This document shows positions 1 to 64,000 of a DNA stretch of 64,000 nt, piece by piece. The position numbers and the translations under genes were made by a program. Under the pieces are notes generated by a model. The model ran no database searches. It was given only the letters and a program-made list of their open reading frames with translations, and had not been told where the DNA came from. Numbering within the stretch: the first letter of the stretch is position 1; each line of letters begins with the position of its first letter. Source of the DNA: Capillimicrobium parvum (GTDB lineage: Bacteria; Actinomycetota; Thermoleophilia; Solirubrobacterales; Solirubrobacteraceae); the NCBI RefSeq assembly GCF_021172045.1, contig NZ_CP087164.1, positions 4,774,001-4,838,000 of the forward strand, written 5' to 3'.

Positions 1-55
1 CCGACCAGTTCCAGGGGCTGACGGCGGTGCGGTCGCCCCCTTCCAACTGGTTCAT
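1..55 (-). CDS. 5' end of a truncated gene, product unknown
   Basis: Only the first 18 codons lie in the window. An ATG at 55-53 overlaps the TGA stop of the upstream substrate-binding protein gene by 4 bp (ATGA), the same junction style used throughout this operon, and the frame stays open to the window edge. The visible start reads MNQLEGGDRTAVSPWNWS. The Pro-Trp-x-Trp stretch is faintly reminiscent of some RidA-family N-termini, but this is too short to identify. It shows that the catabolic operon continues beyond the window. Confidence 0.5.
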   Translation of the reverse strand, partial: MNQLEGGDRTAVSPWNWS

Positions 56-1317
56 CCGCCCTCCGCGTAGGCCGGCACGGCGGACGGGTCGTAGGTCTTC
101 ACCAGCTCGAAGCCTCCGTCCGGCGTGAACTTCTCGACCACGCCGTCGATGTCGGTGCCGCGATGGTCGGCGTCGGTAAAGTCGTACGTCAGCTGGATGC
201 CCTGGTACGGCCCCGCGTCGACCATCGTCTTGGCGATGTCCTCCTCGCTGGCGCCGTCGCCGGCCTTGGCGATCGCGTCGACCACGATCGAGAACGCGTC
301 GGCCGCGGTCGCCGCGAAGATGTCGGCGGGCTTGCCGTAGGCCTCCTTGTAGGCGGTCGCGAACTCCTGGATCTGCTGCTTCTGCGGGTCGTCGTCGCTC
401 AGCGCATCGGCGACCTGGATCTTCGCCCCCGCGGTGTAAGCGCCCTGCTTGGGCAGGATGTCCTTGATCAGCTGCGCGATCGGCAGCGAGGCCGAGCCCG
501 AGGTGACCCACACGGGTACGTCGAACCCAAGCTGGTTGATGCCCTGCAGCGCGGTCACCGCGGCGGCGCCCGTGGAGCAGATCAGCAGCGATTCGGGCTT
601 CTTGTCACGCAGCTTCGTGAGCTGCGGGGTGACATCGGTGTCAGTCGGGTTGAACGTCTCCGAGTAGAACTCCAGCCCGGCGGCCTTGGCCGCCTTCTCG
701 GTCACCTCGACGGTCAGCTGGCCGCTGGTGTCGTTGGTGCCGATGCAGCCGACGCTCTTGATGCCCTGTTCCTTGAGCCAGTGCATCGGCATGTCCCCGA
801 TCCAGCGGCCGAACGGAGACTGCGAGGAGAAGTACATGTTCGGCGGGTCCGGGATCGGCGCCGCCGACAGGCAGTACTGAACGATCTTCTCCTGGTCGGT
901 GACCGGCTTCATCGCCAGGCACGTCGCCGAGACGGAGCCGCCGATGATCGCCTGCGGCTTGAAGCCCTGGAGCATCGAGCGCGTGGCGGTGACCGCCTGA
1001 TCGGGTGCGCTCTTGTCGTCGACGACCTGCAGCTCCACCGGCCGGCCGTCGACGCCACCGGCGCCGTTGACCTGCTTGGCCATCAGCTCGAGCGCCTCCT
1101 TCTCCTGGACGCCGAGTGACGCCCCGGCGCCGGTGAGCGACAGCACCGCACCGAGCTTGATCGGCTCGCCTGCGCCGCCGGGGGCGGTCGACGCCGCCGA
1201 GGTGGCCGCCGGCTGCGCCGTGCTCGTATCGCCTTCCGTATCGCTACCGCCGCAACCGGCGGCGATGCTCATCGCGGCGATCGCCGCGATCGTGACTGGT
1301 ACGACTCTGCGTCGCAT
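52..1317 (-). CDS. LivK-like ABC transporter substrate-binding lipoprotein
   Basis: Extracellular solute-binding protein of the branched-chain-amino-acid (HAAT) ABC family, 421 aa. An N-terminal signal peptide ends in a lipobox (IAAGC, Cys22 predicted to be lipidated). A low-complexity Ser/Thr/Ala linker follows, then the periplasmic-binding-protein type 1 fold starting at IKLGAVLSLTGAGASLG. The ATG has a strong AGGAGGAG Shine-Dalgarno 7-8 nt upstream. It is the last of five transporter genes (permease-ATPase-ATPase-permease-binding protein), 31 bp after the LivH-like gene. Members of this family also bind aromatic acids, and its place in an aromatic catabolic operon suggests an aromatic-acid ligand here; that ligand assignment is inference. 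Confidence 0.9.
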   Translation of the reverse strand: MRRRVVPVTIAAIAAMSIAAGCGGSDTEGDTSTAQPAATSAASTAPGGAGEPIKLGAVLSLTGAGASLGVQEKEALELMAKQVNGAGGVDGRPVELQVVDDKSAPDQAVTATRSMLQGFKPQAIIGGSVSATCLAMKPVTDQEKIVQYCLSAAPIPDPPNMYFSSQSPFGRWIGDMPMHWLKEQGIKSVGCIGTNDTSGQLTVEVTEKAAKAAGLEFYSETFNPTDTDVTPQLTKLRDKKPESLLICSTGAAAVTALQGINQLGFDVPVWVTSGSASLPIAQLIKDILPKQGAYTAGAKIQVADALSDDDPQKQQIQEFATAYKEAYGKPADIFAATAADAFSIVVDAIAKAGDGASEEDIAKTMVDAGPYQGIQLTYDFTDADHRGTDIDGVVEKFTPDGGFELVKTYDPSAVPAYAEGG

Positions 1318-1348
1318 GTGCGTCTCCTCCTTGCCGACCGGGATCCGG

Positions 1349-2221
1349 TCAGGACGTGATGACCCTGCCTCCGAGCAACCCCTGCGGGCGCAGGAGCAGA
1401 AGTACGACCAGCAGCCCGAGCGAGAAGACGTCCTTGTAGGCCGACGAGACGTAGCCCGCCCCGAAGGCCTCCAGGAGTCCCAGCGTCAGGCCTCCGACCA
1501 CGGCGCCCTCGTAGCGCCCGAGCCCGCCGAACGCGGCGGCGATGAATCCCTTGAGCCCGATCATCGTGCCGCCGTCCCACGCCAGCGAGGTCAGCGAGAT
1601 GATCAGCGCGCCGCCCAGGCCCGCGAGTGCGCCCGAGATCCCGAACGCGATCGTCCGCATGCGGGTCGGGCTGATGCCGCTCGCCTGCGCCCCGACCGGG
1701 TCGTCGGAGCACGCGATCATGGCCTTGCCGTAGAGGGTGTGGCGGAAGAACAACCACAGCCCGGCGACCACCACCGCCACGATGCCCCACGTGAGAACGG
1801 CCTGCGGCAGCAGCGACGCGCCCAGGACGTTGATCGGCGCGCCGCCCACCAGGTAGTCGTGGCGCATGGAGTCGGCGCCGAAGACGAGGCGTCCGATCTC
1901 GCGCAGGGCGAACGACGCCCCCAGCGTGACGAGGATGAGCGGTACCAGGTCGTGGCTCTTGACGCGGCGCACCGCGGCAACGTCGAGCACGACCGCCACG
2001 CCGACGGCGGCGGCGATCCCGAGCACCAGCCCGGCGATCATCGGCAGCTCCGTGTGGATGGCCAGCCACGCGAACACGAGGCCGCCGATCATCAGCAGCT
2101 CGCCCTGCGCCAGATTCAGCACGCCGGAGACGTTGAAGATCAGCACCCAGCCGATGGCGATCAGCGCATAGACGGCGCCGGTGGACAGGCCGGCGAACAG
2201 GTACTGCATGAAGGAGCTCAC
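1349..2221 (-). CDS. LivH-like ABC transporter permease
   Basis: Inner-membrane permease, 290 aa, about eight hydrophobic segments. The start MSSFMQYLFAGLSTGAVYAL and the following GVLNLAQGELLMIGG segment are typical of LivH permeases. It pairs with the LivM-like permease at 3723-4760 to form the translocation channel. Its ATG overlaps the stop of the LivF-like gene by 4 bp, indicating translational coupling. The C-terminus (LLLLRPQGLLGGRV) is the characteristic end of this family. Substrate is inferred to be an aromatic acid from context; the sequence alone would equally fit a branched-chain amino acid importer. Confidence 0.92.
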   Translation of the reverse strand: MSSFMQYLFAGLSTGAVYALIAIGWVLIFNVSGVLNLAQGELLMIGGLVFAWLAIHTELPMIAGLVLGIAAAVGVAVVLDVAAVRRVKSHDLVPLILVTLGASFALREIGRLVFGADSMRHDYLVGGAPINVLGASLLPQAVLTWGIVAVVVAGLWLFFRHTLYGKAMIACSDDPVGAQASGISPTRMRTIAFGISGALAGLGGALIISLTSLAWDGGTMIGLKGFIAAAFGGLGRYEGAVVGGLTLGLLEAFGAGYVSSAYKDVFSLGLLVVLLLLRPQGLLGGRVITS

Positions 2222-2937
2222 GCCGCGGTCACCCCGCCCAGGTAGGTCGCGACGATCTGGGGTTCCTCGCGCAGCACGCGCGCCGCGTCGTGCATCGTCA
2301 CCCGGCCGCGCTCGAGCACGTAGCCGCGCTCGGCGGTGGACAGCGCCTGCATCGCGTTCTGCTCGGCGACGAGGACGGCCACGCCGCGGGCGCTCAGCGC
2401 CGACAGGGCATCGAACACCCTCTGCACCATCCGCGGCGCGAGGCCGAGCGAAGGCTCGTCGAGCAGGATCAGCCGCGGGCGTGACATGAGCGCGCGGCCG
2501 ATGGCCAGCTGCTGGGCCTCGCCGCCGGACAGCGTGCCCGCGTCGGCCCGCTCGCGCTCACGCAGGATCGGAAACAGCTCGAGCACCTCCTCCAACAGGG
2601 CGCGCGTCTCCTTGGTCTTCTTGCGGTGCGCGAACGCCCCGAGCAGCAGGTTGTCGCGGACCGGCAGCGTCGGGAACAGCCGCCGGCCCTCCGGTACCTG
2701 GCCGATGCCCAGGCCGGCCCGATGCTCGGGACGGCGACGCCGCAGGTCGACCCCGGCGAAGCGCACGCAGCCGGCGCGGACGCGGACACCGCCGCCGATC
2801 ACCCCGAGCGTGGTGGTCTTGCCCGCGCCGTTGCTGCCGACCAACGTGACGATCTCGCCCTCGTCGACCCGCAGCGACACGCCGTGCAGGACCTCCGCGC
2901 CGCCGTAGCCGGCGTGCACGTCTTCAAGCTCGAGCAT
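2218..2937 (-). CDS. LivF-like ABC transporter ATP-binding protein
   Basis: Cytoplasmic ATPase subunit, 239 aa. Walker A is GSNGAGKT (residues 34-41), the signature is LSGGEAQQLAIGRAL, and Walker B is LILLDEPSLGL followed by the VAEQNAMQAL segment carrying the switch region typical of LivF. It forms a heterodimer with the LivG-like ATPase encoded 3 bp upstream. It overlaps the downstream permease by 4 bp. It is shorter than LivG and lacks the LivG-specific insertion, as usual for the family. Confidence 0.92.
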   Translation of the reverse strand: MLELEDVHAGYGGAEVLHGVSLRVDEGEIVTLVGSNGAGKTTTLGVIGGGVRVRAGCVRFAGVDLRRRRPEHRAGLGIGQVPEGRRLFPTLPVRDNLLLGAFAHRKKTKETRALLEEVLELFPILRERERADAGTLSGGEAQQLAIGRALMSRPRLILLDEPSLGLAPRMVQRVFDALSALSARGVAVLVAEQNAMQALSTAERGYVLERGRVTMHDAARVLREEPQIVATYLGGVTAA

Positions 2938-2940
2938 CGG

Positions 2941-3726
2941 TCATCCCTCTCGTGCCGGGTCGGGTCCCAGGTAGGCGGCGATCACGCCCGGGTCGGAACG
3001 CACCTCATCGGGCGTGCCCACGCAGATCAGACGGCCGAAGTCGAGGACCGCCACGCGGTCGCACAGCGACATGACCAGGTCGAGGTGATGCTCGATGACC
3101 ACGAGCGTCATGCGCGTGGACAAGGTCTGGATCGTCTCGGCCAGCCGTGCCTCCTCCGTCGGGTTCAGGCCCGCGGCCGGCTCGTCGAGGAACAGCAGGC
3201 GGGGGCGCATCGCGGCCGCCTTGGCCAGCTCGGCGAGGCGCTGCTCGCCGGTGCTCAGCTCGCCCGCGGGCGCCAAGGCGCGGTCGGCCAGGCCGACGAG
3301 CTGCAGCGCGTCGATCGCCGCGGCGCCGATCTCGCGCTCGTCGGTGCGCTGACGCGGCAGGCGCAGCATCGCCTCGATCACGCCGGAGCGTCCCAGCAGG
3401 TAGGCGCCGGTCTTGACGTTGTCCAGCACGGTCTCCTCGGCGAAGAGGCGCACGTTCTGAAACGTGCGCCCGATACCCGCCCGCGCGCGCCGATGCGCGG
3501 CCAGGCCGGTGACGTCATCACCGCCGAAGCTCACCCGGCCCTCGCTGGCGGCGATCTGGCCGCTGACGACGCTGACCAGCGTCGTCTTGCCGGCGCCGTT
3601 GGGCCCGATCAGGCCCATGATCTCGCCTTCGCGGACGCCGAGGTCGATGTCGCGCAGCGCACGCAGTCCGCCGAAGCGGCGGCCGAGGCCCTCGAGTCGC
3701 AGCAGCTCCCGGGTGGCGACCGTCAT
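2941..3726 (-). CDS. LivG-like ABC transporter ATP-binding protein
   Basis: Cytoplasmic ATPase subunit, 261 aa. Walker A is GPNGAGKT (residues 41-48). The LivG hallmark GIGRTFQNVRLF follows. The signature appears as LSTGEQRLAELAKAA, with Thr in place of the second-position Ser/Gly common in ABC signatures. Walker B is LLFLDEPAAGLN, followed by the switch histidine in VVIEHHLDLVMSL. The gene overlaps the upstream LivM-like permease by 4 bp and lies 3 bp before the LivF-like gene. Confidence 0.92.
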   Translation of the reverse strand: MTVATRELLRLEGLGRRFGGLRALRDIDLGVREGEIMGLIGPNGAGKTTLVSVVSGQIAASEGRVSFGGDDVTGLAAHRRARAGIGRTFQNVRLFAEETVLDNVKTGAYLLGRSGVIEAMLRLPRQRTDEREIGAAAIDALQLVGLADRALAPAGELSTGEQRLAELAKAAAMRPRLLFLDEPAAGLNPTEEARLAETIQTLSTRMTLVVIEHHLDLVMSLCDRVAVLDFGRLICVGTPDEVRSDPGVIAAYLGPDPAREG

Positions 3727-4760
3727 CGCGCCTCCCCCGTGCTCGGCGGCCCGGCCGCCATCCGCGCCCGGGACCCGCGCAGCCGCGCCCAGGCCAGTCC
3801 GAAGAGGCGCGAGAGGCGCCCCGCAAGCCCGTCGGGGGCCAGGATCACCAGGACGATCACGGCGATGCCCAGCGCCAGCACCGCATACTTCTCAAAGCCC
3901 GACAGGAGCTCGGGCAGCATCCACACGACGGCCACACCGATGACCGCGCCGTACACCGACCCGGTCCCGCCGATGACGATCGCCGCCAGCAGGTAGATCG
4001 TCGGCTCCAGGCCGAACTGCGCCGGCGACAGGAAGCGCAGATAGGACGCATAGACCACTCCGGCCAGCCCGGCGAACACCGCGGCGATCAGCCACACGCG
4101 GATCTTGGCCCGGAACACGTCGATGCCCAGCGCCTCGGCAGCGGTCTCGTCCTCGCGGATCGCGACCAGCGATCGCCCGAAACGCGAGTGGCGCATGTGC
4201 ACCGCCGCGACGACGGCGATGAGCAGGACCACGTAGGCGAACAGGTAGGACTGCGTCTGGCTGGTGACCTCCAGACCGAAGAACGAGAACGAGCCGATGC
4301 CCACCAGCCCGGACGCGCCACCGGTGACCGCGATCCAGTTGACGAACACCTCGTGCGCGACGATCACCAGCGCCAGCGTGGCCAGCGCGAAGTAGAAGCC
4401 GCGGAGGCGCAGGAGCGGGCTCGTCAGCAGCGCGAGCGAGAACGCGGCGGCCACCGCGCACAGCAACGCCAGCTCGGAGCTGACGTCGTGGCGGGTGGTC
4501 AGCACCGCCCAGGTGTAGGCGCCGACGCCGAACAGCGCGGTCTGTCCCAGCGCCAGCTGCCCGGCGAAGCCGAGCAGGAGGTCCAGCGAGACCGCGACGG
4601 TGGCGAAGATCGCGACCAGCACGATCGTCGCGAAGTAGCGGGAGTCGCTCAGCAGGAGTCCGGGCAGCAGCGCGAGGACCGCGAAGGCGGCGAGCTTGGC
4701 GTACAGGATGCGCGGGCGCCCGCTCGGGCTCGTCGGCGCCAGCGGCAGCGGGGAGCTCAC
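3723..4760 (-). CDS. LivM-like ABC transporter permease
   Basis: Inner-membrane permease, 345 aa, with about nine to ten hydrophobic segments and the LivM motif GFAGQLALGQTALFGVGAY. The start codon is GTG at 4758-4760, overlapping the stop of the SDR gene by 4 bp (GTGA). The C-terminal 30 residues are Arg-rich and Ala-rich, a cytoplasmic tail. First transporter gene in the operon, directly after the catabolic enzymes, which ties uptake to catabolism in one transcript. Confidence 0.92.
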   Translation of the reverse strand: MSSPLPLAPTSPSGRPRILYAKLAAFAVLALLPGLLLSDSRYFATIVLVAIFATVAVSLDLLLGFAGQLALGQTALFGVGAYTWAVLTTRHDVSSELALLCAVAAAFSLALLTSPLLRLRGFYFALATLALVIVAHEVFVNWIAVTGGASGLVGIGSFSFFGLEVTSQTQSYLFAYVVLLIAVVAAVHMRHSRFGRSLVAIREDETAAEALGIDVFRAKIRVWLIAAVFAGLAGVVYASYLRFLSPAQFGLEPTIYLLAAIVIGGTGSVYGAVIGVAVVWMLPELLSGFEKYAVLALGIAVIVLVILAPDGLAGRLSRLFGLAWARLRGSRARMAAGPPSTGEAR

Positions 4761-5503
4761 GGATGGGCCTTTCCGTCATCGAGGACGCCCTGGCCGGCGA
4801 AGGCGCCCACGTCGATGCAGGCGCCGGAGATGGTCTCGGCGGCGGGCGACGCGAGGAACGCGACCACGTTCGCGACGTCCTCGGGCTCATTGACCCGCCC
4901 GGCGGCGTTGCCCTCCGCCAGACGCGCGAAGACCGCCTCGGGCCGCCGGCGATTCATCCCGGTGCGGGTCGCGCCGGCCACGACGGTGTTGGCGCGGATC
5001 CGGTCGCCGACGTGGTCGAGCGCGACGGCCATCGCCAGCGCGTGCAGCGCCCCCTTGCTCGACACGTAGGCCGCGTGGTCGACGCCGCCGCGCGCCGACG
5101 GTGAGCCGATGTACACGATGCACCCGCTGCGCCGCCGGACCATCCCCGGCAGCACCGCCCGCGTTAGCAGGAACGCGCCGCGCACGTTGACCGCGAACGT
5201 CCGGTCCCACGTCTCGACCGCCGTGTCGGCGACCCCGCCGGGGTGCTTGATCCCGGCCGCCGGACAGAGGACGTCGACGCGCCCGCTGCGCGCGTGGACG
5301 TCGGCCACGAGCGCATGCACGGCATCCGCGTCCGTGACGTCGACGCAACGCGCGTCGAGCTCCGGATGCGCGTCGCGCAGCCGGGCGACGCGCTCACGGT
5401 CAGAGCCGAAGGCGACGACCTCGAAGCCGTCGGCCGCCAGCCGCACCGCGACGGCACGGCCGATCCCGGACGTGCCGCCACTCACCACGGCTACTCGGGG
5501 CAT
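4757..5503 (-). CDS. SDR oxidoreductase, candidate cis-dihydrodiol dehydrogenase
   Basis: Classical short-chain dehydrogenase, 248 aa. The nucleotide-binding motif TSGIG (in VVSGGTSGIGRAVAVRL) is at the N-terminus, an Asp-containing DVTD segment follows strand 3, and catalytic Ser, Tyr and Lys are seen in YIGSPSARGG and YVSSK. The C-terminus (FLASPAAETISGACIDVGAF) is typical. In an operon with a Rieske dioxygenase, an SDR normally oxidises the cis-dihydrodiol to the catechol (BphB/HcaB role), so that is the inferred job. Sequence alone cannot separate this from other SDR activities. It overlaps the RidA gene by 13 bp. Confidence 0.85.
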   Translation of the reverse strand: MPRVAVVSGGTSGIGRAVAVRLAADGFEVVAFGSDRERVARLRDAHPELDARCVDVTDADAVHALVADVHARSGRVDVLCPAAGIKHPGGVADTAVETWDRTFAVNVRGAFLLTRAVLPGMVRRRSGCIVYIGSPSARGGVDHAAYVSSKGALHALAMAVALDHVGDRIRANTVVAGATRTGMNRRRPEAVFARLAEGNAAGRVNEPEDVANVVAFLASPAAETISGACIDVGAFAGQGVLDDGKAHP

Positions 5504-5883
5504 GCCCGCACCGCCGTCAGGGTGAGCAGGACGTCCACGCCCGCGGGCAGGTCGGCCTGCGAGACCATCCGCGCAGGTCGCGGCTCGTCGACGAAGCAGG
5601 CCAGCCAGTGCTCGTTGAGGGCGGGACGGTCCTCGCGCCGCCGCAGGTGGACGTGGACCATGCCGACCGCGTCCAGCGTCGCGCCCGCGCCGTGCACGAC
5701 GCGGCGCAAGTTGGCGAACGTGACGTCGAGTTGATCGTCCAGCGCGTCGGGGATCGACCCGTCCGCGCGTCGCGGGCCGATCGGCGAGGTGAACAGCACA
5801 TCACCCGCCCAGACGGCGACCGGGATCGGCTGCGGGTGCTCCAGCCCGGGAACCTCGACCGCGGTCCGGCGCACGCCGGTCAC
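5491..5883 (-). CDS. RidA/YjgF-family protein
   Basis: 130 aa, small trimeric enamine/imine deaminase-fold family. The start is GTG at 5881-5883, chosen because GTGA overlaps the stop of the oxygenase beta-subunit gene, matching the other junctions here; no nearer ATG gives the family N-terminus. Family features: AVWAGDVLFTSPIGP, LDDQLDVTFANLRRVVHGAGATLDAV, and the C-terminal ARMVSQADLPAGVDVLLTLTAV block where Arg at ARMV corresponds to the conserved active-site region. RidA-like genes are common in aromatic and nitrogen catabolic operons. The substrate is unknown; it could process an unstable enol or imine intermediate. Confidence 0.8.
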   Translation of the reverse strand: MTGVRRTAVEVPGLEHPQPIPVAVWAGDVLFTSPIGPRRADGSIPDALDDQLDVTFANLRRVVHGAGATLDAVGMVHVHLRRREDRPALNEHWLACFVDEPRPARMVSQADLPAGVDVLLTLTAVRACPE

Positions 5884-6413
5884 AGGAAGAACGCAAGGTT
5901 GTAGGTGGGCAGGGTCGTCGCGTCGAGCAGCACCAGGCGATCGAGAAGCCGCCAGGCGCCCCCGTCGTGGCGCAGCACGTCCCGGCGCTCGGCGGTCAGC
6001 GACTGCGACTGGACCTCGTCGCCGCGGATCCGCACGAACAGGAGGTTCGAGCGCACCAGCAGACGGTCGGGGCCGCCGTCGGCCGTGACCCGGACGTTCG
6101 AGACGAAATGGCGCGTGCGCGACGGCGGCACCTCGGCCCAGGCGTCGCCGGAATACAGCCGAGCCACGCGCATCCCCAGCGTCTGGCGCGTCTCGTCGAA
6201 GTGGAACATGACCTCGCTGTGCTCCGGACCCTGGCCCTCGGGCATCGTCACACGCACCGGGACGCGGTAGCGGATCTCGGGGTCCAGGAGCTGCAGCCAC
6301 GCCTCGAAGGCGCGCTCGTCCTGCAACTGGGCCTCGTGGTGCAGGAACGCGGTCGCCTCGCGCTCGAACTGCAGGTCCGCGAGCGGCGGGACGAGGTGCT
6401 GGTCGGCACTCAT
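5880..6413 (-). CDS. aromatic-ring-hydroxylating dioxygenase, beta subunit
   Basis: 177 aa, the usual length for the small subunit of a Rieske non-heme iron oxygenase (NTF2-like cone fold). Recognisable family segments are FLHHEAQLQDERAFEAWLQL, DPEIRYRVPVRVT and TRHFVSNVRV. The subunit has no cofactor and supports the alpha3beta3 hexamer. It overlaps the alpha-subunit gene by 4 bp (ATGA), so the two are translated in tandem. The motif pattern resembles the phenylpropionate/cinnamate and biphenyl group beta subunits, but substrate cannot be read from it. Confidence 0.9.
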   Translation of the reverse strand: MSADQHLVPPLADLQFEREATAFLHHEAQLQDERAFEAWLQLLDPEIRYRVPVRVTMPEGQGPEHSEVMFHFDETRQTLGMRVARLYSGDAWAEVPPSRTRHFVSNVRVTADGGPDRLLVRSNLLFVRIRGDEVQSQSLTAERRDVLRHDGGAWRLLDRLVLLDATTLPTYNLAFFL

Positions 6414-7759
6414 GACGCCACTCCCGCGCGGAGCTGCTCGGCCCAGCGCCGCAGGAACGTCACCGTCGGCAGGTCGAAGAACTGCGTCGGATAGGCGGTG
6501 CCGGTGCCGCGCCAGTCGGCGATCGGCTCGACTCCGCTCTCAGCGCCCATGCGCGCGTACTGGGCGACCTCTCGGCTCTCGGCACCTTCGGCGGTACGCG
6601 AGATCGTCCGCCAGTTCTCCATGTCGTCCTGCTCGAGCATCCCCGAGGGGCCGAAGCTGACGATGTAGGCCCGTCGCGAGGCCTCCTTGAAGGCGGCGGG
6701 CGCGTCGCGCTCGACCAGCAGCCAGGAGTAGATCTCCATGACACCGGCGGCGCGCGGCTGCCACAGCCGCACGCTGCAGTACGGATGCAGCGCGTCGTCG
6801 AGGATGCCGCCGACGTTCAGGCAGCTGAAGTTCGGAAACACGTGAAACCGGTTGAGGAAGACGCCGTCACCCGTCCCCGTGCCATCGTCCAGGAGGGCGC
6901 GCTGGCGGTCGTCGATGCGCTCGTGCAGCGTCTGGACCATCTCGGGCGGATAGCCCATGAACGTCCCGGGCGACCGGTAGATCATCGCCACGTCGGCGGG
7001 ACCGGCCTGGATGTGCAAACCCGTCTTGCTGCCGCCCGGTCGTGCGTCGGCCGACGAGAACGGCAGCAGGCCGACGTCGAACGTGCTCTTGTGGCTGAAC
7101 GGCGTGTGATACGCATCGCCGACGAGGTTCTCGGCGGCGATCTTCCAATCGGCCTCGACGATCCAGCGTTGCGGCACGCCGACGACCTCCATCCCCGTCC
7201 GGCTGCGGCGGGTCACCAGCTCCAGATAGAAGCGGAAATCGCCGAGGTACTCCTCCAACGACGGCGCGGCGGCATCCATGCAGCCGAACAGGAACCCTTC
7301 GCAAGCCTCCACGCGCACCGGGGCGAGCCCGAGCTCATCGCGATCGAGGCCCTGGTAGATGGTCTTGTCGTAGGGCACGCCGACCAGACGCCCCTCGCGG
7401 TTGTAGCTCCAGGCGTGGTAGATACAGGTGAAGTTGCGCGCCTTGCCCTTCTCGGCCTGGCACAGTCGCGACCCGCGATGGCGGCACTGGTTCAGGAAGC
7501 CGCGCACCTCGCCGTCTCCGCCGCGCACCATCAGGATCGAGTCGTCGACGATCGCCCGGACGACGAAGTCCCCCGGCTCCTCGAGCTCGGTCTCGTGGGC
7601 CAAGAAGACCCAGTTGCGCCGGAACAGATGCTGCTTCTCCAGCTCGAAGACCTGTTCGTCTCGGTAGATCCAGCTGGGCACATAGCCGCTGTCCAGCAGC
7701 TGGATCGCCTCGTCGAGCCGGGCGGTCGCGCCGGCAGCGTTCTGATCGTTGCTCAGCAT
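6410..7759 (-). CDS. aromatic-ring-hydroxylating dioxygenase, alpha subunit (Rieske)
   Basis: Catalytic subunit, 449 aa. The Rieske [2Fe-2S] ligands are Cys92, His94, Cys112 and His115 (CRH...CxxH). The mononuclear iron site has His218 and His223 in DAYHTPFSH, the bridging Asp215 and a C-terminal Asp at about 378 in EQDDMENW. The ATG at 7759 overlaps the extradiol dioxygenase stop by 7 bp; longer in-frame extension upstream is out-of-phase coding of the neighbour and is not used. It should convert an aromatic substrate to a cis-dihydrodiol using O2 and electrons from a ferredoxin. No ferredoxin or reductase gene is visible within the window. Confidence 0.93.
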   Translation of the reverse strand: MLSNDQNAAGATARLDEAIQLLDSGYVPSWIYRDEQVFELEKQHLFRRNWVFLAHETELEEPGDFVVRAIVDDSILMVRGGDGEVRGFLNQCRHRGSRLCQAEKGKARNFTCIYHAWSYNREGRLVGVPYDKTIYQGLDRDELGLAPVRVEACEGFLFGCMDAAAPSLEEYLGDFRFYLELVTRRSRTGMEVVGVPQRWIVEADWKIAAENLVGDAYHTPFSHKSTFDVGLLPFSSADARPGGSKTGLHIQAGPADVAMIYRSPGTFMGYPPEMVQTLHERIDDRQRALLDDGTGTGDGVFLNRFHVFPNFSCLNVGGILDDALHPYCSVRLWQPRAAGVMEIYSWLLVERDAPAAFKEASRRAYIVSFGPSGMLEQDDMENWRTISRTAEGAESREVAQYARMGAESGVEPIADWRGTGTAYPTQFFDLPTVTFLRRWAEQLRAGVAS

Positions 7760-8694
7760 GGCGTCACCACGTCGATCGGGCTGTCGGCCTGACGCACGGG
7801 CTGGGCGCCCCACCACTGGCGGTACTCCTCGGCGGTCCAGTCGACCGGCTCCCAGTCGGGGTCCAGGACGACGTAGGACCCGCTGTAGATCTCGACGCGA
7901 TGCCCGCTGGCGGGATCGCGCACGTACAGGCACACCGCCTGGGAGATCGCGTGGCGACCGGGGCCATGGTCGGGCTCCAGGCCGTGCTCGATGAACAGCT
8001 CGGCGGCGCGCAGCACGTCAGAGGCGTTGTCTACGTAGAACGCGACGTGGTGCAGGCCGCGCGACCCCCGGACGGGCCCGCGGCCGATCGCCAAATCGTG
8101 GGCCAGCGCGGACACCGCCAGCCACGCAGCATGCACGCTGCCGTCGGCGCCCAGCGCGCGCTCACGGGTCGAGAAGCCGAGCATCTGCTGCGACCACGCC
8201 TCCTCGGCGGCCACCTCGGGCGTGACGAAGTTGATGTGGTCCAGGCGCCGTGGCGAGACGCCGTGGCTCCAGACGCGCCCGCTGTTGGTCTTCAGTGCGG
8301 GTCGACGGCCCGCAGGCGCCGGCCGCTTCTCGACCTCGTGATAGATCTCGTACGGCAGGCCGCCCGGGGTGCGGAAGCGCAAGGCGGCGCCCTGCCCCGC
8401 CTCGTGGCCGGCGGGCACCTCCTCCACCTCGACCCCCTGCTCGCGCAGGCGCGCACCGAGCGCATCGACATCCTCAGGCGCGCGTGTGCGCCAGCCGGCG
8501 TGATCGATTCTCGCCTCGTCGGCTGAGATGAGCGCCACCGTGTGGTGCTCGAAGTCGCCCCAGGCGCGCAGGTAGGCGACGGTCTCGTCGCGCTCGACGA
8601 CATCCAGCCCGAGGATGTCGTCGAAGAAGTGCAGCGACCCCTCGAGGTCGGGAGTTCGCAGGGCGACGTGACCGAGGCGCGCGAGGGCGGTCAC
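7753..8694 (-). CDS. extradiol (catechol 2,3-) dioxygenase, VOC superfamily
   Basis: 313 aa, two vicinal-oxygen-chelate modules (about 1-140 and 150-290). The iron ligands expected for a type I extradiol enzyme are present in the second module: His153 in LDHINF, His215/216 in GLHHVAFY and Glu268 in HRVEIYSG. The start is GTG at 8692-8694, overlapping the upstream hydrolase stop (GTGA). It should cleave a catechol-type ring next to the diol, giving the meta-cleavage product for the hydrolase. The C-terminus (DWTAEEYRQWWG) resembles 2,3-dihydroxy-phenylpropionate-type and bacterial catechol 2,3-dioxygenases. Ring substituent unknown. Confidence 0.9.
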   Translation of the reverse strand: MTALARLGHVALRTPDLEGSLHFFDDILGLDVVERDETVAYLRAWGDFEHHTVALISADEARIDHAGWRTRAPEDVDALGARLREQGVEVEEVPAGHEAGQGAALRFRTPGGLPYEIYHEVEKRPAPAGRRPALKTNSGRVWSHGVSPRRLDHINFVTPEVAAEEAWSQQMLGFSTRERALGADGSVHAAWLAVSALAHDLAIGRGPVRGSRGLHHVAFYVDNASDVLRAAELFIEHGLEPDHGPGRHAISQAVCLYVRDPASGHRVEIYSGSYVVLDPDWEPVDWTAEEYRQWWGAQPVRQADSPIDVVTPC

Positions 8695-9560
8695 AGCGCG
8701 CCTCGCAGGAACTCGTCGACGAGATGGTTGAAGCGCTGCGGGTACTCCAGCTGGGTCCAGTGCCCGCAGCGCCCGAAGACGTACAGCTGCGCGTTGGGCA
8801 GGACCTTGAGGAAGTGATAGCTGTCTGAGACCGGGTTGATCATGTCGTCGCGGCCATGGACCAGCAGAATCGGGTGCTGGATGCGTCGCAGCGCCGAGTC
8901 GGGCAGCGTCAGCTGCGACGGGCCGGAGAACTGCGCGACGTAGGAGCGCCGCACGTCGTCCCGCATGGTCATCGCGAAGCGGTCTTGGGCGATCTGGTCG
9001 AGGTCGCCGTCGAAGTCGTCGGGATCGTGGACGAACCACGAGTACAGGCGGCCGAGCGCCTCCGGGCTCGGGTCGCTGTAGAACGTCACCATCCGGATCA
9101 GCTCCTGCGACGGTCGATCCGAGCTCGGCCCACCGGCGGTGCCCATCAGCACCGCCCGTTCGAAGCGTTCGGGAGCCTCCATGAGCAGGTGGAGGGTCAG
9201 CGCCCCGCCGAGCGAGTTGCCGACGAGGTGCGCCCGCTCTATCTCCAGCGCGTCGAGCATGCCGATCACCTGGTCGAGGCGCATGCGGGTCCACACGCGC
9301 ATGTCGGTGGGCGGCGGCTCGGGATGTGTGCTCTCGCCGTAGCCGACGTAGTCCGGCGCGATGCAGTCGTAGCGATCGCCGAGCGCCTCGAGCGCCAACC
9401 GCCAGTTGGACCAGCCGCTCGCTCCCGGGCCGCCGCCGTGTAGGAAGACGACGGCCGGTCCGGCGCCGGCGCCGGCGCGGGCGACCATCACCTGATGAGG
9501 TCCGACCGGCAAGGTTTCTCGGACAGCCGCCGCCAAGGGCGAAAAGCTGGGACTTGGCAC
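8691..9560 (-). CDS. alpha/beta hydrolase, meta-cleavage product hydrolase (MhpC/BphD type)
   Basis: 289 aa counted from the GTG at 9558-9560. This start is preferred over an in-frame TTG 24 nt upstream because an excellent AGGAGGAG Shine-Dalgarno lies 7 nt before the GTG, inside what would otherwise be coding. The oxyanion-hole motif HGGGPG (41-46), nucleophile in VGNSLGG (Ser116), acid in HGRDDMI (Asp238/239) and His267 in GRCGHWTQLE form the catalytic set of C-C bond hydrolases. It cleaves the ring-fission product to 2-hydroxypenta-2,4-dienoate plus an organic acid. First gene of the leftward operon. Confidence 0.92.
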   Translation of the reverse strand: MPSPSFSPLAAAVRETLPVGPHQVMVARAGAGAGPAVVFLHGGGPGASGWSNWRLALEALGDRYDCIAPDYVGYGESTHPEPPPTDMRVWTRMRLDQVIGMLDALEIERAHLVGNSLGGALTLHLLMEAPERFERAVLMGTAGGPSSDRPSQELIRMVTFYSDPSPEALGRLYSWFVHDPDDFDGDLDQIAQDRFAMTMRDDVRRSYVAQFSGPSQLTLPDSALRRIQHPILLVHGRDDMINPVSDSYHFLKVLPNAQLYVFGRCGHWTQLEYPQRFNHLVDEFLRGAL

Positions 9561-9615
9561 TGAGTTTCTCCTCCTTGACTTCAACGTCGCGCCATCTGCG
9601 TACGCCGAGTTCGAT

Positions 9616-9638
9616 GTTCAAGATACCGAATCTTGAAC
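9616..9638. promoter_or_regulatory. palindromic operator in the promoter of the upper-pathway operon
   Basis: Perfect inverted repeat with arms GTTCAAGAT and ATCTTGAAC separated by 5 bp. On the minus strand its distal arm contains a TATCTT hexamer (9620-9625) that would serve as a -10 about 55-60 nt before the hydrolase GTG. A TTGGTA about 19 nt further upstream is a possible -35. A bound protein would cover the promoter, so repression by the neighbouring GntR or IclR protein is likely. The 9561-9787 gap contains this site, a hairpin and nothing else recognisable. Confidence 0.7.
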
Positions 9639-9741
9639 ACGATGTACCAAAAGTTCTTCCCGGCTCGCATCGACGACGCCCCGCTGGGCGCCTCGGTGCG
9701 CCTCGAAATGGGGCGCTCGAAGAGGGCAGCGCGAACAGACG

Positions 9742-9762
9742 GCGGCGCCGAAGCGGCGCCGC
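9742..9762 (-). terminator. hairpin downstream of the GntR gene
   Basis: Perfect inverted repeat GCGGCGCCG / CGGCGCCGC with a 3-nt AAG loop, 26 bp past the stop of the GntR regulator gene. It lacks a clear U-tract, so it is a candidate terminator or RNA 3'-end stabiliser rather than a certain intrinsic terminator. Confidence 0.45.
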
Positions 9763-9787
9763 GCGCGACGGGGGTCGGGGCCGGGCT

Positions 9788-10474
9788 CTAGGCCTCGGCG
9801 CCGGGAGCCAGGCGCTCGAGTGCCAGCTTCCAGACGAGGCGGATGTGCGTGGTCATCTCGCGTGCAGCGGCCACCCCGTCGGACGCCGTGATCGCCTCCG
9901 CGACAGCGACGTGACCGAGACTGCAGCCGACGAGGTCGTCTCCGGCAGTCAGCTCGCGCGTCATCAGCGTGGAGATCACCGCACCCGCATCATCGATCAA
10001 CGAGGCGATGCGGGCGTTGTCGCCCAGCTCCGCGATGTAGCTATGGAATTCCCGATCACTGTCGCGAAATGCGGCGATGTCGGATTTGCGCGCGGCATCC
10101 AGAGAAGACTGCGCGGCACGTGCGATGCGCTCGCGATCGGCGTTACTCGCCCGCTCGGCCGCGCGCGCAGCGGTGAACGACTCCAGCGCCTCCCGCAGCT
10201 CGTAGGCCTGACGGACCGCCGCCGCGGAGGGCTGGATCACGCAGAGGCCGCGTGCCCCGTTCTGCTCGATCAGGCCGATCTGGCGCAGCCGCAGCAGCGC
10301 CTCGCGCACCGGCGTCTTGGAAACCTTCAGCCGTTCGGCGAGTGCGGGCTCGGTCAGTGGTTCGCCGGGGGCCAGCACGCGATCCACGATCGCCTGCCGG
10401 ATCGCCTCGAAGACCACGTCGCTCAGGTTCCTCGGACGGACCCCGAGGGACAGCTCGGTCATCCGCGTCGCCAT
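9788..10474 (-). CDS. GntR-family transcriptional regulator (FadR/FCD subfamily)
   Basis: 228 aa. The N-terminal winged helix-turn-helix spans about residues 17-80 (TEPALAERLKVSKTPVREALLRLRQIGLIEQ is the recognition core region). The C-terminal FCD all-helical effector domain spans about 84-215, with a metal-site-like DxxFH in DSDREFHSYI, and later His residues in LGHVAVAEA and TTHIRLVW. These proteins bind a carboxylate ligand and usually repress an adjacent catabolic operon. AGGATGA precedes the ATG. Gene order and the nearby palindromes suggest control of the aromatic operon. Confidence 0.9.
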   Translation of the reverse strand: MATRMTELSLGVRPRNLSDVVFEAIRQAIVDRVLAPGEPLTEPALAERLKVSKTPVREALLRLRQIGLIEQNGARGLCVIQPSAAAVRQAYELREALESFTAARAAERASNADRERIARAAQSSLDAARKSDIAAFRDSDREFHSYIAELGDNARIASLIDDAGAVISTLMTRELTAGDDLVGCSLGHVAVAEAITASDGVAAAREMTTHIRLVWKLALERLAPGAEA

Positions 10475-10499
10475 GTCGTCATCCTAGCGCTCCGCGCAG

Positions 10500-10509
10500 A
10501 GAATATTCT
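10500..10509. promoter_or_regulatory. palindrome upstream of the GntR gene
   Basis: Perfect 10-bp palindrome AGAATATTCT, 25-35 bp before the GntR ATG, in a notably AT-rich patch of an otherwise GC-rich 45-bp gap between the IclR stop and the GntR start. Position is right for autoregulation or for a -10-overlapping operator. Confidence 0.4.
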
Positions 10510-10519
10510 GTACGTCGTC

Positions 10520-11278
10520 TCAGGTTCTCGCCTGGCGCAGCGTTCGGCCGAGGCGTTGCGCGGCCGCCCGCAAGGCCGGCTCCACGTCGCGCGGCTGCAG
10601 TCGCCCACGCGCCGGCATCGACACCGACAGGCCGGCCTCCGCGACGCCGGCAGCGACCAGCAGCGGCGCCGCCAGACACATCAGGTTCGCGGCCGCCTCT
10701 TCGCGGTCGACGGCGATCCCCCGCCGACGCACGTCCAGGAGCTCGGCGTACAGCCTCCCCGGATCCGTGATGCTGCGCGCGGTCACCGCCGCCAGCGGCT
10801 CGGTCGCGCGAGCCAGTCGGGAACACGCCTCGTCGCTGTAGGCCAGCAGGGCCTTGCCCACCCCCGTACAGTGAGCCGGCATCCGCCCCCCCACGCGGGA
10901 AGGCGTGGGCACCTTGCGATGTCCGGACAGCATCTCCACGTAGAGCACGTCGTCACCCTCCAAGACGGCGAGGTGGACCGTGGCCCGCGTCGCCTCATAG
11001 AGATCCTCCATGTGGGCCAGCGCGAGGTCCCGCAGGCGCTGGCGGCGCGTGACGAGCTGGCCGAGCTCGAACAGGCCGACCCCGAGGCGCCAACCCTCGT
11101 CGCCGCGCTCGAGCGCGCCATGGCGCTCCAGCTGACAGGCCAGCCGATGGGCGGTCGAACGCGGCAGGCCGCTGCGCGCCACCATCTCGGCCAGCGTCAG
11201 CTGCGGCCGCTCCGCCGAGAACGCGCGCAGCAACTGGAAGGCCCGATCGAGTACCGCGTCGCCGTGGGAGCTCTTCAT
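10520..11278 (-). CDS. IclR-family transcriptional regulator
   Basis: 252 aa from the ATG at 11278. N-terminal winged HTH about 8-65 (LTLAEMVARSGLPRSTAHRL) and C-terminal IclR effector domain about 75-245 with the GRMPAHCTGVGKALLAY motif. An in-frame ATG 39 nt upstream would place a perfect 17-bp palindrome inside the coding sequence, so the shorter start is preferred. It is divergent from the lower-pathway operon, the standard arrangement for an IclR regulator controlling the adjacent genes. IclR proteins in aromatic catabolism act either as activators or repressors; the direction is not visible here. Confidence 0.9.
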   Translation of the reverse strand: MKSSHGDAVLDRAFQLLRAFSAERPQLTLAEMVARSGLPRSTAHRLACQLERHGALERGDEGWRLGVGLFELGQLVTRRQRLRDLALAHMEDLYEATRATVHLAVLEGDDVLYVEMLSGHRKVPTPSRVGGRMPAHCTGVGKALLAYSDEACSRLARATEPLAAVTARSITDPGRLYAELLDVRRRGIAVDREEAAANLMCLAAPLLVAAGVAEAGLSVSMPARGRLQPRDVEPALRAAAQRLGRTLRQART

Positions 11279-11285
11279 CACGTTC

Positions 11286-11302
11286 GTCCCACTCAGTGGG
11301 AC
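11286..11302. promoter_or_regulatory. palindromic operator between IclR gene and lower-pathway operon
   Basis: Perfect inverted repeat, arms GTCCCACT and AGTGGGAC around a single central base, in the 66-bp divergent spacer. It lies 8 bp from the IclR start and 43 bp from the hydratase start, so one site could control both directions. Symmetry and location fit an IclR-type operator; the binding protein is inferred. Confidence 0.7.
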
Positions 11303-11344
11303 GGGCGATTGTGACATAGGCGCACCGCCGCGACGATCTGACCC

Positions 11345-12142
11345 ATGGCCGATTCCACCGTGCTCGACGTCGACGCCTACGCTCGCGCGCTCGACGAAGC
11401 CCGCACCGCGCGGCGTCCGATCGCTCCGCTCACCGACGCCAGGCCCGACCTGTCCGTCGCCAACGCATATGCCATTGCCGAGCGGCTTGTCGCCCTGCGC
11501 TGCCAGACGCAGAACGCGCGGGTCGTGGGCCACAAGGTCGGGCTGACGTCGATCGCCGTCCAACGGCAGCTCGGCGTCGACCAGCCCGATTTCGGCGTCC
11601 TGCTGGACGTCATGCAGCTCGATGACGGTGGCGTGGTGAGCGCGCGCGACTACATCGCCCCGCGCGTCGAGCCGGAGATCGCGTTTCACCTCGGCAGCTC
11701 GCTCGCCGGACCGGGCGTGACCGTCGAGGCGGTCCGGGCCGCGACCGCCGCCGTGCAGCCGGCCATCGAGCTGGTCGACAGCCGTGTGGCCGACTGGCGC
11801 ATCCGGCTGGCCGACACCGTGGCCGATCAGGCGTCGGCGGCCGGGTTCGTACTCGGTGGCCGCCGGGTCGGTCTGGACGAGGTCGACGTGACGGCCATCG
11901 ACGTCGAGCTGCGGCGCGACGGCGAGGCGATGCAGCGAGGCACGACCGCGGAGGTGCTCGGCGACCCGTGCGCAGCCGTGGCGTGGCTGGCCAACACCCT
12001 GGCCGACATCGGCCGGACGCTGCGTCCGGGCGACATCGTGCTGTCGGGCGCGTGCACACCGATGGTCGACGCGGCGCCCGGCGTCACCTTCAGTGCCCGG
12101 TTCGGCGACCTGGGCGAAGTGCGGCTGGTCATTGCGCGATGA
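11345..12142 (+). CDS. mhpD: 2-hydroxypenta-2,4-dienoate hydratase (MhpD type)
   Basis: 265 aa, fumarylacetoacetate-hydrolase-like fold. Family blocks: [21 protein letters not shown], and [12 protein letters not shown] containing the acidic metal ligands, then [29 protein letters not shown]. It should hydrate 2-hydroxypenta-2,4-dienoate to 4-hydroxy-2-oxovalerate, the substrate of the aldolase two genes on. The closest alternative in the family is 4-oxalocrotonate decarboxylase; the presence of a C-C hydrolase and absence of a tautomerase or semialdehyde dehydrogenase favour the hydratase. First gene of the rightward operon. Confidence 0.88.
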
Positions 12143-13038
12143 AGACGCCACCGCTGACCGCCGCGATCGTCGGCTCGGGCAACATCGGCACCGACCTGAT
12201 GTACAAGTTGCTGCGCTCGGCCTGGGTTGCGCCGCGCTGGATGATCGGCGTAGACCCCGGTAGCACCGGACTCGCCCGCGCCCGCGACGCCGGGCTGGAG
12301 ACGTCCGCCGAGGGAGTTGATTGGCTGCTTTCCCAGTCCGAGCTGCCCGATGTCATCTTCGAGGCAACCTCCGCCCAGGTCCATGCCGTCAACGCTCCTC
12401 GGTTCGCTGAGCGCGGGATCGTCGCCATCGACCTGACGCCCGCCGCGGTCGGCCCCTACGTCGTGCCCGCGGTCAACCTCGACGCGCACCTGGACGAAGC
12501 CAACTTGAACATGGTCACCTGCGGCGGCCAGGCGACCGTCCCGATCGTCCACGCCGTCAGCCGTGTCGCACCGGTGCGGTACGCCGAGATCGTCGCCTCG
12601 ATCGCGTCCCACTCGGCAGGGCCCGGTACACGTGCGAACATCGACGAGTTCACGGAGACCACCGCCCGCGCCCTGATTCAGGTCGGCGGTGCGGCGGCCG
12701 GGAAGGCCATCATCGTCCTCAACCCCGCCGAGCCGCCGCTGATCATGCGCGACACGGTGATCTGCGCGCTCGCGCCAGACGCCGACCGGCCGGCAATCGC
12801 CGAGTCGATCCGCGCGATGGTCGCGGACGTGTCGTCCTACGTCCCGGGCTATCGGCTCGTCGTGCCACCCCAGTTCGAGGACGACCGCGTCTCCGTCTAC
12901 CTGGAGATCGAAGGACGCGCGGACTTCCTGCCGGCGTACGCCGGCAACCTGGACATCATGACGGCCGCGGCGACACGCGTCGGGGAGCAGCTGGCACGGA
13001 GCCGCGCCGCCGGCGCAACCGAGAGGACGGGCCGATGA
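12139..13038 (+). CDS. mhpF: acetaldehyde dehydrogenase (acylating), MhpF/BphJ type
   Basis: 299 aa. NAD-binding motif [17 protein letters not shown] at the N-terminus, catalytic Cys128 in [14 protein letters not shown], and the [19 protein letters not shown] segment typical of the family. ATG overlaps the hydratase stop (ATGA). It converts acetaldehyde plus CoA and NAD+ to acetyl-CoA, receiving acetaldehyde by channelling from the aldolase with which it forms a complex. Length and gene order (hydratase-dehydrogenase-aldolase) match mhpDFE/bphHJI clusters. Confidence 0.95.
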
Positions 13039-14057
13039 CCTTCTCCGACGACCTCGACGTTCGCGTCACCGATACATGTCTGCGCGACGGCTCGCACGCC
13101 GTGCGCCACCAACTCACGACCGATCAGGTGCGCAGTGTGGTGGTGGCCCTCGATGACGCGGGAGTGCCGGTACTCGAGGTCGCTCATGGAGACGGTCTGG
13201 GCGGCAGCTCGTTCACCTACGGCTTCTCCCGCAGCGATGAACGGGAGCTGATCGCCGTCGCCGTCCAGGCCGCACGGCGCGCACGGATCGCCGCGCTGCT
13301 GCTTCCGGGAATCGGCACGACCGACGACCTCCGGGCAGTCGCCGAACTCGGCGTCGGCGCGATACGCGTGGCGACCCACTGCAGCGAGGCGGATGTCGGC
13401 GTCCAGCACCTGAGCCTCGCTCGGGACCTCGGCCTGGAGGCGATCGGGTTTCTGATGATGGCGCATTCCCAGGCGCCGGAACTGCTCGCCGAGCAGGCTC
13501 GGATCATGGCCGACGCGGGGGCCACGTGCATCTATGTCGTCGACTCCGCGGGAGCGATGGTCCCGCCTCAGGCCGCCGCGCGCGTGGCCGCCGTGCGCGA
13601 TGCGCTGGCCGGCGACGCGCAGGTCGGCTTTCACGGTCACGAGAACCTCGCCTGCGGAGTGGCCAACACGCTGGCGGCGATCGACGCCGGCGCGGTCCAG
13701 GTGGATGCCAGCGCCCGGCGGATGGGCGCCGGCGCCGGGAACACGCCGACCGAGGCGCTGGCCGCGGTTCTGGAGAAGCTCGCCCTGCGCACGGGCATCG
13801 ACGTCGGTGCGATGGCCGACGCCGCCGAGGACGCCGTTCGACCGATCATGGAGGGCGAATGCGTCCTCGATCGGATGGCGCTCACGCTCGGCTGGGCCGG
13901 GGTGTACTCCAGCTTTCTCAAACATGCCGCGCGCGCAGCCGAGCGCCATGGTGTCTCGGGCCCCGAGATCCTGCGTGCCTGCGGCCGGCGTGGGCTCGTC
14001 GGCGGCCAGGAGGACCTGATCGGTGAGATCGCCTACGAGCTCGCGAGCAGACGCTGA
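13035..14057 (+). CDS. mhpE: 4-hydroxy-2-oxovalerate aldolase (MhpE/BphI type)
   Basis: 340 aa, HMGL-like TIM barrel plus C-terminal communication domain. Divalent metal ligands Asp18 (TCLRDGSH) and His200/His202 (GFHGHENL); Arg17 and His21 are the expected catalytic residues. ATG overlaps the dehydrogenase stop by 4 bp. It splits 4-hydroxy-2-oxovalerate to pyruvate and acetaldehyde. Last gene of the rightward operon; the 50 bp to the convergent DUF1707 gene contain only weak inverted repeats. Confidence 0.95.
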
Positions 14058-14107
14058 CCGAGGCCGCCCGCGATACGCCTGCGCTCCGAGCCGCCCGGGG
14101 ACCGGCC

Positions 14108-14512
14108 TCAGCCGTAGCGCCGGCGCACGAAGCGGCGCACGGTCCACGACGACGCTGCGTGCCAGCCCAGCAGCAGGGCGCTGGGGACGAGCGCGATGGC
14201 GGGCCAGAAGGCGCCGCCGCCGGTGATCTCCCAGATGCCGACCAGCGAGGCGTTGACGGCGACGGCGGTCGTGCCGTGCGCCTTCAGCGCCGCACGGTCG
14301 AACCGGTCGACCGCGGCGCCGAAGCGCTCCAGGCGCCGCTGGGGGATGCCGCGCGTGAGGCGGGTCAGCTCGGCCCGGCTCCCGGCCCGCTGCACCGCAT
14401 GCAGACGCTCCTCCAGATCGCCGAGCGAGATGCGGCCCTCGGCATAGGCGCCGTGCAGCAGTCGCGAGCAGTTCTCGCGCTCCGCGTCGGAGGCCCAGAT
14501 CGTGGCGGCCAT
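14108..14512 (-). CDS. DUF1707-domain small membrane protein
   Basis: 134 aa. Residues about 5-57 match the DUF1707 pattern (SDAERENCSRLLHGAYAEGRISLGDLEERL), common in Actinomycetota membrane proteins. The C-terminal half holds two hydrophobic segments (about 80-118) and ends in a basic RRFVRRRYG tail, which suggests an inner-membrane location. Function unknown. It lies between the catabolic island and rplQ, convergent with the aldolase gene, and is probably a separate transcription unit. Confidence 0.75.
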   Translation of the reverse strand: MAATIWASDAERENCSRLLHGAYAEGRISLGDLEERLHAVQRAGSRAELTRLTRGIPQRRLERFGAAVDRFDRAALKAHGTTAVAVNASLVGIWEITGGGAFWPAIALVPSALLLGWHAASSWTVRRFVRRRYG

Positions 14513-14559
14513 GACCCCAGGATAGGGACCGCGGCCCGCCCTACCGGCGGCGCCGCGAA

Positions 14560-14578
14560 GCGGCCCGCTCCGGGCCGC
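14560..14578. terminator. hairpin downstream of rplQ
   Basis: Perfect inverted repeat GCGGCCCG / CGGGCCGC with a 3-nt loop, 13 bp beyond the rplQ stop and just upstream of the DUF1707 gene. This marks the likely end of the ribosomal super-operon. No U-run follows on the minus strand, so termination strength is uncertain. Confidence 0.45.
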
Positions 14579-14591
14579 CGCCGCGCCGGGA

Positions 14592-14945
14592 TCAGACCAG
14601 CTCGAGGTAGACCATCTCGGTCGCGTCGCCGGAGCGCGCGCCGAGCTTGAGGATGCGGGTGTAGCCGCCCGGCCGCTCGCTGTAGCGCGGGGCGACCTCC
14701 TCGAACAGCTTGTAGACCGCGAACTTGTCCTGGCCGAGCTCCGAGAGCGCCTGCCGGCGCGCGTGCAGGTCGCCGCGCTTGGCCAGCGTGATCAGCTTCT
14801 CGACCTCGGGCTTGACCGCCTTGGCCTTCGCCTCGGTGGTCTTGATGCGCTCGTGCTCGATGACCTCCTTGCAGAGGTTGCGCAGGAGCGCCTTGCGGTG
14901 CGCCGTGTCGCGGCTGAGCTTGTGGCGGGTCTTCTGATGGCGCAT
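14592..14945 (-). CDS. rplQ: 50S ribosomal protein L17
   Basis: 117 aa, full length for bacterial L17: starts [20 protein letters not shown] and ends [19 protein letters not shown] shares bases with the rpoA stop (TGATG), indicating coupled translation. Last gene of the ribosomal cluster in its usual place after rpoA. Confidence 0.98.
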
Positions 14946-15931
14946 CAGTCGTCGCGCAGGCCCAGCCCGCGCGCCTCCAGGGTCTCGATGACCTCGTCGA
15001 TCGACTTCTTGCCGAAGTTCGGGATCGCGTTGAGCTCCCCCTCGGACTTCGAGACGAGGTCGCCCACCGTCTGGATGCCGGCGCGCTTCAGGCAGTTGTA
15101 CGAGCGGACGCCGAGCTCGAGCTCCTCGATGAGGATGTCGTGCATCGGGCCGCCCGATGCGGCCGAGGCGGCGGCGCCGTGGCCGTTGCCGGTCCCGGCG
15201 AGCGCGCCCTCGAGCTGTCCGGTGGGGCCGGCGCGCAGCTCCTCGACGCGGTCCGCGTCGGTGAAGATCGCGAGCTGGCTGATGAGCAGCTCCGCCGCCT
15301 CGCGCAGCGCGGCGTGCGGGTCGATCGAGCCGTCCGTCTCGATGTCGAGCGTCAGCTTGTCGAAGTCCGTGCGCTGGCCGACACGGGCCTGCTCGACGGC
15401 ATAGGCGACGCGGCGCACCGGCGAGAAGATCGAGTCGATCGGGATGACGCCGATCGGCTGGTCCGGCGTCTTGTTCTCCTCCGCGGGGCGGTACCCGCGG
15501 CCGCGGCCGATCGTGAGGTACAGCTCCAGCTTCGTCTTCTTCTCGAGCGTCGCGACGTGGACGTCCGGGTTGAGGATCTCGACGCCGGCGGGAAGGTCGA
15601 TGTCCTTCGCCGTGATGTCGCCGGGGCCGGTCACGACCAGGGGCGCCTCGACCTCGCTGGCGTCCGAGTGCATCTTGCACACGATGCCCTTGAGGTTGAG
15701 GACGATGTCGGTCACGTCCTCCTTGACGCCCGGGATCGTCGAGAACTCATGCGCGACACCTTCGATGCGGACGCTCGTCACCGCGGCGCCGCTGAGCGAG
15801 CTGAGCAGCACGCGGCGCAGCGAGTTGCCGAACGTGTAGCCGAAGCCACGATCGAGCGGCTCGATCGTGAAGGTGCCGCGGTTCTCGTCGACTGTTTCGC
15901 TGGTGATCCGGGGGACTTGGAAGTCGAGCAT
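14945..15931 (-). CDS. rpoA: RNA polymerase alpha subunit
   Basis: 328 aa. The N-terminal assembly domain (about 1-230) contains [30 protein letters not shown]; the C-terminal domain (about 258-328) contains [27 protein letters not shown], the DNA and activator contact region. The linker holds a Gly/Ala-rich stretch ([14 protein letters not shown]). Length and order (rpsD-rpoA-rplQ) are standard. Confidence 0.98.
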
Positions 15932-16001
15932 CGGGGTCCTGACTGTCGTTCTCTCATGGCGGCGCGGGGGTCCGGGGCGCGCCGCTCGCGTTCAAGCGGG
16001 G

Positions 16002-16622
16002 TTACTTCGAGTACAGCTCGACGATGAGCTGCTCCTGCACGGGCGCGGCGACCTCGCGGCGCTCCGGCTTGCGCAGGACCTTGGCCGTGAGCGTGTCGTG
16101 GTCGGCCTGCAGCCAGGCGGGCACCTGGCCCGTGAGCTCGGTGGCGTCACGGATGACGGGCTCGGCGGGGGTGCCGGACTTGACCGAGATGACGTCGCCC
16201 TCGCGCACCTGGTAGCTGGGGATGTCGACGCGACGGCCGTTGACGGTCCAGTGGCCGTGGCGGATGAGCTGGCGCGACTGGCGGCGCGAGGCGGCGAAGC
16301 CAAGGCGGACGAGCACGTTGTCGAGGCGGCACTCGAGCAGGGTGAGGAGGTTCTCACCGGTGATGCCGGCCTGACGGCTCGCCTTGTCGTAGTAGTTGGC
16401 GAACTGCTTCTCGAGCACGCCGTAGTACCGCTTCGCCTTCTGCTTCTCGCGCAGCTGGACGCGGTACTCCGACTGCTTCTGACGGCCGCGGCCGTGGTCG
16501 CCCGGCGGGTACGAGCGACGCTCGACGCCGCACTTGTCGGTCAGGCAGCGCTCGCCCTTGAGGAAGAGCTTCTGCCCTTCGCGGCGGCACTGCTTGCACT
16601 GGGGGGAGGTGTCTCGAGCCAA
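16002..16622 (-). CDS. rpsD: 30S ribosomal protein S4
   Basis: 206 aa. Start codon is TTG at 16620-16622, preceded by TAGGAGA. Zinc-binding (C+) type: Cys9, Cys12, Cys26 and Cys31 are all present. The S4 RNA-binding domain is at [31 protein letters not shown]4 nucleates 30S assembly and represses its own operon in many bacteria. Confidence 0.98.
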
Positions 16623-16631
16623 GGTGTTCTC

Positions 16632-17027
16632 CTACACGCGGCGCCGCTTGCGGGGGCGGCAGCCGTTGTGGGCCTGGGGGGTGACGTCGCGCACGCCGGT
16701 GACCTCGAGTCCGGCGGCCTGCAGCGAGCGGATCGCCGTCTCACGGCCCGAGCCCGGGCCCTTGACGAACACCTCGACCTTCTGGAGCCCCTGCTCCATG
16801 CCCTTGCGCGCGGCGGCGTCGGCGGTGACCTGCGCCGCGAACGGCGTGGACTTGCGCGAGCCCTTGAAGCCCGCGCCGCCGGCCGACTCCCACGCGATGA
16901 CGTTGCCCTCGCGATCGGTGAGGGACACGATGGTGTTGTTGAACGACGTCTTGATGTGCGCCTGGCCGATGGGGATGTTCTTCTTCGGCTTGCGGCGGCC
17001 CCGCTGGGGGCGCTTGGGAGCGGGCAC
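16632..17027 (-). CDS. rpsK: 30S ribosomal protein S11
   Basis: 131 aa from a GTG start at 17025-17027, directly abutting the rpsM stop. Contains the S11 signature region [20 protein letters not shown] and C-terminal [12 protein letters not shown]. Standard order rpsM-rpsK-rpsD. Confidence 0.97.
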
Positions 17028-17411
17028 TTACTTCTTCCCCGCCTTCTTCTTGCCGGCGACCTGCATGCGCTTGGGACCCTTGCGCGTGCGGGCGTTGGTC
17101 TTGGTGTTCTGGCCGCGGACCGGCAGGCCGCGCCGGTGGCGCAGGCCGCGGTAGCAGCCGATCTCCATCAGGCGCTTGATGTCCTGCGAGCGCTCGCGGC
17201 GCAGATCGCCCTCGACCGTGAGGTTGCGGTCGATCGCGTCGCGCAGCTTCGACACCTCGTCCTCGGTGAGGTCGCGGACGTAGGTGTCGGGCGAGATGCC
17301 GACCTCGGCCAGAAGCTGGTTCGAGGTCGAGCGGCCGATGCCGTAGATGTACGTCAGGCCGATCTCGACGCGCTTGTTCAGTGGGATGTTGATACCGGAG
17401 ATGCGAGCCAT
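17028..17411 (-). CDS. rpsM: 30S ribosomal protein S13
   Basis: 127 aa, starting [19 protein letters not shown]. Signature [27 protein letters not shown] and a Lys-rich C-terminus are intact. The ATG is 3 bp downstream of the rpmJ stop. S13 contacts the P-site tRNA and the 50S subunit. Confidence 0.98.
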
Positions 17412-17413
17412 GG

Positions 17414-17527
17414 TCAGCCCTGCCGCTGCTTGTGGCGCGGGTTGGAGCAGATGACCAGCACCGCGCGATGGCGGCGGATGATCTTGCACTTCTCGCACAT
17501 CGGCTTGACCGACGGTCGTACCTTCAT
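17414..17527 (-). CDS. rpmJ: 50S ribosomal protein L36
   Basis: 37 aa, read directly from the sequence: [20 protein letters not shown] then ending NPRHKQRQG. All four zinc ligands are present (Cys11, Cys14, Cys27, His32). Immediately upstream of rpsM as expected. The usual upstream partner infA is not here; the ABC exporter genes lie in its place. A Shine-Dalgarno-like AAAGGGA precedes the ATG. Confidence 0.97.
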
Positions 17528-17594
17528 GGTCCCTTTCAGCGAGGTCAGGAGGGAGGCATTCGCAGGCAGGGGCCCGCAAAACGCGCGACCGTTG

Positions 17595-17603
17595 AAGATA
17601 GCA
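17595..17603 (-). promoter_or_regulatory. candidate extended -10 of the rpmJ-rplQ unit
   Basis: Minus-strand TGCTATCTT (TG-n-TATCTT), about 70 nt before the rpmJ ATG in the 118-bp gap after the exporter permease gene. The same TGCTAnnnT core appears upstream of rpsL, fusA and rpoB. No convincing -35. Confidence 0.4.
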
Positions 17604-17645
17604 AATGCGTCCGGCGGCGTTGATAGCCCCCGGGACTGGCGCCGC

Positions 17646-18422
17646 TCAGTCTACGGCGCGGCGGACGAATCCTCGCACGCCGAGCCAGCCGAACGCCGCC
17701 AGCGACACGATGAGGCCGAGCGCGACCCACCCCGCCGCGAGGTGCGGGACGTCGGTGAGCGCGCCGCGCATCCCCTCGCTGACGTAGGTCATCGGGTTCA
17801 GCAGCGTCAGAACCTGGAACCAGCGCAGCGAGTCCAGCGCGTCCCACGGGTAGAAGGCCGCGCCCGTGAAGATCAGCGGCGTGAGGATGAGGCCGAAGGC
17901 GACCGTGATGCGGCTCGGCGGCACCGCGGTGCCGAGCACGAGGCCGATGACGGCTCCGGCCAGCGCCCCCGCGACGATCATCACGATCAGCGCGGGCCAG
18001 TTCACCCCCGACAGGTCGACGCCGCCCGGGAGGATCAGCTCGCCCAGCGGGATGATGAGCACGCCGCCGACGATGCCGCGCAGCGCGGCGATCAGCACCT
18101 TCTGGATCGCGACCCAGGCCACCGGGAGCGGGGCGAGCAGGCGGTCCTCGATCTCCTTGGTGAACGAGAACTCGATGACGAGCGGCAGGGCGACGTTCTG
18201 CAGCGCGGTGAGTACGAGCGTCAGCGCGATGACGCCCGGCAGCAACTGGGTGCCGTAGGAGCCCTGCGCCGCGCCGATCTCGGGCAGGACCCGGCCGAAG
18301 ACGAACAGGAAGAAGATCGGCTGCAGCAGCGCCTGGCTGAGGAACGCGACGAGGTCGCGGCGGAACGTGACGTAGAGATCGCGCTCGCACAGCGCGAGGA
18401 AGGCGACGACCGACGGGCTCAT
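17646..18422 (-). CDS. ABC-2 type transporter permease
   Basis: 258 aa, about six hydrophobic segments, ABC-2 membrane family (DrrB-like): [28 protein letters not shown] near the N-terminus and [17 protein letters not shown] late in the sequence. It pairs with the ATPase encoded upstream (18536-19459) as an exporter or membrane-component transporter. Located between map and rpmJ within the ribosomal cluster, same strand. Substrate unknown; drug or lipid export is typical of the family but not shown. Confidence 0.88.
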
Positions 18423-18431
18423 GACGGAATC

Positions 18432-18534
18432 GCCCGCAGGGATGGGGCCGCGGGGGATGAGGACCCGCAGGGTCTCACGACGGCATGCCCCGCAGGGATC
18501 GGGCCGCGGTGGGTGAGGACCCGCAGGGTCTCAC
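18432..18534. repeat. tandem duplicated palindromic element between exporter genes
   Basis: Two copies of a roughly 47-bp unit (18432-18478 and 18487-18534) fill the 113-bp gap between the ATPase stop and the permease start. Each unit ends in the same 20-bp sequence TGAGGACCCGCAGGGTCTCA (18458-18477 and 18514-18533), itself a near-palindrome with a GACCC/GGGTC stem. Related copies occur at 23944-23963 and 60285-60304. Confidence 0.75.
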
Positions 18535-18535
18535 T

Positions 18536-19459
18536 TCAGCGCAGCTCCCGCCCCGTCAGATGCACGAAGACGTCCTCGAGCGAGCCTTCCATGCGCCGCA
18601 GTTCGATCAGCTCGCGCCCCGCGTCACGCACCGCCTCCGCCAGCTCGCCGGGCGTGAGGTCGCCGTAGATGCGCGCGTGCCAGCGATCGTCCTCGGCGCC
18701 GGCCTCGACGTTCTCGGCCGCGTCGATCTCCAGCGGCTCGGGCCCGGACAGCGTGACCTCGAGCCCGTGCTCGGCGGGCAGCAGGCGCCGCAGCCCGCGC
18801 GGCGTGTCGAGCGCGATGATCCGGCCGTGGTCGACGATCGCGATGCGGTCGCACAGCCGGTCGGCCTCGACCATGTCGTGCGTGGTGAGCATGAGCGTGA
18901 CGCCGCGGGCGCGCAGGTCGCTCATCGTCTCCCAGAGGTACAGGCGCGACTGCGGGTCCAGGCCGGTCGTCGGCTCGTCGAGGATCAGCAGCCGCGGCTC
19001 GTGCATGAGCGCCCGGGCGATCATCAGCCGCTGGGCCATGCCGCCCGAGTAGTTGTCGACCTTGTCGGAGGCGCGCTCGCCCAGGCCCATCTGGTCGAGC
19101 ATCGCCTGGGCGCGCCGGCGGCGCTCCGCGCGGCCGGTGCCGAAGTACGCCGCGTGGAAGACCAGGTTCTCGATCGCGGTGAGCGAGCGGTCGAGGTTCG
19201 GCCGCTGAGGCACGACCGCGATGCGCTGCTTGACCGCCACCGCGTCGCGCGCGACGTCGAAGCCGTCGACGGTCACGCGGCCGCCGGTCGGCTTCACGCG
19301 CGTGGTGATCGTCCCGATCGTCGTGGTCTTGCCCGCGCCGTTGGGGCCGAGGAGGCCGAAGATCTCGCCCTCCAGCACCTCGAAGTCGATGCCGGCCACC
19401 GCCTCCGGCGCGTTCGCGGCATACCGCTTGCGCAGCCCTTCGACGACGACGAGGCTCAC
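18536..19459 (-). CDS. ABC transporter ATP-binding protein (DrrA/CcmA-like)
   Basis: 307 aa. Walker A GPNGAGKT, signature YSGGMAQRLMIARAL, Walker B LLILDEPTTGLDPQ, and the H-loop in LMLTTHDMVEADRL. The C-terminal about 80 residues form the DUF4162-type extension ending in SLEDVFVHLTGREL, typical of daunorubicin-resistance-like exporters. It starts 25 bp after map and precedes the ABC-2 permease, so it probably belongs to the spc-operon transcript. Confidence 0.92.
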   Translation of the reverse strand: MSLVVVEGLRKRYAANAPEAVAGIDFEVLEGEIFGLLGPNGAGKTTTIGTITTRVKPTGGRVTVDGFDVARDAVAVKQRIAVVPQRPNLDRSLTAIENLVFHAAYFGTGRAERRRRAQAMLDQMGLGERASDKVDNYSGGMAQRLMIARALMHEPRLLILDEPTTGLDPQSRLYLWETMSDLRARGVTLMLTTHDMVEADRLCDRIAIVDHGRIIALDTPRGLRRLLPAEHGLEVTLSGPEPLEIDAAENVEAGAEDDRWHARIYGDLTPGELAEAVRDAGRELIELRRMEGSLEDVFVHLTGRELR

Positions 19460-19484
19460 CGGCGTCCGTCCCGCGGACCGGCGG

Positions 19485-20258
19485 TCAGGCCGCGGCGCGG
19501 CCCACGTCGAGATGCCACGGCGTGAGGATCCGCGGGCCCTCCGCGGTCACCGCCACCGTGAACTCGAAGTGCGCGGCCAGCGAGCCGTCCTGGGAGTAGA
19601 TCGCCCAGCCGTCGGTGCCCATGCGGACCGGGTGGCGGCCCGCCGTCGTCATCGGCTCGATCGCCAGGACCATCCCCTCCTCGAGCAACGGACCGCGACC
19701 GGGCTCGCCGAAGTTCGGGATCTGCGGGTCCTCGTGCATCTCGCGGCCGATGCCGTGGCCGACCAGCGAGCGCACGATCGACAGGCCCTCGGCCTCCACG
19801 ATCGTCTGGATCGCGTGCGAGATGTCGCCGAGGCGGTTGCCGGGCTTGGCCTGCGCGGCGCCGGCGTGGAGCGAGCGCTCCGTGACGTCGAGCAGCTTGC
19901 GAGCGACCGGCGAGATCGGCCCGACCGCGAAGGTCCGGGCGCCGTCGGCGACCCAGCCGTCGAGCGTGACGCCGATGTCGACGGAGAGGATGTCGCCCCG
20001 TTCGAGCGTGTAGCCGCCGGGTATGCCGTGCACGACCATCGAGTTCGGCGACACGCAGATCGAGCCGGGGAACCCGCGGTAGCCCTTGAAGCTCGGCACG
20101 GCGCCCTGGGAGCGCATGAACTTCTCGGCCGCGCGGTCCAGTTCGAGGGTCGTCACGCCGGGACGGACCTTGCTCTCCAGCAGCCGCATCGTGCGGCGGT
20201 GGATGTCGCCCGCGGCCGCCATCTTCTCGATCTCCTCCGGTGACTTCCGGATGATCAT
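19485..20258 (-). CDS. map: methionine aminopeptidase type I
   Basis: 257 aa from the ATG at 20258 ([20 protein letters not shown]). The five metal ligands are present: Asp94 (SVDIG), Asp105 (VADGARTF), His168 (VGHGIG), Glu201 (IEPMT), Glu232 (FEFTVAV); His77 (VVHGIP) is the substrate-site histidine. It removes the initiator Met from nascent proteins. It sits 8 bp after adk in the standard secY-adk-map order. Confidence 0.97.
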
Positions 20259-20266
20259 GCCCGGTC

Positions 20267-20941
20267 CTAGATCTGCTCTTCGAGGCGCAGCGTGGCCAGC
20301 GTTGCGCGGATGTGGTCGTGCACCTCGGTGGGCGAGCGCCGGCCGTCGAAGCGCTTGAGGATCCCGCGCTCGTCGTAGAAGCCGATGAGCGGGGCCGTCT
20401 GGTCGCCGTAGACCTCGAGGCGCGTGCGGACGGTCTCCTCGCGGTCGTCCTCGCGCTGGATGAGCTTGGAGCCGTCGATGTCGCACACGTCGTCGTGCTT
20501 GGGCCGGTTCGTGTCCACGTGGTAGACGTGGTTGGCCTTCTGGCAGACGCGCCGGCCCGAGATCCGCCGCACGACCTCGTCGTCGGGCACGTCGATGAGC
20601 AGCGCCGCCGTGAGCGCGCGGCCGAGGTCGCCGAGCGCCTCGTCGAGGGCCTCGGCCTGGGCGACCGTCCGCGGGAAGCCGTCGAGCAGGAAGCCGTCCT
20701 GCGCGTCCTCCTGGCCGACCTTGTCGATGATCACGCCGATGATCACCTCGTCGGGCACGAGCTCGCCGCGGTCCATGTACTGCTTGGCCTGACGCCCGAG
20801 CTCCGTGCCGGCCTCGACCGCGGCGCGCAGGATGTTGCCGGTCGCGATGTAGAGCAGGCGGAAGTCCTGCTGCAGGCGCTCGGCCTGGGTGCCCTTTCCG
20901 GCGCCCGGAGGTCCGAGGAGGATGAGGTTGAGCTCCGACAC
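20267..20941 (-). CDS. adk: adenylate kinase
   Basis: 224 aa, GTG start at 20939-20941. P-loop [10 protein letters not shown] near the N-terminus, NMP-binding region and [16 protein letters not shown]. The LID is long-type: [19 protein letters not shown] followed by DDVCDIDG. Only two Cys are seen where zinc-type kinases have a CxxC...CxxC/D set, so the LID metal site is incomplete or uses His/Asp. It balances AMP, ADP and ATP. 13 bp after secY. Confidence 0.97.
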
Positions 20942-20954
20942 GAGGCGCGGGAGA

Positions 20955-22226
20955 CTACTTCAGGAAGCCTTCGTAGTTGCGCATCATCAGCTGCGCCTCG
21001 AGCTGTTTCATCGTGTCGAGCGCCACGCCGATGACGATGAGGATCGAGGTCCCGCCGAAGTAGAACGTCGCCGAGGTCTGGCTGATGAGGATCGTCGGCA
21101 ACGCCGCGACCGCCGCGAGGTACAGCGCCCCGGGGAACGTCAGGCGGGCCAGGATGCGATCCAGGAACTCGGCCGTCGGCCGCCCGGGTCTCACCCCGGG
21201 GATGAACCCCCCGTACTTCTTCAGGTTGTCGGCCTGGTCGACGGGATTGAACGTCACCGCCGTGTAGAAGTACGTGAAGATGATGATGAAGATCGACTCG
21301 CCCACCAGGTAGGGCCACTTGCTGGGCGAGAAGAAGTTCGAGAAGTCGGTCGCCCAGGGCGTGTTGAGCAGCTGGCCCACGGTCGGCGGGAAGGCCATGA
21401 TCGACGCGGCGAAGATGACCGGGATGACGCCGGCCATGTTCACGCGCAGCGGCAGATAGGTCTGGCCGCCCTGGGTCATGCGGCGGCCGATCACGCGCTT
21501 GGCGTACTGGATCGGGATGCGCCGCTGGCCCTCCTGGATGAAGACGATCGCCGCGATCACCGCCAGCGCGATGAACGGCATCATCACCTTGAAGACCGCG
21601 TCAGGGCTGTTCCACCACTGCGAGATGCCGTTCGGCAGGCCCGAGACGATCGACGCGAAGATCATCAGCGAGATGCCGTTGCCGATGCCGCGCTGGGTGA
21701 TCAGCTCGCCCATCCACATGAGGAGCACGGTGCCCGCGGTCAGCGACAGGACGATCAGGAAGACCGTGCCGACGTTGAACGGGCTGATGAGCGGGGTTCC
21801 CGCGTTGCTCGAGAACGACTTGAACAGGAAGACGTAGCCGATCGCCTGCGCGAAGGCCAGGCCGACGGTCAGGTAGCGCGTGTACTGCGTGATGCGCTGC
21901 TGGCCGACCTCGCCCTCCTTCTGCAGCTTCTCCAGCGACGGCACGACGACTGTCAGGAGCTGCAGGATGATCGAGGCCGTGATGTACGGCATGATCCCGA
22001 GCGCGAACAGGGCGATGCGCGACAGGCCGCCGCCCGAGAAGACATTGAGGAAGTTCAGCACCCCGCCACCGCCGAACTGCTCCTGGACCTGCTGGACCGC
22101 GTTGGAGTTGACCCCCGGCACGGGGATGTGCGAGCCCAGCCGGTACAGCGCGAGCAGCAGCGCCGTGAAGGCGAGCTTCTTGCGGATGTCGGCGACCGTG
22201 AAGGCGCTGAGGATCGTCGAGAGCAT
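20955..22226 (-). CDS. secY: protein translocase subunit SecY
   Basis: 423 aa, ten hydrophobic segments. Typical segments include LGSHIPVPGVN in the first periplasmic region, GIMPYITASIILQLL, and the cytoplasmic loop with NLKKYGGFIPGVRPG before the last helices. It forms the Sec channel with SecE (61292-61735 in this window). Placed after rplO and before adk as in most bacteria. Confidence 0.98.
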   Translation of the reverse strand: MLSTILSAFTVADIRKKLAFTALLLALYRLGSHIPVPGVNSNAVQQVQEQFGGGGVLNFLNVFSGGGLSRIALFALGIMPYITASIILQLLTVVVPSLEKLQKEGEVGQQRITQYTRYLTVGLAFAQAIGYVFLFKSFSSNAGTPLISPFNVGTVFLIVLSLTAGTVLLMWMGELITQRGIGNGISLMIFASIVSGLPNGISQWWNSPDAVFKVMMPFIALAVIAAIVFIQEGQRRIPIQYAKRVIGRRMTQGGQTYLPLRVNMAGVIPVIFAASIMAFPPTVGQLLNTPWATDFSNFFSPSKWPYLVGESIFIIIFTYFYTAVTFNPVDQADNLKKYGGFIPGVRPGRPTAEFLDRILARLTFPGALYLAAVAALPTILISQTSATFYFGGTSILIVIGVALDTMKQLEAQLMMRNYEGFLK

Positions 22227-22277
22227 GCGCGGGCTCTCAGGTTAGAGGAAGCGGCCCGGCCCTCGTCGAGGACCCGG

Positions 22278-22787
22278 CTACTTGCTCTCGACGACGACGC
22301 AGGTGCCGCCTGCGCCCTCGATCCGCTCGCGCGCCGTGGCGCTGAACGCGTGGGCGTGGACCGTCAGCGCCTTGGTCAGGTCGCCCTTGGCCAGCACCTT
22401 GACCGGGACGCCCTTGCGCTTGGCGATGCCGGCCTTCGCCAGGTCCTCGAGGGTGACCTCGCCGCCAGCGTCGAAGCGCCGTTCGAGGTCGCCGAGGTTG
22501 ACCGGCTGCGTGTGCGTCCGGAACGGCTCGAACGGCATCGACTGCTTCTTGTTCGGGCCGCGGAGCTTGCGCATGCGCATGTGGAGCGGCATCTGGCCGC
22601 CCTCGAAGCGCGCGCGCTCCTTCGAGCCCGAGCGCGAGCCGGCGCCCTTCTGGCCGCGGCCCGACGTCTTGCCGGTGCCTGAGCCCTCGCCGCGGCCGAT
22701 CCGCTTGCGCGCCTTGCGCGAGCCCTCGGCGGGGCGCAGCGAGTGCAGCCCGATGCGCTCGTCGGTGTTCTCCGTGTTGTCAGCCAT
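22278..22787 (-). CDS. rplO: 50S ribosomal protein L15
   Basis: 169 aa. Contains the L15 core LHSLRPAEGSRKARKRIGRGEGSGTGK-type Gly/Arg/Lys-rich N-terminal segment and C-terminal domain ending AGGTCVVVESK. The start overlaps the rpmD stop by 8 bp. Slightly longer than the common ~145 aa because of an N-terminal DNTENTDER leader. Confidence 0.97.
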   Translation of the reverse strand: MADNTENTDERIGLHSLRPAEGSRKARKRIGRGEGSGTGKTSGRGQKGAGSRSGSKERARFEGGQMPLHMRMRKLRGPNKKQSMPFEPFRTHTQPVNLGDLERRFDAGGEVTLEDLAKAGIAKRKGVPVKVLAKGDLTKALTVHAHAFSATARERIEGAGGTCVVVESK

Positions 22788-22949
22788 CGACCTTCACCAG
22801 ATGCCGGACCCGGTGCAGCATGCCCCGGATCTGCTCGTTGTCCTTGACCTCGACCGACTGGCCGATCCGCCGCAGCCCGAGCGAGCGCAGCGTCTCGCGC
22901 TGGGCGTGGTTGGCGCCGTTCTTGCTCTTGACCTGCGTGACGGTGGGCA

Positions 22950-22950
<1 letters not shown>
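22780..22950 (-). CDS. rpmD: 50S ribosomal protein L30
   Basis: 56 aa, read directly between rpsE and rplO: begins MPTVTQVKSKNGANHAQRET, continues with the L30 pattern LRSLGLRRIGQSVEV and ends VRHLVKVDG. ATG shares bases with the rpsE stop (TGATG) and its stop overlaps rplO by 8 bp. A short gene easily missed by length filters. Confidence 0.96.
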
Positions 22951-23543
<593 letters not shown>

Positions 23544-23554
23544 GAAGTCTCTTC

Positions 23555-23908
23555 CTAGATTGCCAGTCCGGCCTCGCGGGCGCCGTCTGCCACGGCCTTG
23601 ACGCGGCCGTGGTACTGGTAGCCGCCGCGGTCGAAGACCGCCTGTTCGATGCCGGCGGCCTTCGCGCGCTCGGCGATCAGGGCGCCGATGCGCGTCGCCT
23701 GCTCGGTGCGGTCGAGGTCGCGGACCCCGGCCTCGGTCCACTGCGCCGCAGCGATCGTGCGGCCGGCCTCGTCGTCGATGAGCTGGACGAACACGCCGCG
23801 GTTCGAGCGGAACACCGCCAGGCGCGGACGGGTCGCCGTGCCGACGACCTTCGCGCGCACGCGGCGGCGGCGCTTGAGGCGGCGCGCCTCCTTGGTGATG
23901 ACGGTCAT
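23555..23908 (-). CDS. rplR: 50S ribosomal protein L18
   Basis: 117 aa starting [20 protein letters not shown]; core [20 protein letters not shown] and C-terminal [24 protein letters not shown] are standard for this 5S rRNA-binding protein. 11 bp upstream of rpsE. Confidence 0.97.
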
Positions 23909-23943
23909 CGAGAAGCCTCCAACAGGGTCGAAGCGTTCGTGGA

Positions 23944-23963
23944 TGACGACCCGCAGGGTCTCA
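23944..23963. repeat. palindromic element overlapping the rplF stop
   Basis: TGACGACCCGCAGGGTCTCA differs by one base from the 20-bp element found twice at 18458-18533. On the minus strand its first three bases are the rplF TGA stop, and the GACCC/GGGTC stem falls just after it. Confidence 0.65.
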
Positions 23964-24494
23964 TGCCCTCTTGCCAACCTTCCGGGCGACGTACTCGCCC
24001 TCGTAGCGGATGCCCTTGCCCTTGTAGGGCTCCGGCGGCCGCTGCTTGCGGATGTTCGCCGCGACCTCGCCCACGAGCTGCTTGGAGATGCCCTTGACGA
24101 TGACGCGGGTCGGCGTGGGGACATCGAACTCGATGCCCTCCGGCGCCTTGATCGGCACGGGGTGCGAGTAGCCGAGCGCCATCTCCAGGTCGCGGCCCTT
24201 GAGCTGCGCCCGGTAGCCGACGCCCTGGATCTCCAGCGTCTTGGTGTAGCCGGCGGTCACGCCCTCGACCATGTTGGCCACGAGCGAGCGCGTCAGCCCG
24301 TGCAGGGCGCGGTGCTCGCCGCGGTCGGTCGGGCGCGAGACGCGCAGCTCCTCGCCCTCCTGCGCGACGGTGATGTCGCGGTGGATGCGCTCCTGGAGCT
24401 CGCCACGCGGGCCGTGGACCCGGACGACGTCGGGGTCGATGGTGACGGTCACCCCGCTCGGGACGGGGATCGGCTTGCGTCCGATGCGGCTCAT
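23961..24494 (-). CDS. rplF: 50S ribosomal protein L6
   Basis: 177 aa, two homologous domains. Starts [16 protein letters not shown]-terminal signature [24 protein letters not shown] intact. Standard length and position between rpsH and rplR. The stop is embedded in a repeated palindromic element. Confidence 0.98.
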
Positions 24495-24498
24495 CGTG

Positions 24499-24906
24499 CT
24501 ACCAGACCTTCGCCACGATCTCGCCGCCCACGCCCGCGCGCCGCGCGTCGTGGCCGGTCATCACGCCTCGCGACGTGGACACGATCGTCGTGCCCATGCC
24601 GCCCTGCACCTTCGGGATGTCCGTCGCCGGGACGTACTGGCGCTGCCCGGGGCGCGACACGCGCTGCAGCCCGGAGATCGCCGACTGGCGGGAGTCCGTG
24701 TACTTCAAGCTGATCCGGATGAGCGTGCCGGGCCGGTCGCCGGTCGGCGCCTCGATGCTGTAGCCCTCGATGTAGCCCTGCTCGCGCAGGATGCGCGCCA
24801 TCTCCACCTTGAGCTTGCTCGAGGGGATGTCGACCGTCTCCCGCGCAGCGTGGATCGCGTTGCGGATCCGCGTCAGGAAGTCGGCGATGGGGTCGGTCAT
24901 GGACAT
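24499..24906 (-). CDS. rpsH: 30S ribosomal protein S8
   Basis: 135 aa. Starts [17 protein letters not shown]; a second in-frame ATG two codons later is the more usual family start. The C-terminal signature is [22 protein letters not shown]8 binds the 16S central domain and in many bacteria regulates the spc operon. Confidence 0.97.
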
Positions 24907-24910
24907 GCGG

Positions 24911-25096
24911 TTACCAGCTGCTCTTCGTCATCCCGGGGATGTAGCCGTCGTGGGCCAGCTCGCGCAGGCAGATCCGGCACAGACCGAACTTGCGATACAC
25001 GGCGCGGGGGCGGCCGCAACGGCGACACCGAGTGTACTCACGGGTCTTGTACTTGGCGGGGCGCGCCTGGCGGACGCGCTGGGAGGTCTTCGCCAT
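24911..25096 (-). CDS. rpsN: 30S ribosomal protein S14 type Z
   Basis: 61 aa, zinc-binding short form: Cys24, Cys27, Cys40 and Cys43 (CRRC...CRIC). Ends [16 protein letters not shown] as typical for type Z. This form is common in Gram-positive lineages. Confidence 0.98.
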
Positions 25097-25101
25097 GGCT
25101 C

Positions 25102-25665
25102 CTACTGATTCTCTCGGGTGAACGGCATGCCGAAGGCCTGGAGGAGAGCGAGCGCCTCCTCGTCAGTGGATGCCGACGTCGTGATCGTGATGTCCAGGCC
25201 GCGGACCTGGTCGATGGCGTCGTAGTCGATCTCGGGGAAGATGATCTGCTCGCGCACGCCCATCGTGTAGTTGCCCCGCCCGTCGAAGGAGGTCCGCTTC
25301 AGGCCACGGAAGTCGCGGATCCGCGGGATGGCCACCGACAGCAGGCGGTCGAGGAACTCGTAGGCGCGCTCGTTGCGCAGCGTCACCGAGAGCCCGACCG
25401 GCATGCCCTCGCGCAGCTTGAACGCCGCGATGGACTTGCGGGCGCGCCGGATGCTCGGCTTCTGGCCGGCGATCGTGGCGAGCTGCTCCTGGGCCGCCTC
25501 GAGCATCTTCGAGTCCTGCTTGGCCTCGCCGACGCCCATGTTGAGCGTGATCTTCTCGATCTTCGGGACCTGCATGATCGACGAGTAGCCGAAGCGCTCG
25601 TACAGCGCCGGGCGGATCTCGTCGCGGTAGCGGTCCTTCAGTCGTGCGGTGGTTGCCGTGGCCAT
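25102..25665 (-). CDS. rplE: 50S ribosomal protein L5
   Basis: 187 aa. Core blocks [41 protein letters not shown] and the C-terminal [24 protein letters not shown]. Contacts 5S rRNA and the P-site tRNA. 5 bp from rpsN. Confidence 0.98.
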
Positions 25666-25670
25666 GGGTC

Positions 25671-25997
25671 TCAGTCGATCTGGGTGTCAGAGCGGCGGGC
25701 GACGCGGAAGCGCTTGCCGCCCTCGCGCTTGATGCCGACGCGCGTCGGCTTCTTGTCCTTCGGGTCCACCAGCGCGACGTTCGACACGTGGATGGGACCT
25801 TCGCGCTCGATGACGCCGGCCTGAGCGTTGGGGTTCATGGCCGACGGCTTCTGGTGGCGCTTGACGATGTTCAGGCCCTCGACGTAGACCCGCTCCTTCT
25901 TGGGTTCCACGCGAAGGACCCGACCGGTCTTGCCGCGGTCCTTGCCGCTGATCACAACGACCTCGTCGTCGCGCCGGATCTTCAGGCTAGCGGCCAT
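25671..25997 (-). CDS. rplX: 50S ribosomal protein L24
   Basis: 108 aa with the KOW motif in [26 protein letters not shown] near the N-terminus and [12 protein letters not shown] after it. It is one of the first proteins bound in 50S assembly. 3 bp after rplN. Confidence 0.98.
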
Positions 25998-26000
25998 CGG

Positions 26001-26369
26001 TCAGAGCACCTCCGGGGCGAGCGAGACGATCTTCATGAAGTTGCGCTCGCGCAGCTCGCGTGCGACGGGCCCGAAGATGCGGGTGCCGCGCGGGTTGTTC
26101 TGCGCGTCGATGATCACGGCGGCGTTCTCGTCGAAGGCGATGTACGTCCCGTCGTTGCGGCCGAAGGCCTTCTTCGTGCGCACGACGACCGCGGTGACGA
26201 CCTCGCCCTTCTTGACCGACCCCTGCGGGGTGGCCTGCTTGACCGTCGCGGTGATGACGTCGCCGACGTGGGCGTAGCGGCGGCGCGAGCCGCCCTTCAC
26301 GCGGATGACGAGGATCTCGCGGGCGCCGGTGTTGTCGGCGACCTTGAGCCGGGACTCGTTCTGGATCAT
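26001..26369 (-). CDS. rplN: 50S ribosomal protein L14
   Basis: 122 aa, starting [21 protein letters not shown]-terminal [23 protein letters not shown] intact. Start overlaps the rpsQ stop by 4 bp. Universal L14 length. Confidence 0.98.
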
Positions 26370-26881
26370 CGGGCACGCTCCAGAACCTCGACGAGCTTCC
26401 AGCGCTTCGTGCGCGACAGCGGACGGCTCTCCTCGACGCGCACGGTGTCGCCCTCGTGGGCCTCGTTGGCCTCGTCGTGGGCGTGCAGCGTCGACGTCGA
26501 GCGCACGACCTTCTCGTAACGCCGGTGCCGGCGCGCCGCGTCGATGCGCACGGTGATCGTCTTGTCGGCCTTGTCGGAGACGACGACGCCCTGGCGCACC
26601 TTCTTGCGCCCGTGGACGTGCTCGACGGCGGCGGGCGGCGCGGTCTTCGGCTCCGCCTTGCGCGCCTCGCGCTCTTTCAGGCGCCGCGTGCGGCGCAGGC
26701 GCGCCTTGCGGGCGCGCTCCTGCAGGCGCTCGGCCTGGCGCTCCTCGGGGGTGCGCGAGGGACGCTTGGACGCCTCGGCGTGCCGCTTGGCCGCGCGCTG
26801 CTCCTTGGCGGACAGCGTCGGGGCCGGCGTGGCCTCGGCCGCCTCGGCCGTCTCCTCTGGGGTCTGTTCCTGGTCAGCCAT
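26366..26881 (-). CDS. rpsQ: 30S ribosomal protein S17 with long charged N-terminal extension
   Basis: 171 aa, about twice the usual ~80-90. The S17 core begins near residue 90 ([20 protein letters not shown]) and runs to the end. Residues 1-89 are an extension: an acidic/Ala part (1-23), then a strongly basic helical-looking part rich in Arg, Lys and Glu ([20 protein letters not shown]). The frame is continuous with good codon usage and the start overlaps rpmC by one base, so the extension is real coding sequence. Its function is unknown; RNA contact or coiled coil is inference. Confidence 0.95.
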
Positions 26882-27090
26882 CAGCGAATCTCGTTCGTGT
26901 CGATGCCGCGCTCGTGGGCGATGGTGAGTGCCCGGGCGAGCGAGCGCTTGGAGTTCCTCAGGCCGGCGCTGTTCTCCAGCTCGCCGGTGGCGTGCTGGAA
27001 GCGCAGCCCGAACAGGTCGCGGCGGACGGTCTTGATGTGCTCGACGAGCTCGTCGGAGTCCATCTCGCGGATCTCGGCAGCAGTCGCCAT
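26881..27090 (-). CDS. rpmC: 50S ribosomal protein L29
   Basis: 69 aa from the ATG at 27090 ([20 protein letters not shown]), which shares bases with the rplP TGA (TGATG). A GTG one codon upstream is possible. Helical hairpin with DLFGLRFQHATGELENSAGL. Docks near the exit tunnel. Confidence 0.96.
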   Translation of the reverse strand: MATAAEIREMDSDELVEHIKTVRRDLFGLRFQHATGELENSAGLRNSKRSLARALTIAHERGIDTNEIR

Positions 27091-27503
27091 CACACGTCCT
27101 CCCGGGTCACGAACTTCGTGCGCACGGGGAGCTTGTGCCCGGCGAGGCGCATGGCCTCACGGGCCAGCGGCTCGGGCACGCCGGCCAGCTCGAACATGAC
27201 GCGGCCCGGCTTGACCACGGCGACCCAGCCCTCGGGCGAGCCCTTGCCGGAGCCCATGCGGGTCTCGGCCGGCTTCTTCGTGTAGGGCTTGTCGGGGAAG
27301 ACGTTGATCCACACCTTGCCGCCGCGCTTGATCTTGCGGGTCATGGCGATACGAGCGGCCTCGATCTGGCGGTTCGTGAGCCAGCCGGCGTCAAGGGACT
27401 TGATGCCGTACTCGCCGAACTGCACGGTCGTCTGGCCGCGCGAGAGCCCGGCTCGGCGCCCGCGGTGCTGCTTGCGGTGCTTGACGCGCTTCGGGGAGAG
27501 CAC
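27090..27503 (-). CDS. rplP: 50S ribosomal protein L16
   Basis: 137 aa, GTG start at 27501-27503 overlapping the rpsC stop by one base. Starts [20 protein letters not shown]; contains [20 protein letters not shown] and the Arg81-region [14 protein letters not shown]. Standard length. Confidence 0.98.
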
Positions 27504-28603
27504 TACCGGCCACCCCCCTGCGGGCCGCCGCCACCGCCGCCGGGACCGCGCCCGCCGCCGCCACCGCCCGGACCACGCCCGCCGCCGCCACCGCCGCCGG
27601 GACCACGCCCGCCGCCGCCACCGCCGCCGGGACCACGCCCGCCGCCGCCGCCCGGACCACGTCCGCCGCCACCCTGGCCGCCACGTCCGCCGCCGCCGAA
27701 GCCACCGCCGCCGCCCTGGCCGCCGCGTCCTCCGCCGCCGCCGCCGAAGCCACCGCCGCCGCCCTGGCCGCCGCGCCCGCGGCCACCCTGGCCGCCCCGG
27801 CCGCCCGGACCGCCGGGACCGCGCCCGCCGCCGCCACCGCCGCCCGGACCGCCGCCCTGGCCGCCGCGCCCGCGCCCGCGCCCACGGCCGTCACGGCCGT
27901 CGCGGCGGTCGCGGCGGTCGCGATCCTGCTGGGGCGCCGGAGCGTCCATGTCGGTGAGGTCCATGCCGGTGAAGCCCTCGGGCATGATCTCGCCCTTGTT
28001 GATCCAGCACTTCACGCCGATGCGGCCGAACGTCGTGCGGGCCTCGTAGAAGCCGTAGTCGATGTCCGCGCGCAGCGTGTGCAGCGGGACGCGGCCGTCC
28101 GAGTACATCTCGGTGCGCGCCATCTCCGCGCCGCCGAGGCGGCCGGAGACCTGGATCTTGCAGCCCTTCGCGCCCGAGCGCATGGCGCTGGTCAGCGCGC
28201 GCTTCATGGCGCGCCGGAACGCGACGCGGTTCTGCAGCTGCTCGCCCACCGACTGGGCGACGAGCTTGGCGTCGAGCTCGGGACGCTTGATCTCGAGGAT
28301 GTTGACCTTGATGGACTTCTGCGTCATGCGATGCAGGTCCTTGCGCAGCGCGTCGACCTCGGAGCCGGACTTGCCGATCACGATGCCGGGCCGCGCGGTG
28401 TTGATGTTTACCTCAACCTCGTTGGCGTCCTTGCGGATCGTGATGTCGCTCAGGCCGGCGTGCGAGAGCTTGCCGACGATGTGGCGCCGGATGGCGACGT
28501 CCTCGGCGAGATAGTCCGCGAACTGGCGCTCGTTGAACCAGTTCGACTTCCAATCGTGGATGTAGCCGACGCGCAGCGCCTCGGGATGAACCTTCTGTCC
28601 CAT
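27503..28603 (-). CDS. rpsC: 30S ribosomal protein S3 with long Gly/Arg-rich C-terminal tail
   Basis: 366 aa against about 210-240 for most bacteria. Residues 1-217 are a full S3: KH domain with [17 protein letters not shown] and the C-terminal fold ending at [12 protein letters not shown]. After DMDAPAPQQ, a DR-rich linker leads into about 125 residues of Gly/Arg/Pro/Gln repeats ([23 protein letters not shown]). The tail is encoded by near-pure G/C repeats at 27506-27950. The frame is unbroken and ends 1 bp into rplP, so this is genuine coding sequence. The composition resembles eukaryotic RGG/GRP RNA-binding tails; function in the ribosome is unknown. Confidence 0.95.
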
Positions 28604-28606
28604 TTC

Positions 28607-29263
28607 CTATCCCTTCGGCGTCAGCGTGATCGTGAGGTGGCTGGTGCGCTTGCGGATGCGCGTCGCGCGGCCCATGGCGCGCGGCTGGAAGCGCTTGAGG
28701 GTCGGGCCCTCGTCCGCGAAGGCGGCCTCGACCTTGAGGTCCTCGCCCAGCAGCTCGTGGTTGTGCTCGGCGTTGGCCACCGCCGAGTTCAGCAGCTTGG
28801 CCCAGTCCTTGGCGACGGCGCGCGGCGTGAACGCGAGGATCGCGCGCGCCTCGTCGACGGACTTGCCGCGGATGTGGTCGCAGACGAGCCGCGCCTTGCG
28901 GGCGGACGTCCGCACGTACTTGGCCTGCGCGCGCACGACCGGCGGCCTGCCGTCGTCGTCCGCGCGAGCGGGCTTCGGCTGGGGCTTGGTGGCAGTGGCG
29001 GTGGCCGCGGGCGCCTCGGGCTCGGGCTCGGCCTCAGCGACCGGCTCGTCGGCCTCAGCGACCGGCTCGTCGGCCTCAGCGACCGGCTCGTCGGCCTCAG
29101 CGACCGGCTCGTCGGCCTCAGCGACGGGCTCGAAGGCCTCGACGGGCGCCTCCTCGACGGCCTCGACGGGCGCCTCCTCGGCGGCCTCGGGCTCGTCGAC
29201 GACAGGCGCCTCGGCCTCGACGTCGACCTCGGGCTGCTCGACCTTCCGCTCGTCCTCGGCCAT
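28607..29263 (-). CDS. rplV: 50S ribosomal protein L22 with acidic repeat N-terminal extension
   Basis: 218 aa against about 110-120. The L22 core starts near residue 110 ([20 protein letters not shown]) and ends [12 protein letters not shown]. Residues 1-107 are an acidic Glu/Ala/Pro/Val extension containing about five DEPVAEA heptads (about 46-79) and a short Lys/Pro link before the core. The start ATG overlaps rpsS stop-free junction as TGATG, supporting this start. In the ribosome L22 lines the exit tunnel with its N-terminus outside, so the extension probably projects from the subunit surface; that is inference. Confidence 0.95.
29031..29135. repeat. 21-bp tandem repeat inside rplV
   Basis: Five back-to-back 21-bp units starting at 29031, 29052, 29073, 29094 and 29115. 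The first four are identical and the last has diverged. Each encodes one DEPVAEA heptad of the L22 extension. Near-identity at DNA level indicates recent slippage or unequal crossing over, so copy number may vary between strains. Confidence 0.9.
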
Positions 29264-29535
29264 CAGCGCACCTTCCCCGAGCCGGCGTGGCCACGGTAGG
29301 TGCGGGTCGGCGCGAACTCGCCGAGCTTGTGGCCGACCATCGACTCCGACACGAACACCGGCACGTGCTTGCGGCCGTCGTGGACGGCGATCGTGTGCCC
29401 GACCATCTCCGGGAAGATCGTCGAGGTGCGCGACCAGGTCTTGACCATCGTCTTGTTGCCGGAGCTGTTCATGCCCTCGATGCGCGCCATCAGGCGCTCC
29501 TCGACGAACGGCCCCTTCTTGCTCGATCGGCTCAT
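29263..29535 (-). CDS. rpsS: 30S ribosomal protein S19
   Basis: 90 aa, starting [20 protein letters not shown]; core [30 protein letters not shown]. Standard length and place between rplB and rplV. Confidence 0.98.
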
Positions 29536-29538
29536 CGG

Positions 29539-30381
29539 TTAACGCTTGCCCTTCCCACGCCGCCGCCCGCGCACGATCAGGCGGTCGGATGCCTTGTTCT
29601 TCTTGCGGGTCCGGTACCCGAGCGTGGGAACGCCCCACGGGGTGACCGGGTGACGGCCCGGCGTGGTGGAGCCCTCGCCGCCGCCGTGCGGATGGTCCAC
29701 CGGGTTCATGGCCGTGCCGCGCGTCTGCGGGCGCACGCCCATGTGACGCTTGCGGCCCGCCTTGCCGATCGTGACGTTCTGGTGCTCGGCGTTGCCGATC
29801 GTCCCGACCGTCGCCCGGCACTGGTCGGCCACCATGCGCATCTCGCCCGACGGCAGGCGCAGCGTGGCCATGCCCCGCTCCTTCGCCATCAGCTGGACCC
29901 CGGCGCCGGCCGAGCGCGCCATCTGGCCGCCGCGGCCCGGCTGCAGCTCGACGTTGTGGACCACGGTGCCGGTCGGGATGCGCGCCAGGGCCAGGCAGTG
30001 GCCGACCGCGATGTCGGCGCCATCGCCGGACATCACCGTCGCGCCGACCTGCAGGCGCGCGGGCGCCAGGATGTAGCGCTTCTCGCCGTCGGCGTAGTGC
30101 AGCAGCGCGATGTAGGCCGTCCGGTTCGGGTCGTACTCGATCGCGGCGACCTTGGCCGGCACGCCGTCCTTGCGGCGCTTGAAGTCGATCCGGCGATACA
30201 GGCGCTTGGCCCCGCCACCGCGGTGGCGCGAGGTCTTGCGGCCGTAGCTGTTGCGCCCGCCGGACTTCGTCAGCCCCTCGATGAGGGACTTCTCCGGGTC
30301 GGTCTTCGTGATCTCCGCGAAGTCGGGATACGTCGAGAAGCGACGTCCCGGGCTGGTCGGCTTGGGCTTGCGAATCGGCAT
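29539..30381 (-). CDS. rplB: 50S ribosomal protein L2
   Basis: 280 aa. Near the C-terminus the catalytic-centre-proximal segment [12 protein letters not shown] is intact. N-terminal [22 protein letters not shown]. 3 bp after rplW. Largest primary binder near the peptidyl-transferase centre. Confidence 0.98.
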
Positions 30382-30384
30382 GGA

Positions 30385-30687
30385 CTAGCTCTCCTCGAGC
30401 CCCGCGAGGCCCTGGAAGATCGGGATGGTGTCGCCCGGGCGGATCTGGACGATCGCCTTCTTCCACGAGCGCGTCCGGCCGGACGTGTAGCCACGGCGCT
30501 TGGGCTTGCTCTTGACGGACATGGTGCGGACGTCGACCACCTTGACGTCGAAGAGGTCCTCGACGGCCTGGCGGATCTGCGTCTTGTGCGCGTCCGGGTG
30601 GACGCGGAAGGTGTACTTGTCGACCGCGGCGAGCACGTAGCTCTTCTCGCTGACGACCGGCCGGATGATCACCTGGGCGGGATTCAT
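30385..30687 (-). CDS. rplW: 50S ribosomal protein L23
   Basis: 100 aa from the ATG at 30687 ([20 protein letters not shown]). Contains [22 protein letters not shown]. Overlaps the rplD stop by 4 bp. Forms the docking site for trigger factor and SRP at the tunnel exit. Confidence 0.97.
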
Positions 30688-31298
30688 GCGGCACGCTCCG
30701 TCAGCTGGTCGAGTGCGGTGCGCGACGCGAGCACCGCGGAGGCGCGCACGAGGTCGGACACGCCGACCCCGTCGGCGGGGAGCACCGACACCCGGTCGAG
30801 GTTGCGGAACGACAGGGCCGCCTGGGCCTCGTCGTCGGTCAGGATCACCAGCACGCCCTTGGGCTGGCCCCAGTCGGCCAGGAGCCCGGCGGCCTGCTTG
30901 GTCGACGGCGTCTGCAGGAACGGAGCGGGGTCCAGGACCGCCAGAGACTCGCGCCCGGCGTGCAGCGACAGCGCGCTGCGCAGCGCGGCGCGGCGCTCCT
31001 TGCGGTTGACCTTGAAGGTGTAGTGGCGCGGCTGTGGGCCGAAGACGGTGCCGCCGCCGGTCCACAGCGGGTTGCGGCTCGAGCCGGCACGGGCGCGTCC
31101 GGTGCCCTTCTGGCGCCACGGCTTGGCCCCGCCGCCGCGGACCTCGCCGCGCGTCTTGGTCGAGTGCGTGCCCTGGCGGCGCGCGGCCTGCTCGGCGCGC
31201 ACCGTCTCGTGGACGAGCGGCACGTGGAACTCGGCGGTGAACGCCTTGTCGTCGAGCGCGACCTTCTCGGTCGCCCCCAGGATCGGAGCATCAGCCAT
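30684..31298 (-). CDS. rplD: 50S ribosomal protein L4
   Basis: 204 aa. Tunnel-loop region [33 protein letters not shown] is complete. Overlaps rplC by 8 bp and rplW by 4 bp. L4 is an autoregulator of the S10 operon in some bacteria. Confidence 0.97.
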
Positions 31299-31908
31299 CG
31301 GTCCGCACCTCCACGACGCCGTTGCGGGGTCCGGGGACCGAGCCGCGCACGAGCAGCAGGTTGTCGTCCGGGCGGATGTCGACGATCGTCAGGCCCTTCT
31401 GGGTGACGCGTTTGTTGCCCATCTGCCCCGGGCCGCGGATGCCCTTGAACACGCGCGACGGCGTGGCCGACGCGCCGATCGAACCCGGCGCACGCACGTT
31501 GTGCGAGCCGTGGCTCTTCGGGCCGCTGGCGAAGTTGTGGCGCTTGATCGTGCCCTGGAAGCCCTTGCCCTTCGAGGTGCCGGCGATCTTGACGGTCTGG
31601 CCGACCTCGAACGCCTCCACGGTCACGGTCTCACCGATCATCAGCTCGCCGGCCTCGTCGCGGAACTCGCGGACGTGGCGCAGCGGCGGGGCGTCGGCCT
31701 TCTTGAGGTGGCCCAGCTCGGCACGGGTGAGGTGCTTCTCCTTCGTGGCGCCGAACGCGAGCTGGACGGCCTCGTAGCCGTCGCGGTCGAACGTGCGGAT
31801 CGCCGTGACCGGGCAGGGGCCGGCCTCGAGGACGGTCACGCGCTCGACGTGGCCGTCTTCGGCGAACACCTGGGTCATTCCGAGCTTGCGGGCGAGGATC
31901 GCGGGCAT
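31291..31908 (-). CDS. rplC: 50S ribosomal protein L3
   Basis: 205 aa, starting [19 protein letters not shown]. Central [26 protein letters not shown] loop reaching the peptidyl-transferase centre is intact. 7 bp after rpsJ. Confidence 0.98.
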
Positions 31909-31915
31909 GGTGGTT

Positions 31916-32239
31916 CTAGGCGAGTCGAATCTCGATGTCGACGCCGGCCGGGAGCTGGTCCAGGCGCTGGAGGGAGTCGACGGTCTTCGGGGTGGGCTGG
32001 TGGATGTCGATGAGCCGCTTGTGCGTGCGGATCTCGAAGTGCTCCTGCGAGTCCTTGTCCTTGAACGGCGAGCGGATGACCGCGTACACGTTCTTCTCGG
32101 TGGGGAGCGGCACGGGACCGGACACGGTCGCGCCGGTGCGCGTCGCCGTGTCGACGATCTCCTTGGCCGCCGTCTCGATGGCCGAGTGGTCGTACGCCTT
32201 CAGGCGGATGCGGATCTTGTTCTGCGCTGCCGTTGCCAT
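31916..32239 (-). CDS. rpsJ: 30S ribosomal protein S10
   Basis: 107 aa, starting [20 protein letters not shown]. NusE-type motif [19 protein letters not shown]. Also a subunit of transcription antitermination complexes with NusB. First gene of the S10 unit, separated from tuf by 80 bp holding a strong hairpin. Confidence 0.98.
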
Positions 32240-32260
32240 GTCTGGTTCTTCTCGTGAGAA

Positions 32261-32284
32261 GGGGGCGGTGGGTCACCGCCCCCC
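32261..32284 (-). terminator. hairpin between tuf and rpsJ
   Basis: GGGGGCGGTG / CACCGCCCCC with a 3-nt loop: a 9-10 bp G/C stem at the tuf-rpsJ boundary. On the minus strand it is followed by TTCTC only, so it could be a weak terminator, an RNA-processing site or a rpsJ leader element separating str and S10 expression. Confidence 0.55.
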
Positions 32285-32319
32285 TGCTCAGCGAATTCCT
32301 TTCGTGGTCGTCTCCGGAC

Positions 32320-33504
<1,185 letters not shown>

Positions 33505-33555
33505 TGTGCCTTTCTCCTCTTGAAATCTCGAACCGCTGGAAGGTACTGGAAATCG

Positions 33556-35652
<2,097 letters not shown>

Positions 35653-35692
35653 GAGAGAGGGCTGTCTGTCGATGTACGGCGGGATTCAGGGC

Positions 35693-35717
35693 AAAAAGAA
35701 CGGGCCCAGCGGGCCCG
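35693..35717 (-). terminator. intrinsic terminator in the fusA leader
   Basis: Minus-strand hairpin with arms CGGGCCC and GGGCCCG, loop GCT, followed directly by TTCTTTTT. This is the best textbook intrinsic terminator seen in the window. It lies only 41-65 nt upstream of the fusA ATG, after the rpsL-rpsG unit and its own hairpins. Confidence 0.75.
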
Positions 35718-35793
35718 CACACGACTCCGTCCAGGTCGGCAGCGGGGTCGCTATCTGGTCGAAGTCACCATCCGTGCGGGTGTGGGCGCTGCA

Positions 35794-36339
35794 GTGAGCG
35801 CACTTGGCTCAGCAGCGGCAGAAGACGATAGCAAAAACCCCTCTGCATCCCCGCCGGGGCGCCGGGGCGCGCTGGCGGTCCTCGCCCTCGGCCTCGCCGG
35901 GGGCGTCCTGCTCTGCCTCGTGGAGGTTACGACAGTCGTGGAGATCTCCGTTCGCGGGACGGTTCGCGCGGAGCAGACGGGCGAGGACCAGCACGGCCTG
36001 GCGCTGCTGATCCTGGGCGTGGCGGCGATGGCGCTGGCGTGGCTGGCGACGTCATCGCGCGCGGGGATCGTGCTCGCCGCGCTGTCGGGCCTCGGGACGA
36101 TCGGCGTCGTCGCGCTGCTGTTCTGGGCGCTCGGCGACCTGCCGGACACCGGCTCCAGCGGCGACTTCGGCATCCGGTCGGAGCCCGGCCGCGCGTCGGC
36201 GGGGATCGGGTTCTGGCTCGAGCTGGCGGCCGCGTCGTGCCTGATGGGCGCGGCGGCCGTCGGGCTGCTGTCGCTCACGCCGTGGCGGCGCGAGGACGAG
36301 GACGACGACCCGGCCGCCAGGTCGGCGGCCGGAGCGTGA
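35794..36339 (+). CDS. hypothetical four-helix membrane protein inside the str cluster
   Basis: 181 aa from a GTG at 35794; a GTG four codons earlier is also possible and no clear Shine-Dalgarno is seen. A short Ser/Pro/Arg N-terminus is followed by four hydrophobic segments ([80 protein letters not shown]) and an acidic RREDEDDD tail. Third-position G/C pattern and a hydropathy this regular support coding. It reads opposite to the ribosomal genes on both sides. Family and function not recognised. Confidence 0.7.
35825..35833 (-). promoter_or_regulatory. candidate extended -10 for fusA-tuf
   Basis: Minus-strand TGCTATCGT preceded by a T-run, resembling the sequences upstream of rpmJ, rpsL and rpoB. 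Transcription from here would give a leader of about 165 nt that includes the terminator at 35693-35717. It overlaps the start of the plus-strand membrane-protein gene. No convincing -35. Confidence 0.35.
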
Positions 36340-36343
36340 GGCG

Positions 36344-36393
36344 GGCGCCGGCCGGACGGGCCCGGCGCCGGAAGGACCGGCCCGGCGGGCCGG
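36344..36393. terminator. paired hairpins between convergent genes
   Basis: Two adjacent G/C stems fill the 54-bp gap between the plus-strand membrane-protein gene and rpsG: GGCGCCGG/CCGGCGCC (36344-36369) and CCGGCCC/GGGCCGG with a 3-nt loop (36377-36393), the latter touching the rpsG stop. Placement suits a bidirectional terminator. Confidence 0.55.
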
Positions 36394-36864
36394 CTACCAG
36401 CGGTAGTGCGCGAAGGCCTTGTTGGCCTGCGCCATGCGGTAGATGTCGTCCTTGCGCTTGTAGGCGCCGCCCTGCTGCTGCATGGCGTCCATGAGCTCGT
36501 TGGCGAGGCGCTGCGCCATCGTCTTCTCGCGGCGCTGGCGAGCGAACTCGACGAGCCAGCGCACGGCGAGCGTGCGGGCGCGGCGCTGCGGCACCTCGAC
36601 GGGGACCTGGTAGGTCGCGCCGCCGACGCGGCGGGAGCGGACCTCGAGGACCGGGGTGAGCGCCTTGATCGCCTGCTCGAGGGACTCGATCGCGTCCTTG
36701 CCGGTGCGCTCCTCGATGATCGAGAGGGCGTCGTAGACGATCCGCTCGGCCGTCGACTTCTTGCCGTCCAGCATGACCTTGTTGATCACCTGCTGGACGA
36801 GGCGCGACCGGTGGACGGGGTCCGGCTCGATCGGCCGGATCTGGGCTGCTGCGCGACGAGGCAT
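36394..36864 (-). CDS. rpsG: 30S ribosomal protein S7
   Basis: 156 aa, starting [20 protein letters not shown]; core [23 protein letters not shown] and the rRNA-binding arm [11 protein letters not shown] are intact. 3 bp after rpsL. Unusually not followed by fusA on the same strand. Confidence 0.98.
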
Positions 36865-36867
36865 GTC

Positions 36868-37263
36868 CTACTTCTTCTTGACGCCGTACTGAGAACGGGC
36901 CTTCTTGCGGTCGCTGACGCCGGCGGCGTCGAGCGTCCCGCGGACGACCTTGTACCGCACGCCCGGAAGGTCCTTGACGCGGCCGCCGCGCACGAGCACG
37001 ACGGAGTGCTCCTGCAGGTTGTGGCCCTCGCCCGGGATGTACGCGGTGATCTCCATCGACCCGGTGATCCGGACGCGCGCGACCTTGCGCAGCGCGGAGT
37101 TCGGCTTCTTGGGCGTGACGGTGTAGACGCGCGTGCAGACGCCGCGGCGCTGAGGCGCGGCAACCTTCTTCTTGCGCCCCTTGCCGGACTTCAGGCCAGG
37201 GGTCGCGAGCTTCTTGGGCTTGGCCTTGCGGCCCTTGCGGATCAGCTGCGAGGTCGTGGGCAT
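36868..37263 (-). CDS. rpsL: 30S ribosomal protein S12
   Basis: 131 aa from the ATG at 37263 ([20 protein letters not shown]). Lys residues at the two streptomycin-relevant loops ([11 protein letters not shown] and [10 protein letters not shown]) are the wild-type state. An in-frame upstream ATG would add 12 residues foreign to the family and is rejected. Confidence 0.98.
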
Positions 37264-37273
37264 GCGACGGAGA

Positions 37274-37282
37274 AGGGTAGCA
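37274..37282 (-). promoter_or_regulatory. candidate -10 of rpsL, possibly leaderless
   Basis: Minus-strand TGCTACCCT starting only about 11-19 nt before the rpsL ATG. If it is the -10, the transcript would begin at or within a few bases of the start codon. It matches the TGCTAnnnT core found before rpmJ, fusA and rpoB. Confidence 0.35.
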
Positions 37283-37343
37283 GCGGCGGGATGTGGCACG
37301 CCGCCGCGCGCTGGACCCGTCCCAGCGTGGGTAACGGGCGGCC

Positions 37344-38024
37344 ATGCTCTCCCCGCTGGACTCCCTTCGGCTCCCGGTCCGCCTGGCCGACGAGCTGAGC
37401 CGCATCGCCGGGACCGTCGTCGAGCTGCCGCGGATCGCGCAGCTCATGCTCGACCTGCGGACCGAGATCCGCGGCATGCGCTCCGACCTCGCCGAGGTAC
37501 CCGGCCGGATCCGCAGCCTCGACGAGAGCATGTCCACCCTGCCCGGGCAGGTCGAGCGCCTGCGCGGCGACATCGGCGACCTGGGCGAGGAGATCACCGG
37601 CATGCGCGCCGACCTGTCGTCGATGCCGGGCGAGGTGAGCGGCATGCGCGCCGACCTGTCCTCCATGCCGGGCGAGGTGAGCGGCATGCGCGCCGACCTG
37701 TCCTCCATGCCCGGCGAGGTCAAGGGACTTCACGAGGACCTGGGGGTGCTGCCGGAGGAGCTGCGCGGCATGCGACGGGATCTCGCGGGCACGCCCGAGC
37801 GCATCCTGCTCATGCAGAACGAGCTCGACGGTCTGACGGACACGCTCGTCCGCGTCGCCCAGGTCCTCGAGGACACGCGCGACGGCATCAAACCGCTCGA
37901 CGAGGACATGGCCTCGGTCGAGCGCGCCGTCCAGGAGCTTCCGCCGAAGCTCGACGAGCTGCGCGCCCACCTCGATGGCATGCGGACCGATCTGAGCGGC
38001 CTGCCGTTCGTGTCGAAGTCCTAG
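37344..38024 (+). CDS. repeat-rich helical (coiled-coil/phasin-like) protein
   Basis: 226 aa, divergent from rpsL across an 80-bp spacer. No signal peptide or membrane segment. Almost the whole protein is amphipathic helix with a loose 14-residue period; three consecutive near-identical units read [14 protein letters not shown] (about residues 86-127), and weaker ones flank them ([39 protein letters not shown]). Pattern resembles apolipoprotein-, phasin- or tropomyosin-like surface-binding helices. Function unknown; a scaffold or granule-coating role is only a guess. Confidence 0.75.
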
Positions 38025-38037
38025 TGCAGCCGTCCGG

Positions 38038-38171
38038 AAGTTCTTCGAGGTACTCGGTGGATGATCGTGCGTGGCTGGGGGCGGTCGCCGGCCGCTCGCA
38101 TACTGGTGGTACGTGTGCGGTCGGCGACCGCCGTCAGACGCGTACGAGCGCCGCCGAGACCCGAAGAACTT
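38038..38171. repeat. 134-bp imperfect long inverted repeat (hairpin element)
   Basis: The 167-bp gap between the coiled-coil gene and ald folds on itself almost end to end. Outer arms AAGTTCTTCG (38038-38047) and CGAAGAACTT (38162-38171) are perfect; inner arms GGCGGTCGCCG and CGGCGACCGCC also match, with the loop near 38104-38110. About 80% of the two arms align by eye. Could be a MITE-like element, a bidirectional terminator or a structured RNA. Confidence 0.7.
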
Positions 38172-38191
38172 GCGGATGGGTGTCCTAGCTG

Positions 38192-39310
38192 CTAGGCGGG
38201 GAGCAGTGCGTCGGGATCGGCGGCCTCGACGCCGACCGCGTCGGCGACGGGGGCGTAGGTGACCTGTCCGGCGTAGACGTTGAGACCGGCGAGGAAGCCG
38301 GGGTCGTCGTGCAGCGCGGCCAGGCCGTGGTCGGCGAGACGGACCAGGTAGGGCATCGTGGCGTTCGTCAGCGCGTAGGTGCTGGTGATCGGCACCGCGC
38401 CGGGCATGTTGGCCACGCAATAGTGGGTGATCCCGTCGACCTCATAGGTCGGCTCGGAATGCGTCGTCGGCCGCGACGTCTCAAAACAGCCGCCCTGATC
38501 GATCGACACATCGACCAACACCGCGTTGCGCTTCATCAACCGCAACTGATCGCGAGTGATCACCCGCGGCGCCCGGGCCCCATGGATCAGCACCGCCCCG
38601 ATCACCAGATCGACCTCGGGCAGACGCTCCTCGATCTCCAACGTCGACGCAAAACACGTCGAACACCGCCCATTCAAGAGCACCTCAAGCTCCCGCAACC
38701 GATCGATCGACCGGTCATACACATAGGTCTCCGCGCCCATCCCGATCGCGATCTCCGCCGCGTTCTGACCCACCACCCCACCACCGATGACCATCACCTT
38801 CCCGGCCGCCACCCCCGGCACCCCACCCAACAACAACCCCCGCCCCCCCAACGGCTTCTCGAGCATGAACGCCCCCGCCTGCGTCGCGATCTTGCCCGCC
38901 ACCTCACTCATCGGCGCCAACAACGGCAACCGCCCCCGCCCATCCTCCACCGTCTCATAGGCAATACACGTCGCCCCCGACCCCATCAACCCCCGCGTCA
39001 ACCCCGCATCCGCCGCCAGATGCAAATACGTAAACACCGTCTGATCAGCCCGCAACATCGCCACCTCACCCGCCGACGGCTCCTTGACCTTCACAATCAG
39101 ATCCGCCTGCGCAAACACCCCCGCCGCATCCCCCACCATCCGCGCACCCTGCTCCACAAACGCACCATCCGCGATCGCCGACCCCACCCCCGCCCCCGCC
39201 TGCACCACCACCTCATGACCGTGATCGGTCAGCTCTCGCACACCCGACGGCGTGAGCGCCACCCGGTATTCGTCGGTCTTGACCTCCGACGGGACGCCGA
39301 CCCTGGTCAT
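38192..39310 (-). CDS. ald: alanine dehydrogenase
   Basis: 372 aa from the ATG at 39310 (MTRVGVPSEVKTDEYRVALT). Conserved Lys in VKVKEPSAGE, His in FTYLHLAAD, NAD-binding motif VIGGGVVGQNAAEIAIGMGA, and C-terminal NMPGAVPITSTYAL. Catalyses reversible deamination of L-alanine to pyruvate. ATG overlaps the pucR stop by 4 bp, so it is in one operon with the regulator and a pyruvate-type aminotransferase. Codons change sharply in the middle (about 38460-39225): TTG, GGG, GAT, TTT and TAT replace the CTC/GGC/GAC/TTC/TAC used at both ends and in neighbours, suggesting a mosaic gene. Confidence 0.96.
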   Translation of the reverse strand: MTRVGVPSEVKTDEYRVALTPSGVRELTDHGHEVVVQAGAGVGSAIADGAFVEQGARMVGDAAGVFAQADLIVKVKEPSAGEVAMLRADQTVFTYLHLAADAGLTRGLMGSGATCIAYETVEDGRGRLPLLAPMSEVAGKIATQAGAFMLEKPLGGRGLLLGGVPGVAAGKVMVIGGGVVGQNAAEIAIGMGAETYVYDRSIDRLRELEVLLNGRCSTCFASTLEIEERLPEVDLVIGAVLIHGARAPRVITRDQLRLMKRNAVLVDVSIDQGGCFETSRPTTHSEPTYEVDGITHYCVANMPGAVPITSTYALTNATMPYLVRLADHGLAALHDDPGFLAGLNVYAGQVTYAPVADAVGVEAADPDALLPA

Positions 39311-40932
39311 GCCGCAAGCTCCCTTCCTCGTAGTGCCAGCCAGAACTCGATGCGGTCGCGGGCGGAGCCGAGGTCGCGCCCCGTGAGCTCCTCGATGCGC
39401 CGGATCCGGTAGCGCAGGGTGTGCCGGTGGCAGTACAGTCGCCGCGCCGCGGCCTCCCACTGCCCGTTGCACTCGATGAAGGCCTCGAGCGAGCGCACGA
39501 GCTCGCCCCCGTAGGCGCTGTCGCCGTTGTCGAGCGGGCCGAGCAGCGAGTCGCAGTAGAGGCGCAGCGCCTCGGTGTCCTGCAGCGCGAGCAGCAGTTG
39601 GAAGGAGCCGAGGTCGCGGTAGGTGGCGACCCGCGGCGGCGCCGCCGTGGCCACGTCACGCGCACCGCCGTTGCCGTTGGCCGCGCCGTCCGGCGACGCG
39701 CCCAGCGCCCCCGCGTCGAGCGCGCAGCGCGCCTCGTGGTACGTGCGCCGGGCCTCGCCCGCCGGGACGGGGCGGCCGGCGGCGGCGCGCACCACCGTGC
39801 CGAGGCGCTCCGCGACCCGCCCCTGGATGCGGCCGGCGAGCTCGAAGAGCTCCTCCTCGGCGTAGCCCGGCACCAGCGCGCAGGCGAGGTCCCCGGCGCC
39901 GGCGGCGAGGCCGGCGACCGACTCGTCGTGCAGCGCAGCGTCGAGCGCGTTCTCGATGCGCTCGCCGGGCACGGCCGCCGCGAAGGCGAAGGCGGCCACG
40001 CGCGCGCCGAGCCCGAACGGCTCCAGCCGGCGGGCGAGCTCGCCCCCGGTGAGGGCGCCGGACGCGAGCTGGGCGAGGACGTCGCCGGCGAGCCGGCGCT
40101 CGGTGCTCCCCGCGACCCGGCGGCGCAGCAGCTCGAGCGCGACCACGGTCACGGCCTGGTGCAGCAGCAGCCGATCGAACTCGTCGAGGCCGCCGCCGTC
40201 CTTGATCGCGACCAGCCAGGCCTGCGGCAGCGCGGGACGGCCGCCGGGGTCGGGCGACGTGGCCACCGGCAGCGCGAGCGCGCGGCCGGCGAGCTCGCCG
40301 TGGCCCGGCGCGAACGGATCGGCCGTCCCCGCCCGGGCCCGCGTGGCGAGCTCGGCCGACAGCGCCGCGACCGCCTCGGTCGGCACGTCCCGGCGGAACC
40401 GGCGCTGAGCCAGCGGCTGGCCGCGGCCGTCGAAGACGAGCAGCGCGCCGCCGATCTGCGTGGCGAGCGCCGCGGCGATCGCGTCCAGGCCGCGCTCGCT
40501 GAGGACGATCCGCTGCAGGCGCTCCTGCGCGGCGATCGAGCGCCGCAGCACCGCGTAGTTCTCGTTGACGAGCGTCGTGAACGCGCGCTCGGTGACCGCG
40601 ATGAACGGCATGTCGTAGGGCACCTCGAAGAGCGGGAAGTCCCGCTCGCCGGCGGCGTCGAGCAGGGCGGCGGGGACCGTGTCGATCCCCAGCCCCGTCC
40701 CGAGCCCGAGCCCGGCCAGCCCGTGGTCGGCCAGCCGGGCGACGAACGCCCGCTGCGCGTCCTCGCCCGCGATGCCCTTGCCGGTGGACAGCAGCAGCTC
40801 GCCGCCCGACAGCCACGGCGTGGGGTCGTCCTCCTCGGAGATGTGCACCCAGCGGATGGGGGCGTCCGCCGCGTCCGCGCCGGCGAGCAGTTCCAGCCCG
40901 AGGTCCCGGCACAGCGCGCGGACGGTGAGCAT
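39307..40932 (-). CDS. PucR-family transcriptional regulator
   Basis: 541 aa. N-terminal PucR domain (about 1-120, LTVRALCRDLGLELLAGAD then PIRWVHISEEDDPTPWLSGGELLLSTG), central GGDEF-like region, and C-terminal PucR helix-turn-helix (ECNGQWEAAARRLYCHRHTLRYRIRRIEELTG). These regulators usually activate amine, purine or amino-acid catabolic genes. It lies between the aminotransferase and ald, 12 bp and -4 bp away, so it likely controls its own operon. The effector is unknown. Confidence 0.92.
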   Translation of the reverse strand: MLTVRALCRDLGLELLAGADAADAPIRWVHISEEDDPTPWLSGGELLLSTGKGIAGEDAQRAFVARLADHGLAGLGLGTGLGIDTVPAALLDAAGERDFPLFEVPYDMPFIAVTERAFTTLVNENYAVLRRSIAAQERLQRIVLSERGLDAIAAALATQIGGALLVFDGRGQPLAQRRFRRDVPTEAVAALSAELATRARAGTADPFAPGHGELAGRALALPVATSPDPGGRPALPQAWLVAIKDGGGLDEFDRLLLHQAVTVVALELLRRRVAGSTERRLAGDVLAQLASGALTGGELARRLEPFGLGARVAAFAFAAAVPGERIENALDAALHDESVAGLAAGAGDLACALVPGYAEEELFELAGRIQGRVAERLGTVVRAAAGRPVPAGEARRTYHEARCALDAGALGASPDGAANGNGGARDVATAAPPRVATYRDLGSFQLLLALQDTEALRLYCDSLLGPLDNGDSAYGGELVRSLEAFIECNGQWEAAARRLYCHRHTLRYRIRRIEELTGRDLGSARDRIEFWLALRGRELAA

Positions 40933-40944
40933 CAGGGGCTCCGC

Positions 40945-42339
40945 TCAGCCACGTCCGCGTCGCTGGACCTGGTCGGACGCCTCCTGCAGCGTCGGTCGCA
41001 GGATCGACTCGATCTCCTCGAACTCGGCGGGGCCGGCGATCAGCGGCGGGGAGAGCTGGATGACCGGGTCGCCACGGTCGTCGGCGCGGCAGATGAGGCC
41101 GCGGCGGTACAGCTCGCCGGAGAGGTAGCCGCGGAGCAGCCACTCGGACTCGTCGTCGTCGAAGGACTCCTTCGTGTCGCGGTCCTTGACGAGCTCGATC
41201 GCGTGGAAGTAGCCGGCCCCGCGCACGTCGCCGACGATGGGGATGTCGCGCAGGCCGTTGAGCATGTCGGCGAACGCCGTCTCGTTCTCGCGGACGTTCT
41301 CGATCACGCCCTCGCTCTCCATGGCGTCGATGTTCGCCAGGGCGATCGCGCAGGACATCGGGTGCCCGGCGAACGTGAAGCCGTGCATGAACGACGCGTG
41401 GCCCTCCAGGAACGGCTCGGCGACCCGGTCGGAGACGATCATCGCCCCCATCGCGGCGTAGGCCGAGGTGATGCCCTTCGCCGTGGTGATGATGTCGGGC
41501 TGGTAGCCGTAGCGCTGGGCCCCGAACCACTCGCCGAGCCGGCCCCAGGAGCAGATGACCTCGTCGGAGATGAGGAGCACGTCGTACTCGTCGCAGATCT
41601 CGCGGACGCGCTGCCAGTAGCCGTCGGGCGGGGTGAAGCAGCCGCCGGCGTTCTGGACCGGCTCCATGATCACGGCGGCGACGGTCTCCGGGCCCTCGAA
41701 CTCGATGCGCTCGCGCACGGACTCGGCGAGCGTCTCCGCGCCGTAGCCGGGCTTGAGGCGGTAGAGGTTCGTGTTCGGGACGTGGCAGCCGCCCGGCGTG
41801 AACGGCTCGTAGGGCTGGCGCAGCGCGGTGATGCCGGTCGCGGTCAGCGCGCCCAGGCTCGTGCCGTGGTAGGCGACCTCGCGGGCGATGATCTTCGTCT
41901 TGTTCGGATGGCCGGTGAGCTTGTGGAAGTGGCGGACGACCTTGATCGCGGACTCGACCGCCTCGCTGCCGCCGCTGGTGAAGAAGACCCGGTTGAGGTC
42001 GCCTGGGGCCAGGCCGGCGATGCGGGTGGCGAGCTCGATGGCGGGAGGGTGCGCGTAGGACCAGTTCGTGAAGAAGCCGAGCTCCTTGGCCTGGTCGGCG
42101 CCGGCCTGGGCGATGTCGGTGCGGCCATGGCCGATGTTGACGCAGAACAGCGCGCTCAGGCCGTCGAAGTAGCGCCGGCCGTTCTCGTCCCACACGTGGC
42201 AGCCCTCGCCGCGCGCGATCACGGGGATCTCGTGATCGGCGTCGTAGGCCCCCATCCGGCTGAAGTGCATCCAGAGGTGGCGCCGCGCCTGCTCCTGGTG
42301 CGACATCGAGTGGTGCGCGACCGGCTCCGTCGTGGCCAT
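40945..42339 (-). CDS. class III aminotransferase (omega-amino acid/diamine:pyruvate type)
   Basis: 464 aa from the ATG at 42339, preceded by a GGGACGGAG ribosome-binding site; in-frame sequence upstream overlaps the promoter and is not used. PLP fold-type I class III features: FFTSGGSEAVESAIK, the aspartate in LLISDEVICSWGRLG, and the PLP lysine in TTAKGITSAYAAMGA. Likely moves an amino group from an omega-amino acid, polyamine or similar to pyruvate, producing alanine that Ald can recycle. Exact donor not determinable. First gene of the aminotransferase-pucR-ald operon. Confidence 0.92.
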   Translation of the reverse strand: MATTEPVAHHSMSHQEQARRHLWMHFSRMGAYDADHEIPVIARGEGCHVWDENGRRYFDGLSALFCVNIGHGRTDIAQAGADQAKELGFFTNWSYAHPPAIELATRIAGLAPGDLNRVFFTSGGSEAVESAIKVVRHFHKLTGHPNKTKIIAREVAYHGTSLGALTATGITALRQPYEPFTPGGCHVPNTNLYRLKPGYGAETLAESVRERIEFEGPETVAAVIMEPVQNAGGCFTPPDGYWQRVREICDEYDVLLISDEVICSWGRLGEWFGAQRYGYQPDIITTAKGITSAYAAMGAMIVSDRVAEPFLEGHASFMHGFTFAGHPMSCAIALANIDAMESEGVIENVRENETAFADMLNGLRDIPIVGDVRGAGYFHAIELVKDRDTKESFDDDESEWLLRGYLSGELYRRGLICRADDRGDPVIQLSPPLIAGPAEFEEIESILRPTLQEASDQVQRRGRG

Positions 42340-42388
42340 GTGCTCCGTCCCTTCTCCTGATTGGCGTACGGAAGGTGCCTCGTTGGAC

Positions 42389-42417
42389 AAGGTAGTGCGG
42401 TCCGGCACATGTGCCAA
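42389..42417 (-). promoter_or_regulatory. candidate promoter of the aminotransferase-pucR-ald operon
   Basis: Minus-strand TTGGCA (42412-42417) and TACCTT (42389-42394) separated by exactly 17 nt, placed to give a 5' leader of about 40 nt before the ATG at 42339. The -35 is a 5/6 match to the major-sigma consensus; the -10 is weaker. Confidence 0.5.
42404..42415. promoter_or_regulatory. operator-like palindrome over the -35 box
   Basis: GGCACATGTGCC is a perfect 12-bp palindrome overlapping the candidate -35 of the aminotransferase operon. The co-encoded PucR regulator is the obvious candidate to bind it, but that link is inferred. Confidence 0.45.
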
Positions 42418-42499
42418 GTGCACGAGAAGGCGAATCGGCGGCGTGGCGGTTGGCCGATCCGGTGGGGCGAACGTGGAGCCGGCGAGCCCTCGGCCCACC

Positions 42500-42826
42500 A
42501 TGACCCGCTTCTGCGAGCCGCCGGCCCGGGTCCTGCCCGGCGGGCTGCGCGTCTACACGGCGCGGACGCCGCGCAGCCGGACGCTCGGGCTGGCCTGGCT
42601 GCCGTCCATGGACCCGGCCGCGGCACTGCACTTCCCGCGCTGCCGCTCGGTCCACACGTTCGGCATGCGGTTCGCGCTCGACCTGGTCTGGCTCGACGCG
42701 GCCGGGGCGGTGCTGCGCGTAGACCGCGACGTGCCGCCGCGGCGGCTGCGCTCCTGCCGGCGCGCCCGATCGGTGGTCGAGGTCGCCGCGGGCCGCGCCG
42801 CCGCGTTCGTCGCGGCGGGGCTCTGA
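42500..42826 (+). CDS. DUF192-family protein
   Basis: 108 aa from the ATG at 42500 (MTRFCEPPARVLPGGLRVYT). The DUF192 pattern is clear: LHFPRCRSVHTFGMRFALDLVWLDAAG-VLRVDRDVPP-style core with the HTFGM segment. These are small soluble or exported beta proteins of unknown biochemical role. Here no signal peptide is seen. Divergent from the aminotransferase operon and convergent with the DMT gene. Upstream in-frame codons pass through the operon promoter and are rejected as coding. Confidence 0.8.
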   Translation: MTRFCEPPARVLPGGLRVYTARTPRSRTLGLAWLPSMDPAAALHFPRCRSVHTFGMRFALDLVWLDAAGAVLRVDRDVPPRRLRSCRRARSVVEVAAGRAAAFVAAGL

Positions 42827-42854
42827 GCGTCCCTTCCTCGCGCCGAACGTCGAC

Positions 42855-42877
42855 TTTCTCAGTCTGGCGCTGAGAAA
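42855..42877. terminator. hairpin between convergent DUF192 and DMT genes
   Basis: Inverted repeat TTTCTCAG / CTGAGAAA with a 7-nt loop in the 115-bp gap between two convergent genes. The arms are AT-richer than the surroundings, so it stands out. Likely bidirectional terminator. Confidence 0.5.
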
Positions 42878-42941
42878 CTCCACGCTCGGCACGGGCGGGC
42901 CGGGGGCGGCGCGCGGGTCGGCGCGGGGCCGCAGCGCGGGC

Positions 42942-43823
42942 TCAGGCGGCGGCGGGAGCGACCCGGGCCGCGCGCACCGGCGCGGGGGTCAGCGCCGCGG
43001 CGAGCACGACGAGCACGAAGGCGAAGGCCTGGATCGCGATGCCGATCGCGGTGCCCGGCATCGGATCGCCGAACACGATGATGCCGCCGGCGATGCAGCT
43101 GACGTTCGCCGCGGTGCCGGTGATCGCGATGACCGGGACGGCCTCGCCGTCCTGCAGCCCGCGGGCCGACGCGTAGAAGGCGGCGATGGAGGCGATGACC
43201 GCGACGAGCGTCCACGGGGTCACGATCCCGAACAGCCCGTCCATCCCGACCACGCCGGTGATCGCCTTGATCGCGACGTCGGAGACGCCGAAGAGGACGC
43301 CGGCCGCGGCGCCGAGCGCCAGGCCGTGATGCTCCTCGCGGGCGCCCATCACGCGCGGGCCGGCGATCAGCAGGCCGCCGAGCGCGAGCAGACCGCCCTC
43401 GAACGCCGTGATCGCGTCGAGCGAGTAGCTCGAGTGGCTGCCGTGCATCGCCGGCTGCGTGATGGCGATCAGCGCGAGGCCGACGGCCATCGCCCCGAGG
43501 CCCAGCCACTGGCGCAGGCCGAGGTGGAAGCCGAACATGCGGTCGGCCATGACCGCCAGCAGCACCAGGCCGCCGGCGAGGACCACCTGGACGACCGACA
43601 TAGGCGCCATCGCGAGAGCGGCGACGTGGAAGACCCACGCGCCGAACGCGACGAGCATGCCGATCGCGAACCACGGGGAGCGGAAGAGCGCCACGGCCGA
43701 GGCGACGGGATGCCGGACGTCGACCTTGGCGGCGACCGCCGCGCCGCGATGCTTGTAGAGGAACGCCAGGTTGGTGGCAAAGGCGCAGAGGAGCGCGAAG
43801 AGGATTCCGAAGTGAAGGGTCAT
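42942..43823 (-). CDS. DMT/EamA-like multi-pass membrane protein
   Basis: 293 aa with nine or ten hydrophobic segments and an internal duplication, consistent with the drug/metabolite transporter superfamily (possibly NIPA-like or EamA-like). Notable segments: HFGILFALLCAFATNLAFLY, APMSVVQVVLAGGLVLLAVM, AIGIAIQAFAFVLVVLAAAL. The loop AREEHHG is cytoplasmic or periplasmic His-rich. Substrate unknown. It is divergent from the HAD-like gene. Confidence 0.8.
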   Translation of the reverse strand: MTLHFGILFALLCAFATNLAFLYKHRGAAVAAKVDVRHPVASAVALFRSPWFAIGMLVAFGAWVFHVAALAMAPMSVVQVVLAGGLVLLAVMADRMFGFHLGLRQWLGLGAMAVGLALIAITQPAMHGSHSSYSLDAITAFEGGLLALGGLLIAGPRVMGAREEHHGLALGAAAGVLFGVSDVAIKAITGVVGMDGLFGIVTPWTLVAVIASIAAFYASARGLQDGEAVPVIAITGTAANVSCIAGGIIVFGDPMPGTAIGIAIQAFAFVLVVLAAALTPAPVRAARVAPAAA

Positions 43824-43907
43824 GCAGAGAGTGGGAACGTCTGGGGCCGCTCAAACTCGCGGATCCGATGTACACCCCTGCCATCGGCTTCTGCGGTTTG
43901 GATCTTG

Positions 43908-44471
43908 ATGCCCGGCGAGAAATGGCACGATAGCGAGGTCGAGGCAAAGAACGCCCCAATAGGCCGATTTTCCCCGAAGTTGCTGCAGAGACGCAACAAA
44001 CCGGTGCTGTTCGTCGACATCGACGGCGTCGTCAGCCTGTTCGGCTTCGCCCCGGGCGCGGTTCCCGCTCGTTGCAGCTGGCACCAGGTCGACGGCATCA
44101 TCCACCTCCTTTCGCACGACGCGGCCGAGCACCTTCTCGCGCTGCGCGAGGAGTTCGAGCTCGTCTGGTGCTCGGGCTGGGAGGACCGCGCGAACGACCA
44201 CCTACCGCACGTCCTCGGACTCGGTCCGTACCCGCATCTGACGTTCGCGGACACGCGGGCGGCGGGCCACTGGAAGCTCGCCGCCGTCGCCGCCCACGCG
44301 GAGGACCGGCCGGTCGCCTGGATCGACGACGACGTGAACGACGTCGTGCACGACTGGGCGCGGAGCCGCTCGGCACCGACCCTCATCGTGGAGACGCAGC
44401 CCGCCACGGGGCTCACGCCGGAGCTCGCCGAGCGCCTGCGCACGTGGGCGCAGGCGCTCGATCAAGCTTGA
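43908..44471 (+). CDS. HAD-like hydrolase-domain protein
   Basis: 187 aa from the ATG at 43908. The domain begins at KPVLFVDIDGVVSLFGFAPG, with the HAD motif I DxDG; ELVWCSGWEDRAN and WIDDDVNDVVHDWA correspond to motif II-like Ser/Gly region and motif III/IV acidic residues. The first about 33 codons use rare codons (ATA, AGA, AAA), so the true start may be a TTG at 43980 or GTG at 44004, giving 155-163 aa. It ends 2 bp before the convergent rpoC stop. Enzymatic substrate unknown. Confidence 0.75.
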   Translation: MPGEKWHDSEVEAKNAPIGRFSPKLLQRRNKPVLFVDIDGVVSLFGFAPGAVPARCSWHQVDGIIHLLSHDAAEHLLALREEFELVWCSGWEDRANDHLPHVLGLGPYPHLTFADTRAAGHWKLAAVAAHAEDRPVAWIDDDVNDVVHDWARSRSAPTLIVETQPATGLTPELAERLRTWAQALDQA

Positions 44472-44473
44472 GG

Positions 44474-48547
<4,074 letters not shown>

Positions 48548-48553
48548 TTGTAC

Positions 48554-52120
<3,567 letters not shown>

Positions 52121-52198
52121 GACGGCGACTCCTCTGGAGGGTCGAAGGTGCGAGAGGCGGGGGCCTAGTCCGCGCGCCTGGGAAACGCGCGACCATCC

Positions 52199-52207
52199 AA
52201 GTTAGCA
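52199..52207 (-). promoter_or_regulatory. candidate -10 of rpoBC
   Basis: Minus-strand TGCTAACTT about 80 nt upstream of the rpoB TTG, sharing the TGCTAnnnT core with rpmJ, fusA and rpsL upstream regions. Since rplJL is separated from rpoB by five foreign genes, rpoBC needs its own promoter here. Confidence 0.4.
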
Positions 52208-52336
52208 CAGCGCATGGCTGGACCCCCGCAGGGGGCGGTCGACGCTCACGGACCCCGCCCGGGGCGACCGCGTATGTGGCGCGGTGCCGATGCTGTGGGC
52301 GGCTGCGACTATTGGTCGACGGCGCGTACTGTACCA

Positions 52337-52666
52337 ATGACGATGCAGTTCGACCACGTCGCCCACCAGGTGCCCGACATCGCGCACGCGGTGGAGTGGT
52401 GGCGGGAGATGATCCCGGCCACCAAGGTCCTCTACCAGGACGACAGCTGGGCGATGATCGAGGCGGGCGGCGCCAAGATCGCGTTCGTCCTGCCCGAGCA
52501 GCATCCCGACCACATGGCGTGGCGGGTGTCGAACGCGGAGCTCGAGGCGCTGGCCGAGCGCCACGCGATGGCGATCCACTCCCACCGCGACGGGTCGCGC
52601 TCGTTCTACCTCGAGGCGCCGGGCCAGCAGCCGATCGAGCTGATCGCCTACCCCGAGGCCGAGTAG
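52337..52666 (+). CDS. VOC (glyoxalase/bleomycin-resistance-fold) protein
   Basis: 109 aa from the ATG at 52337 (MTMQFDHVAHQVPDIAHAVE). Single VOC module: N-terminal His in FDHVAHQV, middle MAWRVSNAELEAL, and C-terminal Glu in PIELIAY, the positions that bind metal in the family. Could be a methylmalonyl-CoA epimerase-like, glyoxalase-like or resistance protein; not assignable. Divergent from rpoB and tail to tail with the MFS gene (4 bp). Confidence 0.8.
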   Translation: MTMQFDHVAHQVPDIAHAVEWWREMIPATKVLYQDDSWAMIEAGGAKIAFVLPEQHPDHMAWRVSNAELEALAERHAMAIHSHRDGSRSFYLEAPGQQPIELIAYPEAE

Positions 52667-52670
52667 CCGC

Positions 52671-53864
52671 TCATCGCTCGCGCGCGCGCCGCACCGCGGG
52701 CAGGCCGATCAGGCTCGCGACGAGACAGCCCACACCCGCCAGCGCCAGCGTGTTGCGCGGGCCGATGAGCTCGACGAGCGCGCCGCCCGCCGCGAGGGCG
52801 ACGAAGTCGGCGACGGTCAGCGCGCCCTGGTACGCGCTGTAGACGCGGCCGCGCAGCGCGTCGGCGACCCGCGATTGCAGCAGGACGCGCATCGCGACGT
52901 TCGACAGCCCGTTGCCCAGGCCGCCGGCGACCATGAACATCACGGCGACCAGCAGCACCGGGGAGATCGAGACGAGCGCGATCGCCGCGCCCATCAGGGC
53001 GACGGCCCCGGTCACCGCGGCCGCCGCGGTGCGCGCCGCGACCCGCCGGCCGGCCGCGGTCGCGCCGCCGATCATCCCCACCCCCCAGGCCGCGGCGAGC
53101 AGGCCGTAGCCCGCGTCGCCCGCGTCGAGCGTGTCCTTCGCGAAGAAGACGTTGGCGACGTTGTCGATCCCCCCGAAGACGATCGACGCGGCGAGCACGA
53201 TGACCATCGAGCGCAGGACCAGGTCGCTGGCGATGAGGCGCAGCCCGGCGGTCATCGCCCGCTCCTCGGGCTCGCCGCGCGGCGCCGGCGTGCGCCGGGT
53301 GCGCAGCGCTAGCGCCACGAGCGCCGTGACCGCGAACGTTCCGGCGTCCACGAGCAGGGCGGTCCCGGAGCCGAAGGCGCCGGTGAGCACGCCGCCGAGG
53401 ACGAAGCCGAGCGTGATCGTCGCGTACTTGACCGCCTCGAACCATGCGTAGGCGCGCGGCGCCTGCTCCTCGCCGACGATCCGCGGGATCAGCGCGAAAA
53501 GGGCCGGGCGCTCGACGGTCAGGCCGGCGTTGAGCACGAAGACGAGCGCGATGGTGATCGCGGCGCCCTCGACGAGCCCGAGCGCGACGGCGACCACCGC
53601 CTGCGCGGCGGCCACGGCGGCGAGGACGGTGCGCGTCTCGAAGCGGTCGACCAGCCAGCCGCCGAGCGGGTTGAGCAGGACGACCGGCAGCGCGGCCGCG
53701 ATGAGCAGCGCCGAGACCGCCAGCCCCGATCCGGTGTCCTCCTGGATGCGCAGGGTGAGCGCGACGACGGCGAGGAAGTCTCCGAGCGCCGACAGCCCCC
53801 ACGCCGTGAGGACGAGCCGGAAGTCGCGATGAGCGAGGGGACCACGCACGGGGGCCCGCCTCAC
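52671..53864 (-). CDS. MFS transporter
   Basis: 397 aa, twelve hydrophobic segments, GTG start at 53862-53864. The motif-A-like loop reads NPLGGWLVDRFETRTVL between helices 2 and 3. FALIPRIVGEEQAPRAYAWF and LRGRVYSAYQGAL resemble the enterobactin/macrolide-exporter-like MFS group. Substrate unknown. One of five non-ribosomal genes between rpoB and rplL. Confidence 0.88.
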   Translation of the reverse strand: MRRAPVRGPLAHRDFRLVLTAWGLSALGDFLAVVALTLRIQEDTGSGLAVSALLIAAALPVVLLNPLGGWLVDRFETRTVLAAVAAAQAVVAVALGLVEGAAITIALVFVLNAGLTVERPALFALIPRIVGEEQAPRAYAWFEAVKYATITLGFVLGGVLTGAFGSGTALLVDAGTFAVTALVALALRTRRTPAPRGEPEERAMTAGLRLIASDLVLRSMVIVLAASIVFGGIDNVANVFFAKDTLDAGDAGYGLLAAAWGVGMIGGATAAGRRVAARTAAAAVTGAVALMGAAIALVSISPVLLVAVMFMVAGGLGNGLSNVAMRVLLQSRVADALRGRVYSAYQGALTVADFVALAAGGALVELIGPRNTLALAGVGCLVASLIGLPAVRRARER

Positions 53865-53930
53865 GCCGGCAGTCTCCGGAAGCCCACCGTCATGAGTCCG
53901 GAGCCGGCATCGGCACCCCTGGCGCCGCGA

Positions 53931-54506
53931 TCAGCCAGGACGCCGGACGGCCTCGACACGCATCTCCTTGCACACGTTGAAGAGATGCGTCCGTGCCCAG
54001 TCATATGGGATCAGGCGCCGCAAGAGCCGCGGCCAGGCCTCCCATTCCTCGCTCTGCCGGTACGTGATCCGCGTGATCTCGAACTTCTGCCCGAAGGACG
54101 GGTTGCGCTCGAAGAAGCGCTCCGTCAGGAACACGCCGTGGCCGGGGGCCAGGCCGTCCGCGCTGTTGGCGTAGGGCACGATCGCGACGAACAGCCCACC
54201 CGCCCGCAGGATCCGGTGCGACTGCTCGAAGACGTGGTCGAGCAGCGAGTGCTCGAGGAAGTGGCGGGAGCGCACCTCGGCCGCCGAGCCGTCCGGGAAC
54301 GGGTACGGGTCGGCGTTGAGGTCGAGCAGGACGTCCGGCCCGCCCTCGACGCTCGGCAGCTGCCCCGCCAGCCCGCCGACGCCGCGCAGGTCGTCGAGCC
54401 CGACGTAGCCCGCGGGCTTGACGTAGCCGCACCCGAGGTCGATCCGCAGGTCCGGATGCGCGGCGAGGATCTCGTCGAGGGAGGACCAGCGGTCGGCGAG
54501 GATCAT
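53931..54506 (-). CDS. SAM-dependent methyltransferase-like protein
   Basis: 191 aa from the ATG at 54506. Class I methyltransferase features: motif I IDLGCGYVKPAGYVGLDDL, and the post-motif region HFLEHSLLDHVFEQSHRILRAGGLF seen in type 11 methyltransferases. Typical acidic end of strand 2 is present in GLDDL. Substrate unknown. Overlaps the aldose epimerase gene by 4 bp, so the two are probably co-transcribed. Confidence 0.82.
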   Translation of the reverse strand: MILADRWSSLDEILAAHPDLRIDLGCGYVKPAGYVGLDDLRGVGGLAGQLPSVEGGPDVLLDLNADPYPFPDGSAAEVRSRHFLEHSLLDHVFEQSHRILRAGGLFVAIVPYANSADGLAPGHGVFLTERFFERNPSFGQKFEITRITYRQSEEWEAWPRLLRRLIPYDWARTHLFNVCKEMRVEAVRRPG

Positions 54507-55312
54507 GCGAGCTCGAGCGAGAAGCGCAGCGTGTACGGCGAGGTGGGCAGGTCGTCGCCGCTGACGAGCGCGTTCGTCGGCGCGGCCATCGGCTCGAACG
54601 CGATCAGCTGCTCGGCCGCCGGCGCGAAGACCTGGGCCCAGCGGACGCCCTCGCCGAAGCGGACCAGCAGGTCGCCCGCGCGAAAGGGCGCGGCGGGCGC
54701 CTCGAACAGGTCGTCGTAGGTGCGGTCGCCGAGCGGCCCGTAGAACGGCGGCGCGTCCTCGGTCGCACCGGTCGGCAGGCCGCGGTCGTCGAGCAGGTGG
54801 CGGCGCATCGCCGGGATCTGCACCGTTGTCCGGGCGCGGTCCAGCTCGAGGTAGGGATGCCAGCCGAACGCGACGGGGACGTCGTGGCCCTCGACGGTCG
54901 TCGTCACGTGCAGCGCCGACCCGGTGAGCTCGTGCAGGACCTCGACCCGGTGCTGGGGCGGGAAGGCCGGATCGGTCCACGACAGCTCCGCGCGCAGCCG
55001 CCGCGCGCTCTGCTCGACGACCTGCCACGGCGCGCGCGCGGCGGGCAGGCCGTGAATCGGCAGCCCGGACGGGTCGCGTCGCGCCTGAGACGCGTCGATG
55101 CGGGCCGAGCGCACCTCCGACAGCCGGTTGGCGAACGGGTACAGCAGCGGCACGCCGAACGTCGAGCCCTTCTCGCGGTAGGCGGCCAGCCCGCCGCGGA
55201 CGCCGAGCAGCTCGCGTCCGTCGCGCCGCAGCGAGCCGACGACCATGCCGGTCTCGGGCGCGACCTCGGCCTCGAGCTGTCCCGCGCGCAGGGTGACCAT
55301 CGTGCGGATCAT
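54503..55312 (-). CDS. aldose 1-epimerase family protein
   Basis: 269 aa from the ATG at 55312 (MIRTMVTLRAGQLEAEVAPE). Galactose-mutarotase fold features: LLYPFANRLSEVR, the His in IHGLPAARAPW, the His in VAFGWHPYLEL, and the catalytic Glu in AFEPMAAPTNAL. Interconverts anomers of a sugar or acts as a hexose-6-phosphate epimerase-like enzyme; the sugar is not defined. 49 bp from the divergent LuxR-type regulator. Confidence 0.85.
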   Translation of the reverse strand: MIRTMVTLRAGQLEAEVAPETGMVVGSLRRDGRELLGVRGGLAAYREKGSTFGVPLLYPFANRLSEVRSARIDASQARRDPSGLPIHGLPAARAPWQVVEQSARRLRAELSWTDPAFPPQHRVEVLHELTGSALHVTTTVEGHDVPVAFGWHPYLELDRARTTVQIPAMRRHLLDDRGLPTGATEDAPPFYGPLGDRTYDDLFEAPAAPFRAGDLLVRFGEGVRWAQVFAPAAEQLIAFEPMAAPTNALVSGDDLPTSPYTLRFSLELA

Positions 55313-55361
55313 GCCGGACCCGCGACGGCCACGTAGAGTCCCCCCGCGGGAGGCCGCAACG

Positions 55362-58208
55362 ATGACGGCGCACGAGACGAACCTGCTCGACCGCGACGAT
55401 GAGCTCGGAGCCATCGAGGCCGCCGCGCGCGCTGCCGCGGGCGGGCGCGGGGGCGTGGTCGTGGTGGAGGGACCGCCCGGGATCGGCAAGACGGCGCTGC
55501 TGCGCGCGACGCGATCGCTCGCCGCGACCTCCGGCCTCGACGTCCTGCACGCCCGTGGCGCCGAGCTCGAGCAGGAGTTCGCGTTCGGCGCCGTGCGCCA
55601 GCTGCTCGAGCGCCCGGTCCACGACGGGCCGCCCGAGCTGCTGAGCGGCCCGGCGGCCCTCGCCGCGCCGCTGCTCGACGCGCCGGCCGGGCTCGGCGAG
55701 GCGTCGCCGGCGCCGCACGAGGCCGGCTACGCGGTCGTCCACGGCCTGTACTGGGTGGCCGTGCACCTCGCCCGCCGGCGTCCGCTCGCGCTGCTCGTCG
55801 ACGACGTCCAGTGGCTCGACGCCTCGTCGCTGCGGTTCCTCGACCATCTCGCGGTTCGCCTCGACGACCTGCCGGCGCTGCTCGTGGTGGCCTGCCGCAC
55901 CGGCGAACCCGACGCGGCGGCGGTCCCCGCCGAGCTGCTGCGCACGGCTGTGGCCGTGCTGCGCCCCGCGCCGCTCTCCGCGCCCGCCGCCGAGCGCCTG
56001 GTCCGCGCCTCGCTGCCCTGCGCCGACGCCGAGCTGTGCCGCGCGTGCCACGACGCGAGCGCCGGCAACCCCCTGTTCCTGCGCGCGCTCGTCAGCGCGA
56101 TGCGGGAGGCGGGGCCCGGCCAGGCCGCCGCGGTGCTCCAGCGCGCGCCCGCCGACGTGCGCGGTGCGGTCGCGGCGCGCGTCGCGCGCCTGCCCGCGGC
56201 CGCCCGCACGCTGGCCCAGGGCATCGCGGTGCTCGGATCGGAGGCCTCCGTGCGCCAGGCCGCCGTGGTCGCCGGCATCGACGCACGCGACGCCGCGGCC
56301 GCCGCCGACGTCCTCGCGGCGACCGGGCTGCTCGAGGCGGAGCGGCCGCTGCGGTTCGCGCACCCGATCGTGCGCCGGGCGCTGCTCGACGAGATGCCGG
56401 CGGGCCGGCGCAGCGCCGCGCATGCCCGGGCGGCCCGGATGCTGGCCGCCGAGGACGCGCCCGTCGAGCAGGTCGCCGCGCACCTCGTCAGCCTCGACCC
56501 GGCCGGCGATCCGTGGACCGTCCACGCGCTGCGCGACGCCGCCGCCGGCGCCCTCGAGAGCGGCGCACCCGAGGCGGCGACGGTCTATCTGCGTCGCGCC
56601 CTCGAGGAGCCGCCGGGGGCCGAGGCGCGCGCGCAGACGCTGCTCGAGCTCGGCCTGGCCGAGGCGCTGGCCTTCGAGGTCGAGCCGGCCATCGAGCATC
56701 TCCGGCGGGCGGTCGAGACGCACCCGGACGTCGACGCGCGGCTGCGCGCGGCGCTGACGCTCGGCTCCCTGCTCGGCGCCAGCCGGCGGGTCGCCGACGG
56801 AGCCCAGCTGCTGGACCGCACGCTCGCGGACAGCTCCGATGGCGACCCGGTGCTGCGCCGGCGCCTGGCCGGGCGGCTGTTGCACCTCGCCGTGTCGGAC
56901 GGGCGCACGCGCGGGATCGCCGAGCCCCACGCGCGGGACCTGCACGCCCGCGTCGACCGCGGCGAGCCGGTCGGCGCCGACGAGCTCTCGGCGCTGGCCG
57001 CGCTGGAGACGATGGCGGGCGCCCCGGTCGACCGCGTCCTGGTGCTGGCGCGGCGGGCGCGCGACACCGACACGGGCGGCCACCCCGTGCCCGGCGACCT
57101 GACGACCGCGTTCGTCGCCCGCTGCCTGATCGCCGCCGACCGCTACGACGAGGCGATCGCGGCGGTCGACGAGGCGGTCGCCGCCTTCCGCAGCCGGGGC
57201 GCGCCGTGGCTGGCGGCGATCCCCCTGCTCGTCTTCCGCGCCGAGGCGCTGTGCCGCGCCGGGCGCCTCGGCGAGGCGCAGGCGACGGCGTGCGAGGCGC
57301 TCGAGGGGGCGGCGGTCGCGTGGCGCATCGGCGTGCCGGCCGCGCTGTCGGTGCTCGTGCCGGTGCTCACCGAGCTCGACCGGGTCACCGAGGCGCTCGA
57401 GCTGCTCGCCGCGCACGGGCTCGACCGCCCCGCCGGCGACCTGGGCTCCGAGTATCCCGTGACGATGGCGCTGCACGCGCGGGGCGAGGCGAGGCTGGCG
57501 GCCGGCGACGTCGGCGGGGCGCTCGCCGACCTCCGGGCCGTCGAGGCCCGGCTCGCCGCGATCGGCGAGCGCAACCCCGCGCTGCTGCCCTGGCGGTCGG
57601 CGGGGGCGCGGGCGCTCGCGGCCCGCGGCGACCGTGCCGCCGCGCGGGCCCTCGCCGCCGGGGAGGTGGCGCTCGCCCGGCGCTTCGGCGCGCCGCGGGC
57701 GGTCTCGATCGCCCTGCGTGCGCTGGCCGTCGCCGGCGACGCCGCCGCCGCGCCAGCGCTGCTCGGCGAGGCTGTCGCGCTGACGGAGCACTCGCCCGCC
57801 CGGCTCGAGCACGCCCACGCGCTCGCCGGACTCGGCGAGGCGCTGGTGGCGGGCGGCGAGCGCGATGCGGCGTGTCCGGTGCTCGACCGCGCCTGCGATC
57901 TCGCGCACGGCTGCGGCGCCACGGCTCTCGAGCAGCGGGCGCTCGCCGCCCTGCGCGCGGCGGGGCGCCGGCCGCGGCGCGCGGCGCGGACCGGCGCTGC
58001 GGCGTTGACGGACGCGGAGCGCCGCGTCGCGCTGCTCGCCGCACAGGGCTGCTCGAACCGGCAGATCGCCGCCGAGCTCGTCGTCGCCGCGCGCACCGTG
58101 GAGTTCCATCTCACCGCGGCCTACCGCAAGCTCGGGATCCGCTCGCGGCGCGAGCTCGGGGACGCGCTGGCCGGCGAGCTCGCGGACGCCGCCGTCGCCG
58201 CCGGCTGA
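55362..58208 (+). CDS. large LuxR-family regulator with AAA-type ATPase domain (LAL type)
   Basis: 948 aa from the ATG at 55362 behind a GGGAGG site. N-terminal ATPase: Walker A GPPGIGKT (37-44), Walker B LALLVDDVQWLD (about 147). Central Ala-rich TPR-like helical repeats fill roughly 350-870. C-terminal LuxR HTH LTDAERRVALLAAQGCSNRQ then IAAELVVAARTVEFHLTAAY. STAND-type regulators bind an inducer and activate nearby genes. Next to an aldose epimerase and close to ribosomal genes; target unknown. Confidence 0.9.
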   Translation: MTAHETNLLDRDDELGAIEAAARAAAGGRGGVVVVEGPPGIGKTALLRATRSLAATSGLDVLHARGAELEQEFAFGAVRQLLERPVHDGPPELLSGPAALAAPLLDAPAGLGEASPAPHEAGYAVVHGLYWVAVHLARRRPLALLVDDVQWLDASSLRFLDHLAVRLDDLPALLVVACRTGEPDAAAVPAELLRTAVAVLRPAPLSAPAAERLVRASLPCADAELCRACHDASAGNPLFLRALVSAMREAGPGQAAAVLQRAPADVRGAVAARVARLPAAARTLAQGIAVLGSEASVRQAAVVAGIDARDAAAAADVLAATGLLEAERPLRFAHPIVRRALLDEMPAGRRSAAHARAARMLAAEDAPVEQVAAHLVSLDPAGDPWTVHALRDAAAGALESGAPEAATVYLRRALEEPPGAEARAQTLLELGLAEALAFEVEPAIEHLRRAVETHPDVDARLRAALTLGSLLGASRRVADGAQLLDRTLADSSDGDPVLRRRLAGRLLHLAVSDGRTRGIAEPHARDLHARVDRGEPVGADELSALAALETMAGAPVDRVLVLARRARDTDTGGHPVPGDLTTAFVARCLIAADRYDEAIAAVDEAVAAFRSRGAPWLAAIPLLVFRAEALCRAGRLGEAQATACEALEGAAVAWRIGVPAALSVLVPVLTELDRVTEALELLAAHGLDRPAGDLGSEYPVTMALHARGEARLAAGDVGGALADLRAVEARLAAIGERNPALLPWRSAGARALAARGDRAAARALAAGEVALARRFGAPRAVSIALRALAVAGDAAAAPALLGEAVALTEHSPARLEHAHALAGLGEALVAGGERDAACPVLDRACDLAHGCGATALEQRALAALRAAGRRPRRAARTGAAALTDAERRVALLAAQGCSNRQIAAELVVAARTVEFHLTAAYRKLGIRSRRELGDALAGELADAAVAAG

Positions 58209-58261
58209 CACGGCGGTCGGGTTCTGGTCGCTGCCGGCTCTTCGACGATCGGCAGGGACGA

Positions 58262-58288
58262 CGAGGGGCGCCCGGTGGGCGCCCCTCG
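58262..58288. terminator. bidirectional terminator hairpin after rplL and LuxR gene
   Basis: Perfect 12-bp stem, arms CGAGGGGCGCCC and GGGCGCCCCTCG, 3-nt GGT loop, in the 107-bp gap between the convergent LuxR-type gene and rplL. Strongest stem in the window. It marks the end of the rplKAJL unit, so rpoBC is not simply continuous with rplJL here. Confidence 0.7.
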
Positions 58289-58315
58289 GATCCTGCGTTC
58301 AGGCGATGCGGCGAG

Positions 58316-58699
58316 CTACTTGAGCTCGACGGAGGCGCCGGCCTCCTCGAGCTCGCCCTTGAGCTTCTCGGCCTCGTCGCGCTCGATGCCCTCCTTGACC
58401 GGCTTGGGGGCCTCGTCGACGAGCGCCTTGGCCTCCTTGAGGCCCAGGCCGGTCGCCGCGCGGACGACCTTGATGACCTGGATCTTCTTGTCGCCGGCGC
58501 CCGTGAGGACGACGTCGACCGTCGAGGACTCCTCCTCGGCCGGAGCGCCGGCGTCGCCGCCGCCCGCGGCCGGAGCGGCCGCGGCGACCGCGGTCGCGGA
58601 CACGCCGAACTCCTCCTCGAGCGCCTTGATGCGCTCGGCGAGCTCGAGCACGGAGATGCCCTTGAGCTCGTCGATCCATTCCTGGGTGCTGGTGGCCAT
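58316..58699 (-). CDS. rplL: 50S ribosomal protein L7/L12
   Basis: 127 aa. N-terminal dimerisation helix ([20 protein letters not shown]), Ala/Gly hinge [20 protein letters not shown], and C-terminal factor-binding domain [21 protein letters not shown]. Stalk protein for EF-Tu/EF-G recruitment. 6 bp after rplJ. Confidence 0.98.
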
Positions 58700-58705
58700 G
58701 TTGGG

Positions 58706-59458
58706 TTACTCCTCGTCGTTCGAAGTCGTTGCTGAGCTGTCGTCGGGGCCCTCGGCGGGCTCCTGCGCGGAGACCGCCGGCTCAGGCGGCTCCGCATCCT
58801 GGTCGGCGCCGCCGGCGTCCGGCTGGGCCGCGGCGTCCGGCTGGGCCTCGGCCTCCGGCGCCTCGGCTTCGGCCTGCGCCTCGGCCGCGGGAGCCTCCTC
58901 GACCGCCGCCGGAGCCGCTTCGGCCGCCGGGGCGTCCTGTCCCACGAGCCCCTGCTCCTGGATCGCGCCGAGCTGGATCGCCAGCCCGGAGATGAGCGCC
59001 TGCAGGGTCCGGGCGAGGCCGCTGATCGGCGACGCCACGATGCCCACGAGCTGTCCGTAGAGCACCTGCCGCGAGGGCAGGCGGGAGATCGCCCGGATCT
59101 GGTCCGGGTCGAGCGCCTCGCCGTCGAGCAGGCCGCCCTTGAAGGGCAGCAGGTCGGTGGCGCGCGCGTAGTCGGCGATCGCCTTGGCCGCCGCGGCGGC
59201 GTCGCCGCGCACGAAGGCCAGCGCGGTCGGGCCTTCGAGCAGCGCCTTCAGCGACTCGGCGCCCGCCTCGTCGGCGGCCCGCTCCGTGAGCGTGTTCTTG
59301 ACCACGCGGAAGCGGGTGTCGGCGTCGCGCAGCTTGGCGCGCAGCTCGGCGGCCTGCGGCACGGAGATCCCGCGGTAGTCCACCGCGAAGACGGCCTGGG
59401 CCTCCTGGATCTCACCGGCGATCTCGGCGATCGCCGCTGCTTTCTGTTCTCGGTTCAT
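58706..59458 (-). CDS. rplJ: 50S ribosomal protein L10 with acidic C-terminal tail
   Basis: 250 aa against about 165-175. Residues 1-172 are a complete L10: AVFAVDYRGISVPQAAELRA, VVKNTLTERA and the C-terminal L12-binding helix region GLARTLQALISGLAIQLGAI. Residues 174-250 are an Ala/Glu/Pro/Asp-rich acidic tail (AEAQAEAEAPEAEAQPDAAA) that is absent from typical L10. The tail is encoded without frame breaks and may bind basic factors; role unknown. Confidence 0.96.
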   Translation of the reverse strand: MNREQKAAAIAEIAGEIQEAQAVFAVDYRGISVPQAAELRAKLRDADTRFRVVKNTLTERAADEAGAESLKALLEGPTALAFVRGDAAAAAKAIADYARATDLLPFKGGLLDGEALDPDQIRAISRLPSRQVLYGQLVGIVASPISGLARTLQALISGLAIQLGAIQEQGLVGQDAPAAEAAPAAVEEAPAAEAQAEAEAPEAEAQPDAAAQPDAGGADQDAEPPEPAVSAQEPAEGPDDSSATTSNDEE

Positions 59459-59523
59459 CAGCCTCCTAGCCCGGGCTTGCGCTCACGACGAGCCGCCGGG
59501 GGTCTCTGGAGAAGCGCTGTCGC

Positions 59524-60249
59524 TCAGGCGGATGCCGGCGCAGACTCCTCGACGATGTCACGCGTGCGGCTGGGGTCCACCTTCACGCCGGGCCCCATGG
59601 TGGAGGCGAGGGTGATCGTGCGGATGTAGCGACCCTTCGCGGCCGACGGCTTGGCGCGGATGATCTCGTCGATCACCGCGGCGTAGTTCTCGAGCAGCGC
59701 CCGGTCCTCGAAGGACGTCTTGCCGATGTTGAGGTGCACGATGGCGGTGCGGTCGGTGCGGTACTCGACCTTGCCGGCCTTCGACTCCTCGACGGCCTTG
59801 CGGACGTCCATCGTGACCGTGCCGACCTTCGGGTTGGGCATCTTGCCCTGCGGCCCGAGGATGCGGCCCAGCCGGCCGACGACCGGCATGAGGTCCGGCG
59901 TGGCGATGGCGATGTCGAAGTCGGTGAAGCCGTCCTCGATCCGCTTGGCGAGGTCCTCGGCGCCCACGACGTCGGCGCCGGCCTCCTCGGCCTCCTGGGC
60001 CTTGGCCCCCTGGGCGAAGACGGCGACCTTGACCTCCTTGCCGAGGCCGTTGGGCAGGCCGATCGTCCCGCGCAGCTGCTCGTCGGCGTGGCGGACGTTC
60101 AGGCCGGTGCGGATGTGCAGCTCGACCGACTCGTCGAACTTCGCCCGCTTGAGGTCCTTGACGAGCTTGATCGCCTCGGCGGGCGCGTACTCGCGCTCGC
60201 GGTCGACCTGGCCCTTGGACTCGACGTAGGTCTTCCCGTGCTTGCTCAC
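59524..60249 (-). CDS. rplA: 50S ribosomal protein L1
   Basis: 241 aa. Signature [20 protein letters not shown] and [16 protein letters not shown]-terminal [20 protein letters not shown]1 stalk protein and likely translational autoregulator of its operon. 65-bp gap to rplJ could hold an L10-type leader but no clear structure is seen. Confidence 0.98.
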
Positions 60250-60284
60250 GATGCCATCTCCATCAGGGTCGGAGCCGTTGTGTG

Positions 60285-60304
60285 TGAGAACCCGCGGGGT
60301 TCCA
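60285..60304. repeat. copy of the palindromic element between rplK and rplA
   Basis: TGAGAACCCGCGGGGTTCCA in the 60-bp rplK-rplA gap is a diverged copy of the 20-bp element at 18458, 18514 and 23944, keeping the stem with compensating changes (AACCC/GGGTT for GACCC/GGGTC). Confidence 0.55.
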
Positions 60305-60309
60305 TCTCG

Positions 60310-60735
60310 TTACGCCTCCACTTCCACGCCCATCGAGCGGGCCGTGCCCGCGATGATCTTCGCCGCCTGGTCGACGTCGTGCGCGTTGAGATCCTGCAGC
60401 TTCTTCTCGGCGATCTCGCGCAGCTGCGCCTGCGAGATCCGGCCGACCTTCTCGCGATGGGGCTCGGCCGAGCCCTTGTCGATGCCGATCGCCTGGCGGA
60501 TGAGCACCGCCGCGGGCGGCGTCTTCGTCACGAACGTGAACGAGCGGTCCTCGAACACGGTGATCTCGACCGGGATCGTCGTGCCCATGTCGTTCGCCGT
60601 CTGGGCGTTGAACGCCTTGACGAACTCCATGATGTTGATGCCGTGCTGGCCGAGCGCCGGGCCGACCGGCGGGGCCGGGCTCGCCTGGCCGCCGGGGGCC
60701 TGCAGCTTGATGGTGGTGAGGACCTTCTTCGCCAT
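60310..60735 (-). CDS. rplK: 50S ribosomal protein L11
   Basis: 141 aa, starting [20 protein letters not shown]; rRNA-binding C-terminal domain with [20 protein letters not shown]. GTPase-centre protein, target site region of thiostrepton-type antibiotics. 18 bp after nusG. Confidence 0.98.
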
Positions 60736-60753
60736 GAGCGTTCGCGCTTCTTC

Positions 60754-61275
60754 CTAGATCTTCTTGACCTGATCGAAACCGACTTCGACCGGGGTCTCGC
60801 GTCCAAAGATAGAGACGAGGACCTTCAGCCGGTTGGCGTCCTCGTTGATCTCGGAGATCTCGCCGGAGAAATCCGAGAGGGGGCCGTGGATGACCTTGAC
60901 CGACTCGCCGATGGAGAACTGCGCGCGCGTCCGCGGGGCGGTCGCGACCTCCTTCTTGAGCAGCCGGTCGACCTCGGCCTGGGTCAGCGGCACGGGCTCG
61001 TTCGACGCGCCGACGAAGCCGGTCACGCCGGGCGTGCCCTTCACGAGGGTCCACGAGTCCTCGTTGAGGTCCATGTTCACGAGCACGTACCCGGGCATGG
61101 TGCGCTTCTCGGTCATGACCTTCTGGTTGTCCTTCATCTCCGAGACGGTCTCGGTGGGAACGACGACCTGGCGCACGGCACGCTGCTGCCCGAGCGACAC
61201 GACGCGGTGCTCGAGGTTCTGCTTGACCTTCTTCTCGTGGCCCGAATAGGTGTTGACGACGTACCAGCGGAACAT
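60754..61275 (-). CDS. nusG: transcription termination/antitermination protein NusG
   Basis: 173 aa. NGN domain starting FRWYVVNTYSGHEKKVKQNL and C-terminal KOW domain with VIHGPLSDFSGEISEINEDA. Shorter than actinobacterial NusG with long N-terminal extensions, so essentially the minimal form. 16 bp after secE. Confidence 0.97.
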   Translation of the reverse strand: MFRWYVVNTYSGHEKKVKQNLEHRVVSLGQQRAVRQVVVPTETVSEMKDNQKVMTEKRTMPGYVLVNMDLNEDSWTLVKGTPGVTGFVGASNEPVPLTQAEVDRLLKKEVATAPRTRAQFSIGESVKVIHGPLSDFSGEISEINEDANRLKVLVSIFGRETPVEVGFDQVKKI

Positions 61276-61291
61276 GGGGTTTCTCTCGTGA

Positions 61292-61735
61292 TCAGATGAT
61301 GAAGTCGACGACGCGCTGCGCGGCCCAGTCGGCGACGCCGAGGTAGGCGCCGGCGAGGGCGACGAAGCCGAGCACCACGGCGGTCGCCTGCGCGACCTGC
61401 TTGCGGTCCGGCCACTGCACGCGCTGGAGCTCGGCCCAGCTCGCGCGCAGGAAGTTCAGGACCCGGTTGCCCTGCGGCTTGGGGCCGGTGTCGCGCTGCC
61501 GGTCGCGCCGGGAGGCTCGCCCGCCCCGGGCCGACTCGCGCTGCGCCGCCTCGGCGCCGGCCTCCTCGGCCTCGGCGGCGAGCTCGGCGTCGTCGACGCT
61601 GCTCTCCTCGCCCTCGGCCCCCGCGACGATCGACGCCTCGACCTCGTCGACCTCGCCCGATGCGTGCTCGAGCTCGCCCGGCACGTTCTCGCGCCGGAGC
61701 TTCTTGTCCTTCGCTCGCTCTCGCCTCCGGGCCAT
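61292..61735 (-). CDS. secE: preprotein translocase subunit SecE with N-terminal extension
   Basis: 147 aa. The SecE core lies at about 89-147: NFLRASWAELQRVQWPDRKQ followed by a single hydrophobic segment VAQATAVVLGFVALAGAYLG. The first 88 residues are a charged cytoplasmic extension, acidic in the middle (EVDEVEASIVAGAEGEESS) and basic near the core. Extensions occur in other Actinomycetota SecE proteins, but this one is long. Confidence 0.92.
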   Translation of the reverse strand: MARRRERAKDKKLRRENVPGELEHASGEVDEVEASIVAGAEGEESSVDDAELAAEAEEAGAEAAQRESARGGRASRRDRQRDTGPKPQGNRVLNFLRASWAELQRVQWPDRKQVAQATAVVLGFVALAGAYLGVADWAAQRVVDFII

Positions 61736-61747
61736 CGACGGTGGGAC

Positions 61748-61912
61748 CTAGCGCGTCTCGCGGTGGCTGGTGTGCTTCCGGCACCACCGGCAGAACTTGC
61801 GCAGGGTGATGCGGTCCGGATTGTTTCGCTTGCTCTTGTTCGTCTGATAGTTGCGCCGCTTGCACTCCTCGCAGGCGAGGGTGACAGCGATGCGCACGTC
61901 TCCGCGGGCCAT
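61748..61912 (-). CDS. rpmG: 50S ribosomal protein L33
   Basis: 54 aa from the ATG at 61912 ([20 protein letters not shown]). Zinc-binding form with Cys14, Cys17, Cys41 and Cys44. An in-frame extension of 19 codons upstream is not conserved in the family and is rejected. Directly upstream of secE, with no tRNA-Trp between them (12 bp gap). Confidence 0.95.
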
Positions 61913-62036
61913 TTGGCGGCTCCCGTACGTCGGGACAAAGAAACGACCCACCGGCGGCAGGTCGGACACTCCATGGTACTACGCTCGCGCCGCGCCGCGC
62001 CGCGCCGCAGCCGCCCAAGGCGGTAGACGTTCCCGG

Positions 62037-63216
62037 ATGGCGCCGGTCCACACCATAGGTCGCGCGGGGGGCGCCTCGACGATCGCCGTCTTCGGCGCGG
62101 CCCTGGCCTGCTTCCTCGCCGTGGGCTCGGTCCTGCCCATCCTGCCCCGCTACGTCCACGGGCCGCTGGGCGCGGGCGACTTCGCCGTCGGCGTCGTCAT
62201 CGGCGCGTTCGCCGTGACGGCGATCGTCGCGCGCCCGTGGGCGGCGCGCGAGACCGATCGGCGCGGGCGCCCCGACGTGCTGGCCACCGGCGCGGCGGTC
62301 ATGAGGCTGGGCGGCGCCCTCCTGTTCCTGCCGCTCGGCGTGCCCGGTCTCGTGCTCGCGCGGCTGGTGGTCGGCATCGGCGAAGGGCACGGTGTTCACG
62401 GCGGCCGCGGCCTGGGTCGTCGACCTCACGCCCGCCGACCGGCGCGGGCGCGTCATCGGGCTGTTCGGCCTGTCGGCCTGGGGCGGCCTGAGCGCGGGGC
62501 CGGCGATCGGAGAGGCGCTGCACGCGATCGCGGGCTACGACGCGGTGTGGGCGTTCGCGGTTCTCGCGCCTCTGGCCGGCACCGCGATCACGCTGCGCCA
62601 GCCCCGCGACGACGTCACCCGCGAGCGACCGGTCGGCGGCGACCCCCTGTTCGTGCCCGAGGCGGTCGGGCCGGGGATCGCGCTGGCCCTCGCGAACGCC
62701 GGCTACGCGACGATGGCCGGGCTCGTCGGGCTGCACCTCGCCGACCGCGCGACCGGGCACGGGGTGCTCGCGTTCACCGCCTTCGCCATCTCCGTCGTGG
62801 CCACGCGGCTCGCGCTCGGCCGCATCCCGGACGTCGCAGGACCGCGGATCGCGGCGATCGCCGCCGGGCTCGCGGAGGCCCTGGGGCTGGTGATCGTCGC
62901 GCTGGCCTCGGGCTGGCCGGTCGCCGTCGTGGGGGCGGTCGTCATGGGCTTCGGCTTCGCGCTGATGTACCCGGCGCTCGCGCTGTTCGTGGTCGAGCGG
63001 GTGGGCGACGACCGCCGCGGGGCCGCCCTCGGCTCGTTCACCGCGTTCTTCGACGTCGGCTTCGGCCTGGGCGGCCCGGTGGAGGGCGCGATCGCGGCGC
63101 TCGGCGGCTACCCCGCAGCGTTCTGGGCCGCGGCGGCGTTCGCCCTGGGCACCGCGCCGATCTCGTCGCGGCTGACGGTCGCGCCCTCGCGCGCGGCCGC
63201 GGCGTCTACGCCATGA
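62037..63216 (+). pseudogene. MFS transporter gene with an apparent one-base frameshift
   Basis: The first frame from the ATG at 62037 gives a normal MFS N-terminus (LACFLAVGSVLPILPRYVHG, AARETDRRGRPDVLATGAAV motif-A-like loop) up to LARLVVGIGEG near 62384. The protein then continues in the next frame as VFTAAAAWVVDLTPADRRGR and runs normally to 63216 through the remaining helices. Removing one base in the GAAGGG run at 62382-62387 restores a single ~392-aa protein. The rest of both halves keeps coding character, so this is either a very recent mutation or a sequencing error. Tail overlaps the next gene by 11 bp. Confidence 0.8.
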
Positions 63217-64000
63217 GCACCGGCCGGCGTCCCGGCCGCCCGCCGAGGTAGCGCAGCGCCGCCGCCGGCCAGCCGTCCAGGACGCTCGGCACGCTGGGCC
63301 GCCAGCCCGTGGCCTCGCGCAAGGGCCGGTTGGAGACCCGCCAGGAGCCGAGCAGGACGTCGGCCATGGGGCCCGAGACGTCCTCCCAGTGTCCGGGCAC
63401 CTCCACGCCGAGCGCCGCGGCCGCCTCCGTGTAGAAGCGCTCGAGCGTGACCGGCTCGTCGTCGGCGACGTTGAACGTGCCACCGTCCAGGGACAGCGCG
63501 GCGACGATCGCGTCCCCCGCGTCCGCGCTCGCGACGAACGGCCAGTAGTTGCGCCCGTCGCCGGGGATCGCGGCCTCACCGCTCGTTAGCCCGGCGATCT
63601 GGGCCTGCAGCTGCTCGGAGCGCTCCGAGTAGATGCTGCCGAACCGCAGCACGACGCCCGCGCACGGACTGCCGGCGAGCCCGCCCAGGGCCTCCTCGGC
63701 GGCCCGCATGCTGTCCATCACGCCGATGTCCGACCAGCGCGGCGCCGCGTCGTCGACGGCCTCGATCCACGCGTCGCCCGCCGGCCGCTGGACGGCGAAG
63801 TAGGACTGCAGGACGAGCACGCGCGTCCCGGCCGCCCCCGCCGCCGCGACCAGGTGCCGCGTCGTCTCGGCCCTGAGCCGATCGTTCTCCTCCCAGTTGG
63901 AGAGTTCGCCCATGTCCGCCGACGGGGGGATCTTCGTGGCGAGGTGCAGGACGGCCTCCGCGTTGCCGACCGCTGCGCGGACCGACTCGCCGTCGAACAG
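63206..64000 (-). CDS. NAD-dependent epimerase/dehydratase family protein, N-terminus off window
   Basis: 265 codons visible; the gene continues past the right edge. The visible start includes NAEAVLHLATKIPP, the usual region after the Rossmann motif of extended SDRs, then VLRFGSIYSERS and FNVADDEPVTLERFYTEAAA. The Rossmann glycine motif must lie outside the window. In place of a standard YxxxK, a clear catalytic motif is not obvious in the visible part. Likely acts on a nucleotide sugar or a related ketone; substrate unknown. Confidence 0.8.
   Translation of the reverse strand: MFDGESVRAAVGNAEAVLHLATKIPPSADMGELSNWEENDRLRAETTRHLVAAAGAAGTRVLVLQSYFAVQRPAGDAWIEAVDDAAPRWSDIGVMDSMRAAEEALGGLAGSPCAGVVLRFGSIYSERSEQLQAQIAGLTSGEAAIPGDGRNYWPFVASADAGDAIVAALSLDGGTFNVADDEPVTLERFYTEAAAALGVEVPGHWEDVSGPMADVLLGSWRVSNRPLREATGWRPSVPSVLDGWPAAALRYLGGRPGRRPVLMA

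What the first reader, a model, noticed from the sequence alone, without database searches (positions are those of the whole stretch)
18432..18534. Family of 20-bp palindromic elements inside ribosomal operons
TGAGGACCCGCAGGGTCTCA occurs twice in a tandem 47-bp duplication here, once with one mismatch touching the rplF stop (23944), and once with compensating stem changes between rplK and rplA (60285). All lie in intergenic gaps at 3' ends of genes on the minus strand. Compensatory changes point to selection for a hairpin in RNA. Could be a REP-like element or an operon-internal mRNA stabiliser.
Basis: seen in the sequence. Interest (0 to 1): 0.55.

Follow-up and report, generated by a model that had tools for sequence, protein, structure and literature searches.

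The report
Start-codon-homing 56-base repeat elements
The repeated palindrome is one end of a 56-base element found, singly or in tandem, at the start codons of dozens of operon genes in a soil bacterium, where it keeps the gene-to-gene relay intact by carrying a tiny reading frame and a five-base segment that usually matches the start codon it sits next to.

Summary
The 20-base palindrome is the left end of a 56-base unit. The window has four units (two in tandem at 18423-18534, one at 23909-23964, one at 60250-60305); the whole genome (Solirubrobacteraceae, 5.95 Mb) has 70 units at E<=0.002 in 51 arrays. Downstream genes lie in the unit's sense: 47 of 51 have a Pfam match. In 38 of 51 arrays the longest upstream frame stops at the unit's own TGA. 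The typical unit is a stop-free 19-codon frame ending in NTGA on the next start codon. Related genomes show empty sites: rplF-rplR overlap by ATGA in at least 16 of 29, while three carry exactly 56 extra bases. This is the layout of mycobacterial MIRUs. What looks new is the pairing: a short hairpin (5-9 x 13-17) followed directly by a segment (18-22) complementary to the downstream start region (57-61), host bases included; 39 of 51 match 5 of 5. The geometry resembles the hairpin-plus-guide of IS200/IS605 elements, but the genome has no Y1 transposase hit. REP membership is not supported. New variant of a known kind; the guide reading is inferred.

The parts
18479..18534 (-). Unit 1 of tandem array (position 1 = 18534), between an ABC_tran gene and an ABC2_membrane gene; micro-ORF VRPCGSSPTAARSLRGMPS*
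   Evidence: genes by Pfam
18423..18478 (-). Unit 2 of tandem array; micro-[22 protein letters not shown] ends in TGA overlapping the downstream ATG (18422-18420)
   Evidence: differs from unit 1 at 7 of 57 positions, among them the pair 22/57 (C-G to T-A)
18518..18530 (-). Unit 1, hairpin P1 (unit positions 5-17)
   Evidence: family-level result
18513..18517 (-). Unit 1, guide-like segment (positions 18-22, CTCAC), complementary to 18474-18478
   Evidence: internal unit, 5 of 5
18457..18461 (-). Unit 2, guide-like segment (18-22, CTCAT), complementary to ATGAG at 18418-18422
18418..18422 (-). Start codon of the downstream permease gene plus 2 nt, partner of the unit 2 segment
23909..23964 (-). 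Single unit between rplF and rplR; the rplF stop is the unit's TGA (23963-23961); micro-[22 protein letters not shown]
   Evidence: genes by Pfam
23943..23947 (-). Guide-like segment GTCAT, complementary to ATGAC (rplR start, 23904-23908)
23904..23908 (-). rplR start codon plus 2 nt (ATGAC), pairing partner
60250..60305 (-). Single unit between rplK and rplA (rplK stop TAA begins 7 nt before the unit); micro-[23 protein letters not shown]5-T17 replaces G5-C17
   Evidence: genes by Pfam
60284..60288 (-). Guide-like segment CTCAC, complementary to GTGAG (rplA start, 60245-60249)

Best explanation
A 56-base non-autonomous mobile element, MIRU-like in niche, that inserts at the start codon of an operon gene, typically where it overlaps the previous gene's stop codon (NTGA). 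Shown by sequence: units are absent at the same junctions in relatives; at asd the left N is the host's and the right N came with the unit; the upstream gene then stops at the unit's TGA, a 19-codon frame with a Shine-Dalgarno-like motif follows, and its TGA overlaps the downstream start. Because 56 = 3x19-1 and the frame is stop-free, single or tandem units keep the stop/start relay. Inferred: ribosomes pass the relay by termination-reinitiation, so insertion costs little. Inferred more weakly (about 0.4): hairpin P1 plus segment 18-22 act as an IS200/IS605-like hairpin and guide on the strand opposite to the mRNA, choosing the target by base pairing; the mobilising enzyme is unknown.
For: 70 units at E<=0.002 in 51 arrays. 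Longest upstream frame stops at unit positions 2-4 in 38 of 51 arrays and up to 54 bases before the unit in the other 13; 47 of 51 downstream proteins match Pfam in the unit's sense. Reading frame: 0 stops in 672 codons over 42 units, 16 of 714 and 4 of 714 in the other frames; early stop in 1 of 42 against 9.7 in spacer shuffles. SD-like motif in 30 of 42 against 4.1. Empty sites: rplF-rplR 4-nt overlap in at least 16 of 29 genomes, +56 in 3, 10 other or misaligned; no unit at rplK-rplA in 26 others; asd: same-genus G001 and G003 read tcATGAGG where G000 reads tcATGAGACC...ATCGTGAGG. Pairing: 22-57 in 48 of 51 (shuffle mean 28.1), 18-61 in 44 (29.2), 21-58 in 46 (36.1), 19-60 in 43 (34.9), no shuffle of 20000 as high; 47 two-sided-change cells against 8.8; RNAalifold picks exactly P1+P2. 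G328 and G369 units keep 56 nt, hairpin and matching segment with other loop sizes.
Against: No Y1_Tnp hit in five of six carrier genomes (G000, G002, G012, G058, G369; G328 has one); only that family was tried. Only rplF-rplR, rplK-rplA, asd and, less clearly, carA gave usable empty sites; Mpg and SufS did not. Movement was never seen. Spacers differ strongly between sites (mean 18.7 of 34 identical), so recent transposition is not evident. The split into GTG and ATG types inflates the 22-57 covariation, and the shuffles do not remove relatedness. 12 of 51 last units are not 5 of 5 (5 of them 4 of 5), and 27% of mismatched segment/target combinations are 5 of 5 anyway. Two of 7 G058 units (GTGAA) mismatch. 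Translation is unproven.
Confidence: 0.75

Rival explanations
1. Translational gate: the pairing 18-22 x 57-61 is kept by selection in the mRNA. Once a ribosome sits on the micro-ORF start and opens the local hairpin, 18-22 closes on the next start codon, so the downstream gene is translated only by ribosomes that have read the micro-ORF.
For: The two window tandem units differ at 7 positions, two of which are exactly the pair 22/57. rplF-rplR units of G000 (G18-C61) and G002 (C18-G61) differ by a compensatory change at the same site. Folding 18-61 alone leaves the start unpaired 0.13 against 0.34 with 18-22 shuffled.
Against: In the whole 61-mer RNA P2 is not favoured (mean pair probability 0.14; local extension 0.40). 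Complementarity persists where no start codon is left (CACCC/GGGTG in 100814 and 3176553; ATCGCC/GGCGAT one register over in 2757088, my reading). That the two rplF-rplR units are one shared insertion is weakly supported: G000's is the best spacer match of G002's (25 of 34), but not the reverse (27 of 34 to another unit). 4 of 19 internal tandem junctions are not 5 of 5.
Confidence: 0.27
2. REP/BIME elements mobilised by a TnpA-REP (RAYT) protein.
For: Short imperfect palindrome, high copy number in operon gaps; on the strand opposite the mRNA a GTGAG-like motif lies 5' of the hairpin, as GTAG does in REPs (PMC8266576, passages).
Against: No Y1_Tnp hit in the own genome; one orientation relative to genes; the unit is a reading frame of nearly fixed length.
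Confidence: 0.07
3. A conserved micropeptide or leader peptide is the selected product, and the repeat is its gene.
For: Open 19-codon frame in G000, G058 and G328 units; (M/V)RP(C/R)GSS start common in G000.
Against: In G328 and G369 the loop size differs, shifting the frame, so the peptide after RP changes while hairpin, matching segment and 56-nt length stay; rplK-rplA changes G5-C17 to A5-T17 with amino-acid changes.
Confidence: 0.05
4. An mRNA-stabilising or terminator hairpin at 3' ends.
For: GC-rich hairpin just after or over stop codons.
Against: Hairpin lies inside the micro-ORF, inside ribosomal and nuo operons; it does not explain the 57-61 matching or the 56-nt length.
Confidence: 0.04

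Closest known systems
Mycobacterial interspersed repetitive units (MIRU; Supply et al. 1997, not seen; described in the review PMC12548453, passages seen)
   Same: Short repeats that appear mobile, insert at start codons and carry an ORF coupled to the gene by -4 spacing; unit lengths 77 and 53 bp (PMC2453075, passages) are, like 56, 2 modulo 3.
   Different: Another lineage (Solirubrobacterales), nearly fixed 56-nt length, and a hairpin plus start-matching segment that covaries with the site. Whether MIRUs carry such a segment was not tested.
IS200/IS605 elements (IS608) hairpin and guide (PMC5934647, passages)
   Same: On the strand opposite the mRNA: guide directly 5' of a hairpin, complementary to a flanking target that is retained.
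   Different: One hairpin, not two; 34 nt between target and guide; no transposase gene in the unit and no Y1_Tnp hit in the genome.
REP elements (TnpA-REP; PMC8266576, passages)
   Same: Short palindromes in operon gaps, motif 5' of the hairpin on one strand.
   Different: GTGAG-like rather than GTAG, no inverted pairs seen, no Y1_Tnp hit, unit is an open frame.
Rickettsia palindromic elements (review PMC10969869, passages)
   Same: Elements with an open frame that fuse in frame with host genes; four units here lie in one open frame with a downstream Pfam domain (CheR, GATase, MPG, aminotransferase V).
   Different: Here fusion is the exception and N-terminal only.

Membership tests
MIRU | Units between genes of operons, single or tandem, in the sense of the genes | tested here: met
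   51 arrays of 1-4 units; upstream open frame on the unit's strand in all 51; downstream Pfam match in sense in 47 of 51. Operon transcription itself not tested
MIRU | Internal small ORF coupled to the downstream gene by a -4 overlap | tested here: met
   TGA at 58-60 in 42 of the 49 G000 array-end units aligned, 0 stops in 672 codons; coupling itself inferred
MIRU | Insertion at start codons, shown by empty sites | tested here: met
   rplF-rplR, rplK-rplA, asd; carA less clear
MIRU | Sequence homology with mycobacterial MIRUs | not tested
   No MIRU sequence was fetched
REP / BIME | TnpA-REP (Y1, PF01797) in the genome | tested here: not met
   0 matches in G000, a single-contig genome, 96% complete by the tool's estimate
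REP / BIME | Copies paired in opposite orientation (BIMEs), no fixed sense to genes | tested here: not met
   Tandem copies are all direct; one sense to downstream genes
IS200/IS605 non-autonomous element | Guide 5' of a hairpin, complementary to the target flank | tested here: met
   18-22 x 57-61 covariation; complementarity only, no cleavage shown
IS200/IS605 non-autonomous element | Hairpins at both ends | tested here: not met
   RNAalifold gives one hairpin plus P2
IS200/IS605 non-autonomous element | Y1 transposase in the same genome | tested here: not met
   (own genome)
IS200/IS605 non-autonomous element | Insertion beside the target without target duplication | tested here: inconclusive
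   asd fits (host N1, element N57), but the shared TGAG hides the exact boundary
Rfam families | Match to a described RNA family | tested here: not met
   0 gathering-level matches in the window

The most novel reading that the evidence does not exclude
A minimal (56-nt) guide-programmed mobile element: a five-base segment beside its single hairpin chooses the start codon it inserts at by base pairing, and its length and reading frame make the insertion nearly invisible to operon translation. The different segments found (CTCAC, GTCAT, ATCAC, GACAT, CTCAG, CACCC) then record the targets taken, and MIRUs may work the same way.
Probability: 0.38. Interest if true: 0.82.

Novelty: new variant of a known kind. 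Interest (0 to 1): 0.62.

Why it matters
How MIRU-type repeats move, and why they sit exactly on stop/start overlaps, is open as far as I know (recalled, not searched exhaustively). Here a family with many copies and natural base changes shows which bases are tied together: the element's 18-22 and the start region it abuts, host bases included. That gives a testable rule for target choice and would explain how a repeat can enter ribosomal, nuo and recF operons without breaking them. It also warns annotators: dozens of 19-codon ORFs and some odd N-terminal extensions in these genomes are repeat-derived.

Tried and rejected
One search used a pattern I had built with one base too many; it found one unrelated site (and one control match) and was dropped. 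REP reading: rejected on orientation, open frame and missing Y1_Tnp. Conserved peptide: rejected because other subfamilies keep length and hairpin with another peptide. Pure mRNA-folding account of the long pairing: weakened, since the local hairpin is the favoured RNA fold. Streptomyces canus and Clostridia matches of the core pattern were read and show no 56-nt unit: taken as chance. Viral contigs: 0 exact matches. Of 19 genomes with a match, 16 had only E above 1e-6; I treated these as chance except G012, whose match lies exactly at rplF-rplR.

Rows dropped before counts: alignment A2 holds 49 of 51 G000 arrays (left out: 4229113, one base longer; 4515255, shorter), 2 of the G002 units, and 7 of the 11 G058 matches (one at a contig edge and weak ones left out). 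Of 11 G328 matches, 10 had loci and were aligned apart. Of 30 loci each for asd and carA I read 14 each; G002's asd starts beyond its contig. One search scored only 13 candidates per genome, so its counts are lower bounds. One search used all 51 arrays in fixed register.

On the second check I corrected: the control (0, not 1), the claim that the G000 and G002 rplF-rplR spacers are mutual best matches (not so; the translational-gate rival went from 0.30 to 0.27), and I added Pfam searches to support gene names and orientation.

Full report
What is there. On the minus strand, in the sense of the genes, 21 copies align without a gap over 60 columns: (G/A)TGAGACCCTGCGGGTCCTCAC, about 34 variable bases with a GGGAGG-like motif, then (G/A)TGA. 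Neighbouring tandem matches are 56 apart throughout. The own genome (5.95 Mb, one contig) holds 59 matches to the 20-mer with at most 3 mismatches, against 0 for the reversed control, and 70 units at E<=0.002 with the model, which group into 51 arrays of one to four units. Of the 60 other genomes, two have strong copies (G002, same genus; G058, another family of the order); of 399 genomes of the class, own included, five do at E<=1e-6 (adding G328 and G369, lower bounds). A pattern scan of named genomes found the core in a Solirubrobacteraceae MAG whose contig lengths equal those of G002, which places the window in that family.

Reading frame. From the unit's first base an NTG opens a 19-codon frame that typically ends in TGA at 58-60, overlapping the next start codon: 42 of the 49 G000 array-end units aligned have that TGA, and a further one ends in TGATG. 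In the 42 there is no stop in 672 codons of this frame, against 16 of 714 and 4 of 714 in the other two; counting the last codon too, 1 of 42 stops early against 9.7 in spacer shuffles (1 of 2000 shuffles as low). A Shine-Dalgarno-like motif sits at 41-53 in 30 of 42 (shuffle mean 4.1). The longest upstream frame on the unit's strand stops at the unit's own TGA (2-4) in 38 of 51 arrays and up to 54 bases before the unit in the other 13. Downstream, 47 of 51 proteins read from the predicted start (or, in fused cases, from the unit's own start) match Pfam at E<=1e-5: among them RecF/SMC, FtsW, flagellin, FliM, NuoK, NuoH, NuoD, aspartate-semialdehyde dehydrogenase, CarA, RNase J, RRF, HisS, TrpA, IspF (YgbB), L18 and L1; four gave none.

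Empty sites. At rplF-rplR at least 16 of 29 genomes, two of them of the same genus, have the plain 4-nt overlap ATGA; G000, G002 and G012 have exactly 56 more bases; the remaining 10 have other spacings or a shifted alignment start. At rplK-rplA none of the other 26 genomes with a match has a unit, though G043 has an unrelated 67-base gap. At asd the same-genus genomes G001 and G003 read tcATGAGG, G000 reads tcATGAGACC...ATCGTGAGG: the left N is the host's, the right N (G) arrived with the unit. carA fits less clearly. Mpg and SufS, both with fused units, could not be decided.

Structure. The palindrome suggests 1-9 pairing with 13-22. Measured on all 51 arrays, the outer pair 1-22 holds in 36 (shuffle mean 26.8; 37 of 20000 shuffles as high), but 22-57 holds in 48 (28.1), 21-58 in 46 (36.1), 19-60 in 43 (34.9) and 18-61 in 44 (29.2), each beyond all 20000 shuffles; 20-59 is nearly invariant (48; 47.1). 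On 58 units from three genomes P1 (5-9 x 13-17) plus P2 (18-22 x 57-61) forms 95.3% of cells with 47 two-sided changes (shuffles 8.8; slid versions 33.6-47.4% of cells), the palindrome 92.3% and 23 (7.2), and RNAalifold chooses exactly P1+P2 unasked. Examples: ATGAC with GTCAT, GTGAT with ATCAC, CTGAG with CTCAG, ATGTC with GACAT, GGGTG with CACCC. All five bases match in 39 of 51 last units and four in 5 more; exchanging segments and targets between sites still gives 5 of 5 in 695 of 2550, since most sites share GTGAG. The shuffles do not remove relatedness, and there are two broad types (ATG, GTG), so the 22-57 figure is partly shared history; the 18-61 changes and single cases are less so. 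Base 61 can be a host base: in the IspF gene it lies in codon 2, inside the YgbB match that starts at residue 2, and A18 fits its T61. Of 19 internal tandem junctions 15 are 5 of 5; in two arrays the misfit is at 18, where most of the internal units carry the base of the last unit, which fits the host. In G328 the loop has six bases (P1 4 of 4 in 10 of 10, P2 5 of 5 in 9 of 10) and in the one G369 unit four, yet the unit is still 56 long; the peptide after the first residues differs.

How it works. Shown: 56-base units present or absent at start codons; a stop-free relay frame; a hairpin followed by a segment matched to the start region. Inferred: ribosomes step through the relay, so the insertion is tolerated. 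For the match I weigh two readings. Read on the opposite strand, the segment lies immediately 5' of the hairpin and matches the flank, the arrangement by which IS608 picks its target (PMC5934647, passages). It would also cover the cases with no start codon left, and the poor stability of this pairing in plain RNA (mean probability 0.14). Against it stands the lack of a Y1_Tnp hit in G000, G002, G012, G058 and G369, several of them incomplete (G328 has one). The other reading, a translational gate, draws support from the compensatory difference between the two window units (22/57) and between G000 and G002 at rplF-rplR, whose shared origin is only weakly supported. Both may hold in part.

Known relatives. 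The niche and the coupling are those of MIRUs as described in a 2025 review (PMC12548453, passages), and MIRU lengths of 77 and 53 (PMC2453075, passages) obey the same modulo-3 rule. My literature searches (open-access full texts, listings only apart from the passages named) showed no description of such an element in Solirubrobacterales or of start-matching in MIRUs; subscription papers were not covered. Hence: new variant of a known kind.

Noticed in passing
L101 (4777-5715), L107 (1512-2231), L103 (1589-2230), L112 (1554-2543); L109 (1517-2506): Units that have lost the terminal TGA and lie in one open frame with the downstream gene, giving CheR, GATase, MPG and aminotransferase-V (SufS-like) proteins a repeat-derived N-terminal extension (Pfam); L109 reads like FlhF to me but has no Pfam match.
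   Followed up: partly
L014 (2252231 array) and L098 (17400 array): Tandem arrays whose neighbouring units differ at 19-20 of 57 positions, as if a second element had landed beside an older one, in contrast to arrays of identical copies.
   Followed up: no
window 27479-27930: Dense short-period direct repeats overlapping the ORF at 27503-28603 (minus), perhaps a low-complexity protein tail.
   Followed up: no
window 28986-29195: 21-bp tandem repeats overlapping the ORF at 28607-30694 (minus).
   Followed up: no
window 37464-37715: Four 42-bp repeats (74-100% to the reference copy), three of them (37590-37715) in direct tandem.
   Followed up: no
window 1-64000: No Rfam family reaches its gathering score although the window holds ribosomal-protein genes.
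   Followed up: no

Follow-up and report, generated by a model that had tools for sequence, protein, structure and literature searches.

The common view of MITEs is that they arise passively from insertion sequences (ISs) by internal deletion, and that only their two ends are functional. IS630 transposases act on double-stranded DNA. In the case of the REPIN/REP sequences, which are moved by RAYT (TnpA-REP), the single-strand hairpin is thought to be important for spreading. RUP of Streptococcus pneumoniae (107 bp) has been proposed to be moved by IS630-Spn1 (PMC2229807). The insertion of members of the IS630 family is accompanied by duplication of TA, and a preference for CTAG is cited in the references of the same source (PMC2170065).

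The element described here lies within a 64-kb window (the whole stretch of 64,000 nt that was analysed) belonging to the single 5.95-Mb contig of the complete genome of Capillimicrobium parvum (G000), where it occupies the space separating two convergent genes, a 226-aa open reading frame (ORF) on the plus strand and ald on the minus strand (Table 1). A preliminary description of this DNA had reported a long inverted repeat at positions 38038-38171. The palindrome is real and consists of the terminal and inner arms listed in Table 1, but these limits were too short: the pairing reaches past them, out to the CTAG at 38021 and the CTAG at 38188, and the complete palindrome folds almost from end to end. 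Folding of 38028-38181 yielded -120.7 kcal/mol, compared with -69.2 +/- 4.3 kcal/mol for shuffled sequences (z -12.1; 0 of 200 shuffles were as stable), and, at the settings used, no inverted repeat of the window is longer than the 39-bp inner arms. For the whole element, the plus strand gave -129.6 kcal/mol versus -95.5 kcal/mol for the other strand.

Table 1. Features of the hairpin element and its neighbours in the 64-kb window.
Feature	Coordinates	Strand	Remarks
Complete hairpin MITE	38021-38188	+	168 bp, CTAG to CTAG; the plus strand is the better fold
Left terminal inverted repeat	38021-38047	+	CTAGTGCAGCCGTCCGGAAGTTCTTCG; holds the TA/CTAG target site; related to IS630 ends
Left inner stem arm	38065-38103	+	
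Central loop region	38104-38108	+	5 nt between the inner arms
Right inner stem arm	38109-38147	+	contains the recurring motif CGTCAG(A/G)CGCG
Right terminal inverted repeat	38162-38188	-	CTAGGACACCCATCCGCAAGTTCTTCG (minus-strand reading)
Upstream coiled-coil-like ORF	37344-38024	+	226 aa; context, outside the element; no Pfam stretch passes alone
ald, alanine dehydrogenase	38192-39310	-	convergent neighbour; context, outside the element

The right terminal inverted repeat reads CTAGTACACC... in most other copies, as against CTAGGACACCCATCCGCAAGTTCTTCG at the window copy, and the motif CTGGTGG of the central loop region (TACTGGTGGTAC in the window copy) recurs across many relatives. Scanning of the window copy revealed neither a sigma-70 promoter nor an intrinsic terminator, and it contains no T-tract. 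A search of the element against Rfam returned no family at the gathering score; the best match, to the plant microRNA hairpin mir-2830 (30.8 bits versus 70), was judged to be due to chance and this identity was rejected.

Six near-full copies, including that of the window, are present in the genome. The five others show 95-98% identity over 159-169 bp, and the flanks of the near-identical copies differ from site to site; the element is therefore a short (168 bp), non-coding sequence that occurs in multiple copies at unrelated sites. A diverged full-length relative was found at 5774988-5775154 and a weak relative at 2160156-2160322. Approximately six copies are deleted or truncated: three without the centre (119, 72 and 59 bp), a remnant of 26 bp and two pieces that retain one side. 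The deleted forms (e.g. those of 72, 59 and 26 bp) are built on the same end sequences as the full element, and the lack of the centre fits deletion at the palindrome. The copies in the Capillimicrobium parvum genome look to be decaying, some of them via loss of the palindrome centre. In the genome G054, two hairpins shortened to 62 bp by an internal deletion with an identical junction lie at different sites (L091:417-478 and L092:450-511); they represent either a mini-form that is still mobile or deletions that recurred between short direct repeats.

The TAG stop codon of the upstream ORF sits inside the left CTAG of the element, and the original C-terminus of this ORF may have been longer. 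The ORF also contains near-identical repeats of coiled-coil type. On the opposite side, the ald stop codon is located 4 bp beyond the element. A second ald with 98% DNA identity, which does not carry the element, is present in the same genome (G000:C1:898346-899465) together with approximately 46 bp from the 3' end of the gene that lies upstream of the element in the window. The homology between the two loci ends at the left edge of the element and restarts 3 bp beyond its right edge, and 44 unrelated bases occupy the place of the element in the second locus, which thus represents a near-empty, not an exact, site. Both copies of ald display odd C- and A-rich codon usage over much of their length, which makes it likely that the gene was recently duplicated or underwent gene conversion, possibly following a transfer.

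Most copies are bordered by CTAG on either side, and a left-end CTAG was found in 58 of 87. This arrangement, shared by the window copy, is compatible with TA insertion but ambiguous, because CTAG is palindromic and CTAG...CTAG is therefore uninformative on target duplication. In several relatives the bordering repeats are not palindromic: TTA...TTA was identified in three genomes (G010, G038 and G030) and CTA...CTA in two (G054 and G014), and these direct repeats are consistent with genuine target duplications two to three bases long. Both the TA target and the CTAG preference agree with those of the IS630 group.

The end sequence of the element was found in 23 of 232 genomes of the order; in these 23, the partner end, where visible, mostly faces the first end approximately 168 bp away. 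In three genomes, one of which (G002) belongs to the same genus, facing ends 1244-1251 bp apart enclose an IS630-family transposase, forming a complete element (example start: CTAGTGGACGTGTCCGCAAGTTCTGCGG). The partner transposase of G030 matched NF033545 with 101 bits (cut-off 100) as well as DDE_3, and the ends of this IS630 share 27 of 28 bases with a hairpin of G113. Further IS630 elements have different ends, which agree with those of other hairpin subfamilies at up to 21 of 28 positions. The terminal inverted repeats are thus shared with autonomous IS630 elements of related genomes. A MITE with terminal repeats was among the candidates named in the preliminary description, and it is borne out by the many copies, in this genome and elsewhere, by the IS630-type terminal repeats and by the non-palindromic target duplications of the relatives. 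In three partner IS630 elements (L084:676-1926, L058:1501-2744 and L063:1501-2750), the N-terminal HTH and DDE parts are encoded in two overlapping frames; the frame switch falls at the same place (approximately ...SGRPRRFPP) in all three of these diverged elements, a hint that programmed frameshifting may operate in them.

Within the genome of Capillimicrobium parvum itself, no match to an IS630 transposase exceeded the cut-off (positive controls were obtained in related genomes), and no longer element with hairpin-type ends was detected. Because no matching IS630 was found, the element appears to be orphaned in this genome, unless a very diverged transposase is present. The weak IS630 matches present there are N-terminal, and the one examined is an IS481-type transposase with the IS481 leucine zipper. 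The genome contains four very similar transposase genes (C1:629143-629463, 1565001-1565321, 987644-987964 and 3707863-3708183), one of which was examined and is of the IS481 type. Many hairpin-bearing genomes do not contain a close IS630, and in G113, where spread has been most recent, the only one is more distant.

A covariance model built from 16 elements, all found by sequence, matched in 55 of 399 genomes of the class, representing 33 of 128 genera; the matches were almost always end to end and 162-172 nt in length. Among 396 genomes drawn from the phylum, matches were obtained only in genomes of the same order, and no relative was found in the genomes sampled outside the class. The distribution therefore appears class-limited at the sensitivity of the model.

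In the sequence-based alignment of the 16 elements, 36 of the 57 predicted pairs show changes on both sides with the pairing kept. Paired cells amounted to 92.5%, compared with 77.5% in shuffles, and the covariation score was 0.452, compared with 0.182 in shuffles and 0.05-0.10 in slid controls. Covariation across homologs, proposed in the preliminary description as a check, thus supports the fold. The more stable fold is on the same strand in all 16 elements, because arm mismatches take the form of G-T there and seldom of A-C. When the two arms were aligned in a strand-blind manner, i.e. in ignorance of wobble pairs, 496 G-T versus 64 A-C were counted in 60 elements, and 721 versus 125 in 87 elements drawn from 45 genomes; the G-T excess ran in the same direction in every element (87/87) and every genome (45/45). 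A null in which the better orientation was chosen for each element gave 530 +/- 9 G-T, as against the 721 observed. The same strand was also the more stable one in 146 of 146 elements from 49 genomes. Relatedness inflates the element counts, so it is the per-genome figures that carry weight; elements found with the model were also selected for pairing, but the 16-element strand set and the G113 copies were found by sequence alone. In a double-stranded DNA palindrome or cruciform, G-T cannot be preferred over A-C, since the strands carry one each. From the asymmetry we infer that the constraint sees, and acts on, one strand in single-stranded form, as RNA or DNA.

The level at which this constraint operates was approached by comparing the nearest pairs of copies within genomes and scoring their differences at paired sites (neutral G-T share, 0.55). 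Copies less than 4% apart differed by 9 G-T and 9 A-C (p 0.76; only 18 changes), those 4-12% apart by 86 G-T and 26 A-C (p 1.7e-6), and those more than 12% apart, among which decayed copies are included, by 85 G-T and 42 A-C (p 0.004). Judging from these sequence differences, resident copies seem to decay freely and spreading lineages seem to keep the pairing. The orientation relative to the upstream gene, assigned by a simple ORF heuristic, is mixed (47 same, 39 opposite), with no clear bias; GC skew in twenty 20-kb samples revealed no clear origin or terminus. The apparently free decay of inserted copies, together with the mixed gene orientation, leads us to infer that the hairpin matters more for propagation than for the host.

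Taken jointly, these data indicate, with a probability of roughly 0.8, that the region is a MITE with IS630 ends, which would be mobilised in trans and whose plus-strand hairpin would be needed in spreading. According to the proposed mechanism, the element would be excised by a DDE transposase of the IS630 type supplied in trans and inserted at TA, preferably within CTAG, and the plus-strand hairpin, as RNA or single-stranded DNA, would be required while the element spreads, not while it resides in a host gene region. We know of no precedent for a single-strand requirement of IS630 transposases, nor, to our knowledge, has a hairpin-strand step been described in IS630/Tc1-mariner elements, whose movement is believed to involve double-stranded DNA only. 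The specific proposal that spread depends on one particular strand folding into the full-length hairpin of approximately 168 nt, within a transcript or single-stranded DNA, is tentative, and we rate its chances as well below even. If true, it would account for the conservation across the class, for a length that hardly varies and for the one-sided G-T excess, which is absent among fresh-copy differences.

Selection of the MITE hairpin within the host, through read-through transcripts whose long RNA stem would be a substrate of RNase III or would terminate or stabilise mRNAs, is in our view unlikely. Strand-specific pairing that includes G-U suits RNA, the window copy is situated between two convergent gene ends, and ERIC and Correia/NEMIS provide precedents; however, the upstream genes show no consistent orientation, pairing is not kept in copies less than 4% apart, and the window copy bears no promoter or terminator signature. 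Of the structured regulatory RNA considered in the preliminary description, there remains a structure that covaries and is strand-specific, whereas the regulatory role in the host is unsupported on account of the same young copies and gene orientations. Less probable again is an origin of the strand asymmetry in mutation or templated repair on one strand, acting without selection on an otherwise ordinary MITE. Palindromes are mutagenic, and preferential correction of one strand is possible, but copies occur in both chromosomal orientations with a bias that follows the element's own orientation, and young copies are free of it.

The very stable fold between convergent genes could also be taken for a non-mobile feature of the ald locus, either a structured non-coding RNA gene or a bidirectional terminator. 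The presence of the element at six or more unrelated loci in the genome, its IS630-type ends and the target duplications in relatives make this very improbable, as do the lack of an Rfam family at threshold and of a T-tract. To a chance palindrome or a recombination scar beside ald we attach hardly any credence: the second ald at 98% identity does indicate that the locus was rearranged, but the fold (z -12), the multiple copies and the class-wide covariation oppose such an origin. The scar affecting ald that had been suggested earlier is not supported, the same element having been found at unrelated loci, and the palindrome with no other copies and no conservation envisaged at the same time is the opposite of the multi-copy, class-wide element observed.

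The element is real, mobile, widespread and mostly explained, and the strand-specific constraint is the unusual residue. Across many genera, the entire interior is preserved as a hairpin that covaries, hardly varies in length and is confined to one strand. If the bias holds, the interior would have a function in spreading, and the single strand would become an intermediate or regulator of movement, open to testing, in a transposon superfamily that is very common.

The element is filed as a MITE of the IS630 group; ERIC, RUP and NEMIS were compared with it by their features, and membership of these named families is not claimed. ERIC/IRU of enterobacteria (127 bp) is likewise an imperfect, intergenic, multi-copy palindrome of which one strand is the better fold; this held for 66 of 68 copies in a crude test, the copies having been picked through an exact match to a central pattern and trimmed to a fixed length. 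Its bias is weak, however, with 199 G-T versus 150 A-C in the same strand-blind test on this crude sampling, compared with 721:125 for the hairpin MITE. The Correia/NEMIS elements of Neisseria (approximately 100-155 bp) are similarly bounded by terminal inverted repeats with TA at the termini; their transcripts form long stems that RNase III cleaves, and their host is different. A part for the single-strand hairpin in spreading would be common to REPIN/REP and the hairpin MITE, whereas the ends of the latter match a DDE-type IS630 element. The published description of RUP presents a small, non-coding element with IS630-matching ends, TA insertion and proposed trans-mobilisation, all of which are shared, and a stem-loop transcript of RUP (PMC2229807). 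RUP differs in host phylum and in length, the hairpin MITE being near-constant at approximately 168 nt across a bacterial class, and full-length pairing with strand-specific covariation is not reported for RUP in the account consulted (PMC2229807). The literature searched, largely without subscription papers, contained no similar MITE in the class and none with a strand-specific structure. What is new in comparison with the known MITEs of the IS630 group is a class-wide, strand-specific hairpin of near-fixed length.
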